DNA of 64,000 bases from Pseudomonadota bacterium (lineage in GTDB: Bacteria > Pseudomonadota > Gammaproteobacteria > QQUJ01). Below the pieces are notes generated by a model, which worked only from the letters and a program-made list of their open reading frames with translations, searched no databases and had not been told where the DNA came from. The translations under genes and the position numbers were made by a program. The stretch spans positions 1 to 64,000 of the forward strand of contig QQUJ01000016.1 in the NCBI GenBank assembly GCA_008501635.1, read 5' to 3'. Position 1 is the first letter of the stretch, and every line of letters starts with the position of its first letter. This document shows, in pieces, positions 1 to 64,000 of this stretch.

Positions 1-88
1 TTCGAATAACCGCCCGACCTCGCTCATCCACACCATGAACCTGCAACAACGTCTTTGCCACATCAATCCCTACTGTCGTAATCTTCAT
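1..88 (-). CDS. IS110-family transposase, N-terminal fragment (runs off window)
   Basis: From the ATG at 88 the minus strand encodes 29 residues beginning MKITTVGIDVAKTLLQVHGV. This is the typical start of IS110/IS1111 transposases, with the first acidic residue (the Asp in GIDVAK) of the DEDD RuvC-like catalytic domain. The family makes serine-dependent, RNA-guided recombinases. The rest of the gene, including the C-terminal serine domain, lies outside the window, so intactness cannot be judged. Confidence 0.8.
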   Translation of the reverse strand, partial: MKITTVGIDVAKTLLQVHGVDERGRAVIR

Positions 89-188
89 CTCGGTCGCCCC
101 TTTCTGTTAAGTGGTTTGCTTCACGCTCCCACTGTGGCACTCAGATGCCGGGTAAGGAAGGGGCGACCATTCCATTAAAATCCCCCGT
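1..188 (-). mobile_element. IS110-family insertion sequence, left end only
   Basis: The window opens inside an insertion sequence. The first 29 codons of its transposase lie at 1-88 on the minus strand, and about 100 bases of non-coding left end follow at 89-188. That non-coding end carries an 11-bp inverted repeat (GGTCGCCCCTT, about 90-101, against its complement at about 158-169). The outer boundary near 188/189 is inferred: from 189 on, the sequence matches the terminal part of the dispersed repeat found complete at 14866-15134. The short left end fits the IS1111 subgroup better than IS110 proper, but the other end is outside the window. Confidence 0.75.
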
Positions 189-230
189 GAGCGACCGGCA
201 CAGCACACCGGGAATTTCAGATAGGTTCTA
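189..230 (-). repeat. Terminal fragment of dispersed multi-hairpin repeat (copy A)
   Basis: Read on the minus strand from 230, this begins TAGAACCTATCT and continues to GCTGTGCCGGTCGCTC. It matches the left end of the complete element at 14866-15134 and the truncated copy at 48338-48508. The match stops at 189, where the IS110 left end begins. Its first three bases, TAG (228-230), are also the stop codon of ppiD. Similarity is imperfect in the first 25 bases, so this copy has drifted. Confidence 0.7.
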
Positions 231-2120
231 GAAGTTCTCCCGATTAACGCGGATTTTTGCTTTGGCCCGCATGGATTCGATTGTAGCTCTAACCGCACTC
301 TGACCACGCGCCTGAAGCACTGCGTCTTTCAGCGCTGCCGCCGTTTCCGACTCGTTCGCAACGTCAGTGGCCACCCCTGTCAAAGCAACAACTGCGTAAT
401 CACCATTCCCCAAACTCACGCCACCCACACTGACGGTCCCGGCATCGGGGGCGGCCAGTTGGAAGACAAGCCCACGCAACTCTGCGGGGATTTCTCCATC
501 CGTACGCGATACCGGTGCCGGCTTTTTCAGCTCCAAACCTTCCGCCGCTGCAAGTTCTACCAACCGGGCACCGTCCTTGAGTTGCTGCGCCAATGCCCGC
601 CCCATGTCGCGGGCACGCTGTTTCGCCATTTCAACCGACATAGAGCTTATGATTTGATCGCGTACTTCATCGAGTGTTTGTTGCCGGGAAGGTTGATGTT
701 CCAGTATTCGTACTACCACGTAATGCTCTGCACTCAGTTCCAGTGGTTCGCTATTGTTCTTGCGGTTCAGTACGTCATCGCTGAACGCTGCCGCAATTAC
801 ACGAGGATTGCGCGCAATCCCTTCACCACCTTCGCGAGAGAACCAATCACTCTGAGCGACTTTAATGGCTAAACGCTCCGCCGCGACAGTAAGCGTTTCT
901 GGATTTTCGTAAGCTGCGGTCGCCAGCTGTTCTGCCTGTTCAAAGAACTGGCTTTCAGCCATCTCGCGCTGCATTTCCTTTTTCAATTGTTCTTTGACCG
1001 TCTCGAACGATTTGATGCTGCCCGGTTTCACCGCATTGACCACAAGGATGTGATAACCGAATGCCGAACGCACTGGTTCGCTGACATCTGAAAGCCCCAT
1101 CGCGTAGGCGGCCTTTTCCAACTCCGCATCTACGATGCCGTGTCCGATGAAACCCAGATCTCCGCCTTGATCCGCAGAACCTGGATCCTGCGATTCTTTC
1201 TTCGCTAGGTCTTCGAAACGCTCCCCACCGAGGATGCGCTTGCGCAAAGATTCTGCCTTGGCCTTGGCCTGCTCCTCGTTGGTTTCATCATCCACCGTCA
1301 CAAGTATGTGGGCGACCTGTCGATCCTCAGGTGTCCCGAAACGGGTTTTCTGCTCTTCGTATCTCTGTCTCAACGCCGTCTCATCGGGTGTCATGGTCGC
1401 CGCAATATCCGCGAGTTTCAGCTCAAGATACTCAACTCTGACTTGCTCGGGGGTGAGGAATCGCGGTTTGTTTTCTTCATAGTAAGCGGCAATCTCGCTG
1501 TCCGCAGGTTTCCCCTCCGCAAAGTGATCCTTGGGGACAACTACGTACTCAATCTCCCTCTTTTGACTGCGTAGATTCTCCAGGCGGCTCAGCGCTTTTG
1601 GTGTAACGAAATCGGAACCGGCGATGCCGCCCTGCATCTGATTGCGCAACATGATGCTCTTCAACCGATACCCGAAACTGTCCGCCGACTCGCCCTGACT
1701 GCGCAGGTACTGTTCAAACAAAGTGCGCTCAAAACGCCCATCGCGCTGGAAGGAGGATTCTGATTGGATGACCTCTGCCACTTGGGCATCACTGATGCGA
1801 AACCCCCGATTGTCGGCAGAGGTGATCAGTAATTCGTTTTCGACCAGGTTATCGATCACCTGCTCCCGCACACGATCTTCATCAATGAGTTCAGGACGGT
1901 AGTTTTCACCCATCAACTGTTGCAGATTGCGCCGTTGGTCAGAGTAGGCTTGACGAAACTCGCGCTGAGTTACGTCACGATCATTGATAGAAATTACGTT
2001 GAGTTCACCACCACCATCAAAGTACTGATTCACTCCCCATAGCGCGAAGGGGATACTGATGAATCCGACAATGGCGTAGGCTATCCAGCCTTGGGCTTTC
2101 TCACGAATGGCTTGCAGCAT
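228..2120 (-). CDS. ppiD: Peptidyl-prolyl cis-trans isomerase D (periplasmic chaperone PpiD)
   Basis: PpiD is an inner-membrane-anchored periplasmic chaperone that meets outer-membrane and periplasmic proteins as they leave the Sec translocon. The 630-residue product matches the family length (E. coli about 623). The N-terminus (MLQAIREKAQGWIAYAIVGF) is a short cytoplasmic stretch followed by one transmembrane anchor. A SurA-like N-terminal domain follows, then a parvulin (PpiC) domain at roughly 265-365 with QVAHILV near its start and the FGYHI motif near its end, then a C-terminal SurA-like region. It closes the tig-clpP-clpX-lon-hupB-ppiD series, separated from hupB by two tRNA genes and a terminator. 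The stop codon TAG coincides with the first bases of a dispersed repeat, so the original C-terminus may have been altered by insertion. Confidence 0.95.
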   Translation of the reverse strand: MLQAIREKAQGWIAYAIVGFISIPFALWGVNQYFDGGGELNVISINDRDVTQREFRQAYSDQRRNLQQLMGENYRPELIDEDRVREQVIDNLVENELLITSADNRGFRISDAQVAEVIQSESSFQRDGRFERTLFEQYLRSQGESADSFGYRLKSIMLRNQMQGGIAGSDFVTPKALSRLENLRSQKREIEYVVVPKDHFAEGKPADSEIAAYYEENKPRFLTPEQVRVEYLELKLADIAATMTPDETALRQRYEEQKTRFGTPEDRQVAHILVTVDDETNEEQAKAKAESLRKRILGGERFEDLAKKESQDPGSADQGGDLGFIGHGIVDAELEKAAYAMGLSDVSEPVRSAFGYHILVVNAVKPGSIKSFETVKEQLKKEMQREMAESQFFEQAEQLATAAYENPETLTVAAERLAIKVAQSDWFSREGGEGIARNPRVIAAAFSDDVLNRKNNSEPLELSAEHYVVVRILEHQPSRQQTLDEVRDQIISSMSVEMAKQRARDMGRALAQQLKDGARLVELAAAEGLELKKPAPVSRTDGEIPAELRGLVFQLAAPDAGTVSVGGVSLGNGDYAVVALTGVATDVANESETAAALKDAVLQARGQSAVRATIESMRAKAKIRVNRENF

Positions 2121-2225
2121 GGAGTTCGCTCACTCTTTATTGGTGCGCTGGAGGCTCGATACATTCGCTCCAGCGTCAGACCCTTGACTGTCGGCAGCTG
2201 CCCTGGATTTTTTTATCCATCACAA

Positions 2226-2256
2226 CGAAAAAAGGGTGCCTCATGATTGGCACCCT
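2226..2256 (-). terminator. Rho-independent terminator after tRNA-Val/tRNA-Asp
   Basis: On the minus strand a perfect 8-bp stem (AGGGTGCC / GGCACCCT) with an 8-base loop is followed by a run of six T. It begins 12 bases beyond the CCA end of tRNA-Asp, so it should end the transcript carrying the two tRNAs, and possibly hupB. Confidence 0.85.
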
Positions 2257-2268
2257 CTCCCGGGCAGT

Positions 2269-2345
2269 TGGCGGAGTGGACGGGACTCGAACCCGCGACC
2301 CCCGGCGTGACAGGCCGGTATTCTAACCAACTGAACTACCACTCC
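2269..2345 (-). tRNA. tRNA-Asp (GTC)
   Basis: The 77-base cloverleaf with encoded CCA starts GGAGTGG on the minus strand. The acceptor stem pairs GGAGTGG with CCACTCC, the anticodon loop is CTGTCAC with anticodon GTC, and the T-loop is TTCGAGT. It lies 9 bases downstream of tRNA-Val. Confidence 0.97.
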
Positions 2346-2354
2346 GAAATAACC

Positions 2355-2430
2355 TGGTGGGTGCTGAGGGATTTGAACCCCCGACATTCGCCTTGTAAGG
2401 GCGACGCTCTCCCAGCTGAGCTAAGCACCC
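2355..2430 (-). tRNA. tRNA-Val (TAC)
   Basis: The 76-base cloverleaf with encoded CCA starts GGGTGCT on the minus strand, pairing with AGCACCC. The anticodon loop is CTTACAA with anticodon TAC, and the T-loop is TTCAAAT. It begins only 15 bases after the hupB stop codon with no terminator visible between, which suggests co-transcription with hupB. Confidence 0.97.
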
Positions 2431-2445
2431 ATTTACGAAGGCGCG

Positions 2446-2718
2446 CTAGTTTACGGCATCCTTCAGGGCTTTGCCAGCCTTGAAAGCGGGGACTTTTGAG
2501 GCAGCAATATTGATGGTTTCGCCGGTTTTCGGGTTGCGACCGCTGCGCGCTGCGCGTGCACGTACCAGGAAGGTTCCGAAGCCCACGAGTGAAACCTGAT
2601 CACCCTTCTGCAAGGCACCGGCAATCGAACCGGTCACAGCATCCAGGGCCCGGGTAGCTGCTGCTTTGGAGATGTCAGCGGATTCGGCAATGGCGTCGAT
2701 AAGATCGGTTTTGTTCAT
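2446..2718 (-). CDS. hupB: DNA-binding protein HU-beta
   Basis: HU is a small histone-like protein that binds and bends DNA without strong sequence preference and helps compact the nucleoid. The 90-residue product has the full family fold: helical N-terminus ([20 protein letters not shown]), the GFGTF turn near residue 47, and the DNA-binding arm with RNPKTGE near residue 61. Length is standard. It stands downstream of lon, as in E. coli and Pseudomonas. Its transcript probably runs on into tRNA-Val and tRNA-Asp. Confidence 0.97.
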
Positions 2719-2883
2719 TAAGGTATTCCCCCTTTTTCCTCGTTAGGTTGTAACTGCCTTGATGGGACTTCCTGATGTGACCGGGCTGTCCTTGTTAGCA
2801 ACCCCAAAACACCTGGCCACCGGTGGCGTAAGATGGGCTTTATACAGGCCCCTCGCACGCCCTGTCAAGGAAGTGCCCTTGTA

Positions 2884-5337
2884 CTAGTGGGCGCGTGGAC
2901 GCGACGTATTTTCATCGGTATTTTCTTGCTGAGATACGCTCTCTTCGTCACCCTCTTTGACGGCGACGTCCTCTTCACTCTGCGGACGTGGTACCTTCTG
3001 TAACGCCACTTCAAGCACCTCGTCTATCCACTGTACCGGGTATATTTCGAGATCTTTTTGAATATTCTTGGGAATATCGACAAGATCACGTTCGTTCTCC
3101 TTCGGAATCAATACTGTTTTTATTCCTCCGCGATGCGCTGCGAGGAGTTTTTCTTTCAATCCACCGATAGGCAATACCTCACCGCGCAAGGTGATCTCAC
3201 CTGTCATCGCGACGTCAGACCTGACTGGAACGTCAGAGAGCGCGGAAACCAAAGCAGTACACATCGCAATACCGGCACTTGGACCATCCTTTGGTGTGGC
3301 GCCTTCTGGAACATGTATGTGCACGTCATTGTTCTGATAGAAATCCGGATCGATGCCCAGCACGGTCGCGCGGCTGCGCACGACAGTCATTGCGGCTTGG
3401 ATCGATTCCTGCATGACCTCACCCAAGTGCCCGGTATGAATGAGCTTTCCCTTACCTGGAATAACCGATCCTTCGATGGTCAACAACTCGCCTCCCACTT
3501 CCGTCCAAGCCAAACCCGTCACTTGCCCGACCTGATCGTGTTCCTCAGCAAGCCCAAAGCGGAAGCGCTTCACGCCCAGATACTTATCCAGGTTCTTCGG
3601 CGTAATTTTTGTACGCTCTTCCCTGGGTTTCAACAATATTTCTTTCACCACCTTACGGCAGATCTTTGAAATTTCGCGCTCCAGGTTTCGCACCCCAGCC
3701 TCACGCGTGTAGAAGCGAACGATATCGCGCAGCGCCCCTTCGGCGATATGCAGTTCGTCCTCTTTCAAACCGTTATTCTTTACCTGTTTAGGAATGAGAT
3801 AACGGGCAGCGATATTGATCTTCTCGTCTTCGGTGTAACCGGCCAGGCGAATTACTTCCATACGATCCAACAACGGCGAAGGTATGTTCAGAGTATTGGC
3901 GGTTGCCACGAACATCACCTCGGAGAGATCAAAATCCACTTCCAGATAATGGTCGGCAAACGTGTGATTCTGCTCGGGATCCAGCACTTCCAAAAGCGCC
4001 GACGACGGATCACCGCGAAAATCCATCGACATCTTGTCGATCTCGTCCAAAAGAAACAAAGGGTTGCGGGTTCCGACCTTGGAGAGATTCTGCACGATCT
4101 TGCCCGGAAGCGATCCGATATAGGTGCGCCGATGCCCGCGTATCTCCGCCTCGTCACGCACACCTCCAAGTGACATGCGAACAAACTTGCGGTTGGTGGC
4201 ACGCGCGATCGATTGCCCCAGGGACGTCTTGCCCACACCCGGTGGACCGACCAGGCAGAGTATGGGGCCTTTGAGCTTCTTGACGCGCTGTTGTACGGCG
4301 AGGTACTCGAGAATACGTTCCTTGACCTTTTCCAGTCCGTAGTGATCCGCCTCTAGAACCTCTTCTGCCTTGGCAATATCGCGATGAATCTTGGAGCGCT
4401 TTTTCCATGGCACGCTCACCAGCCAATCGATGTAGTTGCGAACCACGGTCGCCTCCGCAGACATGGGCGACATCATTTTCAGTTTATTCAGCTCGGAATT
4501 CGCCTTTTCCTTGGCCTCCTTTGTCATGCCTGCCTTTTCGATCTTTTGCGCGAGTTCTTCGATCTCGTTGGGAGCATCCTCCAGTTCGCCCAACTCCTTC
4601 TGAATTGCCTTCATCTGCTCATTCAGATAGTACTCGCGCTGGCTCTTCTCCATCTGCTTCTTGACACGTCCACGGATGCGCTTCTCCATCTGCAGTATGT
4701 CAATTTCTGACTCCATGACACCGAGCATGTGTTCGAGACGTTCCCGCGGTGAGGACATCTCAAGTATCTGCTGTTTTTCCTCAATTTTCAGTGGGATATG
4801 TCCGGCTATAGTATCCGCCAATCGTGACGATTCATCGATGCTCGCCACCGAGGTCAGGATCTCCGGTGGGATCTTCTTGTTGAGTTTGACGTATTGATCG
4901 AACATCGACATTACCGAGCGGATCAGCACTTCCGATTCGCGCTCATCTGTATCGTCGCTCTCAACCACGGGAACCACATCTGCAGAAAAGTACTTCTCCG
5001 TTTCCAGGTAACGCGCCACCGTGGCCCGCCGTTCACCCTCGACGAGCACCTTGACCGTCCCGTCAGGCAGTTTTAGAAGCTGAAGAATATTAGAGAGCGT
5101 ACCGGTTGTGTGGATATCTTCGATACCAGGATCATCCACTTCCGGACTCTTCTGCGACACCAGCAGGATCTGCTTGTCCTGCTCCATTGCAAGATCCAGG
5201 GCATTGATGGATTTTTCCCGCCCGACAAACAACGGAATAACCATGTGCGGGAATACGACCACGTCGCGCAGAGGCAATATGGTTAATTCGCGCGGCTCGT
5301 TGTCTGCGGTCGATTCGAGGTGATCAGATTGTTCCAT
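2884..5337 (-). CDS. lon: ATP-dependent protease La (Lon)
   Basis: Lon is a cytoplasmic homohexameric AAA+ serine protease that degrades misfolded and short-lived regulatory proteins. The 817-residue product has an N-terminal substrate-binding domain ([20 protein letters not shown] near residue 18), a coiled central part, a Walker A motif GPPGVGKT near residue 360, a Walker [10 protein letters not shown], and a C-terminal S16 peptidase domain. The catalytic Ser lies in PKDGPSAG and the catalytic Lys in GGLKEK. The acidic tail after the peptidase domain is not part of the conserved core. It follows clpX and precedes hupB in the conserved order. Confidence 0.97.
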
Positions 5338-5426
5338 GTCAGGCGCCTCTCTCGGCTACTGCGGGGCCAACCAGCGGAACAAAGCTTGTTCTCAGGTCGG
5401 CCGTGGAAGAGTTGGATGCTTCACCA

Positions 5427-5454
5427 CATTGTGGCTCCGCGGGGAGAATTCAAG
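5427..5454 (-). promoter_or_regulatory. Possible heat-shock (sigma-32) promoter of lon
   Basis: On the minus strand CTTGAAT (5454-5448) is followed, 13 bases on, by CCACAATG (5434-5427). This partly fits the sigma-32 pattern (CTTGAAA, then CCCCATNT). It would start transcription about 80 bases before the lon ATG. lon is a heat-shock gene in E. coli. The -10 part is a weak match. Confidence 0.3.
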
Positions 5455-5534
5455 CCCACCCGGCCTGTTGCGTCCATCACCCTGTTCACTCCGTTCGGGC
5501 GGTCACGAACCTGCCCAATGGAGGATGGGGTAGG

Positions 5535-6815
5535 CTACTTCTCCGACGCCACCCGAGGTTGCTCGGAGCCCTCATATATCAGGTAGGGGTCTGAGTCGCC
5601 TGTGATAACTGCTTCGTCTATGACCACCTTGCTCACGTTATCCATGGAGGGCAGGTCGTACATCGTATCCAGCAGCACCTGCTCAAGGATGGTGCGCAAG
5701 CCTCGTGCGCCGGTTTTGCGCTCCATCGCCTTCCGCGATACCGCGAGCAACGCCTCGTCGCGGAACTCGAGGTCTGCACCCTCCATCTCAAAGAGCTTCT
5801 GATACTGCTTGGTAAGGGCATTCTTGGGTTCTACCAGAATTTTCATCAGCGCCGCTTCATCGAGTTCCTCCAACGTCGCGACTACCGGCATACGGCCTAC
5901 GAATTCCGGAATCAAACCGAAGCGGATCAGATCTTCAGGTTCGACATTGAGCAGGATCTCGCCCACGTTGCGCTTGTCATCCTTGCTCTTGACCTGCGCC
6001 GAGAAGCCGATTCCGCCCTTTTCCGAACGTCCCCTGATGATCTTGTCCAGACCATCGAACGCCCCGCCGCAAATGAACAGGATGTTGGCCGTGTTGACCT
6101 GTAAAAACTCTTGTTGAGGGTGTTTACGCCCACCCTGCGGTGGAACGGCGGCAACCGTTCCCTCGATCAGTTTCAAAAGGGCTTGCTGCACACCCTCTCC
6201 GGAAACATCCCGAGTAATGGAGGGGTTATCAGATTTACGCGAGATCTTATCAATTTCGTCGATGTAGACGATGCCACTCTCTGCCTTTTCGACATCGTAA
6301 TCGCATTTCTGCAACAACTTCTGAATGATCGACTCGACATCCTCGCCGACATACCCGGCTTCGGTCAGTGTTGTCGCATCGGCGATGGTAAAGGGCACGT
6401 TGAGCAGCCGTGCCAGGGTCTCGGCGAGCAGCGTCTTACCGGAGCCTGTCGGACCGATGAGCAGGATATTGCTTTTACTCAATTCGATATCGTCATTTTT
6501 CAGATCGGAATCGAGACGCTTGTAGTGGTTGTATACCGCAACCGACAGGACCTTTTTGGCGCGTTCCTGCCCGATGACATACTCGTCCAGGATCTGTTTG
6601 ATCTCTTGGGGTTTTGGCAGGCGACTGCCGCCCTCACTGCCCGACTTATCCTGCATCTCCTCGCGGATAATGTCGTTACAGAGTTCAACGCACTCATCGC
6701 AGATGTATACCGATGGCCCGGCAATCAGTTTCCGGACTTCGTGCTGACTCTTGCCGCAGAAAGAGCAGTAGAGCAGCTTTCCGTCTTCGTTCTTGCCGTG
6801 CTTGTCATCGCTCAT
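5535..6815 (-). CDS. clpX: ClpXP ATPase subunit ClpX
   Basis: ClpX is the hexameric AAA+ unfoldase that recognises tagged substrates and feeds them to ClpP. The 426-residue product has the N-terminal zinc-binding domain with four cysteines (YCSFCGKS near residue 16 and ICDECVELC near residue 39), a Walker A GPTGSGKT near residue 120, Walker B VYIDEIDK, and the ClpP-docking IGF-type loop (GGIGFSAQ, residues about 265-272). Length is standard. It lies between clpP and lon, but 315 bases separate it from clpP, and that gap contains a perfect FNR-type box. Confidence 0.97.
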
Positions 6816-7130
6816 GCCATTACCTCACCAAAATAACGAGCGTTTCTGATTCAACATTGCTACGAAATGTTCGAATATGCAAGCTTGATAAACCCAGCAG
6901 ATTGATCTGAATCAATCACTTGCAGCTTGTACACGATCCGGTCTGAGTGAAGTGCCACCCAGGGAAGAGTCACACACTCCATGAACTCCTAGGGTATTCG
7001 GCATCAGAACCCAAACCGGAACCCACTGCGCATTTAGGCTAATTGGCCGGTGTTCGTACTCTCAGAAACCCACCCGTTCAGCACCCGATGGACTTTGGAG
7101 TCGATTGCAAGGCGCTTCGTTCCCGGATAA
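6816..7130 (-). other. Intergenic region clpP-clpX
   Basis: These 315 bases hold no convincing gene. The one clear signal is the FNR/Anr-type palindrome at 6902-6915, so clpX probably has its own promoter in addition to read-through from tig-clpP. Confidence 0.6.
6902..6915 (-). promoter_or_regulatory. FNR/Anr-type operator upstream of clpX
   Basis: TTGATCTGAATCAA matches the FNR/Anr consensus TTGAT-N4-ATCAA exactly. It lies 87 bases upstream of the clpX start codon, a distance that suits control of a clpX promoter by an oxygen-responsive FNR-type regulator. No FNR with an N-terminal cysteine cluster is encoded in the window. The Crp/Fnr-like gene at 36346 lacks those cysteines. Confidence 0.55.
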
Positions 7131-7763
7131 TCAGGGACCCGCGCGGTGTGTGAGAACGGAATCGATCAGGCCGTATTCAACGGCGTCGTTAGCGCTCATG
7201 AAATTGTCACGATCGGTATCAACTTTAATCTTTTCCAGTGGTTGGCCGGTATGTTCGGCCAGAATCTTGTTCAACCGATCGCGCACCTTCAGCATCTCAC
7301 GGGCGTGAATCTCGATATCCGCGGCCTGTCCCTGTACGCCACCCAACGGTTGATGGATCATCATCCGTGAATGCGGCTGGGAGAAACGTTTCCCCGCGGC
7401 CCCGCCTGCCAGGATCAATGCGCCCATGCTTGCCGCCTGACCAATACACATGGTGCTCACGTCGGGTTTCACGAACTGCATGGTGTCATAAATGGAGAGA
7501 CCGGCACTGACGACTCCACCGGGCGAATTGATATAAAGATGGATGTCCTTATCGGGATTCTCCGCTTCGAGAAACAGCAATTGGGCCACCACCAGATTCG
7601 CCATATAGTCTTCTACCTGCCCGACCAGGAAGATGACGCGTTCCTTGAGGAGGCGGGAATAGATATCGTACGCGCGCTCGCCGCGCGCGGTCTGCTCGAC
7701 AACCATCGGCACCAGATTCATAACCGTGTCTTCGTAATCCGCCTTTGACCTGACGTCATTCAT
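7131..7763 (-). CDS. clpP: ATP-dependent Clp protease proteolytic subunit
   Basis: ClpP forms the two-ring tetradecameric serine-peptidase chamber that works with ClpX or ClpA. The 210-residue product has the catalytic Ser in GQAASMGA (near residue 110), the His in MMIHQPLGG (near 135) and the Asp downstream near 184. Helix and handle-region motifs are intact and length is standard. The start lies 17 bases after the tig stop, and the two are surely co-transcribed. Confidence 0.97.
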
Positions 7764-7780
7764 CTAATGATTTCCTCGAC

Positions 7781-9097
7781 TTATTGGCTCTTCTCAGCTT
7801 CCGGATTCATGACGGCATCGAAGCTCATCGGCTCGTCACTCACCTTGGCTTGCTCCAGCACCCAGTCCACGAGTTGGTCTTCGATCACCATGGACTCGAC
7901 ATTGGACAGGTGTTCCTGATTGGAATAGTACCACTTGACCACCTCATCGGGCTTTTCGTAGCTGGCGGCAAACTTTTCGATGGTGGCGCGCACACGCTTA
8001 CCATCCACCTTGAGCTCATGCTTACGCGCTATCTCCGCCAGCAGTAAACCCAAGGTAACGCGGCGTATCGCCTGCGCTTCGAACATCGAGCGTGGCAATT
8101 CAAGGTCCTGGGGTTGCTTCTGACCCATCGCCATCTGCTCTTTGGTTTGCTTAACGAGCCGGTCAATTTCCTCTTCGATCAATGCCTTAGGCACATCCAC
8201 CGGGTTAACCTGAAGCAATCCATCCATCACCTGCTGCTTGACACGCCCCTTTACCGCATCGGCCAGTTCGCGCTCCATGTTCTGCTTGATCTCGGCGCGA
8301 AAACTCTCGAGGCTTCCGTCCGCAATCTGAAACCCTTTGACAAACTCGTCATCGAGTTCGGGCAGTTTGGGTTCTGCCACCTCCAGAATTTCGGTCGCGA
8401 AGCGGGCGGTCTTGCCGGCCAGATCCTTAGCATGGTAGTCATCCGGGAATCGGACTTCGATCGTCTTCTGATCGCCCTTACCGGCTCCGCGCAACTGCTC
8501 CTCGAATCCGGGAATGAACGACCCGGATCCCAGCACCAGGGGCACGTCATTGCCTTTACCGCCTGCGAACTCCTCACCATCGATAGTACCGATAAAATTC
8601 AGCTTGATTCGATCCTCGTCCTGCGCGTCCCGCTCGACCGGTTGCCACTCAATGCGTTGCTTGCGCAGGCGATCGATCACTTTGTCGATATCACTGTCTC
8701 CGACCTCCACCTGGGGGCGCTTGATGGTTATCGCCGCGATATCGCCAATTTCGATCTCGGGATAAACCTCAAATTCCGCCGTATACTCCAGCGCCTTGCC
8801 CGGCTCCATCACCTGGGGGTCGATCCGTGGACCTCCCACCGGGCGAAGCTTCTCCTGGGTGACGGCCTCGTAGAACGATGATTGCAGCACTTCGCCAAGC
8901 ACTTCCTGGCGCACCTGACTGCCAAATTTGCTGCGGACCACCGACAGCGGTACCTTACCCGGTCGAAATCCATCGATTTTGGCCCGACCCCGAAGGTTCT
9001 TCAGGCGATCCTCGACTTCTGAATCAATACGCTCGGCCGGCACCTGAACCTTGATGCGCCGTTCCAGACCTGCGGTTGTTTCAACCGTAACTTCCAT
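7781..9097 (-). CDS. tig: Trigger factor
   Basis: Trigger factor is the ribosome-bound chaperone that shelters nascent chains at the exit tunnel of the 50S subunit. The 438-residue product has the N-terminal ribosome-binding domain with the signature GFRPGKVP near residue 44, a central FKBP-type domain (about 150-245), and a long helical C-terminal chaperone domain. Length is standard. It heads the tig-clpP unit. Confidence 0.97.
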   Translation of the reverse strand: MEVTVETTAGLERRIKVQVPAERIDSEVEDRLKNLRGRAKIDGFRPGKVPLSVVRSKFGSQVRQEVLGEVLQSSFYEAVTQEKLRPVGGPRIDPQVMEPGKALEYTAEFEVYPEIEIGDIAAITIKRPQVEVGDSDIDKVIDRLRKQRIEWQPVERDAQDEDRIKLNFIGTIDGEEFAGGKGNDVPLVLGSGSFIPGFEEQLRGAGKGDQKTIEVRFPDDYHAKDLAGKTARFATEILEVAEPKLPELDDEFVKGFQIADGSLESFRAEIKQNMERELADAVKGRVKQQVMDGLLQVNPVDVPKALIEEEIDRLVKQTKEQMAMGQKQPQDLELPRSMFEAQAIRRVTLGLLLAEIARKHELKVDGKRVRATIEKFAASYEKPDEVVKWYYSNQEHLSNVESMVIEDQLVDWVLEQAKVSDEPMSFDAVMNPEAEKSQ

Positions 9098-9271
9098 ACT
9101 GAAAACCTCAACTTGGTGTGGCGGTGGGCCACGTGAATTGCGGGTTCGCTCGACAGGCTGTTCAGCCAGTCACCTTGATATCTGCAGGTAATCTCCCGGC
9201 GGCCCGATCGCTGCCACTCGGGGAGGTCACTACAGTTAAGATTCAGATTTCGCATCAAATTATGGACAGAG

Positions 9272-9356
9272 TGGTGCGAAAGGAGAGACTCGAACTCTCA
9301 CGGGTTACCCCACAGGAACCTAAATCCTGCGCGTCTACCAGTTCCGCCACTTTCGC
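9272..9356 (-). tRNA. tRNA-Leu (TAG)
   Basis: The 85-base class II tRNA with encoded CCA begins GCGAAAG on the minus strand. The anticodon arm is CAGGA-TTTAGGT-TCCTG with anticodon TAG, and a long variable arm follows. It lies upstream of tig, as in many gammaproteobacteria. Confidence 0.96.
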
Positions 9357-9580
9357 CGAATGCCCCGAGCAACCCCGGCGCCGCACAAGCCGCGCATTAT
9401 ACAGTCACCATCGCAGGCCGCGCACCCCCAGTCTCTGAGATACTTGGCTCGGAAACCACTCGATCTTCGACGTTGGAGTACCGGCTGACTATCCTTGGCT
9501 AGAGGCAGGAACAGCAGACTGCTTGAATCGACTATAGCCTTGTACACACCGATACCCAACAGCGCCAGTGAGCAATCCGC

Positions 9581-11107
9581 ATGAATGAACTGAAAGCACT
9601 AGGCATCCGGGAATCCAACCCGGGTAGCTGCACCCATCCCGATACCTGGTTGGGGGGTGTGGGCCGGCAACCCTTGATCTCCTGCTCTCCCGCCACCGGG
9701 CAACCTTTGGCCAAGGTGCTGTGCGCCCGGCAAGAGGATTACGACACCATCGTTCGCTCCGCCCAAGCAGCGTTCCGGCAGTGGCGAACAGTTCCGGCCC
9801 CGCAGCGCGGTGAAGCCGTGCGGCGCATGGGCGATGCACTGAGACGCCACAAAGACGCGTTGGGCACGCTGGTCTCACTGGAATGCGGCAAGATCAAGTC
9901 TGAGGGTGACGGTGAGGTGCAGGAGATGATCGACATCGCTGATTTTGCGGTCGGACTCTCACGCATGCTCTACGGTCGCACCATGCATTCGGAGCGACCC
10001 CACCATCGCATGTATGAACAGTGGCATCCGCTGGGTCCGATCGGGGTGATCACCGCGTTCAATTTTCCTGTGGCGGTCTGGTCCTGGAATGCCTTTATCG
10101 CGGCGGTATGCGGCAATACATTGATCTGGAAACCGTCCGAAAAAACCCCGCTTTGCGCCATTGCCGTTCAGCGCATCTGCAATGAGGTGCTGCTTGAAAT
10201 GCGGCTACCCGCCATCTTCACGCTCTATCAACCGGCCACTCGCGATGCGGCGCAGCAACTGGTGGACGACCCGCGGTTGCCGCTGATCTCGTTTACTGGC
10301 TCAAGTCGCGTCGGCCGAATGGTGGGTGAGCGCGTCGCCGGACGCTACGGCAGATCCCTGCTGGAGTGCTCGGGCAACAACGCCGTCATCGTCGATGCGA
10401 CCGCCAATCTGAATCTGGCGGTACCTGCGATTGTCTTCGGGGCTGTCGGGACCGCGGGGCAGCGGTGTACCTCGACCCGCCGCGTCATCGCTCATGAATC
10501 GATTGTCGAAACGCTCGGTCAACGGCTGAAGATTGCCTATCAGCAGGTGCGCATTGGCGATCCATTGGAGGACGGCACCCTGATGGGCCCGCTCATCGAC
10601 GAGGCTGCAGTTGCTGGATACCTCGATGCGATTGAACGGGCCCGGGCGCTGGGCGGCGAGATCCTCTACGGGGGTCACCGGCTCGACCGACCGGGCCACT
10701 TCGTTGAGCCCACCATCGTCAAGGCCCGCAATGACTGGGATGTGGTTCAGCAGGAGACCTTCGCTCCTATTCTCTACCTTATCCCGTACCGGGATCTCGA
10801 AGAGGCCATCGCCATGAATAATGCGGTCGGCCAGGGACTCTCCTCGGCACTCTTTTCGGACCGTCTCCAGCACATCGAGCAATTTCTCTCCAGCGTTGGC
10901 AGCGACTGCGGGATTGCCAATATCAATATCGGCACCTCGGGTGCGGAGATCGGCGGTGCCTTCGGCGGCGAGAAAGAGACCGGGGGCGGACGCGAAGCGG
11001 GATCGGACGCCTGGAAGGCCTATATGCGCCGCCAGACCAATACCATCAACTGGGGCCACGAATTGCCACTGGCGCAGGGAATTCGCTTCGACCTCGACAG
11101 CCAATAA
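9581..11107 (+). CDS. amaB: ALDH7-family aldehyde dehydrogenase (aminoadipate-semialdehyde type)
   Basis: This NAD-dependent dehydrogenase belongs to the ALDH7/antiquitin family, whose best-known reaction is oxidation of 2-aminoadipate 6-semialdehyde (piperideine-6-carboxylate) in lysine breakdown. The 508-residue product has the family stretch [17 protein letters not shown] near residue 105, the cofactor-binding [11 protein letters not shown] near 165, the catalytic Glu in LLECSGNNA near 265, and the catalytic Cys in GQRCTSTRR near 300. The C-terminus has [18 protein letters not shown]. No other lysine-degradation genes are nearby, so the true aldehyde may differ. The Sel1 gene starts 5 bases after its stop codon. 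Confidence 0.85.
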
Positions 11108-11112
11108 CCTGG

Positions 11113-11829
11113 ATGCGCCGACCCCGCAACTACACGCTGGCATTCTACGTCGCGCTCGCGTCAGCTTCGCTCCTGATCTTCTGGCCCTTGTCGGACGATT
11201 CTGCCCAGTTCCGCCGGGGCATCGAAGCCGCCGAAAAGGGTAACTTCAACCAGGCCTTCGAATACTGGGAACCGCTTGCGGAAAAGGGTTACCCGCGCGC
11301 CCAATATGGGCTTGGAGTGCTCTATGACCGCGGACAAGGTGTTACGCGCGACCCTCTAGCGGCCGCCGAATGGTACCGGAGGGCGGCCGAAGAGAATGTT
11401 TGGGAGGCGCAACTCAACCTGGGATTGCTCTACATAGCCGGTAACGGTGTCAGCCGCGACTACGCGCTGGCCGCTATTCTGTTTCGCAAGGCGGCGGACC
11501 GCGGGATCGCGGATGCGCAGGTGAATTTGGGCAACCTTTACCGGCAGGGTTGGGGCGTGGAGAGGGATAGCGCCGAGGCCGTACGCTGGTTTCGCCGTGC
11601 GGCAGTCCAGGACCATTCGCTGGGGCAGTATCTGCTCTCCGAACAACTCGCGGCAGATGACCTGGAAAATCTCGCGGACGCCTATTTCTGGGCGACCCTC
11701 GCAAGCGATTCCTCTGGCGCAGTCGCTGATCAGGCCCGTGCGTTACGTGAACAGATCAGCGACCGGCTCACCGAACAAGATCGAAGCGCTGTCCAGCGGC
11801 GCGTCGCAGATTGGCAACCGCGGCGCTGA
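11113..11829 (+). CDS. Sel1-repeat (TPR-like) protein, membrane-anchored or exported
   Basis: The 238-residue product has an N-terminal hydrophobic segment (residues about 8-24), which is either a signal peptide or an anchor. At least three Sel1 repeats follow, recognisable by A-x-Y-G-L-G-x-L-Y and A-x-x-N-L-G-x-L-Y cores (near residues 58, 94 and 130). Such solenoids bind other proteins; the partner is unknown. The gene starts 5 bases after the aldehyde dehydrogenase, so the two are probably co-transcribed. It is convergent with the next gene, leaving a gap of one base. Confidence 0.8.
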   Translation: MRRPRNYTLAFYVALASASLLIFWPLSDDSAQFRRGIEAAEKGNFNQAFEYWEPLAEKGYPRAQYGLGVLYDRGQGVTRDPLAAAEWYRRAAEENVWEAQLNLGLLYIAGNGVSRDYALAAILFRKAADRGIADAQVNLGNLYRQGWGVERDSAEAVRWFRRAAVQDHSLGQYLLSEQLAADDLENLADAYFWATLASDSSGAVADQARALREQISDRLTEQDRSAVQRRVADWQPRR

Positions 11830-11830
11830 A

Positions 11831-12970
11831 TTACGGCGTCTCCCGAAACGGAGAGTGTTGGCTCAGTTCCGCGGCGTAGCGTTCCATCTCCTGCGCCTCG
11901 GTGCGCAGGTACCGCTCGACCGCTCTGCGAAATCCCGGATGTGCCAACCAGTGAGCCGACCAGGTAAACTGCGGAAGAAATCCACGACTGATCTTATGCT
12001 CGCCCTGAGCCCCTGGTTCGAAACGCTGCAAACCTCGCTCGATCGCAAGTTCGATACCCTGGTAGTAACAGAGTTCGAAATGAAGACTGTCGTAATTTCC
12101 AAAGCAACCCCAATGACGTCCGTAGAGCACCCCGCCACCCACGAAATCGATAGCACCCGCTACGCAGCGTCGATCGTGGTAGGCGAGCACCACCAGGACC
12201 TGATCGCCCATGGTCTCCCCAACCTCACGAAAAAATGTCTCATTGAGCGTTGGAAACCCCCATTTGCGCTGGTAAATCTCGGCATATAGCGCATACACAA
12301 CGCGCCACTCTGAATCAGACAACTCATTTCCAAAACGACGTTCGATTTCGACACCCTGTTCAGCGACTTTGCGGCGTTCGCGGCGGATCATTTTCCGTTT
12401 CGCCGCCGTCAGCGCATCCAGATAATCCTGAAAATCGCGATACCCGGGGTTAAGCCAGTGGTATTGCACTCCCACCCGACGCAACATCCCCGCGGATTCC
12501 AGTAAGGGCAATTCATCCTGTGCAGGGAACAGCCAGTGCAGCGACGACAACCCCCTGCCTCGCGCCTCGGCAATCGCCGCATCGATGAGTTGACGACCTA
12601 AAGTGGCCGGTGCATCTTCGGCGAGCAGCAGTCGCGGCCCGGTGGCAGGTGTGTAAGGGCTGGCAACCACTAACTTGGGGTAATAGCTGTTGCCGAAATG
12701 CCGGTAGGCGTCAGCCCAACTCCAATCAAAGACGAACTCACCGTAAGAGTTTTCCTTGAGATACATGGGAACCGCGCCAAACAGCACGCCATCCTCCCAC
12801 GCCCCAAGGAAGCAGGGCTGCCAACCCAGGGCCGCACCAACGCAACCGTTGTGTTCGAGCGCAGCCAAAAAAGCGTGACTGACAAACGGATTGTCGTGGG
12901 TGAGCAGGCGTGCCCACTGTTGGGCAGGTAACTCGGTGATTGTGCTGTGCTGCTTTATCTGCAGCGCCAT
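11831..12970 (-). CDS. FemAB-like acyltransferase of the DUF482 family
   Basis: The 379-residue product belongs to the DUF482/FemAB-like family (COG3146), double-GNAT-fold proteins annotated as peptidoglycan-biosynthesis-like with no proven reaction. Visible markers are NPFVSHAFLAALE near residue 28, the aromatic stretch FVFDWSWADAYRHFG near 80, and GRHWGCFGNYDSLHFELCYY near 285. Length is normal for the family. It stands alone on its strand between the convergent Sel1 gene and the PHA synthase gene. Confidence 0.75.
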   Translation of the reverse strand: MALQIKQHSTITELPAQQWARLLTHDNPFVSHAFLAALEHNGCVGAALGWQPCFLGAWEDGVLFGAVPMYLKENSYGEFVFDWSWADAYRHFGNSYYPKLVVASPYTPATGPRLLLAEDAPATLGRQLIDAAIAEARGRGLSSLHWLFPAQDELPLLESAGMLRRVGVQYHWLNPGYRDFQDYLDALTAAKRKMIRRERRKVAEQGVEIERRFGNELSDSEWRVVYALYAEIYQRKWGFPTLNETFFREVGETMGDQVLVVLAYHDRRCVAGAIDFVGGGVLYGRHWGCFGNYDSLHFELCYYQGIELAIERGLQRFEPGAQGEHKISRGFLPQFTWSAHWLAHPGFRRAVERYLRTEAQEMERYAAELSQHSPFRETP

Positions 12971-13086
12971 GATTTGAACAGACTCCCGCTTTACGTTACT
13001 TCATCCTCGTTCAACGGCGCATGCCTGTAGGAGGACGGCCCGCATCAGAAAAACACCTCTTCCTTCGCACCTTGGACTACTGTGAC

Positions 13087-14799
13087 TTAGCGCTCCAACA
13101 CGTAGCTGCCCGGTGCATCGCCAAGGACAGGGTAAGCTTCCGACCCCAGTTGCGGGGGAGCAGCCATGGCGCCGCACTTCGGACGCAACCAGGTAATCCA
13201 ATCCTCCCACCAGCTACCGGGCACCTTGGACGTTGCGTCACGCCAGGTCAAGGCATCTATGCCGCTATCCAGGTCTGCCGCCCAGTAGCGCCGCTTCGGT
13301 GGTTGCACCGGGGGATTGATGACACCAAAGATATGGCCCGATGTTGCGAGTACATAGCGCACCGGACCACTCACTAATGCACCAATCTTGAAGGTCTCTT
13401 GCCACGGTGCAATGTGATCCTGCTCGGCCCCGACAGCATAAAGGGGTTGGCGTATCCTGCGCAGATCGATACCGCGTCCTCCCAATTCCACACCATCCCT
13501 CTCGATCAAGCGATTGTGCAGATAGAACTCGCGCAGATAGAAAGAATGCATCGCTTCGGGCATACGTGTGGTGTCCATGTTCCAGAAAAGGACGTCTAGC
13601 TTGGGAGGATCCTCACCGAGGAGGTAGTTGTTGATGAAATAGTGCCAGACCAGGGGATTGGATCGCAGCGCGCGAAAAGAGCCCGCCATATCCTGTCCGT
13701 CGAGATACCCCTGGCTGGCCATGCGGCTCTCAAGATTTTCGATGGTCCGTTCATCGATAAAGACAGCAATCTCGCCGGGATGCTCGAAATCCACCAGCGT
13801 GGTGAAGAGCGACCAAGCTGACACCGGCTGATCGCCGTCCTCTTCGCCCCCGTTATTCAACCAGGCCATCAACGCAGCAACGATGGTTCCCCCGATGCAA
13901 TAGCCAGCCAGATGCACCAAATGCGAGTTGGCAATGGAACGCGCAACGTCTAGCGCTTGCAGAACTCCCTTTAGCATATAGTCGTCAAGGGTTGTGTCGC
14001 GCATCTCCCGGGTCGGGTTTTTCCAGCTGGTCACGAACACTGTGAATCCCTGTGCAACAAGGTAGCGAATCAGGCTTTTCTTCTCGTCAAGATCAAGCAC
14101 ATAGTATTTGTTGATCCATGGGGAGACCAAAACAATAGGCACTTCATGCACTGTCTCGGTTGCAGGGGCGTACTGAATCAACTCAAACAATTCGTTGCGG
14201 TAGACAATGGCCCCGGGCGTTGTGGCCAGATTACGGCCAACTTCGAACTCGGTATCGTCGGCCATGCGGATGGTGCCGCGACGCAAATCCTTCAGGTAGT
14301 TGACTGCACCATCGACCAGGCTCATGCCGCCGGTCTGCAGGAAACGCAGCATCGCGGCGGGATTGGTCCAGAAAAAATTACTGGGTGCCAACGCATTGAG
14401 CACCTGGCGGGTCAGGAATCCCGCCTTCTCTCTTTCGTGGCACGAAACTCCCGGCGATGCATAGATCGCATCTTCCAACCAACGGGTGTAGAGCAGGTAG
14501 ACTTCCTTGAGATTGTCGAAGCAAGGATTATCCCGCCATACGGGCTCTTGAAAGCGCTCATCGTAGGGCACGGGCGGAATCACATCTTCGCCATCCAGAC
14601 CAGCCATTCTGCGCTGCACCTGGACCTGCAGCATCGCGATACCCGCGTGTAACTCCCTGAGCTGTTCAGTCAGAGCCTGAGGATGCGTCATCCAGGCTTT
14701 CTGCACCCTCCAGCAGGCTTCGAGCATGCCGAAAGGATCAGCCATCTGCTGCATCGTGGACTGCAAGTTGCCAAGCAGTCGTGATTCAAGATCGGCCAT
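13087..14799 (-). CDS. phaC: Class I poly(3-hydroxyalkanoate) synthase
   Basis: PhaC polymerises (R)-3-hydroxyacyl-CoA into PHA at the surface of storage granules. The 570-residue product has the lipase-like box GYCIGG with the catalytic Cys at 301, Asp at 461 (EQDHIAPW) and His at 489 (SGHIFGVINPP), the expected triad in an alpha/beta-hydrolase fold. Length and N-terminal domain fit class I, with no PhaE or PhaR partner. No phasin, PhaA or PhaB gene is adjacent. The MaoC-type hydratase at 40505 could supply (R)-3-hydroxyacyl-CoA. Confidence 0.92.
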   Translation of the reverse strand: MADLESRLLGNLQSTMQQMADPFGMLEACWRVQKAWMTHPQALTEQLRELHAGIAMLQVQVQRRMAGLDGEDVIPPVPYDERFQEPVWRDNPCFDNLKEVYLLYTRWLEDAIYASPGVSCHEREKAGFLTRQVLNALAPSNFFWTNPAAMLRFLQTGGMSLVDGAVNYLKDLRRGTIRMADDTEFEVGRNLATTPGAIVYRNELFELIQYAPATETVHEVPIVLVSPWINKYYVLDLDEKKSLIRYLVAQGFTVFVTSWKNPTREMRDTTLDDYMLKGVLQALDVARSIANSHLVHLAGYCIGGTIVAALMAWLNNGGEEDGDQPVSAWSLFTTLVDFEHPGEIAVFIDERTIENLESRMASQGYLDGQDMAGSFRALRSNPLVWHYFINNYLLGEDPPKLDVLFWNMDTTRMPEAMHSFYLREFYLHNRLIERDGVELGGRGIDLRRIRQPLYAVGAEQDHIAPWQETFKIGALVSGPVRYVLATSGHIFGVINPPVQPPKRRYWAADLDSGIDALTWRDATSKVPGSWWEDWITWLRPKCGAMAAPPQLGSEAYPVLGDAPGSYVLER

Positions 14800-14865
14800 G
14801 GGCGACCTTTTCGATCCGGGCTATCGCAGGGCACATCGAACGTACGGCAACATTGTGGTTAACTC

Positions 14866-15134
14866 TAGAACCTATCTCAGAATCCCCCGCGAGCTGTGCC
14901 GGTCGCTCGTGGCTCCAGCGCTAGGCGCGGCGAGCGTGGTTGGGTCATTCCCAATGAGCGAGCCGCAACACCGCGCTGGAGCCACGAGCGCCCGGCCCTT
15001 CGGGTTGGCCCCAGAGGTGCGCTGGCGGTGTTCTCGACTTGCCAATAGCGTTGCTATTGGCTGCGCCTTCGGGCCTACCCAGCGCACCTCTGGGGCTCAA
15101 CACAGCACGCGCGGGATTCTAAGATAGGTTCTCG
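14866..15134. repeat. Complete multi-hairpin repeat element with terminal inverted repeats (copy B)
   Basis: The element is about 265 bp long. Its left end AGAACCTATCTCAGAATCCC is matched in reverse at the right end (about 30 imperfect bases, continuing to GCTGTG). Inside are three perfect stems: 14905-14921 with 14973-14989 (17 bp), 15009-15025 with 15079-15095 (17 bp), and 15041-15049 with 15053-15061 (9 bp) nested within the second. No open reading frame is credible. It looks like a non-autonomous, MITE-like element. No target-site duplication is obvious. Partial copies lie at 189-230 and 48338-48508. Confidence 0.8.
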
Positions 15135-15200
15135 ATGTTTTATATCAAACAATCGGTAACCAAAACATCCTACTGCATGAAATTCGCGGCTTGGAGAGAC

Positions 15201-16244
15201 TCAAGGCAGCGGGGTGATCTGTACCGGTGGGCGTTGGCCTTGGAACGCTACCCGTTCGGCCATTGCGGGCGTCATGTGCACGATTCCGTTCTCCTCGACC
15301 AACATCACTCGATCGATTCCCATCTGGCGCGCGATACGCGGCCACTCTTTCACTCCAGCCACCACCAGCGCCGTGGCCGCGGCATCGGCTTCGGCACCAT
15401 TGTGATGAATCACGGTCACCGAGGTCACCCCCTGCACCGGTTGGCCGGTACGCGGGTCGATAATGTGCGGATAACGGATACCCTGATGCTCGTTGTAGCG
15501 CTCGTAGTTTCCCGAAGTGAATATGCTTTCGTCACCTTGCACTTCAATCGCCGCGAGTACCCCATTCCCCTGCGGATGACGTACTCCAATGCGCCACGGT
15601 TGTTCTCCCTTGCTACCGATGGCGCGTAGATCGCCACCGGCATTGACTATGGCGTGTTCGACACCGTTGCGGCGCAGACTGGTTATTGCCCAATCCACCG
15701 CATAACCCTTGGCAAATCCACCGAGATCCACCTGTACATCACGATTGCGGCTGCTGACCCGATTGCCTTCAATGATTAGATCGTCCATACCCGGATCGCT
15801 GCTTACCAGAGTTGCGACCACCTCAGGAGCCGGTGGCGGACGACCGTCCAAAGGATCATCCTTATGAAACCCCCATAACGCGATCAAACGACCGATCGCG
15901 GGATTGAACAGCCCGTCACTTTTCAGGTAGAGATCGGTGGCTTGGCGCAATAACGGCACGAGATCGCCGGCCACTTCGACATCGCGTCCCTGTGCAATCG
16001 CCTCATTGAGATCACCCAGCGCACCCGGCCGCCACGCATGCCAGGCGGTATGCATGCCTTGGAATGCCTGTGCCAACTCATCCACCCGAGCACGCGCCTG
16101 ATCCTCAGGGATCCCCCACACCGTCACATCAACCAATGTGCCAAAGACATAAATACGCTGGTTATAGGTTGTGGGCCGACTGCAGCCGACCAAAACCGCG
16201 AGCAGCAGCACTCCGATCATCACACTCCTGCAACGACTCATCAC
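15201..16244 (-). CDS. apbE: FAD:protein FMN transferase (ApbE), lipoprotein
   Basis: ApbE covalently attaches FMN from FAD to Thr/Ser of exported flavoproteins such as Nqr or Rnf subunits. The 347-residue product has a lipoprotein signal (lipobox LLAVLVGC, Cys near residue 21), the VDLGGFAKGYAVD motif near 175, NAGGDLRAIG near 205, and the metal-binding HIIDPRTGQP near 263. It overlaps the modC end by 4 bases and is the last gene of modEABC-apbE. The link to a molybdate operon is unusual, and no flavinylation target is encoded nearby. Confidence 0.92.
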   Translation of the reverse strand: MMSRCRSVMIGVLLLAVLVGCSRPTTYNQRIYVFGTLVDVTVWGIPEDQARARVDELAQAFQGMHTAWHAWRPGALGDLNEAIAQGRDVEVAGDLVPLLRQATDLYLKSDGLFNPAIGRLIALWGFHKDDPLDGRPPPAPEVVATLVSSDPGMDDLIIEGNRVSSRNRDVQVDLGGFAKGYAVDWAITSLRRNGVEHAIVNAGGDLRAIGSKGEQPWRIGVRHPQGNGVLAAIEVQGDESIFTSGNYERYNEHQGIRYPHIIDPRTGQPVQGVTSVTVIHHNGAEADAAATALVVAGVKEWPRIARQMGIDRVMLVEENGIVHMTPAMAERVAFQGQRPPVQITPLP

Positions 16245-17395
16245 ACATTGCCCCCATCGCCGCGGCTGCGTGGATTCAACTCCTGCCAGGGCATCAAGTG
16301 AATGGATTCCCCGAGCAGTGACATGGTGACGGTGTCACCAAGCTGCAATTGACTGCGCTGGATCACGTGAGGCGGCAGATCCATGTGCAAGCGATCCCGT
16401 TCAGATTCACCCAACGCCAACAGTACGCTGGATATTCCGCCGACGGTAAGGAGCTCGACTACCGTGCCGGTCACCGGATTTTCCCGTGCACCTCGCGCAG
16501 CCGGTCGATCGCGGCGATGTAACAGCACCTGCTCGGCAGGGATACACCAGGTCACTGGCTCACCCGGTCGATACCGACTGCAGTACGGCAAGGTCAATAC
16601 CTGGTTGCGCCACTTCAAGCGCGTTGTTCCGTCGTCCCCGGATGCTACTACTTCACCTGGGAAAATATTGCGCAGATCCATCAGGCGGGCGACCTCGGCG
16701 TTGCGCGGTCTTTTCATCACCTCCTGGGGTACGCCGCTCTGGAGAGTGCGCCCAGTTCGCAGAATGCACATGCGCTGCGCCAACATACAGGCTTCATCCA
16801 GATCATGCGTCACAAGTATGATGGGGATGTCGAGCGCGCGGACCAGAGCCATCAACTCCAATCGTAGTTTGCGGCGCGTCACCTGGTCGACGGCTGAGAA
16901 AGGTTCATCGAGCAGCAGCACCTGCGGCTCGCGAGCCAGTGCTCGTGCCAACGCGACTCGCTGCTGTTCGCCCCCTGACAGTTTGCCCGGTTTACGGTCT
17001 CGCATACCGGATAGATGCACGCGGGCCAGAAACTCCTGAGCCCGTTGATCACGCTGCGACTCCGGGAGATGTCCCAACGCTGCTTTCACGTTGTCGAGGG
17101 CGCTGAGATGGGGAAACAGGGCATAGTGCTGAAACATCAGCCCGACACGCCGCGCCTGCGGCTTTTCATCGATTCCACGGTTGGTATCGAGCCAGCGCTT
17201 GCCGCCGCATTCGACAACCCCCCTGCGGGGGCGATAGAGCCCGGCGATGCTGCGCAGTATCGTTGATTTTCCGCTGCCGGACGGTCCAACCAGCGCCAAC
17301 AGTTCACCCGGTTGACAGTCCAGTTCCACATCGAGTGGAATCGGTCCCTGTTGGCGGAGCCATACTGAGAGTTCGCGCGCCACCGGCTCAGACAT
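16241..17395 (-). CDS. modC: Molybdate ABC transporter ATP-binding protein
   Basis: ModC powers molybdate (and tungstate) import through ModB. The 384-residue product has Walker A GPSGSGKS near residue 35, signature LSGGEQQRVALARAL near 140, Walker B VLLLDEPF, and a C-terminal TOBE (molybdate-binding) domain from about residue 300 (NPVTGTVVELL). Length is at the upper end for ModC. It overlaps modB by 8 bases and apbE by 4, so translation is probably coupled. Confidence 0.93.
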   Translation of the reverse strand: MSEPVARELSVWLRQQGPIPLDVELDCQPGELLALVGPSGSGKSTILRSIAGLYRPRRGVVECGGKRWLDTNRGIDEKPQARRVGLMFQHYALFPHLSALDNVKAALGHLPESQRDQRAQEFLARVHLSGMRDRKPGKLSGGEQQRVALARALAREPQVLLLDEPFSAVDQVTRRKLRLELMALVRALDIPIILVTHDLDEACMLAQRMCILRTGRTLQSGVPQEVMKRPRNAEVARLMDLRNIFPGEVVASGDDGTTRLKWRNQVLTLPYCSRYRPGEPVTWCIPAEQVLLHRRDRPAARGARENPVTGTVVELLTVGGISSVLLALGESERDRLHMDLPPHVIQRSQLQLGDTVTMSLLGESIHLMPWQELNPRSRGDGGNV

Positions 17396-18056
17396 AACGA
17401 TGATCCATGCGCCGATTCACCATGTAGACCAGGCTGATAGTGACCAATGCGAAGATCAACAATACCAGTGACATGGTTCCCGCGGCGGTGTTGTCAAGCG
17501 ACTCCACCTTATCGTAGATAGCGATCGATATGGTTTTGGTTTCACCCGGTATATTTCCGCCCACCATCAATACCACGCCGAATTCACCCATGGTATGCGC
17601 AAAACTCAGCACCATCGCCGTGAGAACACCGGGCCAGGCAAGTGGCAGCTCGATTCGCCAGAATGTGTACCAGCGGCTTAGTCCGCTGCACCAGGCGGCC
17701 TCGCGAAGATCGAAGGGGATGGCTTCGAACGCACGCAGCATGGGTTGTACGGCGAACGGTAAGCTGTAGATGACGGAAGCCAGCAGCAGGCCGCTGAAAG
17801 AAAAAGCGAGGGTATCTCCCGTCACCGCCTGGAATAGCCGCCCAAAGGGTGATCCGGCTCCCAGCGCTACCAGCAAGTAATAGCCCAATACAGTCGGGGG
17901 CAGCACCAGCGGCAACGCCACCACCGCCTCTACGATACTTCGCCCCATAAAGTTATGCCATGCCAGACTTCGTGAAACCGCCATTCCAACGAAGAGCAGT
18001 ATCACCGTCGTCGCCAGGGATAGCTGCAGCGAAAGCGTGAAGGCGATCCAATCCAT
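17388..18056 (-). CDS. modB: Molybdate ABC transporter permease
   Basis: The 222-residue inner-membrane permease has about five hydrophobic segments. The cytoplasmic EAA-type loop, which contacts ModC, is seen at EAAWCSGLSRWYTFWRIELP near residues 138-157. The family stretch VALPLVLPPTVLGYYLL lies near residue 46. Its start is 18 bases after the modA stop codon and its end overlaps modC. Confidence 0.93.
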   Translation of the reverse strand: MDWIAFTLSLQLSLATTVILLFVGMAVSRSLAWHNFMGRSIVEAVVALPLVLPPTVLGYYLLVALGAGSPFGRLFQAVTGDTLAFSFSGLLLASVIYSLPFAVQPMLRAFEAIPFDLREAAWCSGLSRWYTFWRIELPLAWPGVLTAMVLSFAHTMGEFGVVLMVGGNIPGETKTISIAIYDKVESLDNTAAGTMSLVLLIFALVTISLVYMVNRRMDHRYV

Positions 18057-18074
18057 ATCCGTTGTCTCTGCTCG

Positions 18075-18854
18075 CTACTCGGACTTGGTTTCGTACCCGG
18101 AAGATTCCAGGTATTTACGCACAGTCGGACTGCGCAGGTAGTCAAGAAGCTCGCGCGCCGCTCCTGGTTCGCGCGCGCTCTTCAAGAGAACCGCCTGCTG
18201 CTCAATCGGGTGATATAGTGAAGCGGGCAAGAGCCACGCCGACCCCCTCTCGTCACGCAAACTCCGCGTCTGGGCCAGTGCCACCAGTCCCAGTTCGGCA
18301 TTGCCGCTGGCAACAAACTGGAAGGTCTGCGCAATATTTTCACCGCGCACCAGCCGCGGTTCCAGCCGTTCCCATTGCCCCAGAGCTTCGAGCGCTTGCC
18401 GTGCAGCGCGACCGTAGGGTGCCGTGTCCGGATTGGCTATAGCCAACCGTTTGAATCGATTGGTCGTTAGCACTTCTCCTTCCCCTTCCACCAGATCCCG
18501 CTGTGAGCTCCAGAGCACAAGTCTGCCAATGGCGTAGGTAAAACGTGTTCCCGCTATGCTCTCACCTTCCTCTTCGAGTCGCTGCGGCCGTTCTCCATCG
18601 GCAGCCAGAAAAACGTCAAACGGTGCTCCATTCTTTATCTGCGCATAGAGTTTGCCGGTGGAACCCGAACTGATCACCAGGCGGTGTCCTGTTCTGCGCT
18701 GGAAGTCCTCAGCCAGATCGGCAAGCGCCCCAGCGAAGTTGCTTGCAACGCCAACGCGGATCTCGGCACTTTCGGCATGGACCGGTGCAGCCATGATCAG
18801 CACCGCAGCGAGCACCCTTCCCCCCGTCAGCCGGCTACCGGAGCTGTCGCTCAT
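18075..18854 (-). CDS. modA: Molybdate ABC transporter substrate-binding protein
   Basis: ModA is the periplasmic oxyanion-binding protein. The 259-residue product has a signal peptide ending near HAESAEIRVG. The mature domain shows VASNFAGALADLAEDF, the oxyanion-loop SSGSTGKLYAQI near residue 61, and the C-terminal lobe with SGNAELGLVALAQ near 178. Length is standard. It overlaps modE by 4 bases. Confidence 0.93.
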   Translation of the reverse strand: MSDSSGSRLTGGRVLAAVLIMAAPVHAESAEIRVGVASNFAGALADLAEDFQRRTGHRLVISSGSTGKLYAQIKNGAPFDVFLAADGERPQRLEEEGESIAGTRFTYAIGRLVLWSSQRDLVEGEGEVLTTNRFKRLAIANPDTAPYGRAARQALEALGQWERLEPRLVRGENIAQTFQFVASGNAELGLVALAQTRSLRDERGSAWLLPASLYHPIEQQAVLLKSAREPGAARELLDYLRSPTVRKYLESSGYETKSE

Positions 18855-19252
18855 TTTTCGACTTCACGGTTGGTATCCGGCGTTAATGAGAGCATCTGCG
18901 TGCGTTGATCGACGAACTCCTGGAACGCGGTATTCAGCTCATGAAAAACGGCGATGGCCCGTTCCCCCGCCGGCGTCAGGTGGGCACCACCCCCACCCCG
19001 GCCACCGGCCGACTTGAGTACCAGAGGACCATCCGGCTGTCGGTTCATGGAGTCGATCAACTCCCACGCGTGGCGATACGACATCCCCATGGCACGTGCC
19101 GCGGCGGTGATGGATCCTTCCGCACGCACCTGTTCCAAGAGTTCCACGCGCCCGTTTCCCAATAACGCCCCATGTGGCCCTTCAATCCAGACCTGACCCC
19201 TGACCCGGCATTGGGCAGCGGTGGACTTTACAGAAGTTTTGCGCGCGCTCAT
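18851..19252 (-). CDS. modE: ModE-like transcriptional regulator, DNA-binding domain only
   Basis: ModE regulates molybdate-uptake genes. The 133-residue product consists only of the winged-helix N-terminal domain: EGSITAAARAMGMSYRHAWE is the helix-turn-helix near residues 46-65, followed by GGRGGGGAHLTPAG near 84. The two molbindin (TOBE) domains that bind molybdate in E. coli ModE (about 262 residues) are missing. How it senses molybdate is unclear; this short form recurs in other bacteria. It heads the mod operon and has a candidate operator directly upstream. Confidence 0.85.
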   Translation of the reverse strand: MSARKTSVKSTAAQCRVRGQVWIEGPHGALLGNGRVELLEQVRAEGSITAAARAMGMSYRHAWELIDSMNRQPDGPLVLKSAGGRGGGGAHLTPAGERAIAVFHELNTAFQEFVDQRTQMLSLTPDTNREVEK

Positions 19253-19257
19253 CGAAG

Positions 19258-19283
19258 CGAAATATATGACCGGGAATAACGAT
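19258..19283 (-). promoter_or_regulatory. Candidate ModE operator upstream of modE
   Basis: Immediately before the modE start codon the minus strand reads ATCGTTAT, 8 bases, then ATATATTTCG. This loosely resembles the ModE consensus ATCGCTATATA-N6-TATATAACGAT. The match is partial and the spacing differs slightly, so this is a suggestion of autoregulation. Confidence 0.3.
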
Positions 19284-19320
19284 GGTCAATGGCAGGGATG
19301 CCGATGTCGATGGACGCAAC

Positions 19321-19350
19321 GAAAAAAACGGCGGGTCGCGCCGCCGTGTT
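19321..19350 (-). terminator. Rho-independent terminator of the LysR gene
   Basis: On the minus strand a perfect 7-bp stem ACGGCGG / CCGCCGT with a 6-base loop is followed by a T run. It lies about 30 bases beyond the stop codon at 19380 and separates the lysR gene from the mod operon. Confidence 0.8.
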
Positions 19351-19379
19351 TTGGTCCCTGCCGCAAACTCAATGCGACC

Positions 19380-20294
19380 CTATTCGAAGAGCATATCCTC
19401 GGTATAGATCTGCTGGGCAATGCGAATCAGATCCTGCACCTTGGATCGCGCCGCACCCTTCTCGGTTGTGACCAGACTGAAGAAACGATAGAGCGGATCG
19501 CCTTCCAGGCTGCGGATCACAAGTCCTTGCGGTCGCATTTGATCGGACATGCTGAGTCTTGACACGAGACCTATCCCCAGACCCTTCGCGGTCATCTCCT
19601 TTACCAACTCGCTGCTCTGAAGCTCCATCACGATGTTCAGGTCGTTATCACTTTTTTCCTCGAGCGAAAGCCGCTCTCCCAGCAACTGCCGGGTCCCGGA
19701 GTCCGGCTCGTGAGTGATCAGTGGAGATGCACACAAGTCCTCCAGGGTGCACAACGGCTTGCTGGCCAGTTCATGATCCTCCCGACAGATCACTATCACT
19801 TCGTCCTTGAGCAGCGGTGTCACCATAAAGCGCTCCTCATCCACCGCCTGTTCGACGATTACCGCATCCAGATAACCGGCGAACAAGCGCTCCAACAGCT
19901 TGTCGGATGACTCGACTTCGGTACGGATGCGCACTCGCTCGTGCTCGCGACGAAACGTTACCAGGAGTCCGGGCAGCATGTACGAAGTGGCGCTACGATT
20001 GGCACCCAGATAGAGATGCGCCTCATCACCTTCAGCTATGTCCTTGGCTGCGCGATGAGCCTCCGAGGCCATGATCTCCAGCTTCTGAACGTATTCGTAG
20101 AAGACGGTGCCCGCCGGCGTCAGCCGCAATCCCGAGGGCATACGGGTGAACAGTTCCACGCCCAGATGCTCTTCAAGCTTCTTGATGCGCACGGTCACGG
20201 CGGGCTGCGATACAAATGCTTCGCGGGCTGCCACGGTAAAGCTCAGGTGACGCGCCGCAAGCAAAAACATGCGGATATTCGTGCTCAAAATCAT
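19380..20294 (-). CDS. LysR-family transcriptional regulator
   Basis: The 304-residue product has an N-terminal winged helix (FTVAAREAFVSQPAVTVRIK, residues about 19-38) and a two-lobed periplasmic-binding-like effector domain from about residue 90. The start of that domain (LYLGANRSATSYMLPGLL) and the family length are typical of LysR proteins. The effector is unknown. A terminator isolates it from the mod operon, so its target may lie on the other side or elsewhere. Confidence 0.9.
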   Translation of the reverse strand: MILSTNIRMFLLAARHLSFTVAAREAFVSQPAVTVRIKKLEEHLGVELFTRMPSGLRLTPAGTVFYEYVQKLEIMASEAHRAAKDIAEGDEAHLYLGANRSATSYMLPGLLVTFRREHERVRIRTEVESSDKLLERLFAGYLDAVIVEQAVDEERFMVTPLLKDEVIVICREDHELASKPLCTLEDLCASPLITHEPDSGTRQLLGERLSLEEKSDNDLNIVMELQSSELVKEMTAKGLGIGLVSRLSMSDQMRPQGLVIRSLEGDPLYRFFSLVTTEKGAARSKVQDLIRIAQQIYTEDMLFE

Positions 20295-20580
20295 AGCTGG
20301 CGTGCCTCAATGGTTTTTTACGCGCGGCCGTCCTCTGCCTTGCCAATGACAGCTCGAACGGGGTCACGGGCGGAAACGCTTTTTTAAGTGTTCTCTATCG
20401 CCGTCGACCGTCACTGGTCGCTTTTGTCACGTTCCGCCGGACCATTCTAAACTAATGGCCCCATAATGTAGATATAGCCCTAACGGATAGTGGTGTCCGG
20501 AGTCTTCGAGATTGGAAAGGACGGTTCACTCGCCGCTCAGGCCTCTCTCCAGGCACCGGGCGGGTTGATGTGGCTCAGGA

Positions 20581-21783
20581 CTAGCTTTCGCCCTGGCGGC
20601 CAGCGAGTCTGATCACGCCTGAATCGATCAGCGCAGTGATCTGCTCATCTGAATAACCGAGTTCACCGACGATGGCACGACCATGCTGCGCGTAGGTGGG
20701 TGCCGCGCATTCTGCCGAGTATCGCTGTCCATCGATGACAGCGGGAAATCCAAAACTGCGGACGCTGCCGGATGTATCCCTGTTGAATAGCGCGCGGGCG
20801 ATGAACTGCGGATGTTCGAGGGCTTCATCGAAGCGCAGTACGGGGCTGACACAACAATCGGCATCATCGAACAGATCCAGCCATTCTTTGAGGGTACGGC
20901 GCCCAAACGCCTTTTCGAGTTCACCGCGCACCAGTTGCGCATCCGTGCCGGAAGCCGAATGACGCTCTATCAGATCGGGCCGTTCGATCTGATGGCACAT
21001 CCGCTCCCAGAATTTGCGTTCCAGCGCCGCCACCGCCAGGTGGCGTCCATCCGCGGTCCGGTAGACGCCATAGCACGGCAGACCACCGTTCAACGCGCCC
21101 TGGCCACGACCCTGCTCAACAGAGACCGACTGGTTTACCGCCAGCGAGAGTATGGAATGCGCCATGACGCTATCGGCCATTGCCACATCGATATGACACC
21201 CACGTCCGCTGCGCTGCGCCTTGTACAGAGCTGCCAACAGAGTTGCCAGGGCGGTCAGGGTACCACCGGCAAGATCGGCGATCTGGAAGGCCGGAATAAC
21301 AGGATCGCTGGCAGGCTGCCCGGTTTGATCGATCATCCCCGTCAAAGCGCAGTAATTAAGATCGTGCCCAGCCCGGTTCCGGTAGGGACCTGTTTGTCCA
21401 TAACCGGAAATGGAGCAAAAGACGATCTTTGAGTTGATCTGCTGCAGGGAAGCGTAACCGATACCCAACCGTTCCATCACGCCAGGGCGAAATCCTTCGA
21501 CCACGATATCCGCCGTGCGGGCAAGCTTACAGAAGAGCTCGCGGCCTTCGGTCTGTTTCAGATCGAGTGCCAGGCTCCGTTTGCCGCGATTGACCGTCGC
21601 AAAATAGTCCGGATCGGTGTCGCCGCCAGTGCCGAGGCCATGGCGGCCATAATCGCCACCGTGGGTATCCTCGATCTTGATGACATCAGCGCCCAAATCA
21701 GCCAAATGTTGTGTGCAAAGAGGACCGGGGAGCAGCCGGGTCAGATCAAGTACGCGAACACCTTCAAGCAGATCACCCCTCAT
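20581..21783 (-). CDS. CaiB/BaiF family CoA-transferase (class III)
   Basis: Class III CoA-transferases move CoA between carboxylic acids through an aspartyl-CoA intermediate. The 400-residue product starts with the family signature GVRVLDLTRLLPGPLCTQHL and LGADVIKIED. The catalytic Asp is probably in GHDLNYCALTG near residue 139. Length is standard. It follows etfA by 15 bases and is surely in the etfB-etfA transcript, which points to acyl-CoA metabolism. It could equally be an alpha-methylacyl-CoA racemase, a relative with the same fold. Confidence 0.85.
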   Translation of the reverse strand: MRGDLLEGVRVLDLTRLLPGPLCTQHLADLGADVIKIEDTHGGDYGRHGLGTGGDTDPDYFATVNRGKRSLALDLKQTEGRELFCKLARTADIVVEGFRPGVMERLGIGYASLQQINSKIVFCSISGYGQTGPYRNRAGHDLNYCALTGMIDQTGQPASDPVIPAFQIADLAGGTLTALATLLAALYKAQRSGRGCHIDVAMADSVMAHSILSLAVNQSVSVEQGRGQGALNGGLPCYGVYRTADGRHLAVAALERKFWERMCHQIERPDLIERHSASGTDAQLVRGELEKAFGRRTLKEWLDLFDDADCCVSPVLRFDEALEHPQFIARALFNRDTSGSVRSFGFPAVIDGQRYSAECAAPTYAQHGRAIVGELGYSDEQITALIDSGVIRLAGRQGES

Positions 21784-21798
21784 GGAGAGCGGTTACAA

Positions 21799-22728
21799 TC
21801 AGCCGAGTTTTTCGGTGAACTCCGGCACCGCCTGGAACAGGTCGGCAACCAAACCGTAATCGGCGATCTGGAAAATCGGTGCCTCCTCATCCTTATTGAT
21901 CGCCACAATTACCTTGCTGTCCTTCATTCCCGCCAAATGCTGAATAGCCCCCGAGATACCCACCGCGATATAGAGCTCCGGCGCAACAATTTTGCCGGTC
22001 TGCCCCACCTGGTAGTCATTGGGAACGAACCCGGCGTCCACCGCCGCGCGGCTGGCGCCCACCGCGGCTCCCAGCTTATCGGCCAGTGCTTCGATTATGC
22101 TGAAATTCTCGCCGCTTCCGACCCCGCGACCTCCGGAGACGATAATCTTTGCTTCGGTGAGTTCGGGGCGGGCGCTTTCGGTCAGCTGGTGATCGACAAA
22201 GCGCGAGCTGTCGGCGGGCTCTTGCGCCCCGATCGATTCGATCGGGGCACTATTACCCGGCTGCGCGGCATCGAAGGCGGTCGCCCGAATGGTCATCACC
22301 TTGAGCGGATCCGCCGTCTTGACGGTCGCAATGGCATTGCCGGCGTAGATGGGGCGGCGAAAGGTATCGGGTCCGTCGATACCGATCACCTCCGACAGCA
22401 TTGCCACATCCAGGAGAGCCGCGACACGAGGCAGGAGGTTCTTGCCAAAGGTAGTCGCAGGTGCCAGAAGATACTGATAGTCGGATACGAGCCCACTAAT
22501 CAGCGGCGTAAACGTTTCCGCCAACGGGTGCTCGTAAGCCGCATCGTCGACACTCAAAACCCGCGCAACACCTTGCAGCTGCGCCGCCTGCCCGGCAGCC
22601 ATACCGCAATCCCTGCCGGCGACCAGAACGGTGACGTTTTCCCCCAGCTGGGTAGCCGCGCCGACCGTGTGCGCGGTGGCGGGCTTGAGGCTTTGGTTAT
22701 CGTGTTCGGCAATGACCAGAATGCTCAT
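21799..22728 (-). CDS. etfA: Electron transfer flavoprotein alpha subunit
   Basis: EtfA binds the redox-active FAD and, with EtfB, passes electrons from acyl-CoA dehydrogenases to ETF:quinone oxidoreductase. The 309-residue product has the C-terminal FAD-binding signature: [20 protein letters not shown] near residue 199, then [19 protein letters not shown] near 258. Length is standard. It follows etfB by 53 bases. Confidence 0.96.
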
Positions 22729-22781
22729 GAGTCGTTCCTCAAACTAAATCTGCTTTCAACACCCAGGGGCAGGACCTGGGT

Positions 22782-23531
22782 TCATAAGACTTTCGCTTCG
22801 CTCTTGAGTTTATCGAGCAACTCGGCGACATCGGCTACTTTCGCACCTCCGGCGCGCTTCGGCGGTTCAGTCACCTTGAGCGTGGTGTGCCGCGGAGCGA
22901 CATCCACACCGAGTTCATCTATGGTCAGGGTATCGAGCGGCTTTTTCTTGGCCTTCATAATGTTAGGAAGACTGGCGTAACGGGGCTCGTTGAGTCTTAA
23001 ATCAACCGTGATCACCGCAGGGAGTTTCAGGGCCACAGTTTCCAAGCCGCCATCGATCTCGCGGGTCACGGTTGCCTCGCCGCCCTGCAGTACTAACTTG
23101 GAGGCGAAGGTGCCTTGCGGCCAGTTCAGGAGCGCAGCCAGCATTTGTCCGGTCTGGTTGGCATCGTCATCGATAGCCTGTTTGCCGAGAATCACCAGTT
23201 CGGGGTTTTCGCGTTCGATCACAGCCTTGAGGAGTTTTGCTACGGCCAGAGGCTGGAGTTCGACGTCGGCCGCGATATGAATCCCACGATCTCCGCCCAG
23301 CGCGAGCGCGGTACGGATCTGTTCCTGGGCCTTGGGCTCGCCGGCCGAAACAATGATCACCTCGGTGGCTGTGCCGGCTTCCTTCAGCCTCACCGCCTCC
23401 TCAATGGCGATTTCGTCAAAAGGATTCAAAGCCATTTTCACGTTGGTCAGCTCTACGCCGCTCTCGTCGCCCTTCACCCGCACTTTTACGTTGAAATCAA
23501 TCACCCGCTTTACCGCGACCAGCACTTTCAT
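22782..23531 (-). CDS. etfB: Electron transfer flavoprotein beta subunit
   Basis: The 249-residue product starts [20 protein letters not shown] and has the AMP-binding stretch with [20 protein letters not shown] near residue 122, and [20 protein letters not shown] near 184, which spans the ETF-beta recognition loop. It forms the heterodimer with EtfA. It leads etfB-etfA-CoA-transferase, and a 16-base palindrome stands upstream at 23654. Confidence 0.96.
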
Positions 23532-23653
23532 GGCAGATCCTCTGATACTGACTCTTAACGTCTTGTTTCTTATAGGTAATCACTAACGGCACAACTAAGC
23601 GCGTGGCGGTCCGCTTACTGCCCCGATAATCCGCAGCCGCCAGTATACTGTCG

Positions 23654-23669
23654 TTTACGTTAACGTCAA
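23654..23669 (-). promoter_or_regulatory. LiuR-like palindromic operator upstream of etfB
   Basis: TTTACGTTAACGTCAA is a near-perfect palindrome about 120 bases upstream of etfB. A close variant, TTTGCGTAAGCGTCAA, stands upstream of the MaoC-type gene at 40456. The shape resembles the site recalled for LiuR, the MerR-family regulator of branched-chain acyl-CoA genes in proteobacteria. That identification is from memory. No liuR gene is in the window. Confidence 0.5.
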
Positions 23670-23822
23670 TTAATCGCAATCCGACCCGCTAGCCTGATGC
23701 CATTGGCGCCGCGCACGCCCTTCTGTGGCCTGCTGACTCACGAAGACTCTCGCCCTTGGTGCTCATATCACCACTGCGGGTAATCCCGTGCATTCGATAC
23801 CGGCCCGCCGCCGCAGGGCTAG

Positions 23823-24032
23823 CTACTCCTCGAGAGTAAATCCGATCTTTACCGTCACCTGATAACCGGAGACCTCTCCGTCATGAACAGTACCCCGGGT
23901 TTCGGTGACCTCAAACCAACGGACATTGCGGATGGTTTCGTTGGCACGCGTGATGGCGTTTTCGATGGCATCCTCTATGCTATCTGGCGAAGTACCGACC
24001 AGCTCGATTTTCTTGTATACGTGATCGTTCAC
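23823..24032 (-). CDS. Dodecin (flavin-binding storage protein)
   Basis: Dodecins are small dodecameric proteins that sequester flavins such as FMN or riboflavin. The 69-residue product matches the family throughout: [20 protein letters not shown], then [12 protein letters not shown] with the flavin-stacking Trp, and a C-terminal [12 protein letters not shown] strand. Length is standard. It follows the AhpD-like gene by 28 bases on the same strand. Confidence 0.95.
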
Positions 24033-24060
24033 AAGCCCCCCCGTTTCTCACCCTGACTGA

Positions 24061-24630
24061 TTAGCGTGCCATACCGTAGAACTCGGCGTTTGGCCGCATA
24101 TTGATCAGATTGGCCATCCGGTTGGACAACGCGAAGAAACCGACAATTGCACCGATATCCCAGATGTCTTCGTCGTCGAATCCGTGCCGCCGCAGCAGAT
24201 CGTAGTCGGCATTATCAACAAGATGTGAGGACGTGGCTACCTTCAGTGCAAAATCGAGCATCGCTGTTTGGCGAGCTGTCAAAGGAGCCTTTCGGTAGTT
24301 GATCGCCACTTGGTCGGCAATCAACGGGTCTTTGGCGTAGACGCGCAGAATAGCCCCATGGGCGACCACGCAATAGTGGCACTGATTGGCCGCGCTGGTT
24401 GCAACGACGATCATCTCGCGTTCGGCTTTGCTCAGTCCTCCTTTACGCAGCATCAATGCATCGTGATAGGCGAAAAAAGCACGAAATTCATCGGGTCGGT
24501 GGGCCAGTGTGATAAACACATTGGGGACGAAACCGGCCTTCTCCTGGACTTTTTCGATAGTCAGGCGAATGTCCTCGGGAAGCTCCGCGAGCTCCGGCAC
24601 CGGAAAACGGCTAATGGGTTCCTGCGCCAT
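24061..24630 (-). CDS. AhpD-like/carboxymuconolactone-decarboxylase-family peroxidase-related protein
   Basis: The 189-residue protein is all-helical and belongs to the peroxidase-related AhpD-like family. The redox motif CHYCVVAH (C-x-x-C with a following His) lies near residues 87-94. A longer frame opens at 24687, but the ATG at 24630 is preferred: GAGGT stands 8 bases upstream, and the product starts MAQEPISRFPVPEL like its relatives. It probably detoxifies peroxides, though no partner reductase gene is close. Confidence 0.85.
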   Translation of the reverse strand: MAQEPISRFPVPELAELPEDIRLTIEKVQEKAGFVPNVFITLAHRPDEFRAFFAYHDALMLRKGGLSKAEREMIVVATSAANQCHYCVVAHGAILRVYAKDPLIADQVAINYRKAPLTARQTAMLDFALKVATSSHLVDNADYDLLRRHGFDDEDIWDIGAIVGFFALSNRMANLINMRPNAEFYGMAR

Positions 24631-24720
24631 GCTGGCACCTCGAATGGGGAGTGGATCGATAATGATTAATTCCGTTCCAAGGGTCAACCGTAGTTGCGCG
24701 AGGCAGCGTTCGACCTGCGG

Positions 24721-25965
24721 CTACTCGTAGGTCCGGACATCATCAATCACCTTACCGTCATTAGGCAGGGCTCCGGGTTTCACAAAAGCGACCTCGCCGC
24801 GCAGCTTGCACACGGATTGCATGGTCTCAACAATAGCTTTGGCCAGCGACGCATCATCGCTCGCCACTTCACAACTGAGCCGCATACGATCGCGAGCATT
24901 CTCGTTGTCGACCACCAATCGACCCTTCTGCACTTCGGGGTGGCGCCTCAGCACTTCAGCAATTTGCGAAGGATGCACAAACATGCCTTTGACCTTGGTG
25001 GTCTGATCTGCGCGCCCCATCCACCCTTTGATACGCATGTTGGTGCGTCCGCATGGCGATACCCCTGGCAAGGCCGCCGAGAGATCGCCTGTCGCGAAAC
25101 GAATCAGCGGGTAAGCTTCGTTAAAAGACGTGACGACAACTTCTCCCACCTCACCCGCTGCCACCGGATCTCCTGTGCCGGGTCGGACGATCTCCACCAA
25201 CACGCCCTCCTCCACGATCAGTCCCTCGCGTGCGGCGGTCTGGTAGGCGATCATACCCAAATCGGCGGTGGCGTAGCATTCGTAAACATCGATGCCTCGA
25301 TCCTTGAACTCGCGTTGCAGCGAAGGAGGGAAAGGTTCGGCGGAGACAACGCCCTGCTTGAGGCTGGAAAGATCCAATCCCAACTCATCGCCTTTCTCGA
25401 GAATAATTTTCAGAAAAGACGGCGTTCCTACATAACCTTTGGGACGTACAGCCGCAATGGTTTGTGCCTGCATCTCGGTCTGCCCGACACCCGCAGGAAT
25501 GACAGCGCACCCTAAAGCGGCGGCGCCGCCCTCGACCATGGATGCCGCGGGAGTGAAATGGTAGGAGAAGCAATTCTGGATAACGTCACCACATCGAAAG
25601 CCCGCGGAATAGAGCGGACGCGCAAAACGCCAATAGTCGGTGGCGCGTGATTCCGGATCATAGATCGGTCCAGGTGATACAAAGATCCGCGCCAACTCTC
25701 CCGTGGCCTGCGTTACAAACCCGCCAAAGGGCAGGTGCTGCTTCTGCAGCACCAAAAGCTCCGATTTACGTGTAACCGGCAATTGCGCCAATGCCGAACG
25801 CTGCGTGATTACCTGCGGTTCGATGTTCTCCAGGATTCGGCCATAAGCGGGTGAGTTGTTCTTGGCATGAGCAACCAGCTGCGGAAGAGCGGCCAACAGG
25901 GCATTCTCCCGCATCTCCGGAGATCGGGTCTCCAGTTCATCGTAGTAGATACCGGTATGGCCCAT
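24721..25965 (-). CDS. Phenylacetate-CoA-ligase-like adenylate-forming protein with altered P-loop
   Basis: The 414-residue product has the PaaK-family layout: YATADLG near residue 230, RFATGDLS near 291, and GRADQTTKVKGMFVHP near 318, the hinge into the C-terminal subdomain. The canonical SSGTTGKP-type phosphate loop is absent; at its place (about residue 93) stands IFVSPGPIYDPES. It may therefore adenylate poorly, or bind an acyl group for another purpose. It is the last gene of the Liv-transporter cluster, 136 bases after livF, so its substrate is probably what that transporter imports, perhaps an aromatic or branched acid. Confidence 0.75.
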   Translation of the reverse strand: MGHTGIYYDELETRSPEMRENALLAALPQLVAHAKNNSPAYGRILENIEPQVITQRSALAQLPVTRKSELLVLQKQHLPFGGFVTQATGELARIFVSPGPIYDPESRATDYWRFARPLYSAGFRCGDVIQNCFSYHFTPAASMVEGGAAALGCAVIPAGVGQTEMQAQTIAAVRPKGYVGTPSFLKIILEKGDELGLDLSSLKQGVVSAEPFPPSLQREFKDRGIDVYECYATADLGMIAYQTAAREGLIVEEGVLVEIVRPGTGDPVAAGEVGEVVVTSFNEAYPLIRFATGDLSAALPGVSPCGRTNMRIKGWMGRADQTTKVKGMFVHPSQIAEVLRRHPEVQKGRLVVDNENARDRMRLSCEVASDDASLAKAIVETMQSVCKLRGEVAFVKPGALPNDGKVIDDVRTYE

Positions 25966-26101
25966 GTTTCCTCCGTTTCAGTGATACCAGGCCGCTATAC
26001 ATCCCCACCAGCCCTTGGACTTAGGATTGATTCCGGGTTGGCGGACATCCTGGGATTGCGCGATACACAACCATCCGGATTATCGCCTTTTGACAGAGCA
26101 T

Positions 26102-26950
26102 TCAGCTCAACCAGCGTTTACGACGGCGATAGTGTTTTACATCACGAAAACTCTTGCGCTCATCGCCACTCATGCCCAAATAGAATTCCTTGACGTCTTC
26201 ATTCTCTGCCAGGGTTTTTGCGTCACCGTCCATCACCACACGTCCGGTCTCCAAAATGTATCCGTAATTCGCGTACCGAAGGGCGGCATTGGTATTCTGC
26301 TCGGCCAGCAGAAAACTCACCCCCTCCTCTTCATTGAGGCGGCGGACGTTCTCGAAAATCTCCTCCACCAATTGGGGGGCCAATCCCATCGATGGCTCAT
26401 CAAGCAATATCATTCTTGGCTTCGCCATCAAGGCGCGGCCTATCGCGGTCATCTGTTGTTCGCCACCCGAGGTATAACCTGCCTGCGAACGACGACGTTC
26501 CTTAAGCCTTGGAAAGTAGTGATAGACCATTTCCAGATCGTCGCGTATCTCTTTGCGCCCCGCGCGCCTCGTGTAAGCACCTGTCATGAGGTTCTCTTCG
26601 ACGGTCAGATGCTCAAAACAGTGCCGCCCTTCCATGACTTGTATGCAGCCGCGTTGTACCAGCTCGTGAGGGCTTAAATGTTGGATTTCTTCGCCTTCGA
26701 ATTCGATGGAGCCTTTCGTTACTTCGCCACGTTCAGCGCGCAACAAGTTGGATATAGCCTTCAAGGTAGTCGTCTTGCCGGCGCCATTGGCCCCGAGCAA
26801 TGCGACTATGCCTCCCCGTTCAACTTCAAGCGAGACGCCCTTCAACACCAGTATGACGTGATCGTAGATCACCTCGATATTGTTGACGGACAAAATCGTA
26901 TTTGGCGCAGGTTGGGTATCCGCGCCTTTGCTGTGGGCCGGTAGCGACAT
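26102..26950 (-). CDS. livF: Branched-chain-type ABC transporter ATP-binding protein (LivF type)
   Basis: The 282-residue ATPase has Walker A GANGAGKTT near residue 53, signature TSGGEQQMTAIGRAL near 165, and Walker B MILLDEPSMGLAP. The EIIYDH-type N-terminus and the switch region place it with LivF. It carries a C-terminal extension of about 30 residues ending in KHYRRRKRWLS, longer than E. coli LivF (237). It sits downstream of the substrate-binding protein gene, with a hairpin between. Confidence 0.88.
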   Translation of the reverse strand: MSLPAHSKGADTQPAPNTILSVNNIEVIYDHVILVLKGVSLEVERGGIVALLGANGAGKTTTLKAISNLLRAERGEVTKGSIEFEGEEIQHLSPHELVQRGCIQVMEGRHCFEHLTVEENLMTGAYTRRAGRKEIRDDLEMVYHYFPRLKERRRSQAGYTSGGEQQMTAIGRALMAKPRMILLDEPSMGLAPQLVEEIFENVRRLNEEEGVSFLLAEQNTNAALRYANYGYILETGRVVMDGDAKTLAENEDVKEFYLGMSGDERKSFRDVKHYRRRKRWLS

Positions 26951-26976
26951 CCTGAATTCCTCGAGAAGAATGGGCC

Positions 26977-27003
26977 AAGACCAGGGGACACGCCCCTGGT
27001 CTT
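26977..27003 (-). terminator. Stem-loop between livK-type and livF-type genes
   Basis: A perfect 11-bp stem AAGACCAGGGG / CCCCTGGTCTT with a 5-base loop lies 13 bases after the stop codon of the binding-protein gene. The T run after it on the minus strand is weak, so it may act as a partial terminator or as a 3' stabiliser that lets the binding protein be made in excess. Confidence 0.6.
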
Positions 27004-27016
27004 GTACTCCCTACGA

Positions 27017-28327
27017 CTAGTTGCAGCTACGCGGTGTGATACCGTTTTCTTCCGCGTATTTCTTGGAATCCTCCTCTACCAGCGGCCACACGATGTCGTC
27101 GAGCGGCGGGTAGAACTTGCTGACCAGATTCCAGCGTTTTGCCTTGGCGTCCCACTGTTGAACTGCCGCCTTGCCCTGGCCGCGATGATTGGCACAGCTC
27201 ACCTTGACCTCATAGGTGAAGCCCTCCAGACCCAGTTCCTTGAGCCGGATGACGTTAACGTCGAGGTTCTCGAAACCATCACGGACCATCGCCGCGGTCG
27301 CCTCATTGGTATTGTGGATCTTCATTCCGGTGCGAATAGCCTCGGCAGTCCAGACAGCCGCGATCAAACCCCGGTTGTAAAGCACCTCGCCCACGCGATC
27401 GCGAAAATCGCCATCTACTGCCTTGCCCGCATCATAGACGTACTTGAGAATGTCTTTGTGCAAGGGGAAATCGGAACCGGCGGCATGGAATGCCAACGAC
27501 TTGTAGCCGTGCGCCGCGTCTCCAGCCGGCACCACGTCGTTCTCGGAACCCGACCACCACACCCCGATGAAATGATCCATCGGATAGCGAATCGAGGCGG
27601 CTTCTTTGACAGCCACCTGGTTCATTACGCCCCATCCCCACATCAATACCCAGTCCGGACGCTCACGACGGATCTGCAACCAGGTCGCCTTCTGCTCCTG
27701 GCCAGGATGATCGACAGGCAGCAGTTGCAGGGTGTAACCGAACTTTTTCTCCATCTCTTCCAGGGTGCGGATCGGCTCTTTTCCGTACGCGGAGTTGTGA
27801 TAGACCAACGCGATCTTCTTGCCTTTCAGCTTGTCCATTCCGCCTTCCTGTTCGGCGATGTGCTGAATGGCGATCGTAGCTCCATCCCAGTAGGTCAGCG
27901 GCACATTGAATACCCAGTCGAACACCTTCCCGTTCGCGGCCGATGTTCGACCATAGCCCATGGTGTACATAGGAATCTTATCCGCTGTAACTTTGGGGAT
28001 CAGCTGATAGGTAATGCCTGTCGATAGCGGCTGATAGACAATCGCGCCATTACCTTCGTTCTTGGTCTTTTCGTAGCATTCGACACCCTTCTGAGTGTTA
28101 TAGCCGGTCTCACAAGGCACCAGATTGATTTTGGACCCATTGATACCGCCATCTCGCTCATTCAACAAAGTGAAGTAATCCGAATAACCATTGGCGAAAG
28201 GAATACCGTTGGGGGCATAAGGACCCGTCCGATAATCCAGGGTTGGAATGGTAAGTTCATAGGCGGCGGCGCTACCGGCGAACAGCGATGCCACGAGCGC
28301 ACCTCCCAATAGTTTCGTCATTTTCAC
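27017..28327 (-). CDS. livK: Branched-chain-type ABC transporter substrate-binding protein
   Basis: The product is a periplasmic type I binding protein of the Leu/Ile/Val family. The signal peptide is TKLLGGALVASLFAGSAAAY. The mature protein shows GYSDYFTLLNERDGGINGSK near residue 50 and the two-lobe fold up to about 436 residues. The start is uncertain: GTG at 28327 has AGGAG at 8 bases, and ATG at 28321 is the next choice. At about 436 residues it is longer than E. coli LivK (369), like the subset found with acyl-CoA ligases. The ligand is unknown. Confidence 0.88.
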   Translation of the reverse strand: MKMTKLLGGALVASLFAGSAAAYELTIPTLDYRTGPYAPNGIPFANGYSDYFTLLNERDGGINGSKINLVPCETGYNTQKGVECYEKTKNEGNGAIVYQPLSTGITYQLIPKVTADKIPMYTMGYGRTSAANGKVFDWVFNVPLTYWDGATIAIQHIAEQEGGMDKLKGKKIALVYHNSAYGKEPIRTLEEMEKKFGYTLQLLPVDHPGQEQKATWLQIRRERPDWVLMWGWGVMNQVAVKEAASIRYPMDHFIGVWWSGSENDVVPAGDAAHGYKSLAFHAAGSDFPLHKDILKYVYDAGKAVDGDFRDRVGEVLYNRGLIAAVWTAEAIRTGMKIHNTNEATAAMVRDGFENLDVNVIRLKELGLEGFTYEVKVSCANHRGQGKAAVQQWDAKAKRWNLVSKFYPPLDDIVWPLVEEDSKKYAEENGITPRSCN

Positions 28328-28428
28328 GTTATGCTCTCCTCTTCTTTGGCTCACATGGCCGGCATCTCCGACCCCTCGCCCTGGGGTTAAAACCCCTTGG
28401 TCAGGACGAATCTCTTACCCGTGCCCCG

Positions 28429-29505
28429 CTAGTAGGGGAACGGCCACAATCTCAGTTTCTCTTTTCCGATCTGCCACAATCTGGCCAGGCCGTGTGGCTC
28501 GACAATCAGGAAGAAAATTATCAGCACGCCCATCAAGGTGATCTGCACATGTTCCGCAAAACCTGTACCAAATCCTAGCCCGTCGACAAACAAATTCTTC
28601 AGAAAGATGGGCAGCAGCATCATAAAGGCGGCGCCCAAAAATGATCCCATGATGCTGCCCAGTCCACCGATAATGATCATGAACAACACCAGAAACGATT
28701 TGTCGATGCCGAACGCCTCCGTCACCTCCGCCGACCCCAGCCAGATGGCGAACAGCAGCGCCCCTGCTATCCCAATGTAAAATGACGAAATCGCGAACGC
28801 TGTCAGCTTGGTCATCAAGGGACGGATACCGATGATTTCGGCGGCAATATCCATATCCCGTATCGCCATCCAGCTGCGCCCCGCCCGGCTTCGCACCAGA
28901 TTCTTGGCAGTCAACGCGAAGACAGTCACCACGCTCAGTGTAAACAGATAAGTTATCGCGGGATTCGCCTCCGCTCCGGTGATTTGAATGCCAAACATCT
29001 CGCTGGGCGGCGCGGTAATCTGACCCGATGCATTGTAGTTGAAAAACCACGGCACTTTGTTGAACAACCAGATAATAAAGAACTGGGCAGCCAGTGTTGC
29101 CACGGCAAGATAGAAGCCCTTGATGCGCAACGACGGTATACCAAACAAAACACCAACAGCCGCGGTAATCCCACCGGACAAAACCATTACCACAATCAGA
29201 TTGAGTTCTGGAAATGCCGTCATCAATTTATAGGTTGCGTAGGCGCCCACCGCCATGAAACCGCCAGTACCCAATGACAACTGCCCGCAATACCCCGTCA
29301 GGATATTGAGCCCGATCGCCGCCATGGCGTAGATCAGGAAGGGGGTCAACAACGCGTTGAACCAGTAATCGTTGCCGATGAAGGGCACTACAATGAACGC
29401 CACCAACAACAACCCCACTACGAACCAACGATCCTGGACTATCGGCAACAAACCCTGATCGGCCGCGTAGGAGGTCTTGAACTGTCCAGCCTCTCTGTAA
29501 AACAT
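28429..29505 (-). CDS. livM: Branched-chain-type ABC transporter permease (LivM type)
   Basis: The 358-residue inner-membrane permease has about ten hydrophobic segments and the LivM core ALGLNILTGYCGQLSLGTGG (here beginning AAIGLNILTGYCGQ) near residue 82, plus the cytoplasmic loop GRSWMAIRDMDIAAEIIGI near 213. It lies 14 bases downstream of livH. Confidence 0.9.
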   Translation of the reverse strand: MFYREAGQFKTSYAADQGLLPIVQDRWFVVGLLLVAFIVVPFIGNDYWFNALLTPFLIYAMAAIGLNILTGYCGQLSLGTGGFMAVGAYATYKLMTAFPELNLIVVMVLSGGITAAVGVLFGIPSLRIKGFYLAVATLAAQFFIIWLFNKVPWFFNYNASGQITAPPSEMFGIQITGAEANPAITYLFTLSVVTVFALTAKNLVRSRAGRSWMAIRDMDIAAEIIGIRPLMTKLTAFAISSFYIGIAGALLFAIWLGSAEVTEAFGIDKSFLVLFMIIIGGLGSIMGSFLGAAFMMLLPIFLKNLFVDGLGFGTGFAEHVQITLMGVLIIFFLIVEPHGLARLWQIGKEKLRLWPFPY

Positions 29506-29519
29506 TTCCGCCCTCTCCC

Positions 29520-30416
29520 CTAAACGCGTTCGATGATCTTTTCGCCAAACAGTCCCTGCGGTCTAAATAGCAGGAACAGCAGCGCCAGCATGTAGGCGAA
29601 CCAGTTCTCGATCGCTCCACCCACCATGGGACCAATATAGATCTCAGCCCACTTTTCGCCTACGCCGATTATCAGTCCGCCAATAATCGCTCCCGGAATC
29701 GAAGTGAATCCACCCAACATAAGCACCGGCAGTGCTTTCAATGCAATAAGCGATAGAGAGAACTGTATGCCCGATTTGGTGCCCCACATGATCCCGGCGA
29801 CCAGCGCAACGACGCCGGCAACCGACCAGACGATCACCCATATGGTGTGTAAATTAATCCCCACGGAAAGTGCCGCTTGATGATCATCGGCAACCGCGCG
29901 CAGCGCCCGTCCAATGCGCGTCTTTTGAAAGAAAATCGCCAGAATCACTACCAGAACACCACCGGTGACTGCAGCAACGACCTCCAACTTCTCCACATAG
30001 AGCCCATAGCCGTCCAAGAGCCAATCGCTGGCGCCCTGCGGCAATCCTATGTCCAACAATTTGACATCGGAGCCCCACAAAATGTCGCCCATGCCCTCCA
30101 AGACATAGGTAAGCCCCAGGGTTGCCATGAACAGAATGATGTGCTCCTGATTGACCAGTTTACGCAGCACCAACCGTTCAATCAGCCACGCCAACCCGAT
30201 CATCACGCCAACGGTACTGATCAGCGCCAGCCAGACCGGCATACCAAACTCATCCATGAACCCGACCAGCGTCAGGCCGGCAAAGAGCGCCATGACACCC
30301 TGAGCGAAGTTAAACACACCGGAAGCTTTAAAGATGAGCACGAACCCCAGCGCCACGAGGGCGTACATAACCCCGGCTGTCAGCCCGCTTATGGTTGCTT
30401 CGAGAAAGAAGAGCAT
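29520..30416 (-). CDS. livH: Branched-chain-type ABC transporter permease (LivH type)
   Basis: The 298-residue permease has about eight hydrophobic segments. The family stretch GVMYALVALGFVLIFKASGV lies at residues 15-34 and the ATPase-docking loop TRIGRALRAVADDHQAALSV near 165. Length and order (livG, livH, livM) are standard. Confidence 0.9.
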   Translation of the reverse strand: MLFFLEATISGLTAGVMYALVALGFVLIFKASGVFNFAQGVMALFAGLTLVGFMDEFGMPVWLALISTVGVMIGLAWLIERLVLRKLVNQEHIILFMATLGLTYVLEGMGDILWGSDVKLLDIGLPQGASDWLLDGYGLYVEKLEVVAAVTGGVLVVILAIFFQKTRIGRALRAVADDHQAALSVGINLHTIWVIVWSVAGVVALVAGIMWGTKSGIQFSLSLIALKALPVLMLGGFTSIPGAIIGGLIIGVGEKWAEIYIGPMVGGAIENWFAYMLALLFLLFRPQGLFGEKIIERV

Positions 30417-30443
30417 ACGCCTCGCCTCAGTTCACTAAACAGG

Positions 30444-31235
30444 TCAATCGTGCGGAACACCAAGATAGGCATCGATCACAGCCTGGGTCTTCTGCACCTC
30501 GTCGGGAGTACCATCGGCAATTTTGCCGCCATAATCGAGCACCACCACCTGATCGCACACATCCATGACCACGCCCATATCGTGTTCGATGAGGATGATC
30601 GTAGTACCAAACTCCTCGTTGACATCGAGGATATAGCGCACCATGTCCTCTTTTTCTTCGGTGTTCATGCCAGCCATAGGCTCATCGAGCAACAGCAACT
30701 CCGGCTCGGCCGCCAAGGCTCGCGCTAATTCGACACGCTTCTGCATCCCATAGGGTAGACGGCCGACCGGGGTCTTGCGCACGTGCTGGATGCGCATAAA
30801 ATCGATCACCTCTTCGACGACCCGACGATGCTCGATCTCTTCGCGTTTCGCCGGACCCAGGTAGAATGCCTGCGCCAACAGGTTGGAGCGCATCTTGAGG
30901 GTGCGTCCGGTCATGATGTTGTCGAGCACGCTCATGCCCTTGAACAGCGCAATATTCTGAAACGTGCGCGCCACGCCGTTCCGGGCCGCCTCGTGTGGGT
31001 GCATGTACCGGCGTTTTTTGCCTTTGAATGTGATGTGACCTCCCTGGGCCTTGTAGAATCCATTGATCACGTTGAGCATCGAACTTTTACCGGCACCGTT
31101 GGGACCGATGATGCCGACGATAGAATGTTTGGGAACATCAAAGCTCACATTGGCAAGCGCCCGCACGCCGCCGAAGGAGAGTGAAATATCCTCTACCGCC
31201 AGCATGGTATCGCCGATGGGAAATGCCCTGTTCAT
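30444..31235 (-). CDS. livG: Branched-chain-type ABC transporter ATP-binding protein (LivG type)
   Basis: The 263-residue ATPase has Walker A GPNGAGKSS near residue 45, the LivG-type GVARTFQNIALF near 90, a signature region LPYGMQKRVELARALA near 160, and Walker B LLLLDEPMAGMN. The usual LSGG is replaced by LPYG, as in many LivG proteins. It lies 12 bases after the acyl-CoA ligase gene and 27 before livH. Confidence 0.9.
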   Translation of the reverse strand: MNRAFPIGDTMLAVEDISLSFGGVRALANVSFDVPKHSIVGIIGPNGAGKSSMLNVINGFYKAQGGHITFKGKKRRYMHPHEAARNGVARTFQNIALFKGMSVLDNIMTGRTLKMRSNLLAQAFYLGPAKREEIEHRRVVEEVIDFMRIQHVRKTPVGRLPYGMQKRVELARALAAEPELLLLDEPMAGMNTEEKEDMVRYILDVNEEFGTTIILIEHDMGVVMDVCDQVVVLDYGGKIADGTPDEVQKTQAVIDAYLGVPHD

Positions 31236-31247
31236 TCGCTTTCCCCC

Positions 31248-33248
31248 CTAGCTCGCCTTGCGTAGCTCGGGTTTTGCCGGAGCAACGCGGGCATCCCGAA
31301 TTTGTAAATTGGCTTCGATCGTGCCGCGACGCCCGTCTTCGAATTTCACTTCGGTGACTATATGACATTCATTACGAGCGCTATAAAGCGCGTCGACCAG
31401 AACGGCGTACTTCTCGGCGACAAACCCGCGCCGCACTTTACGCGTCCTTGTCAGTTCGTCATCATCCGGATCCAGTTCTTTGTGCAGGATGAGAAACCTG
31501 TGAACCTGTGATTCGCTCAGCAAGGGGTCCTCTACCAGCTGTTCGTTCACCTCATCGATACACTGCCCGATGATGTCGTAGACCTCTTTCTTGCCCGCCA
31601 GATCGGTATAGCCGGAATAGGCCAAACCACGCTTTTCAGCCCAGTTGCCCACCGATTCGAGATCTATGTTGATGAATACGCATACCTTGTCCCGATCATG
31701 ACCGAACGCAACCGCCTCCTTGATGTGTGGAAAGAACTTGAGCTTGTTCTCGATATAGTTGGGAGCGAACACCGCACCGCTGGCCAACTTGCCGACATCC
31801 TTTGCGCGGTCGATGATCTTCAAGTGGCCGTCTTCGTCCAGTAATCCTGCATCCCCGGTCTTGAAGAAACCCCGTGCGTCCATCGTCTCCGTTGTCGCAT
31901 CCTTGCGCTTGTAGTACCCGGCAAACAGCATGGGCCCGTTGACCAGCACCTCACCGTTGCCGGATATCTCAACCTCAACGCCCGGCGCCGGTACGCCCAC
32001 GGTATCCAGTTTCACCTCACCATCTGGCTGCAGACAAACATACGCACACGTTTCGGTAGACCCGTACAGCTGTTTCAGATTGACTCCTAACGAGCGATAG
32101 AAACGAAACAGATCCGGACCGATAGCCGCTCCCGCGGTGTAGGCAACTCGAATCCTGCTCATGCCCAGGACATTGCGCAGCGGCGCATAAACCAGCAGAT
32201 CACCAATGGCATATAACAGGCGATCTTTTGTTGAAACCTCTTTGGACCCTGCCAATAATTCGGCGCCGCAGCGACGAGCCACACCGAGGAAATAGTTGAA
32301 CAGGCTGCGTTTGATCGCGCTGGCGTCCTCCATGCGAATCATCACCTGCGTTAACAGGTTCTCGTAGATACTCGGCGGGGCGAAATAGTAGCTGGGGCCA
32401 ATTTCACGCAGATCCGTCATCACCGTATTGCTCGATTCAGGGCAGTTGATGCTGAACCCGGCCAGCAGTGCCTGGGCGTTGGAGAAAAGATAATCGCCCA
32501 CCCAAGCCATAGGCAGATAGGAGAGTATGGTGTCGTTCGGACCTAAACGATCGAATTCGCAACCGCCGCGCGCCGATTGAATAAAGGCGTAGTGGGTCTG
32601 GCACACGCCTTTTGGTTTGCCGGTAGTACCCGAGGTGTAGAGAATAACGGCAATATCGCTGCTCTCGCCTTTTGCGACTTCCGCCTGGGTGTATCCAGGA
32701 TTTTTCTCCAGAAATTCTCTGCCCCGCTTCTGGACATCATCGATGCTCTTTACATACGGTTGCTTGTAATCACGCAAACCGCGAGGATCGGCGTAAATGA
32801 TCGTTTCGATCTTGGGGCAAACCTCCTTCATCTCCAGCAGCTTGTCAGTCTGCTCCTGGTCCTCCACCAGGGCGAAACGCACGTCCGCGTCATCCAGTAC
32901 GTAGGCCATCTCCTCGGCCACGGCATCCTGATAAAGAGGCACCGGCACACCGCCGAGACTCTGGGCCGCGGTAAACCCCCAATAGAGCCGCGGACGGTTA
33001 TCCCCGATGATGGCGAGCTTGTCGCCCCGCTTAAAACCCATGGCGGCCAGACCGCCCGCCAGGGCCGCCACCTCGTCCGCAACCTCCTTCCAGGTCCACG
33101 ACTGCCAGATGCCGAGATTCTTCTCGCGCATGGCCGGGCGGTTGCCTCGCACCTGTGCATGGTGCGCAAGAAGTTTGGGAAACGTATCCATAGATTCGGG
33201 CGCAAGCACCACCTGTTCAGTCCCTCGCCGTTGCGTATCGGCAGTCAT
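31248..33248 (-). CDS. Long-chain acyl-CoA synthetase (AMP-forming, FadD15-like)
   Basis: The 666-residue enzyme adenylates a carboxylic acid and transfers it to CoA. Motifs are the P-loop YTSGTTGKPKG near residue 205, YGSTETCAYV near 405, and FFKTGDAGLLDEDGHLKIIDR near 475. Length fits the large eukaryote-like FACL/FadD15 group. It opens the Liv-transporter cluster, 12 bases before livG. The context suggests that it activates the imported acid. Confidence 0.88.
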   Translation of the reverse strand: MTADTQRRGTEQVVLAPESMDTFPKLLAHHAQVRGNRPAMREKNLGIWQSWTWKEVADEVAALAGGLAAMGFKRGDKLAIIGDNRPRLYWGFTAAQSLGGVPVPLYQDAVAEEMAYVLDDADVRFALVEDQEQTDKLLEMKEVCPKIETIIYADPRGLRDYKQPYVKSIDDVQKRGREFLEKNPGYTQAEVAKGESSDIAVILYTSGTTGKPKGVCQTHYAFIQSARGGCEFDRLGPNDTILSYLPMAWVGDYLFSNAQALLAGFSINCPESSNTVMTDLREIGPSYYFAPPSIYENLLTQVMIRMEDASAIKRSLFNYFLGVARRCGAELLAGSKEVSTKDRLLYAIGDLLVYAPLRNVLGMSRIRVAYTAGAAIGPDLFRFYRSLGVNLKQLYGSTETCAYVCLQPDGEVKLDTVGVPAPGVEVEISGNGEVLVNGPMLFAGYYKRKDATTETMDARGFFKTGDAGLLDEDGHLKIIDRAKDVGKLASGAVFAPNYIENKLKFFPHIKEAVAFGHDRDKVCVFINIDLESVGNWAEKRGLAYSGYTDLAGKKEVYDIIGQCIDEVNEQLVEDPLLSESQVHRFLILHKELDPDDDELTRTRKVRRGFVAEKYAVLVDALYSARNECHIVTEVKFEDGRRGTIEANLQIRDARVAPAKPELRKAS

Positions 33249-33464
33249 TTTACCTCCACGTCTTCGGCGCCTTGCCGCACAATCGCGCGGCGCGCCTCAG
33301 AGCCTCCTCAAAAGTCGATCACGATTCTGCTGGGCTGCTACGCCGTCAGACTCGAACCATTCTGCTCTTCTCATTCTGCTTCCTGGTCGCCATTGGCGTC
33401 GCGGAAGTCTAAATTCTCTAGTGTGCGGCGGGCACCCGGCCTCCACCGGCAAGCCTGTTTCTCC

Positions 33465-34304
33465 TTAGCGCGACATCAATACGGGAACGGTCATCTGCTC
33501 CAAAAGGTGACGGGTCACCCCGCCCAGCATCATCTCGCGCATGCGCGATTTCTGGTAGGCGCCGGAAACCAGCAGGTTAACCCCCTCGTCCGCCGCGCGT
33601 GACAACAGCACATCCCCCACGCGCACATCCGGCGCGTTGACATGTTGCGCTTCAGCTTTTACCCCATGGCGCGCCAGATGCGTACAGATATCGGCGCACG
33701 GGATATCGCCGTGGCCAGTGCCAGCCTCAGGATTGACCGCCATCACCAACACCTTTGTCGCGCGCTCCAGAAACGGCAGCGCATCGTTGACTCCACGCAC
33801 GGCTTCGCGCCCCCCGTTCCAGGCCACCATGGCACGCACGGTGGTGAGATCGAAGTCGCCACTGTACGGCACCACCAGCACCGGGCGTCCCACGCCGATA
33901 ACCACTCGATCGGGGAGATCACCCGGCACGCTGCCGGTGTTATGATCCGGATCGTTCTGTCCGACGATCACCAGATCAGTGTAGCGGCCATGGAGAATCA
34001 CCTGCTCGATCAGGTCGTTGGCACTCAACGAGTTTTGGTTAATCTGGCGCCACTCGGCACTGACTTCCATTTTTCGAGCCTGTTCCTGGAATCGCTGGCC
34101 CCACGCCTCGCCCGTCTGCTGCACATCCCCGGTGTCACCCGGCGACAAATGACTGGGTGCGAAATCGGATACCGGCGTGTGCGCTTCCGCGAATAACCCG
34201 GTCAGGTGGGCACCGTGCAGCTGAGCGAGCTGCATCGCGATATCCACTCGGGCACGACTGCGCTCCGATCGATCCACATGAACAAGAATGTCCTTGATAG
34301 TCAT
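33465..34304 (-). CDS. Universal stress protein, tandem UspA domains
   Basis: The 279-residue product has two UspA folds. The first is TIKDILVHVDRSERSRARVD (residues 2-21) to about 145. The second runs to the end, with the GAYQKSRMREMMLGGVTRHL nucleotide-binding pattern near 246. It is probably cytoplasmic and stress-linked. It is flanked by the acyl-CoA ligase and crotonase genes, with 216 and 64 bases between. Confidence 0.92.
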   Translation of the reverse strand: MTIKDILVHVDRSERSRARVDIAMQLAQLHGAHLTGLFAEAHTPVSDFAPSHLSPGDTGDVQQTGEAWGQRFQEQARKMEVSAEWRQINQNSLSANDLIEQVILHGRYTDLVIVGQNDPDHNTGSVPGDLPDRVVIGVGRPVLVVPYSGDFDLTTVRAMVAWNGGREAVRGVNDALPFLERATKVLVMAVNPEAGTGHGDIPCADICTHLARHGVKAEAQHVNAPDVRVGDVLLSRAADEGVNLLVSGAYQKSRMREMMLGGVTRHLLEQMTVPVLMSR

Positions 34305-34368
34305 GAATTCATCCCCCGGGGTAGCTGTTCTCGATGCCGATCCGCTTAACTATAGCGCGCCGCTCCCG

Positions 34369-35154
34369 TCAACGCCCTTTAAACTCAGGGGTGCGTTTCT
34401 CCAGAAACGCGGCCATCCCCTCTTTCTGATCGTCGGTAGCGAAACAGAGGCCGAATGCGTCGCTCTCCAGCACCAATGCCGCATCCAGCTCCAGATCCTG
34501 TCCACGCTGAATCGCCTCTTTGGCGAGTCGTACGGCCACCGGCCCGCGACTTGCCACCAGCCGCGCACTCTCCAGCGCCGCCTCCATGAGCTGATCGGGG
34601 GCCACCACCCGATTGACCAGTCCGATACTCTTCGCCTCGTCCGCCGTGACCTGGCGTCCGGTCGTGACCATCTCCATGGCCACTGCACGGCCGACCAGCC
34701 GGGTGAGGCGCTGCGTGCCACCAAAACCGGGTGTCACCCCCAAATTGACTTCGGGCTGGCCGAAAACCGCACGTGTGCTGGCATAGATCCAATCACAGCT
34801 CATTGCCAGTTCTGTGCCGCCCCCGAGGGCATAGCCGTTGACCACAGCGATCGTCGGCAGGGGGAGAAGTTCCAGACTGCGGCAGGTGCGCAACCCGAGT
34901 TCGGAAAAGGCCTTGCCCTGCAAGGCGCTCATCGCCTGCATACGCGAGATATCCGCACCCGCAACGAACGCCTTGTCGCCCGCGCCCGTAACCAGCAGAA
35001 CCCGCGCATCCGCCTTGTCACCCACGGCGGCGACTGCGGCGCCGATTTCTTCAAGCGTCTCCTGATTCAACGCGTTCAATGCCTTGGGGCGATTGACCGT
35101 CAGCCGGTAAATACCGGCTTCGATCGCTTCGAGAAGAATGTTCTGATACGCCAT
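34369..35154 (-). CDS. Enoyl-CoA hydratase/isomerase family protein (crotonase)
   Basis: Crotonases hydrate trans-2-enoyl-CoA to (S)-3-hydroxyacyl-CoA. The 261-residue product has the oxyanion-hole segments AGADISRM near residue 65 and GYALGGGTELAMSCD near 103. Both catalytic glutamates are present: QPEVNLG near 131 and AMEMV near 155. Length is standard. It lies 34 bases downstream of the hydroxyacyl-CoA dehydrogenase gene, with which it would catalyse successive steps. Confidence 0.93.
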   Translation of the reverse strand: MAYQNILLEAIEAGIYRLTVNRPKALNALNQETLEEIGAAVAAVGDKADARVLLVTGAGDKAFVAGADISRMQAMSALQGKAFSELGLRTCRSLELLPLPTIAVVNGYALGGGTELAMSCDWIYASTRAVFGQPEVNLGVTPGFGGTQRLTRLVGRAVAMEMVTTGRQVTADEAKSIGLVNRVVAPDQLMEAALESARLVASRGPVAVRLAKEAIQRGQDLELDAALVLESDAFGLCFATDDQKEGMAAFLEKRTPEFKGR

Positions 35155-35188
35155 AGTCTGTTATCTGGCCCAATCGGGCATCGGTCGG

Positions 35189-36043
35189 TCAGGTTTTGTA
35201 AGTGTAGAACCCACGGCCTGATTTTCTCCCCAGCAGGCCGGCATCCACCATCTTGCGCAGCAGCGGGCAGGGGCGGTACTTGGGATCGCCCAACTCTTCG
35301 TGCAGCACCTCAAGAATCGCCAAACAGGTATCCAGGCCAATAAGATCCGCCAGAGCCAGCGGCCCCATGGGGTGATTCATCCCCAGCATCATCACCGCAT
35401 CGATTCCCTCCGCAGTCGCGATGTTTTCGGAAAGCGTGAAAATCGCTTCGTTGATCATTGGCATCAGGATGCGATTGGCTACGAACCCGGGACTGTCGTT
35501 CACCGCGACCGGCACCTTGCCAAGCTTCTCCGTAAGCCCGTGAACCAGGCGATACACCTCATCGCCGGTACGCATGCCACGGATAATCTCCACCAGCTTC
35601 ATCACCGGTACCGGGTTCATGAAGTGCATGCCAATCACGCGCTCGGCGCGCTGCGTGGCAGCGGCAATTTTGGTAATCGAAATTGAGGAAGTATTGGTGG
35701 CCAGTACGGCATGCGCCGGACATATTCCATCGAGCGCCCGGAAGAGTTCGAGTTTGATCGCCTGGTTCTCGGAAGCAGCCTCAATGACGAGGTCTACAGA
35801 TTCCATCTGCTGCAAATCATGCGTCGCCGATAACCGCGTCAGAATCACGGCCTTCTCGGAGGCGACCATCTTCTCTTTTTCGATCAGGCGATCGAGATTT
35901 TTGCTGATACGAGCGATGCCTGCTGCCGCACGCTCCGCAGTCGTATCCTGCAGGACTACCGGAATACCCGCAGCGGCGAATACCTGAGCGATACCATGGC
36001 CCATCGTTCCAGCCCCGACCACGCCGACCCGTTGAACGCTCAT
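35189..36043 (-). CDS. hbd: 3-hydroxybutyryl-CoA dehydrogenase (NAD-dependent)
   Basis: The 284-residue enzyme oxidises (S)-3-hydroxyacyl-CoA to the 3-keto form, or reduces it back. It has the Rossmann motif GVVGAGTMGHGIAQVFAAAG at residues 7-26, the His-containing catalytic region MHFMNPVPVMKLVEIIRG near 138, and the C-terminal dimer domain. Length matches Hbd/PaaH. It leads the small operon with the crotonase. Confidence 0.94.
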   Translation of the reverse strand: MSVQRVGVVGAGTMGHGIAQVFAAAGIPVVLQDTTAERAAAGIARISKNLDRLIEKEKMVASEKAVILTRLSATHDLQQMESVDLVIEAASENQAIKLELFRALDGICPAHAVLATNTSSISITKIAAATQRAERVIGMHFMNPVPVMKLVEIIRGMRTGDEVYRLVHGLTEKLGKVPVAVNDSPGFVANRILMPMINEAIFTLSENIATAEGIDAVMMLGMNHPMGPLALADLIGLDTCLAILEVLHEELGDPKYRPCPLLRKMVDAGLLGRKSGRGFYTYKT

Positions 36044-36345
36044 TGCCTGCCCATCCGGCTATGCTGCAATGCAGTAAAGGTTGCCGGAAGCGCAAACTCG
36101 GCACGGGTGCGATTCAAGAGCACGGCAATCTGCTGACAGGCAGGTGCGGAACTGCACACAATGAAGCTCCTCCTAAAGACTGCTGCTTGGGCATCGGCCC
36201 CGTTGGGTCATTCCCAACCGTTATTCTCGTAGTGCGGTTTTTGCGCTCCGTCCACAGGCAAAAGCCGCCAGATTGTTTATATCGGCCGATCATACGGGGT
36301 ATATTTCTCCCTCCTCTGTCATTTGGCTGACAATCCCCGACAATC
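36044..36345. other. Divergent intergenic region hbd / Crp-type gene
   Basis: These 302 bases must hold both promoters. The only structure noticed is the 17-base palindrome GTTGGGTCATTCCCAAC near 36202, whose core of 16 bases also occurs inside the multi-hairpin repeats at 14866 and 48338. The sequence around it does not match the repeat. Confidence 0.4.
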
Positions 36346-37050
36346 ATGCGATCCCTAGAAGAGTTGCTCGCAATCAGCCCCTGGACGGCCGATCTGACAG
36401 GCGATCAAAGACGGCGTGTGGAATCGGACCTGATCGAGCGTGCCTATCCGGCGGGCGCCTCCATCTGCCATAAAGGAAAACCCTCGGATTCGTGGATCGG
36501 CGTTCTGGACGGCCTGGTCAAACTCAACTGCTTCTCACATGTCGGCAAGGCCGTCACTTTCGCAGGCATCCCCGCTGGGAGCTGGTTTGGCGAAGGATCG
36601 GTCCTGAAGGGTGAACCTCGCAAATACGACGTCATCGCGCTGCGTGATTCGCGTATCGTCTTTATGCCGGAAAAGACGTTCAACTGGTTGCTCGACAACA
36701 GTTTCCCATTCAATCGCTTTCTGCTGTTGCAGATCAACGAGCGCCTCGGCCAGTTCATCGGCATGGTCGAACATGATCGTTTGCTGGATCCCGATGCCCG
36801 AGTGGCCCGGGCACTGGCCTCGCTCTTCAACACCTACCTCTATCCCGGCGCCGAGACGCGCGTACAGATCTCGCAAGAGGAGTTGGGTTATATCGCCGGC
36901 GCTTCACGCCAGCGAGTCAACCAGGCATTACGTGTCCTCGAAGCGGCCGGGTTGGTCAAAGTGGACTATGGCATGATCACCGTGCTCAACGTCGAGGGTC
37001 TGCGGCACTTTGAAAGCGATGAACAACGTCCCGCACCGCCGGCCGGCTGA
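36346..37050 (+). CDS. Crp/Fnr-family transcriptional regulator
   Basis: The 234-residue product has a cyclic-nucleotide-binding-type beta-roll (residues about 18-120; GSWFGEGSVLKGEPRKYDVI near 84) and a Crp-type winged helix with ISQEELGYIAGASRQRVNQA near 173-192. No N-terminal cysteine cluster is present, so it is not an oxygen-sensing FNR. The effector is unknown. It is transcribed divergently from hbd and faces the end of icmF. Confidence 0.88.
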   Translation: MRSLEELLAISPWTADLTGDQRRRVESDLIERAYPAGASICHKGKPSDSWIGVLDGLVKLNCFSHVGKAVTFAGIPAGSWFGEGSVLKGEPRKYDVIALRDSRIVFMPEKTFNWLLDNSFPFNRFLLLQINERLGQFIGMVEHDRLLDPDARVARALASLFNTYLYPGAETRVQISQEELGYIAGASRQRVNQALRVLEAAGLVKVDYGMITVLNVEGLRHFESDEQRPAPPAG

Positions 37051-37065
37051 GCTTCGGTCCCGCCA

Positions 37066-40000
37066 CTACATGTTCCGACGGTACTGCCCGCCCACTTCAA
37101 AGAGCGCTTGGGTTATCTGACCCAACGAACAGCACCGCACCGCGTCCACGAGCACCGCGAAGAGGTTCTCGTCATTGACCGCCGCCTGTTGCAGCCGCTT
37201 CAGCATCCGCGGCGCCTCATCCGCGTGACGCTGATGAAACTGCTGCAGCCGTTCGATCTGGCTCTGTTTCTCCTCGTCCGTGGAGCGTGCCAACTCGATC
37301 ACCAGGTCTCCCGGTGGATTGGGGTTCATAAAGGTGTTGACACCAATGATCGGCAGACTGCCGTCGTGTTTCTTGCGTTCGTAGTAGAGTGATTCATCCT
37401 GGATCTTGCCGCGCTGATAGCCTGTCTCCATGGCGCCAAGCACACCGCCGCGTGCGGCGATCCGTTCGAACTCGCAAAGCACGGCTTCCTCGACCAGATC
37501 GGTCAATTCATCAATGATGAAACTGCCCTGGTTGGGATTTTCGTTGTACGCCAGTCCCCACTCGTTGTTGATTACCAGCTGAATAGCGAGCGCGCGGCGC
37601 ACCGACTCCTCCGTCGGCGTGGTGATCGCCTCATCGTAGGCGTTGGTGTGCAGGCTGTTGCAGTTGTCATAGATCGCGATCAGCGCCTGGAGCGTGGTGC
37701 GAATATCGTTGAACGCCATCTCCTGCGCATGCAGCGAGCGCCCCGAGGTCTGGATGTGGTACTTGAGCTTTTGCGAGCGTTCATTGGCGCCGTATTTGAA
37801 ACGCATCGTGGTCGACCAGATGCGTCGTGCCACGCGTCCCAGCACGGCATACTCCGGATCCATCCCGTTGGAGAAGAAAAACGAGAGATTGGGCGCAAAA
37901 TCGTCGATGTGCATGCCGCGCGCCAAATAGGCTTCGACATAAGTGAAGCCGTTGGCCAATGTGAAGGCCAGCTGACTGATGGGATTCGCGCCCGCCTCGG
38001 CGATGTGATATCCGGAGATGGAGACCGAATAGAAATTGCGCACCCGTTGGTGCACGAAGTACTCCTGGATATCGGCCATCATGCGCAGCGCAAACTCGGT
38101 GGAGAAGATACAGGTGTTCTGTCCCTGATCCTCTTTCAGGATGTCCGCCTGCACGGTGCCGCGCACATTCTCCAGCGTCCACTCGCGAATCTTTTCGATC
38201 TCGTCATCGGTGGGATCGCGCCCGTTGTCGGTCGCGAACCGGGCAAGCTGTTGATCGATCGCAGTGTTGAAGAACATCGCGAGGATGCTCGGCGCCGGGC
38301 CGTTGATGGTCATCGACACCGACGTCGACGGGCTGCAGAGATCAAACCCGTCGTAAAGCACCTTCATATCGTCGAGCGTCGCGATCGAAACGCCGGAGTT
38401 ACCCACCTTGCCGTAGATATCGGGACGTTCGTGAGGATCGTAACCGTAGAGCGTCACCGAATCGAAAGCCGTCGACAGCCGCTTGGCCTGCGAGTGTTCC
38501 GAAAGTGCTTTGAAACGGCGGTTGGTGCGGAAGGCATCTCCCTCGCCGGCGAACATGCGCGTCGGGTCTTCCCCCTCGCGCTTGAAGACGAAAACGCCGG
38601 CCGTATAAGGAAACGCCCCGGGTACGTTCTCCAGCAGCAGCCAGCGCAGCAGCTCGCCATGATCCTCGTAGCGCGGTAGTGCCACCTTGGGCACTTTGAC
38701 ACCGCTTAGACTGGTGTGATTGAGCGCGGTGCGAATCTCCCTGCCGCGGATTTTTACCACGTATTCGTCGCCCGCATAACTGGCTTTTATCGTCGGCCAC
38801 TGGGCCAAGAGTTTCGCGGCGCGCGGATCGAGCGCCTCGCGCTGCGCACCGATCAATTCGTCGATGCTCTCGGTAACCTTGCCGCGTTCTTCCAACAAGC
38901 GTTTGGTCTCGTTCAGTTGCTGAAGAGAGCGAGCAACTCGCGCCTGCTTTTCGGCAGTCTGCCGATAATCGCGCACCGTTTCAGCGATCTCGGCCAGGTA
39001 CCGGACGCGTTCCGGCGGCACAATAGCACCCTGCGCGGTGGAGCTGCGTACCGCCACCACCGGCAGCGCGCCGGTTTCGAGGTGCAGTCCTTTCTCCTTG
39101 AGACGCTCGGCCAGACCCTGGTAGAGCGCGGTAACGCCATCGTCATTGAAACGGCTGGCAATGGTGCCAAACACCGGCATCACCTCCGGAGCCTGATCGA
39201 ATATCTCACGATTGCGCTGTACCTGTTTACGCACATCGCGCAACGCATCGTCGGCACCCTTGCGGTCGAACTTGTTGATCGCCACCGCATCGGCGAAATC
39301 GAGCATATCGATCTTTTCGAGCTGGCTGGCAGCGCCGAACTCGGGCGTCATCACATAGAGCGCGACATCCACCAGGGGAACGATGCCTGCGTCACCCTGG
39401 CCAATACCCGGTGTCTCGACAATCACCAGATCAAAGCCCGCCAGTTTTACGAGGGCCACGATCTCCTTGACGCTTTCAGGCAGCTCGCCCCTGGTATCGC
39501 GCGTGGCGATGGAGCGCAGATAGATATTGGGTGCATCGATGGCGTTCATACGGATGCGATCACCGAGCAGCGCGCCGCCGGTCTTGCGGCGGGTGGGATC
39601 GACCGCGAGGATGGCGATCTTCAGCCGATCGTGCTGATCGAAGCGAAAGCGTCTGATCAGCTCGTCCGTCAAGGACGATTTACCCGAACCCCCCGTTCCG
39701 GTGATCCCCAGCACCGGCACCGATAGACGCTGCGCTGCGGTCGCTTCGTGCAGCGCCGCCAGAAGTGACTTGGCCGCCGTGCCGTTCTCCAGGGCGGTAA
39801 TGGCTCGTGACAAGGCGCGTCGATCGCCGGCAAGTATCGCGCTGAGGTCATCCGGTGCGCGGGCACCGGGATCGAAATCACTGCGGCTCAGCATATCGTC
39901 GATCATGCCCTGCAGACCCATCTTCTGGCCGTCCTCAGGCGAGTAGATGCGGGTCACCCCTGCGCTTTCGAGTTCCTTGATTTCCGCGGGAACGATCACA

Positions 40001-40335
40001 CCGCCACCACCGGCGAAGACGCGGATGTCGGCGCCGTCGCGCTCGCGCAGCATCTCGACCATATACTTGAGATACTCTACGTGACCGCCCTGGTAGGAGC
40101 TGATAGCAATGGCGTGGGCATCTTCCTGGAGGGCCGCGTTGACGATCTCCTCTACCGAGCGATTATGACCCAGATGGATCACCTCGGCGCCTGCCGCCTG
40201 CAGGATACGGCGCATGATGTTGATGGAAGCGTCGTGGCCGTCGAAAAGACTGGCCGCCGTAACGAAGCGCAGGTTACGTGCTTTGGCGTGTTCTCTGAGG
40301 GCACCGGGATGGGCCGCGACTTTGGCTTTCGGCAT
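37066..40335 (-). CDS. icmF: Fused isobutyryl-CoA mutase with G-protein chaperone (IcmF)
   Basis: IcmF interconverts isobutyryl-CoA and n-butyryl-CoA (some forms pivalyl-CoA and isovaleryl-CoA) using adenosylcobalamin. The 1089-residue product has all three parts in order. The B12-binding domain has the DGHDxS motif at residues 32-37 and [11 protein letters not shown] near 110. The MeaB-like GTPase has Walker [10 protein letters not shown] near 212 and NKFDRKGAD near 353. The large mutase barrel has [17 protein letters not shown] near 865 and [15 protein letters not shown] near 930. Length equals known IcmF (about 1090). It is divergent from the MaoC-type gene, and the LiuR-like palindrome lies between them. 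Confidence 0.93.
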
Positions 40336-40455
40336 GGGGACCTCCGCAGGGCCTGTTCGGGTGTTGAACCGCGGGATATCTCGCCGGCACCCCGTCGCTA
40401 AACCGCCTCGGGTATGCTAGGTATTTCCCGAACAAGCGGGTATTCTCACACTCCG

Positions 40456-40471
40456 TTTGCGTAAGCGTCAA
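40456..40471 (+). promoter_or_regulatory. LiuR-like palindromic operator upstream of the MaoC-type gene
   Basis: TTTGCGTAAGCGTCAA matches the palindrome at 23654 (TTTACGTTAACGTCAA) at 13 of 16 positions, with the changes kept symmetric. It lies about 35 bases upstream of the MaoC start codon and 120 from icmF, so it could act on either gene. Confidence 0.5.
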
Positions 40472-40504
40472 ATAAGAATCATCTTCAACTAGGAGGAGTA
40501 TCGG

Positions 40505-40939
40505 ATGAAACTGGGAAAGACGGTAGAAGAACTCTCCATCGGCGAAAAGTCTGTCTTTGAAAAGACAATCAGCGAGAGCGATGTCTACCTGTTTGCAGGC
40601 ATTACCGGTGACATGAACCCGGCCCACATCAATGAAGTCTACGCGGCCAAGACGGCTTTCAAGGGCCGCATCGCTCACGGCATGCTGGTAACCGGCTTCA
40701 TCTCGACGGTGCTGGCCATGCAGCTGCCGGGGCCGGGCGCGATCTACATCAGCCAGCAGGTCAAGTTTCTCGCCCCTGTCCATATTGGCGACACGGTGCG
40801 CGCCGAGGTGGAAGTGATCGACATCAACGCGGAGAAAAACCGGGTGACGCTGCGCACCTGTTGCTACAACCAGGACGATGTGCAACTCATCGAGGGGGAA
40901 GCGTTGGTCAGTCCAGCAAAAAAGAAACACAAGAGTTAG
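40505..40939 (+). CDS. phaJ: MaoC-like (R)-specific enoyl-CoA hydratase
   Basis: The single-hot-dog 144-residue protein would hydrate enoyl-CoA to (R)-3-hydroxyacyl-CoA, the PHA monomer. The catalytic pair is visible in FAGITGDMNPAHIN (Asp near residue 38, His near 43), and RIAHGML follows near 57. An AGGAGG-like site lies just before the ATG. PhaC at 13087 is distant, so the PHA role is inference. It is the first gene of maoC-acyl-CoA synthetase-CoA-binding protein. Confidence 0.87.
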   Translation: MKLGKTVEELSIGEKSVFEKTISESDVYLFAGITGDMNPAHINEVYAAKTAFKGRIAHGMLVTGFISTVLAMQLPGPGAIYISQQVKFLAPVHIGDTVRAEVEVIDINAEKNRVTLRTCCYNQDDVQLIEGEALVSPAKKKHKS

Positions 40940-40982
40940 GTGCGGCAATACCCTACAGGAGAGTAATCAGCGGGAGCGACCG

Positions 40983-42623
40983 ATGGCTCTACTCGACCCT
41001 AGTACCGGTGATTTCGATGCATTGCGCGACAATTTCCGCTGGGACATTCCCCGCGAATTCAACATAGCCCAGGCGACCTGTTTCACCAATGGCGCAGCTG
41101 ACGACGCAGTGGCCGTCTTCTATGAAAACGCCCAGGGAGACGAGACGCGCCACACCTTCGGTCAGATTCGTGATCATGCCCGGCGCCTGGCCAACGCCCT
41201 CCAGGCGATGGGGGTGGAGCGCGGCGACCGTGTCGCCATCATCCTTTCGCAACGGCCCGAGACAGCCATCGCGCATACGGCGATCTACGCCATCGGCGCG
41301 GTGGCATTGCCACTCTCCATCCTCTTCGGCCCGGATGCACTCGAGTATCGGTTGACCAACAGCGGCGCGCGAGTGGTGATCACCGATGCCGCGCGACTTC
41401 CGGTCATCGAGGGAATACATCCGCGCCTGCCCAGATTGCAGTCGGTACTGGTCTGCGGCGACCCGCCGGAGACGGGTAGTTTCTGGGAAACACTGCGCGA
41501 AGGGGCTACGACACCAACCGACGTGGTCACCACCGCCGATGACCCGGCGCTGCTCATCTACACCTCCGGGACCACAGGACCGCCCAAAGGAGCGCTGATT
41601 GCACACCGTTCGTTGATCGGCAATCTCCCCGGTTTCGAGCTGTCACAGAATTTCTACGGACAAACCGGAGGGCTGTTCTGGACACCAGCCGATTGGGCAT
41701 GGACCGGTGGACTCATGGACGCCTTACTGCCGACCTGGTACTACGGGAAACCGATCCTGGCCTTCGAGGGCAAAGGCGCTTTCGATCCGGAGCGCGCCCT
41801 GGGGCTGATGGCGAAATACGGCGTGAACAACAGCTTTATTCCTCCGACCGCCATGAAGATGCTGATGCAGGTGCCCCATATCGACCGTTACGAACTCAGC
41901 CTGCGGGCAATCATGTCCGCCGGCGAGCAGGTGGGCGAACACCTCATCGAATGGGCGCAGGACACCCTGCGGGTGCCGGTCAACGAGATGTGGGGGCAGA
42001 CCGAGTTCAACTACCTGGTGGGCAACTGCAGCGCGGTGCTGCCTGTAAAACCGGGCTCCATGGGACGCCCCTATCCCGGTCACTGGGTGGACGTCATCGA
42101 CCCCGAGGGTCGCCCCATGCACGTGGGTGAAATCGGCGAGCTGGCCGCGCGCCGCGACGATCCGGTGATGTTTCTCGGCTATTGGGAAAACGCGGAGGCG
42201 ACGCGCAAGAAATGCGTCGGCGAATGGTTTCTGACCGGGGACGCCGGCTACCGTGACGAGGATGGCTATCTCTGGTTCGTCGGCCGTAACGATGACGTCA
42301 TCTCCAGCGCCGGATACCGTATTGGCCCCGGCGAGATCGAAGACTGCCTGCTCAAGCATCCCGCCGTCGCGCAGGCCGCGGTAATCGGCGCCCCGGACGC
42401 GTTACGCGGCAGCATCGTCAAAGCCTATCTGGTATTGACGGAGGGGGTTCAACCCAGCGCAGAACTCACCCGCGAGATCCAATCGGTCGTCAAGAACCGG
42501 CTCGCCGCCTATGAATACCCGCGCGAGATCGAATATATTGCCCGGCTACCGCTGACCACCACCGGCAAAGTGCGGCGCACCGAGCTGCGCGAAATGGATC
42601 GCGAAAAAAGGGAGCAATCATGA
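40983..42623 (+). CDS. Acyl-CoA synthetase (acetyl-/medium-chain type, AMP-forming)
   Basis: The 546-residue product has the P-loop YTSGTTGPPKGAL near residue 195, the motif NEMWGQTEFNYLVG near 335, WFLTGDAGYRDEDGYLWFVG near 415, and SAGYRIGPGEIEDCL near 440. A C-terminal catalytic Lys lies in TGKVRR. These place it with the ACS/medium-chain group (COG0365). A longer open frame exists, but the ATG at 40983 with GGAG upstream gives the family start. Its stop overlaps the next gene (ATGA). Confidence 0.88.
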   Translation: MALLDPSTGDFDALRDNFRWDIPREFNIAQATCFTNGAADDAVAVFYENAQGDETRHTFGQIRDHARRLANALQAMGVERGDRVAIILSQRPETAIAHTAIYAIGAVALPLSILFGPDALEYRLTNSGARVVITDAARLPVIEGIHPRLPRLQSVLVCGDPPETGSFWETLREGATTPTDVVTTADDPALLIYTSGTTGPPKGALIAHRSLIGNLPGFELSQNFYGQTGGLFWTPADWAWTGGLMDALLPTWYYGKPILAFEGKGAFDPERALGLMAKYGVNNSFIPPTAMKMLMQVPHIDRYELSLRAIMSAGEQVGEHLIEWAQDTLRVPVNEMWGQTEFNYLVGNCSAVLPVKPGSMGRPYPGHWVDVIDPEGRPMHVGEIGELAARRDDPVMFLGYWENAEATRKKCVGEWFLTGDAGYRDEDGYLWFVGRNDDVISSAGYRIGPGEIEDCLLKHPAVAQAAVIGAPDALRGSIVKAYLVLTEGVQPSAELTREIQSVVKNRLAAYEYPREIEYIARLPLTTTGKVRRTELREMDREKREQS

Positions 42624-43108
42624 GCCAACCGGAGATTACAGACGACATCGAAGGTCTGCGCCACATTCTGGCCAACACGCATTCCATCGCCGTCGTAGGG
42701 CTTTCGGCCAATTGGAATCGTCCCAGTTACTTTGCCGCCAAATACCTGCAAGATCACGGCTACCGCATCATCCCGGTCAATCCACAGTACGCGGAGGTGC
42801 TGGGCGAGAAGTGCTACCCGAGCCTGGCGGACATCCCCGATCCGGTAGATGTGGTCGATGTGTTTCGCAAACCGGCTGACGTTCCGCCGCTGGTGGCGCA
42901 GGCCAGGGCGATCGGCGCCAAAGTGTTCTGGATGCAGCTTGGGGTGATCAACGAGCGAGCCGCGCGCGAGGCGCTCGAACTCGGTCTGGAGGTGGTCGAA
43001 GACCGCTGCATGAAGATCGAGCACGCGCGACTCTTTGGCGGACTCAATTTCATCGGCATCAACACCCGCGTCATCTCCGCCAAACGGCCGCGTTACATCG
43101 CCAATTGA
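42620..43108 (+). CDS. CoA-binding domain protein (YccU-like)
   Basis: The 162-residue protein has a Rossmann-type CoA-binding fold: HSIAVVGLSANWNRPSYFAA near residues 22-41, GYRIIPVNPQYAEVLGEKCY near 48-67, and the VVEDRCMKIEHARL end. Its exact function is not established. It overlaps the acyl-CoA synthetase by 4 bases, which supports a link with CoA chemistry. Confidence 0.88.
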   Translation: MSQPEITDDIEGLRHILANTHSIAVVGLSANWNRPSYFAAKYLQDHGYRIIPVNPQYAEVLGEKCYPSLADIPDPVDVVDVFRKPADVPPLVAQARAIGAKVFWMQLGVINERAAREALELGLEVVEDRCMKIEHARLFGGLNFIGINTRVISAKRPRYIAN

Positions 43109-43129
43109 AACTGCTTGTGAGAGCATTGA

Positions 43130-44551
<1,422 letters not shown>

Positions 44552-44568
44552 CGCCGCATCGACGCTGT

Positions 44569-46305
44569 TTATCTGCGCACTGGAGCGTCGATGAGATTCA
44601 GGATGTGCTGGTAGTATTTGGCCGCTGCGATTTTCCGCGGCGAAATGCCCTGGACATCTTCGCGGTGCGGATCGGCGCCGGCCTGCAGGAGCAGCTTCAC
44701 GGTGCCGAACGAGCGCTGATCGACCGCGGCGTGCAACGCGGTGCGGCCTTCGCGGTCAGGCGAACTGGCATCGGCACCGGCCTCCAGCAGCGAGCGTACC
44801 AACTCCGTATCCCCGCGCTCTGCCGCCATCACGATGGGCAACGCGCTGCCTTTCGCGTCACCTCCGGCCCTGGCGCCATGCGCAAGCAGGCTCTTGGCTG
44901 CCTCGATGTGCCCCAAACGCATTGCAACCACCAGGGCCGAAACTCCGCTGCGATCGCTGGCGTTGCTGTCCGCGCCACGAGCCAGCAACTTCTCAAGCAA
45001 CGCTGCCGGAGGGGCCGACGGGGCGCTCACCAGCGCAATCAACGCGCCGTGCGCATTGCGCTTCGGATCCGCCCCAGCCAGCAGCAACCGCTCCGCTACG
45101 GCGTAACGCTGTTTGAGTATCGCGCGCATCAACGGCGAGTCGCCATCCTGCGGTTCGGGATCCACTTCCGCGCCCGCCTCGATCAGCCTGGCGACCAGCG
45201 CCACATCACCTACCTCGCTGGCTATCATCAGGGGCGTTTCGCCACGCAGGTTGCGATGATTGACCTCGGCACCGGCATTCAGCAGCTGATCGACGATGGT
45301 GCGATGGGAGCCGCGCAGCGCGTGGAACAGAGCGGTTTCACCGCGTCGATCTTCGCGGTCCGGGGCTTCCACTGCGAGTTGCGCCGTGACTTTGTCTGCC
45401 TCTCCCGACAGGACAGCCGCCATCAGCGCCGACTCCGGTGCTTGAGTCCGATCGGATGGTTCCAAAAGCGCTGCCAGTGCCGTCTTCTTATCGGAAGCCA
45501 GCGCCAGTACCCGATAGGCTTCGTATTGCGTTCCCAACCGAGCAGCGTAATCCACAGCCGTCCTGCCTTGCCTGTCACGGCGGTCGACCCGCGCGCCATG
45601 CTCAAGCAACAGGCGAATCATCGGCACGTTGAGGTGGGTGGCGGCAATCATCAGCGGAGTCTGGCCATGGTAATAACTGGCAGACTGATTAGGGTTGGCG
45701 CCAGCCTTCACCAGAAGCCGTGCGATATCGACACGCCCCCGGTCAACGGCCGCCGGCAACGGACGGTCACCCTGAAAGTGTTGGTTCACATCCAGCCCTT
45801 GCGCCAACAGTCTCTGGACGGACTCCACATCGGCGCGGTGGATCGCCAGCATCATCGCACTGATGGGCGACTGTGGCGTCCTCACGCAGGGCGGACGCAG
45901 AACGTTGAGATGGGACGGATCGATCCCCTGCACAGAGCAGGCCCAATCGATGCGGCCGCTGCCTCGGGCAATGGCTGGAAACAGGGTCAATGCACTGCCG
46001 GCGCCGAGGCTGGCGTCAAACTCGATATGGATGACACCACCACGCAGCACCGTCACCGCTCGCACCGGTTCCGGAGCGACCGTTTCCGGTGCTGGCAAGC
46101 CCAGCGTTCCGTTGTCACCGGGCATATCGCCTTGCGACCAGAAATATTCCTCGACCTGAGTTCGGACCATGGCGGCAGCCTGCAGACCTTGAACGACCTT
46201 GGCACTGGTCAAATAGTGATCCACCTGACTGCGTTGCGACAGCTGCAAATAGCTCACCGCCAGAATCACCAGTACCACCCCAGCCATGATGGAAGCACTG
46301 CGCAC
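44569..46305 (-). CDS. Membrane-anchored pilin-like domain fused to ankyrin repeats
   Basis: The 578-residue protein starts with one transmembrane segment (residues about 6-20). A domain of about 120 residues follows that looks like a type IV pilin head: GGVIHIEFDASLG near 89, SALTLFPAIARG near 103, and the paired cysteines in WACSVQG and LRPPC. About a dozen ankyrin repeats fill the rest (for example GQTPLMIAATHLNVPMIRLL near 214, ending NLIDAPVRR). A typical prepilin peptidase site (G-FTLIE) is not present. Ankyrin stacks bind proteins; the location would be periplasmic if the anchor runs in-to-out. It is convergent with metY. Confidence 0.75.
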   Translation of the reverse strand: MRSASIMAGVVLVILAVSYLQLSQRSQVDHYLTSAKVVQGLQAAAMVRTQVEEYFWSQGDMPGDNGTLGLPAPETVAPEPVRAVTVLRGGVIHIEFDASLGAGSALTLFPAIARGSGRIDWACSVQGIDPSHLNVLRPPCVRTPQSPISAMMLAIHRADVESVQRLLAQGLDVNQHFQGDRPLPAAVDRGRVDIARLLVKAGANPNQSASYYHGQTPLMIAATHLNVPMIRLLLEHGARVDRRDRQGRTAVDYAARLGTQYEAYRVLALASDKKTALAALLEPSDRTQAPESALMAAVLSGEADKVTAQLAVEAPDREDRRGETALFHALRGSHRTIVDQLLNAGAEVNHRNLRGETPLMIASEVGDVALVARLIEAGAEVDPEPQDGDSPLMRAILKQRYAVAERLLLAGADPKRNAHGALIALVSAPSAPPAALLEKLLARGADSNASDRSGVSALVVAMRLGHIEAAKSLLAHGARAGGDAKGSALPIVMAAERGDTELVRSLLEAGADASSPDREGRTALHAAVDQRSFGTVKLLLQAGADPHREDVQGISPRKIAAAKYYQHILNLIDAPVRR

Positions 46306-46373
46306 GCGTAGCGGCTAGTGAGTTGGTGCGCGGGTCAGCACGTCGGTGGTGTTGCCCGCTGGGACGCGCCGCT

Positions 46374-47099
46374 TCATTGGGCGACCGACTGATAGTCACG
46401 CTGCAAACGATCGACCTCGCGCTCGGCAGATCGGAGTGGACTGTTGTAGCGGCGCATACACTTGTTCCACGCGGTATGTTCGGCGGCGGTTACCGTACTC
46501 GCTTTGCGCTCCTTGGGATCGTGGCCACAGCGATCGTAGGCCTCCTCGCGCAGCGCCTGATGGCGTTGTTTCGACTGTTCAAGTTCGCTCTTCAGCGAAT
46601 CGCGGACCTCACCAGCGCCCTCACGCTGTTTGCGTGCCCAGGCCAGCGCGCAACGATATTGTTCCTTCTCGTTAATCAGGTCCTGGCGGCGCTCCTCGAA
46701 TTGCTTGTTGCCGCCATAACTGCGTTTGCTCGCCTGTTGCCCAAGAAAATCCTCCAGGCGTTTCTCGCTGCGCTCGAGGGATTCCCGCCAGCGCTCTTCG
46801 GAACCCGACAATTTTGACAGAATACGCCGCGTATCACCGATCGGACCCGGCAGGCCAAGCTTGCCACAGTATTCACTATCGCCTTTGCGCGTGACCGAGA
46901 GGACAGTGCGGTCGTTGCTGACCGCGGATATCCCCTTCTTCTGCACTTCCGGCGGAGGTGTTTGACTAAAGTGGACCTGACCGTTCTCGTCTACCCAACG
47001 GTAGAACTTGGCTGCCTGAGCTGACGTCGCGCCCAACAGGGCGGCGATAAGCACAACAGCGATCCCGGCGTGGCGACGATGTGTCCCTTGAGCATTCAT
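46374..47099 (-). CDS. DUF4124-domain exported protein with coiled coil
   Basis: The 241-residue product has a signal peptide (VLIAALLGATSAQA). The short DUF4124 domain follows, with its core AKFYRWVDENGQVHFSQTPP near residues 30-49. The remainder is charged and probably coiled-coil. Four or more cysteines are spread through the mature part. Function is unknown. It is transcribed toward the ankyrin gene, with 68 bases between. Confidence 0.8.
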   Translation of the reverse strand: MNAQGTHRRHAGIAVVLIAALLGATSAQAAKFYRWVDENGQVHFSQTPPPEVQKKGISAVSNDRTVLSVTRKGDSEYCGKLGLPGPIGDTRRILSKLSGSEERWRESLERSEKRLEDFLGQQASKRSYGGNKQFEERRQDLINEKEQYRCALAWARKQREGAGEVRDSLKSELEQSKQRHQALREEAYDRCGHDPKERKASTVTAAEHTAWNKCMRRYNSPLRSAEREVDRLQRDYQSVAQ

Positions 47100-47341
47100 G
47101 TGCTGCCTACTCCCACCATCAGTCTCGCTCCACCGCGCAGCAGTTGTTGTTGTGAGTCGCTTTTGGAGTTCGATAATACCCTGTGTGCAATTGCAGCGCC
47201 AAACCGGTAGAGTAAACCGCCAAGCGGGGTCAGAAGCTCCTCCAGCCTTGTTGCCCCCTAATACAGGATGGCTGTTTGACGTTCACACATCAGTTACGTC
47301 CCGAATCCGGTTAACTACCGCGGGCGATCGAACTTCCGACC

Positions 47342-48256
47342 ATGGTAACCGGCCCTCTCCCTTACCTGTATCTTGTGCTCACCACCCTGTTCTGGTCAGG
47401 TAACTTCGTCATCGGCCGCGGCGTGCACGATATTGTCCCGCCCATCGCGTTGTCGTTCTGGCGCTGGGGAGTGGCACTCCTGATCCTGCTGCCTTTCGCC
47501 ACCCATCATCTCTGGCGACAACGCGCACTGGCCCTTAAAAGCTGGCGATTTCTGGTCACCCAGGGCGTCCTTGGGGTCGCAGGTTTCAACACGCTTGTGT
47601 ATCTCGGCCTGCAGTCGACAGGCGCCATTAACGCGGTACTGGTCAACTCCACCGTTCCGGTGATCATTGTCTTTATCAGCTACACCCTCTACCGGGAGCG
47701 CATCACGCCCCGCCAGGGAATCGGCGGATTGATATCGCTGCTTGGAGTGATCTGGGTAGTAACCCGGGGAGCGCCGCTGACGATCTTCGCCCTTGATGGA
47801 ACGGTGGGCGACCTCTGGGTACTCGCCGCCGCACTCACCTGGGCCAGTTACTCCGTGTTGCTTCGCCACTACCCGGAAGGACTGCACCCCCTCGCCTTTC
47901 TGCTTGCCATCATCATCGCCGGTCTCGTGGCGTTGGCACCGTTCTACGCCTGGGAACATCAAAGTGGTCGAGTAATCCGTTTCGACCGCCCCACGCTGCT
48001 GAGCGTCCTCTATGTGGCGTTGTTTGCGTCGGTTCTGGCTTTCATCTTCTGGAATCGAGCAGTACGCTGGGTGGGCGCCAATCGGGCCGGCATATTCGTC
48101 CATCTGATGCCGGTTTTCAGTACCCTGTTGGCCATCGCCTTCCTGGATGAGCACCTCCAGAACTATCATCTGTGGGGTATTGCGGCCGTTGCCAGTGGCA
48201 TCATGCTGACGACCCTGCGGATTCCGGGGCGTACCGGGAAACGTGGCGCCGGTTGA
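47342..48256 (+). CDS. EamA-family (DMT superfamily) transporter
   Basis: The 304-residue integral membrane protein has about ten hydrophobic helices in two EamA halves. The first starts at LVLTTLFWSGNFVIGRGVHD (residues 10-29); the second begins near DLWVLAAALTWASYSVLLRH (residue 154). The substrate is unknown; related proteins export amino acids or metabolites. Confidence 0.9.
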   Translation: MVTGPLPYLYLVLTTLFWSGNFVIGRGVHDIVPPIALSFWRWGVALLILLPFATHHLWRQRALALKSWRFLVTQGVLGVAGFNTLVYLGLQSTGAINAVLVNSTVPVIIVFISYTLYRERITPRQGIGGLISLLGVIWVVTRGAPLTIFALDGTVGDLWVLAAALTWASYSVLLRHYPEGLHPLAFLLAIIIAGLVALAPFYAWEHQSGRVIRFDRPTLLSVLYVALFASVLAFIFWNRAVRWVGANRAGIFVHLMPVFSTLLAIAFLDEHLQNYHLWGIAAVASGIMLTTLRIPGRTGKRGAG

Positions 48257-48337
48257 TGTAGATCACCCACTTGGCTTCACGGAAAGCACGATCAAGGGCA
48301 AACTAACTAACACTGGTTGATCCATACCAAAAGAAAC

Positions 48338-48508
48338 TAGAACCTATCTCAAAATCCCCCGCCAGCTGTGCCGGTCGCTCGTGGTTTCAGCGCCAGGCGC
48401 GGCGAGCGTGGTTGGGTCATTCCCAATGAGCGGGCCGCAACACCGCGCTGGGTCCGCGGGCGCCCGGCCCTGCGGGTTGGCCCCAGAGGTGCGCTGGCGG
48501 TGTTCTCA
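48338..48508. repeat. Truncated multi-hairpin repeat (copy C)
   Basis: This is about 170 bases similar to the left two-thirds of the complete element at 14866. It starts TAGAACCTATCT, contains the GTTGGGTCATTCCCAA core and the CCCCAGAGGTGCGCTGG arm, and stops after GGTGTTCTC. The right terminal repeat and second arms are missing. The first long stem has lost complementarity. It lies immediately upstream of the acyl-CoA synthetase gene at 48538. Confidence 0.75.
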
Positions 48509-48537
48509 ACCTGAATTGCGATTACAGGAGCCACACA

Positions 48538-50166
48538 ATGACATCACACTCGCCTTACGATACGGGCCTAGATCGCAACGACGCCAACTATACGGCACTC
48601 ACTCCGTTGACCTTTATCGAGCGTGCCGCGCGGGTGCATCCCGCGCGTACCGCACTGGTATACGGCGAATATATCCAGAGTTGGGCGGAGACCTACGCAC
48701 GCTGTCGTCGCCTCGCCTCGGCACTCGCAAAGCACGGCATTGGCCGTGGGGACACTGTCGCCTTCATGGCACCCAACATCCCCGCGCTCTACGAAGCCCA
48801 TTTCGGCGTACCGATGCTCGGCGCTGTTTTGAACGCACTCAACGTGCGCCTCGATGCGAACACCATCGCATTCACACTGAAACACAGCGAAGCCAAGGTT
48901 GTGGTGACGGATGGCGAATTCGCCGGCACGATCAAGGCCGCACTGGAGCAACTCGACAACCCGCCGCTGGTCATCGACATCGACGATCCCCTCTACCCCC
49001 AGGGTGAACGTGTGGGTGTGATGCGCTACGAAGAGCTATTGGCCGAGAGCGATGCCGAGTTCGCCTGGCAACCACCCGCCGATGAGTGGGACGCCATTTC
49101 GTTGAATTACACCTCGGGCACCACCGGTAATCCCAAAGGTGTTGTCTACCATCATCGCGGCGCTTACCTGAATGCCATCGGTAACGTGCTGAGCTGGAAC
49201 ATGGTGGCACACCCCACCTATCTGTGGACACTGCCCATGTTTCATTGCAACGGGTGGTGTTTCCCCTGGACTCTCGCTGCGCTGGCAGGCACCAGTGTCT
49301 GTCTGCGGCGGGTGGATGCGCATGCCATTTTTAATGCTATCGCCACAAACAGGGTCACCCATTTCTGCGGCGCGCCCATCGTCCTGGGGATGGTAATCAA
49401 TGCCTCACCCGAAGAGCGCTGTGAATTCACCCATGAAGTGCAGGTCATGACCGCGGCCGCGCCGCCACCTGCCGCCGTCCTGGAAGCGATGCAGCGCCAG
49501 GGGTTCAACGTGACGCACGTCTACGGCCTTACCGAGGTCTACGGTCCTGCCGTAGTGTGCGACTGGCACCCGGAGTGGGATGATTTGCCCATGGAAGAGC
49601 AAGCACAGCTGAAATCGCGCCAGGGCGTGCGTTACCACGTGCTCGAAGGATTGATGGTGGCCGACCCCGAGACCCTCGAACCGGTGCCTGCCGACGGGGA
49701 AACCCTGGGTGAGGTCTTCATGCGCGGACACATCGTGATGAAGGGATATCTGAAAAACGAAAAGGCTACGCGCGAGGCCTTCGCGGGCGGCTGGTTTCAC
49801 AGCGGTGATCTCGGCGTGCTTTTCGCGGACGGCTACATCCAGCTCAAAGATCGGGCCAAGGACATCATTATCTCCGGCGGAGAGAACATCTCCACCATCG
49901 AGGTTGAAAACGCACTCTATCGGCATCCCGCCGTACTGGAAGCGGCGGTGGTGGCGAAACCGGATGACAAATGGGGAGAGACACCGTGCGCCTTCGTGAC
50001 GCTCAAAACCGGATATAGCGCAACCGCCGATGAGATTATCGACTTCTGTCGTGAGCATCTGGCGGGATTCAAGATCCCGCGTTGCGTGGTTTTCGGTCCG
50101 TTGCCCAAGACCTCGACGGGTAAGATTCAGAAATTCGTGCTGCGCGAACGCGCCACTCAATTGTAG
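48538..50166 (+). CDS. Acyl-CoA synthetase (medium-chain/DmdB-like, AMP-forming)
   Basis: The 542-residue enzyme has the P-loop NYTSGTTGNPKGVVYHH near residue 190, VYGLTEVYGPAVVCDWH near 325, FHSGDLGVLFADGYIQLKDR near 420, and the hinge SGGENISTIEVENALYRHPA near 445, with the Lys in PKTSTGKIQK. This is the group of medium-chain fatty-acid and methylthiopropionate ligases. AGGAG lies 8 bases before the ATG. The TAG stop is the start of a hairpin arm. Confidence 0.88.
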   Translation: MTSHSPYDTGLDRNDANYTALTPLTFIERAARVHPARTALVYGEYIQSWAETYARCRRLASALAKHGIGRGDTVAFMAPNIPALYEAHFGVPMLGAVLNALNVRLDANTIAFTLKHSEAKVVVTDGEFAGTIKAALEQLDNPPLVIDIDDPLYPQGERVGVMRYEELLAESDAEFAWQPPADEWDAISLNYTSGTTGNPKGVVYHHRGAYLNAIGNVLSWNMVAHPTYLWTLPMFHCNGWCFPWTLAALAGTSVCLRRVDAHAIFNAIATNRVTHFCGAPIVLGMVINASPEERCEFTHEVQVMTAAAPPPAAVLEAMQRQGFNVTHVYGLTEVYGPAVVCDWHPEWDDLPMEEQAQLKSRQGVRYHVLEGLMVADPETLEPVPADGETLGEVFMRGHIVMKGYLKNEKATREAFAGGWFHSGDLGVLFADGYIQLKDRAKDIIISGGENISTIEVENALYRHPAVLEAAVVAKPDDKWGETPCAFVTLKTGYSATADEIIDFCREHLAGFKIPRCVVFGPLPKTSTGKIQKFVLRERATQL

Positions 50167-50240
50167 GAGCGGCGGAAGCCGCGAAGGGATCGAATTCTTT
50201 GAGCGCGGTAAATCTTTTCGCGGCTTCCGCCGCTCCTACA
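50162..50240. repeat. REP-like hairpin between acyl-CoA synthetase and metA genes
   Basis: Two perfect 24-base arms (50162-50185 and 50217-50240) start TGTAGGAGCGGCGG and enclose a 31-base loop. The pattern is the common gammaproteobacterial REP type. It lies between convergent genes and includes the stop codon of the upstream one. It probably serves as a bidirectional terminator. Confidence 0.85.
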
Positions 50241-50255
50241 CGGCCGTCGCCTGTA

Positions 50256-51326
50256 TCACCTGCCCAGGCCCAACGGATCGTTCGGATCCACACCGTCCAT
50301 GTACGGGATGCGCCGGTCGCGGTGAGTCACCTGGTAGACGCCACCCATCCAATTGCCGATCACTGCCTCCGCCGTATCATGCCAGGTGTTCTGCAGCCCG
50401 CCCGCGATCTCGCGCTCAGGAAACTCGGGTGCGGGAATGCCGCGCTCGCGAGCGCGATCGACGCGCAACCGGTACTCATCGAGCAGCGCACGTTGCTGGG
50501 GAGCAAAGTAGTGACGTGGAAACGGCGGATAGTCGTTGCACTCACCACCCACGTAACGAACCACCTCGCGCTTGTACTCCTTCAGCAAGGAGACCGTGTC
50601 GTATTCGGGATGTCCCTGAAACATGACGATGCGCAATCCATCAGCACTGGTCACAAGATGCACGCCGCCCTCTTCGCTTTCGACCAGAATTCGCAACCCC
50701 GCATTATCGAACTGCTCGCGGGTAATCGAGTTCCAGCGCGAGTGCGGCACAGCAAAGTGCGTGTTGATATCGTTGACCAGCGGGTGACGCTGGTCGACCA
50801 CGTGATGATCGAACACACCCCATAGCTTTTCCGCTCGTGGCACGCGTCGCTGGCCATAGTGAAACTGCAGCACGGCATGCGTGGCAAGACAGGAGCAGAG
50901 CGTCGAAGTGACATTTTCCACTACCCACTCGAAGACCTCGATCAACGGCCGCCAGAACGGTTCCTGGGCCAGATCAGGATGGCTGACATTGGCACCGGTA
51001 ATGATGAGCGCATCGAGCCCTTCCTCGCGGATTTTCGCGAATGGTTCGTAATAGCGCTCGATATGCGCTCGCGCTTCCGCACCACGCGGCAAACCTTCCA
51101 GGGTAAAGGGGTGCATGTGGAATTGGGCGATGGGGTTGCTCTCGCCTACCAGACGGAAAAACTGCCGTTCCGTAGCCGCCAACGCACCATCCGGCATCAT
51201 GTTGAGCAGACCGATATGCAGTTCACGAATATCCTGTTGGCTCGCCCTTTCCGGGCTGAGCACGGGCATCCCCTCTTCGTGCAAGCGTTGAAAGGTCGGC
51301 AGTCCTGTATTTGCTACCAGCGGCAT
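50256..51326 (-). CDS. metA: Homoserine O-acyltransferase, MetA family
   Basis: MetA acylates homoserine, the first committed step to methionine. The 356-residue product has IGLLNMMPDGALAATERQF near residue 40, the catalytic Cys at 146 (CLATHA), and the His-Glu pair in FQGHPEYD near 236. The residue that separates acetyl from succinyl users in this family (Gly or Glu at E. coli position 111) is Ser at 115 here, so acyl choice is open. The ATG at 51326 follows a GAGAAGAGAG stretch and is preferred to 51353. Confidence 0.9.
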   Translation of the reverse strand: MPLVANTGLPTFQRLHEEGMPVLSPERASQQDIRELHIGLLNMMPDGALAATERQFFRLVGESNPIAQFHMHPFTLEGLPRGAEARAHIERYYEPFAKIREEGLDALIITGANVSHPDLAQEPFWRPLIEVFEWVVENVTSTLCSCLATHAVLQFHYGQRRVPRAEKLWGVFDHHVVDQRHPLVNDINTHFAVPHSRWNSITREQFDNAGLRILVESEEGGVHLVTSADGLRIVMFQGHPEYDTVSLLKEYKREVVRYVGGECNDYPPFPRHYFAPQQRALLDEYRLRVDRARERGIPAPEFPEREIAGGLQNTWHDTAEAVIGNWMGGVYQVTHRDRRIPYMDGVDPNDPLGLGR

Positions 51327-51414
51327 CTCTCTTCTCTCAATATTCCATCGCACGAAAAACTATGTTGCAGGGGTCAAACCTGCTGAACTGTGCCTGGGGC
51401 TCTTCCACTCCCCC

Positions 51415-52287
51415 TCACTGTTTACGCGCAATTGCGGTTTCCATCAATTCCAGAAAATCTCCTTCATCGCGCACCTGCGCCACTTCGTGAGCCGTGACTA
51501 TGTATCCATAGGGATCGGCAATCGCGTCGTAACGCGGAATGCGTGCCCGAAACAGGCGCGGGAATATCCACCGGGTGAAATCGTCAGGATTCATCTGTGC
51601 CGCATAACTCAAACCACGCTGCGTCAGATAAGCCTCCAACTGCTCCTCGAGGAAGGCGGGACGAAAATAGAGCGGCTTGGGATCGCTCTCGGCACGCTGT
51701 ATCAGCTTGCGCTCCTCCTCTTCGTCGGTAACCTGGATGTAGAGGATCAGGGTGCGCTCGATCAGCAGATTGAGCATATCCGGGTCCTCCATCTCGCACA
51801 GGCTGCCGCCAACGTCGTTGACGAAGTGTTTGTAGCCGTAGATCTTCTGCGCTTTTTCAATAAACGCCGGTACATCGTTCATCGCTGCGATTTCGGCTTC
51901 GCGATAGAGCGCCTGGTGGCGAATGAAATCGGTCAACGCCATACCACCGCGCTCCGGATCACCTAACTTGCCGACGAATGAGAGTACCGGTCCCAGGTCA
52001 TCCACCTTGATATTGTTGCGGATGTATATCCAGTCCTTGCGCAACAGCTCGCGCAGGAATGGCACGCGCATCGCCTGCTCCTTGATCTGGTCCAGAATCT
52101 GTTCGTCCAGATAACGGGTGCCGATGCGGTAATCGCCCGAGTAGTGGAACCAGTCGCGACGGCGCAGCTTGGCGGCGAGGTGGGTCTTGCCCACGCCCGA
52201 CATACCCAGCAAGGTGATGCACTTATTTCCCCAGGCCCGGAATTCGTCAACGCTCAGCCGCACGGCTCTCTCCCCCCGATCCATCAC
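51415..52287 (-). CDS. P-loop ATPase of unknown function
   Basis: The 290-residue product has Walker A GMSGVGKTHLA near residue 28 and looks like a small nucleotide kinase/AAA-type fold. I do not recognise a defined family. Downstream stretches such as SGDYRIGTRYLDEQIL near 50 and FINDVGG-like FVNDVGGSLCEMED near 155 are conspicuous, and the C-terminus lacks membrane segments. It precedes metA on the same strand, with about 90 bases between. Confidence 0.7.
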   Translation of the reverse strand: MMDRGERAVRLSVDEFRAWGNKCITLLGMSGVGKTHLAAKLRRRDWFHYSGDYRIGTRYLDEQILDQIKEQAMRVPFLRELLRKDWIYIRNNIKVDDLGPVLSFVGKLGDPERGGMALTDFIRHQALYREAEIAAMNDVPAFIEKAQKIYGYKHFVNDVGGSLCEMEDPDMLNLLIERTLILYIQVTDEEEERKLIQRAESDPKPLYFRPAFLEEQLEAYLTQRGLSYAAQMNPDDFTRWIFPRLFRARIPRYDAIADPYGYIVTAHEVAQVRDEGDFLELMETAIARKQ

Positions 52288-52461
52288 AGTTCAGGACATA
52301 ATACGACAGGGTTAAAAATGTCGGAAAATTACTTCCGGCGACACTCGCGTGAACCCCTTACCTACGCCCGTACTCTTCGATAATGTGCGGGTGACGTTGT
52401 TCAACCCACCGCCAAAGGGAAGCGGTGCTCAAATACTGTTCACGAGTTGCGGAGTGATTCG

Positions 52462-53985
52462 CTATGTCGTCAATGAAGCCGGGGAACCTCTCCCCTCTTT
52501 GCCCCTGAATGAATAGCACGCTTTTGCCACGCGCGCGATCCCTTCCCGAATCTGATCTTCCGGTACCGACGAATAGCCAATCAATAAGACGCGATCGCCG
52601 CCCCAGTCACCATTGCAATTCAACGCCGCCCCTGTGGTCAGACTATAGATCCCCACCCCGACGTCTTCGGCAATCTTCTGCACATGGGTCGCCTTTGGAA
52701 AATCTGGAGGTAGATGCCAGGCTAAATGCATACCACCCTCCAGTCCGGTCAGCCGCACCTCCCCAAAATTGGCTCGTAGCGATTCCAGGAGACAGTCGCG
52801 ACGACTCAGATAGGTTCGTCGAATGCGCCGAAGGTGCCTCTCGTAGCTTCCGCTCGAGATGAAATCAGCCAGGGTGGCCTGATCGAGCCAGGCATGGCCA
52901 TTGTCGTGCAGCGTTCTCACCATCCGGGCCGATTCGACCAACTCCGGGGGAACCACCAGATAGCCGAGTCGTATGCCTGCACCAATCGATTTCGAGAACG
53001 TACCTATATAAATCACACATCCGTGCACATCCTGCCCCGCCAGGGCGATCAGCGGGGATCCCTTATGGCGAAAATCACTGTCATAATCGTCCTCGATCAG
53101 ATAGGCCCCAGTCTTCCATGCCCAATCAAGCAACCGCAAGCGCCGCTCCAGAGAGAGGGTGACGCCAAGCGGGTACTGATGCGACGGAGTTACGTAGGCC
53201 AGACCGATCGGCTCATCGGGGAGATGCGCGGTATCGATTCCCCGGTCATCGACCGGCACCGCCCGAAGTTTGGCGCCGTAACTCTCGAATACGAAGGCCG
53301 CCCCCTGGTAGCAGGGCTCTTCGATCATCACCGTGGTTCCCTTCTCGATCAAAAGGCGCGCCACCAGGTTGAGTGCCGCCTGGCTTCCGTTGACTACGAT
53401 CACCTGGTCCGGTTCAACCTTGATACCGCGCGCTGGTCCCAGAAAGTCGGCTATCGCACAGCGCAGTTTCTGAAGACCAATGGGGTCACCGTACTCTGTC
53501 AGGTTAGCGCCCGCAAAGGTGAGATTGTGGAGCAGTCGTCGCCGCCATGACTTGGTGGGGAAGGAGTGCGGGTCAGGTCGACCCACCCAGAAATCGATCG
53601 CAAGCCGGTGGCGATTGGGGCTGACCACCGGGTGAGTGCGCCCCTTGAAAAGCGCAGGATGGCGGCTTGCCTGGCGTTCCATCGCGTCCCCTGAGCGCAA
53701 CGCATCGGGTCTCATTGATGGCGACACTGACGCATCGGGCAAATCGGGGCTCACGATGGTCCCGACCGTCGGGCGGCTTTCCAGGTATCCCTCCGCTACC
53801 AGACGGTCGTAGGCGACCAATACCGTATTGCGGGATACGCTGAGCTGCTGACTCAATACCCGTGTACCCGGCACTACTTCACCTGGTTTGAGGAGTCCGT
53901 TAAGAATGAGATTGCGAATCGCCTCGAAAAGTTGGGCTTGCAAGGTCATCCCGTTGCCCGGTTCGAGTTTCACAGGAAGTTGCAT
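52462..53985 (-). CDS. MocR-family regulator (GntR helix-turn-helix fused to aminotransferase-like domain)
   Basis: The 507-residue protein has an N-terminal GntR winged helix (GTRVLSQQLSVSRNTVLVAY near residues 40-60) and a C-terminal class I aminotransferase fold that should hold PLP through Lys332 (YIGTFSKSIGAG). MocR proteins usually sense PLP or an amino-compound-PLP adduct. AGGAGG lies 5 bases before the ATG at 53985. The gene is divergent from the hydroxylamine-oxidation genes, with a large inverted repeat between, so control of those genes is a fair guess. Confidence 0.92.
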   Translation of the reverse strand: MQLPVKLEPGNGMTLQAQLFEAIRNLILNGLLKPGEVVPGTRVLSQQLSVSRNTVLVAYDRLVAEGYLESRPTVGTIVSPDLPDASVSPSMRPDALRSGDAMERQASRHPALFKGRTHPVVSPNRHRLAIDFWVGRPDPHSFPTKSWRRRLLHNLTFAGANLTEYGDPIGLQKLRCAIADFLGPARGIKVEPDQVIVVNGSQAALNLVARLLIEKGTTVMIEEPCYQGAAFVFESYGAKLRAVPVDDRGIDTAHLPDEPIGLAYVTPSHQYPLGVTLSLERRLRLLDWAWKTGAYLIEDDYDSDFRHKGSPLIALAGQDVHGCVIYIGTFSKSIGAGIRLGYLVVPPELVESARMVRTLHDNGHAWLDQATLADFISSGSYERHLRRIRRTYLSRRDCLLESLRANFGEVRLTGLEGGMHLAWHLPPDFPKATHVQKIAEDVGVGIYSLTTGAALNCNGDWGGDRVLLIGYSSVPEDQIREGIARVAKACYSFRGKEGRGSPASLTT

Positions 53986-54363
53986 GGTTACCTCCTGATG
54001 TTCTTGCAAATGATAGGTACGAATGTGAATGCGGTGACTACTGGTACTATAGCCTATATAAATCTGGATACGTATGTAGTACCAGTCAATTCATCGTTGA
54101 TGGCACCACTCCCAGTACAGAATCAACGCAGCATGGGGTTCCAGCCGTGAAGAGACGTCCACAGTTCGGGCACTCATCGATACCTGTTGTGCTGTGCTGA
54201 AGACACCGGTGGACCCAATCTATTTTTACCGTATGGATCTTCAGGTTTAGTCACCAACCGATATCGTATTTCAGAAGTTGGAGTTCCGCGCAATAACACT
54301 TTTAAGTCAGATCCGGCCATCAACGGGCTGCGGTACTTAGGGTTACGCAACGGGGAGAGGGCA
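53986..54363. other. Divergent intergenic region MocR / haoA
   Basis: These 378 bases hold the inverted repeat at 54040-54086, an AT-rich core between its arms that could carry promoters, and about 270 bases of leader before haoA. An open frame runs in from 54187, but it shows no family resemblance before the signal peptide starting at 54364. No RNA gene is recognised. Confidence 0.5.
54040..54086. promoter_or_regulatory. Inverted-repeat operator candidate between MocR and hao genes
   Basis: ACTGGTACTA (54040-54049) and its exact complement TAGTACCAGT (54077-54086) flank an AT-rich core, TATAGCCTATATAAAT and on, that could include a -10 element. CTGG-type half-sites are common in MocR operators. 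The repeat is about 55 bases upstream of the MocR start codon and about 280 from haoA. Confidence 0.55.
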
Positions 54364-56112
54364 ATGACCAAAACTTTGATGAATCGACTCCTGGTTTCGA
54401 CAGTTGCACTCTGTATAGGCTTATTGGGCATGGCTGGTAATGCGATGGCCGATGTTCCGAAAGAAACGTACGACGCCTTGGGTATCAGCAAATCCGCCTC
54501 ACCCAAGGAGTTGTTCGATGCATTGAAAAAACGCTACCACGATCCTGCGCAGGGCGCGGGCAAAGGAAAATTTGGTGACTTGTGGGAACCTATTCCCATG
54601 AGCCGATACTTCGACCCGGGCACGTTTTACAAACCACCGAGCACCGTCAAGGAGGTTAACAGCCGCGAGGAGTGTGTTGAGTGTCATAAGGAAGAAACGC
54701 CCGGCTGGGTGCAGATGTGGAAGAATAGCCCGCACGCCAATCTCAGCGAGATTCGCAAACTCAAAGCGGATGACCCTCGCCATTATAAAAAGGCCAAGCT
54801 CGAAGAGATCGAAAAAAACCTCCGCTCCATAGGCAAGCTGGGTCGTGACGAACCGCTGAAAGAGGTTGGCTGTATCGACTGTCACGTCAACATTAACACC
54901 GCAAAAAAGGCGGACCATACCAAGGACCTGCGTCTCCCTGATGCCGCAGTCTGCGGCACCTGCCACCTGCAGGAGTTCGCCGAGAGGGAATCGGAGCGGG
55001 ATACCGCCATCTGGCCGAACGATGAATGGCCGAAAGGCCGCCCGTCGCACGCCCTCGACTACCAGGCCAATGTCGAGACCGGCATCTGGGCCGGTATGGC
55101 GGAACGCGAGATCGCCGAAGGCTGTACGGGTTGCCATTACAACCAGAACAAGTGTGACGGCTGTCATACTCGCCACGAATTCTCCGTGGTCGAGGCACGC
55201 AAGCCGGAGGCGTGCGCCCGCTGTCACAACGGCATCGACCACGATAACAACGCGGCCTATGCCTTATCCAAACACGGTACGATCTACCAGACCAGAGGGG
55301 ATGAGTGGAACTGGAATGTGCCGCTTAAGGATGCATTCGAGAAGGGCGGTCAGACGGCTCCCACCTGTGCCTCCTGCCACATGGAATACAAGGGCAAGTA
55401 TGGCCACAATGTGGTCCGCAAGGTGCGCTGGGCCAACTATCCCGGCGCTCCGGGTATTGCTGAAAACATCACGTCCGACTGGGCTGATAAACGCAAGGAG
55501 GCGTGGGTGGAAACCTGCAACCAGTGCCATTCCGAACGGTTTGCACGCGCCTACCTGGAGATGATCGATAATGCCACGCTGGCGGGAGTCGCCAAATATC
55601 AGGAGGCCGCCGCCGTGGTCGGGAAGCTGTACGATGATGGCCTGCTACCGGGACAGAAGACCAACCGTCCGGCCCCGCCCAAACCGGACAGTCTGGACAG
55701 CGGCCCCGCCCAGTTCTACCAGCTCATGTGGGCCAAGGGCAACAACCCATCGGTAGTGGACCGGAAACTGATAGAGATGGGTGAAAACGAACTGGCACTT
55801 CTCCACGTATCAGTTGCCCACGTCAACTATGGAGGATGGACCTACACAACTGGCTGGGAGCCACTGCTGGGTACGTACACGGATATCATGCAGGCCGATA
55901 CCGAACTGCGTGAAAAAGCGGCGCTTATGAAACGGGTCGATGCACTCGAAGCAGGCAAACGCGCCTCACTTGGAATCAACCTCGATACGTTTGAGGAGAA
56001 GGTTGCAGTAAGCGGACTCGGCGGCATGATGCTACTGACCGGTGGACTGCTGGGCTGGCGGCGCCGCAAGAGCGCAAACAGTCGCGGCGAGAGCCAGGAG
56101 CCCCTGGAATAA
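54364..56112 (+). CDS. haoA: Octaheme hydroxylamine oxidoreductase-type cytochrome c
   Basis: HAO oxidises hydroxylamine in the periplasm and passes electrons to c-type cytochromes. The 582-residue product has a signal peptide (residues 1-28) and eight CxxCH haem sites starting at 104, 170, 197, 254, 264, 284, 335 and 385, with the 254/264 pair (CTGCH, CDGCH) in the region of the catalytic haem. Segment 488-498 ([11 protein letters not shown]) holds tyrosines that could include the one cross-linked to the P460 haem. A C-terminal hydrophobic helix near 555-567 ending WRRRK suggests a membrane anchor. The ATG at 54364 is chosen for its signal peptide and the upstream GGGGAGAGG. First of haoA-haoB-cycA-cycB. 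Confidence 0.9.
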
Positions 56113-57159
56113 ATGGGTGTGCCACTGTCGGGAACCCTGCCTGCGGGTACAGGTTCGCCTAAGGCCCTCCCCATCGCCAGTATCGTACTGGCGATGGGGG
56201 GGCTTCTGTTGCTCGGCTGGGTGACATGGTCCGCGCTCAAGCCCAATCCCCTGCACTACCGGTATCAGCTGATCGCCGAAGGTCCCGTGGCGGAATTTCC
56301 CGACTTGGGACTTCCGGATCGGCCGGCATTGTCGATTCGCAAGTACGAAATACGTGCGGATGGCCATGACCAACCCCTGGCGAGTCTGCATGTCGGGCGG
56401 AACGCGCAACTGGATAGGGTGTTGCTCGACTGGCAAAATCAGCTCACCGAACCGCTGTTCACCCTCACCGCTTCGGCCCCCGAACTAGCGGCCCTGACAA
56501 CTGCCATCGCCACGCACCTGCCGAGGGATAGCATGCTGCTGGGGTGGTGGGACACCACCCGCCGGCTCAAGTTGCTCAGCGATATCGAAACACCCTTTGA
56601 TGAAAACCTCGCACTACCCTTGTTGTTACCCACTGCGTGGAGCGACCAACGAGGAACAATCGAAACCGCAGAACAGCGCTTTTGGCAGGTTCCGGACGAC
56701 AGCCCCAGCGCCGCGGCGTTCGAGCGTTTCCAGGAGGCGCTGCTCGCCGATGAAGCCACTGCGGTTGGGATATTTCGGGAGCTGGCGGGCAACGACAACG
56801 AGGTTTACCTGGCGCTACATCTTTCCGATGCCTTCAAGTTGGGCGCCCTGCAGCCCGAGCGATTCGGGATCGGCTATCGCGATTTCCCCAATACCGGCGA
56901 CCTTCACTCGACCATTCGCAATATCAAGAATTGGTTGCGCGAACAGGGGTACAAGACCTATACCGCGGAGAATCGGGATGCCAACGTTGTGCGCGTCTAT
57001 TTTCTCACCAACGCGGCATCTGAAAACGCCCTCATCGCCCAAGCCCTGCCATTCACCAAATCGCAATCAATGGATCTGAAAATCATGCGGGTCGTCTACC
57101 AGCACCTAGGGTATTGGGTCTACAAAATACCGGCGGCAGACAGGGGAACCGACTCATGA
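56113..57159 (+). CDS. haoB: Hydroxylamine oxidation protein HaoB
   Basis: The 348-residue product has one N-terminal transmembrane segment (residues about 18-40) and a large periplasmic domain. It has no haem motif. Position between haoA and a c554-type gene, length, and stretches such as SMLLGWWDTTRRLKLLSDIE near residue 139 fit HaoB (ORF2 of ammonia oxidisers), whose role is unknown. It starts right after the haoA stop and overlaps the next gene by 4 bases. Confidence 0.85.
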   Translation: MGVPLSGTLPAGTGSPKALPIASIVLAMGGLLLLGWVTWSALKPNPLHYRYQLIAEGPVAEFPDLGLPDRPALSIRKYEIRADGHDQPLASLHVGRNAQLDRVLLDWQNQLTEPLFTLTASAPELAALTTAIATHLPRDSMLLGWWDTTRRLKLLSDIETPFDENLALPLLLPTAWSDQRGTIETAEQRFWQVPDDSPSAAAFERFQEALLADEATAVGIFRELAGNDNEVYLALHLSDAFKLGALQPERFGIGYRDFPNTGDLHSTIRNIKNWLREQGYKTYTAENRDANVVRVYFLTNAASENALIAQALPFTKSQSMDLKIMRVVYQHLGYWVYKIPAADRGTDS

Positions 57160-57863
57160 TGTTGTCGTATCGGCGTAGGGCATTGTTCGGCCTGGTCTTT
57201 CTTTTGGGAGCCTCCTCGGTCATCGCCAAGGACGATATCCCGTATGATGGCCGCAAGAAATGCAGTGGCTGTCACAAGAGCCAGTACCAGTCCTGGAAAG
57301 AGACCGGGCATGCCAACGCGCTCGACTCGCTTAAACCGGGCGTGAAAACCGAGGCGAAGAAGAAAGCGAAACTGGACCCGGACAAGGACTACAGTAACGA
57401 CAAGGACTGTGTGGCATGCCATGTTACCGGCTTCGAGAAGGAGGGCGGCTACACGATTGACGACCCTAGCATCTACACGGTCGGGGTCGGCTGTGAGTCG
57501 TGTCACGGGCCGGGCTCGGAGTATCGGCTGATTCACCGCACGGCGTCCCGGAAATTCGATAGCAAGGGAAAGGCCACCCCGCGCAGCGTGCTCGAGGAGG
57601 CGGGAGAGGAGTTTCAGTTCATCGAACGCTGCAACGCCTGTCATATGAGCTACGAGGGATCGCCTTGGCCCAATAGCAGCAAACCCTATACACCGTTCAC
57701 CCCCGAGGTGGACCCCAAATATACCTTCGATTTTGACAAGGCCGTGCGCAACCATGATGCGATGCACCAGCACTACAAACTGGTCGGTGTCTTTACGGGT
57801 CCGCCACTGCCGCCTTTCCATCAGGAATTCCAGAAGGCAGCGCAACCGGCCAGCGAGGAGTAG
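57156..57863 (+). CDS. cycA: Tetraheme cytochrome c554-type protein
   Basis: The 235-residue product has a signal peptide (to about residue 24) and four CxxCH motifs at 36, 85, 113 and 159. The spacing and the DYSNDKDCVACHVTGFEKEG stretch fit cytochrome c554, the electron acceptor of HAO in Nitrosomonas. The start at 57156 (ATGA overlap with haoB) has AGGGGA at 8 bases. It is the shuttle between HaoA and CycB. Confidence 0.9.
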   Translation: MMLSYRRRALFGLVFLLGASSVIAKDDIPYDGRKKCSGCHKSQYQSWKETGHANALDSLKPGVKTEAKKKAKLDPDKDYSNDKDCVACHVTGFEKEGGYTIDDPSIYTVGVGCESCHGPGSEYRLIHRTASRKFDSKGKATPRSVLEEAGEEFQFIERCNACHMSYEGSPWPNSSKPYTPFTPEVDPKYTFDFDKAVRNHDAMHQHYKLVGVFTGPPLPPFHQEFQKAAQPASEE

Positions 57864-57871
57864 ACAGGCAG

Positions 57872-58456
57872 ATGGGGTGGCTGGGAAACCTGTGGCGCTC
57901 GGTAGCGATCCACCGTTTCGTGATTTTCTCGACGGTGGTGGCAACGGTGTTGCTGATAGGTGCGGGTGTCGGTGGTATGACGGCCCTGTCCACAACCACA
58001 TTCTGCACCTCATGTCATTCCATGTCGTACCCCTACGACGAGCTCCAGAAATCGAATCACTATGGGGTGATGGGTGCCGATCCGGGGTGCGGAGATTGCC
58101 ATGTTCCACGGGGACTCGAGAATCTCCATCTGGCCGTCGCGACCCACCTCGTGGACGGCGCGCGAGAAGTCTATTTCGAACTCACGGGCGACTATTCAGA
58201 CATCAAAAAATTCAACCAGCGCCGACTGGAGATGGCGCACTATGCGCGCATGAACCTCAAGCGCTGGGACAGCGTCACCTGCCGATACTGTCACAAGAAC
58301 CCGAGGCCATTCGGTGAGGCAAAAAAAGAGCATGAGAAAATGGTGACTCAAGGTGCGACTTGCATCGATTGTCATCAGAACCTGGTTCACAAGGAGGTGG
58401 AAGAAACGGATCTTGATGCAAGTCTCGCCCGGGGGGAGATGGTATTAAAGGAATAA
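57872..58456 (+). CDS. cycB: NapC/NirT-type tetraheme cytochrome (cM552-like quinone reductase)
   Basis: The 194-residue protein has one N-terminal membrane anchor (residues about 16-38) and four CxxCH sites at 45, 73, 137 and 164, in the NapC/NirT/NrfH layout. In ammonia oxidisers the corresponding protein, cM552, passes electrons from c554 to quinone. It begins 9 bases after cycA. No clear terminator follows. Confidence 0.9.
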   Translation: MGWLGNLWRSVAIHRFVIFSTVVATVLLIGAGVGGMTALSTTTFCTSCHSMSYPYDELQKSNHYGVMGADPGCGDCHVPRGLENLHLAVATHLVDGAREVYFELTGDYSDIKKFNQRRLEMAHYARMNLKRWDSVTCRYCHKNPRPFGEAKKEHEKMVTQGATCIDCHQNLVHKEVEETDLDASLARGEMVLKE

Positions 58457-58928
58457 TGAATCGATTGAAACGGATAAAATATGGAAGTATTCAATCCTGA
58501 AAAGGGTGTCCCGAATATGCGTACCCACTCCTCTATTTCGTGGGCGATGAGAATTCCTGTATCGGTGCAGTCCAAGCCAGCGGATTGCTGAGCGTATCCC
58601 CTGCGCTGCATTCCTCCCATCGATCGGCAAACCATGTGACCGCCTGATTGGTGCAGTGGCCGAACACTTCGGAAAAACTGCATCGAGGGGCCGGAGGGAG
58701 CGAGGCACGTCACCTGCAACCCGCCACCTCATCATACCCGCCGCTTCCAACCTGGACCGTCGGGCCTTCGATCGTGGCGCGAGCCTCTGCGCGCGCGTCT
58801 GGAGGCTCGTTCATTACCATCAACGTCAACAGAGAGCGTATCGATAAGCGAAGGGTGTATCCGCGGTGGTAGCGCCCAGATGCCGCCGCCAGCGCCCGTG
58901 CTGCTGACGAGCCCCCCGCGCACCACAC
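58457..58928. other. Intergenic region after the hao operon
   Basis: These 472 bases hold short open frames on both strands, none with a recognisable family, a consistent start or a ribosome-binding site. I see no tRNA and no good terminator. They may be a decayed gene. Confidence 0.4.
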
Positions 58929-59306
58929 TCACAGCAGCTCACGTGCTCGCTCGTAAAGCTCCTTGAGCGTGATTCGCGCCTCCTGCAGCGCCTGTTCCGA
59001 CCACTCGGTGGGATCGGCCCAATAATCGCCGGTCAGCAGACATCGGCGCGCAAGATCGGGTTCAACTTTGCGCAATTCCACCGCCGCTTCGCTCCACAAC
59101 CGCGACAGGTTGCGTTCCCGCTCTCGATCCGGATATTTGCGCCGCTTCATCGTCGCCAGATAGGCCTTGGTCTCGTTGGCTGCCAGATAGACCGACAACA
59201 GTGCGCGACGGTAGTGTTCTTCCTCCTGTGCCTGCTCATCACGCGCTGATTTGAGCCACCCGATGACATTGTTGAATAGCTGAATCAGATTGCCGACATC
59301 GATCAT
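58929..59306 (-). CDS. Hypothetical helical protein
   Basis: The 125-residue product is rich in charged residues and predicted helical throughout (MIDVGNLIQLFNNVIGWLKS, then DEQAQEEEHYRRALLSVYLA). It has no signal peptide, no membrane segment and no motif I recognise. Codon pattern and a clean frame support a real gene. It faces the hao operon and follows the SUMF1-like gene by about 60 bases. Confidence 0.65.
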   Translation of the reverse strand: MIDVGNLIQLFNNVIGWLKSARDEQAQEEEHYRRALLSVYLAANETKAYLATMKRRKYPDRERERNLSRLWSEAAVELRKVEPDLARRCLLTGDYWADPTEWSEQALQEARITLKELYERARELL

Positions 59307-59363
59307 CGCCTACCCTGTATCCACAGGTTTCAGTTTTCCCGCACCCCGCTTGCAAGCGGTCGG

Positions 59364-60836
59364 TTACGGATCCAATTCGCGAACGACACGAAATCCCGTA
59401 TCGTCACTTTGCCGCGAGGGGAAATCGCGCCAGCGGTTGGCCGAGCGCATCTCCTGGGCCGGAAAACTCCAGGCGCCGCCGCGTATCACCCGCTTTCCAC
59501 AACCGGGTTTGTCGATCGCACTGCCATCATCCGGGGCCTGGACAAAGGAATCGTGATAGCAATCTTCGACCCACTCCCACACATTGCCGGCGGTATCGTG
59601 CAGGCCAAATCGATTTGGTGGAAACTTCCCAACGGTGGTGGTCTTCTCGCCATCCCAGATACTGCCGCAACCCTCGCAGTTGGCTTGCGCCGACCGCGCA
59701 TCGTCACCCCACCAAAAGCGGCTGCTGCTACCTGCGCGCGCCGCATACTCCCACTCCGCATCGGTAGGCAAACGATAACGCTTGCCGGTCTGTTCGCTTA
59801 ACCAACGGGTATAGCGTTTGGCATCCTCCCAGGAAACATTGACCACCGGCCGCAGACCACGCCCCCAACCCTGGTCGTTGGGCTTCGCGCAACCTGTAAT
59901 CTCGCAATAGCGATCGTACTCGTCAAAGGTCACCTCGTAGAGACCGATCGCGAAGGGCTTCAGTCGAACAACCTTGGGCGGCCGCTCATCAGTGTCTCCC
60001 GTCGCATCTCCGCGCGTATAACGCCCACCCCGCAGCAACACCAGCTCCGGGCCCATTCCTCCTCTGCGCAGGCGATCCCGTAGCTCCGCCAAACTCGGCA
60101 CCTGCCGGAAAAACAGGGGCTCCGGAAACGTGGCGCCCGGGACCGAGCCTCGATTGACAGTGACGGCAATCGTCGCAATGCTGTCGGCGGCAATTTCTGC
60201 CGTACTCCCAAAATTGGTTTTCATCATTATCTGCCGGGTCAGCAGTTCTCCGCGCACGACCTCTCCTGGCGAATTGAGCCGTATCATCACCCGTTGCTCA
60301 TCGCTGGCAGGCATGGGTTCAAGATCCACAATGTGCGCATCACTGCGATTTACCATCGTCAATCCATCCTCCGTCTTTACCAGCAGATCCTGTGTCAGCA
60401 GTGCCGCCAGCATCCGATCACCATTGCGCAGCCAGATCTGATCGGGTACCAGGACCGGTTGCGGCCGGGTCCGCCGTTTGACAAAGCTGATCGAGGCGAT
60501 AGCGTCGCGCTCAACGGGAAGAGTGGGATCAAGTGCACGCAGTACCTGCAGCTCATCCTGCAGCAGCGTACCGGTGAAGCGCTCGCCGTCCTGAGTGGTG
60601 AGCACATCGCCAAGCGCCGTAAAATCCAATGAACGCATGAGGCCGTAGGGTACGGAGATTTCACCATAAGGTGTCCTCAGATCAAAACGCGGACTCGCAA
60701 CAGCACCGTTGTAGATCTCACCGTTTTTGAGAACGACCACATCGTAGCCGCTGTCCACCACGGGTACCGAGGCCGACATTACCGGTGTCGATAACAGAAC
60801 GACGACGCACCCGATACTCGTTGCCCACCACCTCAT
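59364..60836 (-). CDS. SUMF1/FGE-like domain protein with N-terminal beta-rich repeats
   Basis: The 490-residue exported product has a signal peptide (to about residue 22), then about 200 residues with repeated units of the form VVLKNGEIYNGAV and IWLRNGDRMLAAL. The SUMF1-type fold occupies the last 240 residues: VNVSWEDAKRYTRWLSEQTG near 350, YRLPTDAEWEYAARAG near 370, GNVWEWVEDCYHD near 428, and RVIRGGAWSF near 454. The two cysteines of true formylglycine-generating enzymes are not seen at the expected place after GGAW, so it probably binds rather than modifies a protein. Confidence 0.85.
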   Translation of the reverse strand: MRWWATSIGCVVVLLSTPVMSASVPVVDSGYDVVVLKNGEIYNGAVASPRFDLRTPYGEISVPYGLMRSLDFTALGDVLTTQDGERFTGTLLQDELQVLRALDPTLPVERDAIASISFVKRRTRPQPVLVPDQIWLRNGDRMLAALLTQDLLVKTEDGLTMVNRSDAHIVDLEPMPASDEQRVMIRLNSPGEVVRGELLTRQIMMKTNFGSTAEIAADSIATIAVTVNRGSVPGATFPEPLFFRQVPSLAELRDRLRRGGMGPELVLLRGGRYTRGDATGDTDERPPKVVRLKPFAIGLYEVTFDEYDRYCEITGCAKPNDQGWGRGLRPVVNVSWEDAKRYTRWLSEQTGKRYRLPTDAEWEYAARAGSSSRFWWGDDARSAQANCEGCGSIWDGEKTTTVGKFPPNRFGLHDTAGNVWEWVEDCYHDSFVQAPDDGSAIDKPGCGKRVIRGGAWSFPAQEMRSANRWRDFPSRQSDDTGFRVVRELDP

Positions 60837-60878
60837 GACTCCCCCCCCTGGTTCTCATCAAGGAACCCCCTTTTTGTA

Positions 60879-61733
60879 CTACCGGGGTTTTCTCTCGTTG
60901 GTTCCTATTCGAAACAGTACCCCATCAAGCACGCCATGAGGAAGTAGTCGCCGTAGGATTGCAAAGAGATAAGCCGGAAAAGTTACGCAGTACCTGGCCT
61001 TGGGGCGGGGACTCTCAAGCGCGTGAACGACCCGTTTCAATACTGCCTCGGGTGGCAGCGTGAACGGGGCAACCGGTCCTGGCGCGATGAATCGCCTTAC
61101 CATCGCCTGGTACGCGTTGCGGTGAATGCTGCGCTCGACATCGATGTTGCGTTGGAATGCCTGATAGGCATTGGCACGAAAACGACTCAGGATGGGACCG
61201 GGTTCGATGATCGATACGAATATTCCGCTGCCCCGCAGTTCCAGGCGCAGCGTATCGGTGAGCCCCTCGAGGGCGAACTTGCTGGCCGTGTACGCGCCGC
61301 GGTAAGCCAGCGCGATCAGGCCCAGCACCGAGCTGTTCTGGATGATGCGGCCTTCACCCCGGGAGCGCATCGCCGGCAAAAGCAACGTGGTCAGTTCGTG
61401 GGGCCCGAACAGATTGGATTCAAACTGCTCGCGCAGCACCGCCCTGCTGAGATCCTCGACTGCGCCGGGTTGGCCGTAGGCGCCATTGTTGAACACGCCA
61501 TAAACGGCTTTGCCCGTGCGGTTCAACACCTCCTCGGCAGTTGTGCGTATCGAATTGCTATCGGCGAGATCGAGTTTCAGACTCTCCAGCCCTTCAACCG
61601 CGAGACGATCCACGTCGGAAGGGTTACGTGCCGTGGCAAAGACCCGATAGCCGGCCCGGTGCAGTCCGTGGGCCACACAGTGACCAATGCCGCTCGAGCA
61701 GCCGGTAACGACGACCGTGCGTTGCTCAGCCAT
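60879..61733 (-). CDS. Short-chain dehydrogenase/reductase (SDR family)
   Basis: The 284-residue enzyme has the classical NAD(P) motif TGCSSGIG at residues 10-17, NNGAYG near 83, the catalytic Ser in NSSVLG near 133 and the YxxxK pair in YTASKFALEG near 149. The C-terminal extension after 240 is hydrophobic, as in retinol-dehydrogenase-like SDRs. The substrate is unknown. It follows the CoxE-like gene on the same strand. Confidence 0.9.
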   Translation of the reverse strand: MAEQRTVVVTGCSSGIGHCVAHGLHRAGYRVFATARNPSDVDRLAVEGLESLKLDLADSNSIRTTAEEVLNRTGKAVYGVFNNGAYGQPGAVEDLSRAVLREQFESNLFGPHELTTLLLPAMRSRGEGRIIQNSSVLGLIALAYRGAYTASKFALEGLTDTLRLELRGSGIFVSIIEPGPILSRFRANAYQAFQRNIDVERSIHRNAYQAMVRRFIAPGPVAPFTLPPEAVLKRVVHALESPRPKARYCVTFPAYLFAILRRLLPHGVLDGVLFRIGTNERKPR

Positions 61734-61764
61734 ACAGCGAGCAATCGTCCGGTGTCAGCTTCAT

Positions 61765-62943
61765 CTATTTGGCGAGATAGCGCATGCCCTGCTCAAGACC
61801 GTCGAGGGTCATGGGGTACATGCGGGTCGGGCCGATGATTTCGCGTATCACCTGCACGGAGGGGATCCGATCCCAGTAGGCGTCTTGCTGCGGATTGAGC
61901 CAGATCGCTTTGGAGAAGGTGTTGATGAGACGTTGCAACCACACCTGCCCGGGCTCCTCATTCCAATGCTCAACCGAGGCGTTGGGATAGAGGATCTCGT
62001 AGGGGCTCATGGTGGCATCCCCGACAAAGATCAACTTGTAATCGCCGCCATAGGCGTTGAGCACCTCCCACGTTGGAATGGTCTCGTCATGACGTCGGCG
62101 ATTGTCGCGCCACACCCGTTCATAGACACAATTGTGAAAGTAGTAGTACTCGAGATGCTTGAATTCGCTACGACATGCCGAGAAAAGCTCTTCGCAGACC
62201 CGCACATGATCATCCATTGATCCGCCCACATCAAGAAACAGCAATACCTTGACCGCGTTGTGTCGCTCGGGAACCATCTTCAGGTCCAACATGCCGCCAC
62301 GATCAGCCGTCGAGCGGATGGTATCATCGAGATCCAACTCCTCCACCGCTCCCGTGCGCGCAAACTGCCGCAATCTGCGCAGCGCCACCTTGATGTTCCG
62401 GGTTCCCAATTCTACGGAGTCGTCGAAATTGCGAAATTCCCGCTTGTCCCAGACTTTTACCGCGCTGCGGTTGCGTGATTCCTTCTGCCCGATGCGTACT
62501 CCCTCGGGATGATAGCCATACGCACCAAACGGTGAAGTGCCACCCGTGCCGATCCATTTGCTGCCACCGTGATGGGCGCCGTCCTGTTCTTGAAGCCGCT
62601 CCCTGAGCGTCTCCATCAGTTTGTCCCAGCCCATTTTCTCCAGTTTACGTTTGTCCTCATCGCTCAGATGACGCTCAATCATCTTGCGTAACCATTCGGC
62701 GGGAATGTCCGCCTCGATCGCCTCCTGCAGATCGGGAACCCCGTTGAAGAACGCTCCAAAGGCGCGATCGAAGCGGTCATAGAAACGCTCGTCCTTGATC
62801 AGCACGGTACGCGTCAGATAATAGAATTCATTGAGGTTGGGCGCAGCCACCCGTTGTTCCATGGTGCCGAGCAGATCCAGATACTCGCGAATCGTGACCG
62901 GCAGTTGCGCTGCCTTCAAGTGATAAAAAAAATCGATCAACAT
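61765..62943 (-). CDS. VWA-domain protein of the CoxE family
   Basis: The 392-residue product has a helical N-terminal part and a C-terminal von Willebrand A domain with a MIDAS-like sequence LLFLDVGGSMDDHVRV near residue 233. CoxE-type proteins work with MoxR AAA ATPases as metal-insertion or activation machines, for example with carbon monoxide dehydrogenase. The gene starts 23 bases after the MoxR-like gene stops, and no obvious target enzyme is in the window. Confidence 0.85.
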   Translation of the reverse strand: MLIDFFYHLKAAQLPVTIREYLDLLGTMEQRVAAPNLNEFYYLTRTVLIKDERFYDRFDRAFGAFFNGVPDLQEAIEADIPAEWLRKMIERHLSDEDKRKLEKMGWDKLMETLRERLQEQDGAHHGGSKWIGTGGTSPFGAYGYHPEGVRIGQKESRNRSAVKVWDKREFRNFDDSVELGTRNIKVALRRLRQFARTGAVEELDLDDTIRSTADRGGMLDLKMVPERHNAVKVLLFLDVGGSMDDHVRVCEELFSACRSEFKHLEYYYFHNCVYERVWRDNRRRHDETIPTWEVLNAYGGDYKLIFVGDATMSPYEILYPNASVEHWNEEPGQVWLQRLINTFSKAIWLNPQQDAYWDRIPSVQVIREIIGPTRMYPMTLDGLEQGMRYLAK

Positions 62944-62966
62944 GACCTGGTCTCGGGAATGGTGGA

Positions 62967-63809
62967 TCAGCCACGCCGCGCCATGAAGGCCAATCGTTCA
63001 AAGAGATGCACATCCTGTTCGTTCTTCAACAGAGCGCCGTGCAGCGGCGGTATCGCCTTGCGCGTATCCTTGCCCCGCAACACTTCCGGCGGAATATCTT
63101 CGGCCATCAGCAGTTTCAGCCAGTCCAGCAGCTCGGATGTGGAGGGTTTCTTCTTCAGGCCGGGCACTTCCCGCAGTTCAAAGAATACCTCCATCGCCTC
63201 GCGCAGCAGCTCCTTTTTCAGATCGGGATAGTGCACATTCACGATTCGCGCCATGGTCTCTTTGTCGGGAAACCGGATGTAATGAAAGAAACAACGGCGC
63301 AAGAAGGCATCGGGGAGTTCTTTTTCATTGTTGCTGGTGATGATCATCAAGGGTCGATGCTGCGCCTTGATCAGCTGTTGGGTCTCGTAGACGTAGAACT
63401 CCATACGATCGAGTTCGCGCAGCAGGTCATTGGGGAACTCGATATCTGCTTTATCGACCTCGTCTATCAGTACCACCGTCGGTACTTCCGCCGCAAAGGC
63501 CTCCCACAGTGCACCATGCTTGATGTAGTTGGCGATATCGTGGACACGATCGTCGCCCAACTGAGAATCCCGCAAGCGGGATACGGCATCATACTCGTAC
63601 AGACCATGCTGAGCCTTGGTGGTGGATTTTATGTGCCACTGGATCAACGGCCATTCAAGCGCCTTTGCGACCTCCAGAGCCAGCATTGTCTTCCCTGTTC
63701 CCGGCTCGCCTTTGATCAGTAGCGGACGCTGCAATGATATGGCCGCATTCACTGCCAACATCAGATCATCCGTGGCAACATAGCTCTCGGTTCCGGCAAA
63801 TCGATTCAT
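62967..63809 (-). CDS. MoxR-family AAA+ ATPase
   Basis: The 280-residue ATPase has Walker A GEPGTGKTML near residue 32, Walker B VVLIDEVDKADIEFPNDLLR near 109, and sensor segments ITSNNEKELPDAFLRRCFFH near 155. It is a MoxR-type chaperone that probably acts with the CoxE-like protein downstream. The ATG at 63809 is preferred; an upstream TTG at 63851 lies inside the preceding gene. Confidence 0.9.
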   Translation of the reverse strand: MNRFAGTESYVATDDLMLAVNAAISLQRPLLIKGEPGTGKTMLALEVAKALEWPLIQWHIKSTTKAQHGLYEYDAVSRLRDSQLGDDRVHDIANYIKHGALWEAFAAEVPTVVLIDEVDKADIEFPNDLLRELDRMEFYVYETQQLIKAQHRPLMIITSNNEKELPDAFLRRCFFHYIRFPDKETMARIVNVHYPDLKKELLREAMEVFFELREVPGLKKKPSTSELLDWLKLLMAEDIPPEVLRGKDTRKAIPPLHGALLKNEQDVHLFERLAFMARRG

Positions 63810-63816
63810 GACTTTC

Positions 63817-64000
63817 TCACTCAGCCTTCGTTGTGACGTCGTTATGCTCAACCAGTGACAGGAACTCAGGACGTTGTCTCATCAGATCCTGCACCTCCTG
63901 CTCCGGCATGGGTTTTGCCAAATAATACCCCTGGGCGAACTGACACTCCTGTTCAATCAGAAACTGCAGCTGAGTATCGGTTTCGGCGCCTTCGGCGATC
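63817..64000 (-). CDS. EAL-domain protein, C-terminal end (runs off window)
   Basis: The last 61 codons before the window edge read IAEGAETDTQLQFLIEQECQ and then FAQGYYLAKPMPEQE, the C-terminal end of an EAL domain (cyclic-di-GMP phosphodiesterase fold). The rest is outside, so catalytic residues cannot be judged. It ends 7 bases before the MoxR-like start codon. Confidence 0.85.
   Translation of the reverse strand, partial: IAEGAETDTQLQFLIEQECQFAQGYYLAKPMPEQEVQDLMRQRPEFLSLVEHNDVTTKAE

Follow-up and report, generated by a model that had tools for sequence, protein, structure and literature searches.

The MocR-family regulator DnfR governs the dirammox dnf cluster of Alcaligenes (ammonia to hydroxylamine to N2), and its ligand has not been established (PMC12575085, PMC11440038). 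In Nitrosococcus oceani, the genes Noc0891–Noc0895 encode a GntR regulator, HaoA, HaoB, CycA and CycB, the GntR gene is located between cytL and haoA, and hydroxylamine or ammonium raises haoB and cycB transcript levels about tenfold (PMC3772326). The adjacency of the GntR gene and haoA is on record in these data, without discussion there; the same paper stated in 2013 that the regulation of amo and hao genes lacked clear conceptual understanding (PMC3772326). As for the DNA sites of MocR regulators, most motifs consist of two or three repeated boxes and include a TGG or TGT group (PMC5320631). The link is not discussed in any paper found by literature searches on MocR together with hydroxylamine oxidoreductase (HAO), or on HAO in Ruegeria pomeroyi.

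The window analyzed here, a stretch of 64,000 nucleotides from a gammaproteobacterial genome (G000), contains a MocR-family gene on the minus strand (52462..53985, 507 aa; alternative start codon TTG at 54009) and, on the plus strand, four genes in the order described for ammonia oxidisers. These are haoA for an octaheme hydroxylamine oxidoreductase (54364..56112), haoB (56113..57159; NCBIfam TIGR04392, 340 bits over a cut-off of 200), cycA for a cytochrome c554-type tetraheme protein (57156..57863; Pfam Cytochrome_C554, NCBIfam NF043010 with 344 bits, below the cut-off of 400), and cycB for a quinone-linked cytochrome of the cM552 / NapC-NirT type (57872..58456; Pfam Cytochrom_NNT). Among solved structures, HaoA is closest to the HAO entries 6m0p and 1fgj (E ~1e-247); it has eight CxxCH motifs, and the tyrosine of its GGWTY motif aligns with the cross-link Tyr467 of 1fgj, features that identify it, as judged from sequence, as a true HAO. 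The locus resembles that of N. oceani in having a GntR regulator beside the same four genes and differs in that N. oceani is an ammonia oxidiser. No AmoA/PmoA match (PF02461) was found in G000, which is 98% complete and does not show the AmoA of a canonical ammonia oxidiser; the same search was positive in G322, G135, and G248. As a source of hydroxylamine, ammonia monooxygenase (AMO) was not found in the MocR–hao genomes searched (G000, G119, G083, G207, and G341; G369, G539, and R. pomeroyi lay outside the search), and the diiron oxygenase PF11583, which we take to be the AurF family to which DnfA belongs, had no match in seven genomes (G000 and six further MocR–hao genomes). The idea that the MocR marks only hao clusters without AMO was dropped, because the GntR gene of the ammonia oxidiser N. 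oceani adjoins haoA.

Two further features of the hao genes were observed. The 5' end of haoB carries a perfect 14-bp hairpin (56169-56199; CCCCATCGCCAGTA-TCG-TACTGGCGATGGGG), and no hairpin of similar strength was seen in haoB of most other loci compared. In addition, a contig labelled Candidatus Anammoxibacter (L003) carries a haoA and a haoB that are 72% and 50% identical to those of the window, possibly as a result of a binning error or of transfer.

According to the Pfam analysis (GntR, Aminotran_1_2), the window MocR consists of an N-terminal GntR winged helix (PF00392, residues 16-78) and a C-terminal fold-type-I aminotransferase-like domain (PF00155, residues 143-444) that matches GabR structures. 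Bacillus subtilis GabR has the same two-domain architecture. The pyridoxal phosphate (PLP) lysine is the K of GTFSKS, and sequence comparison shows that the equivalents of GabR K312, D279, Y281, Y205, and R319, that is, the PLP lysine and the ring contacts, are conserved. The GabR arginines R207 and R430, which contact the GABA carboxylate, are replaced by G and T, respectively. Most of the unrelated MocRs compared likewise lack both arginines; their loss therefore argues only against a GABA-like binding mode and was discounted as specific evidence for hydroxylamine. The hao-linked MocRs differ from GabR not only in these two residues but also in that all eight have Cys at the position of Gly204, next to the PLP-stacking Tyr205. 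Position 315 is Gly in all eight. The same Cys is found in nearly all members of the MocR clade, whose signature in the window protein is PCYQGA.

The mocR (53985, minus strand) and haoA (54364) ATG codons are divergent and separated by an intergenic region of 378 bp. As the first-pass annotation had claimed, two exactly complementary arms, ACTGGTACTA (54040-54049) and TAGTACCAGT (54077-54086), lie between these genes with a gap of 27 bases. The core between the arms had also been described as AT-rich and promoter-like; it is indeed AT-rich (18 of 27 bases), but a sigma-70 consensus scan of the region detected no promoter-like site (shuffle mean 1.1). A terminator scan of the region found nothing. 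The repeat occurs once in the 3.9 Mb genome. Inverted repeats of 10 bp with a gap of at most 40 were present in 0.9% of dinucleotide shuffles of the intergenic region (n = 3000), and several inverted repeats of equal quality are scattered across the window. Taken alone, the repeat is only mildly unusual and constitutes modest evidence, so the case is carried by the comparative evidence.

Each arm contains an 8-bp palindrome, TGGYRCCA, with one mismatch: box 1, TGGTACTA, in the left arm (54042..54049) and box 2, TAGTACCA, in the right arm (54077..54084). A third box, TGGCACCA (54101..54108), matches the palindrome exactly and was absent from the first-pass annotation. The boxes are located 57-123 bp from the mocR start and 263-322 bp from haoA. 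The DnfR site, reportedly TGGTCTGT, has a TGGT core in common with them.

An unbiased motif search was performed with 768 palindromic 8-mers in seven lineages, using 400 shuffles as a control. TGGYRCCA ranked first, with 10 sites in six of the seven lineages (shuffle maxima, 4 lineages and 6 sites). When the motif was fixed and applied to held-out clade members without hao, three exact sites were found against 0.15 expected (P ~0.0003); G393 accounts for two of these, both in its MocR promoter region. Control regions upstream of hao without an adjacent MocR contained no TGGYRCCA site in 1.9 kb; the sites at hao-less clade MocRs and their absence at MocR-less hao genes indicate that the motif follows the MocR and not hao. 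The first-pass annotation had noted that MocR proteins often bind CTGG-type half-sites and suggested a search for the same repeat in mocR–hao relatives; the half-sites of the repeat are instances of a motif that accompanies this MocR clade, both with hao and at a MocR elsewhere. The three predicted boxes of the window, with a motif conserved along the clade, have the composition of a MocR-type operator of repeated TGG/TGT boxes. The number and spacing of boxes vary between lineages: most boxes in the other lineages are 116-160 bp distant, those of the window being farther from haoA; a composite TGGCNCCATTGGYAYCA is common to G341, G369, and G197; R. pomeroyi has weak sites upstream of its hao; and no exact TGGYRCCA was found for the clade members in G511, G710, and G083b.

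It could be argued that the 10-bp repeat arose by chance or is the site of an unrelated regulator, and hence is no MocR operator, given how often the shuffled regions yield repeats as good and how many are present in the window. This seems improbable, since the half-site ranked first in the unbiased cross-lineage search and recurs in held-out clade members. From these sequence comparisons, the adjacent MocR very probably binds the boxes. Binding might serve self-regulation only, with hao under separate control, a reading in line with the position of the window boxes nearer to the mocR start than to haoA and with the presence of the motif without hao in G393 and G197. We consider it unlikely, because in G341 and G369, where mocR sits downstream of the cluster, exact boxes are located upstream of hao, whereas the stretch just before mocR has only one-mismatch matches at a chance-like level. 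Control of hao by the MocR appears fairly likely.

The neighbourhood of MocR and hao is also conserved. A clade MocR adjoins haoA in seven further genomes, in which the MocRs beside haoA are 46-62% identical to that of the window. Loss of the neighbourhood in all relatives, which the first-pass annotation had named as counting against its proposal, is not what was seen. Three gene orders were found: divergent mocR and haoA, as in the window (G119, G083, and G207); mocR downstream on the same strand, either after cycB (G341 and G369) or on the Ruegeria pomeroyi megaplasmid in the order haoA-haoB-mocR-ccm genes-hemA; and mocR convergent with hao (G539). Preservation of the link through three gene orders argues for function. 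Among 369 class genomes, hao is present in five of the six genomes with the MocR and in 10 genomes overall (Fisher test, 2.7e-8, which ignores the relatedness of genomes, the samples being small and related). No such MocR was seen near the hao loci of G322 (three copies), G135, G248, and G216/G315 in the stretches read.

In the phylogenetic tree, the hao-linked MocRs fall in one clade (100% bootstrap; support values from 100/99 to 100/100) that includes hao-less members. The MocR closest to that of the window belongs to G197, a genome in which no hao was detected; the link can therefore break, or the regulator has other targets. Some other clade MocRs adjoin genes for a UrtA-like binding protein, a molybdopterin oxidoreductase, or cupin/ABM proteins. 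The earlier overall reading, that the MocR acts at the repeat on hao, is accordingly strengthened by the conserved neighbourhood and the clade-linked motif and is qualified by these members of the clade.

Several loci of the clade show features of their own. A second clade MocR of G083 (L038:5713-11092) lies beside a c-type cytochrome gene and a molybdopterin oxidoreductase gene with a Tat-like signal, and G207 (L039) also has a second MocR of the clade; neither locus contains an exact TGGYRCCA box. In G393 (L053:8535-11958), the MocR gene is divergent from a UrtA-like binding-protein gene with, by reading of the sequence, two exact boxes between them, and a ferredoxin-like frame follows. In two different classes (L052:9078-12426 and L054:7503-10793), the MocRs are flanked by genes for an ABM-domain protein with CxxC pairs and a double-cupin protein, possibly a separate conserved module. 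In G197 (L051:8359-12487), a HupE/UreJ gene and what looks by eye like a PQQ-dependent dehydrogenase gene are found near mocR, and a gene-poor stretch of 900 bp downstream of mocR contains a composite box.

As for the ligand, the window MocR scores 420 bits with the NCBIfam PdxR model (cut-off 320), its best NCBIfam model. This score, together with the other genes adjoining clade relatives, is consistent with a reading in which the MocR uses the boxes as its operator and targets hao, but responds to PLP itself or to an organic amine; hao would then follow amine or vitamin B6 status rather than hydroxylamine. Such a ligand is a serious possibility, though with somewhat less than an even chance: the window MocR lacks both GabR arginines that contact the GABA carboxylate, and, in a comparison of gene neighbourhoods, the conserved neighbour in eight genomes is hao and not the vitamin B6 (PLP synthesis) genes expected of a PdxR.

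We consider it likely that the repeat arms are two boxes of a three-box operator (TGGTACTA, TAGTACCA, and TGGCACCA) for the adjacent MocR, with hydroxylamine as the leading ligand candidate. In the proposed mechanism, the MocR would bind the TGGYRCCA boxes between mocR and haoA, repress its own gene and, on arrival of the ligand, turn hao on. As a strong nucleophile, hydroxylamine converts PLP into an oxime, and this reaction with the MocR-bound PLP is the candidate sensing step. Direct sensing of this kind would plausibly fit the conserved PLP pocket; as a claim about the window MocR it is tentative. Equally speculative is the wider proposal that a distinct MocR clade, marked by Cys204 and Gly315, senses hydroxylamine by a PLP oxime and switches HAO operons through TGGYRCCA in proteobacteria without AMO.

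DnfR likewise is a MocR governing a hydroxylamine-metabolism cluster (PMC12575085), although it controls dnfABC and the window MocR adjoins a haem HAO. The hydroxylamine-sensing idea would link the two regulators and can now be put to the test with a single protein and a 90-bp fragment; if true, the MocR would be a PLP regulator whose ligand is an inorganic nitrogen compound. The analysis identifies a MocR clade and a DNA site that accompany hao in both Gammaproteobacteria and Alphaproteobacteria, also in organisms where AMO was not found. The same regulator stands beside hydroxylamine-oxidising genes in distantly related bacteria, and the repeat probably belongs to a DNA switch with which this vitamin-B6-dependent protein regulates the adjacent genes of the hydroxylamine-oxidising enzyme.
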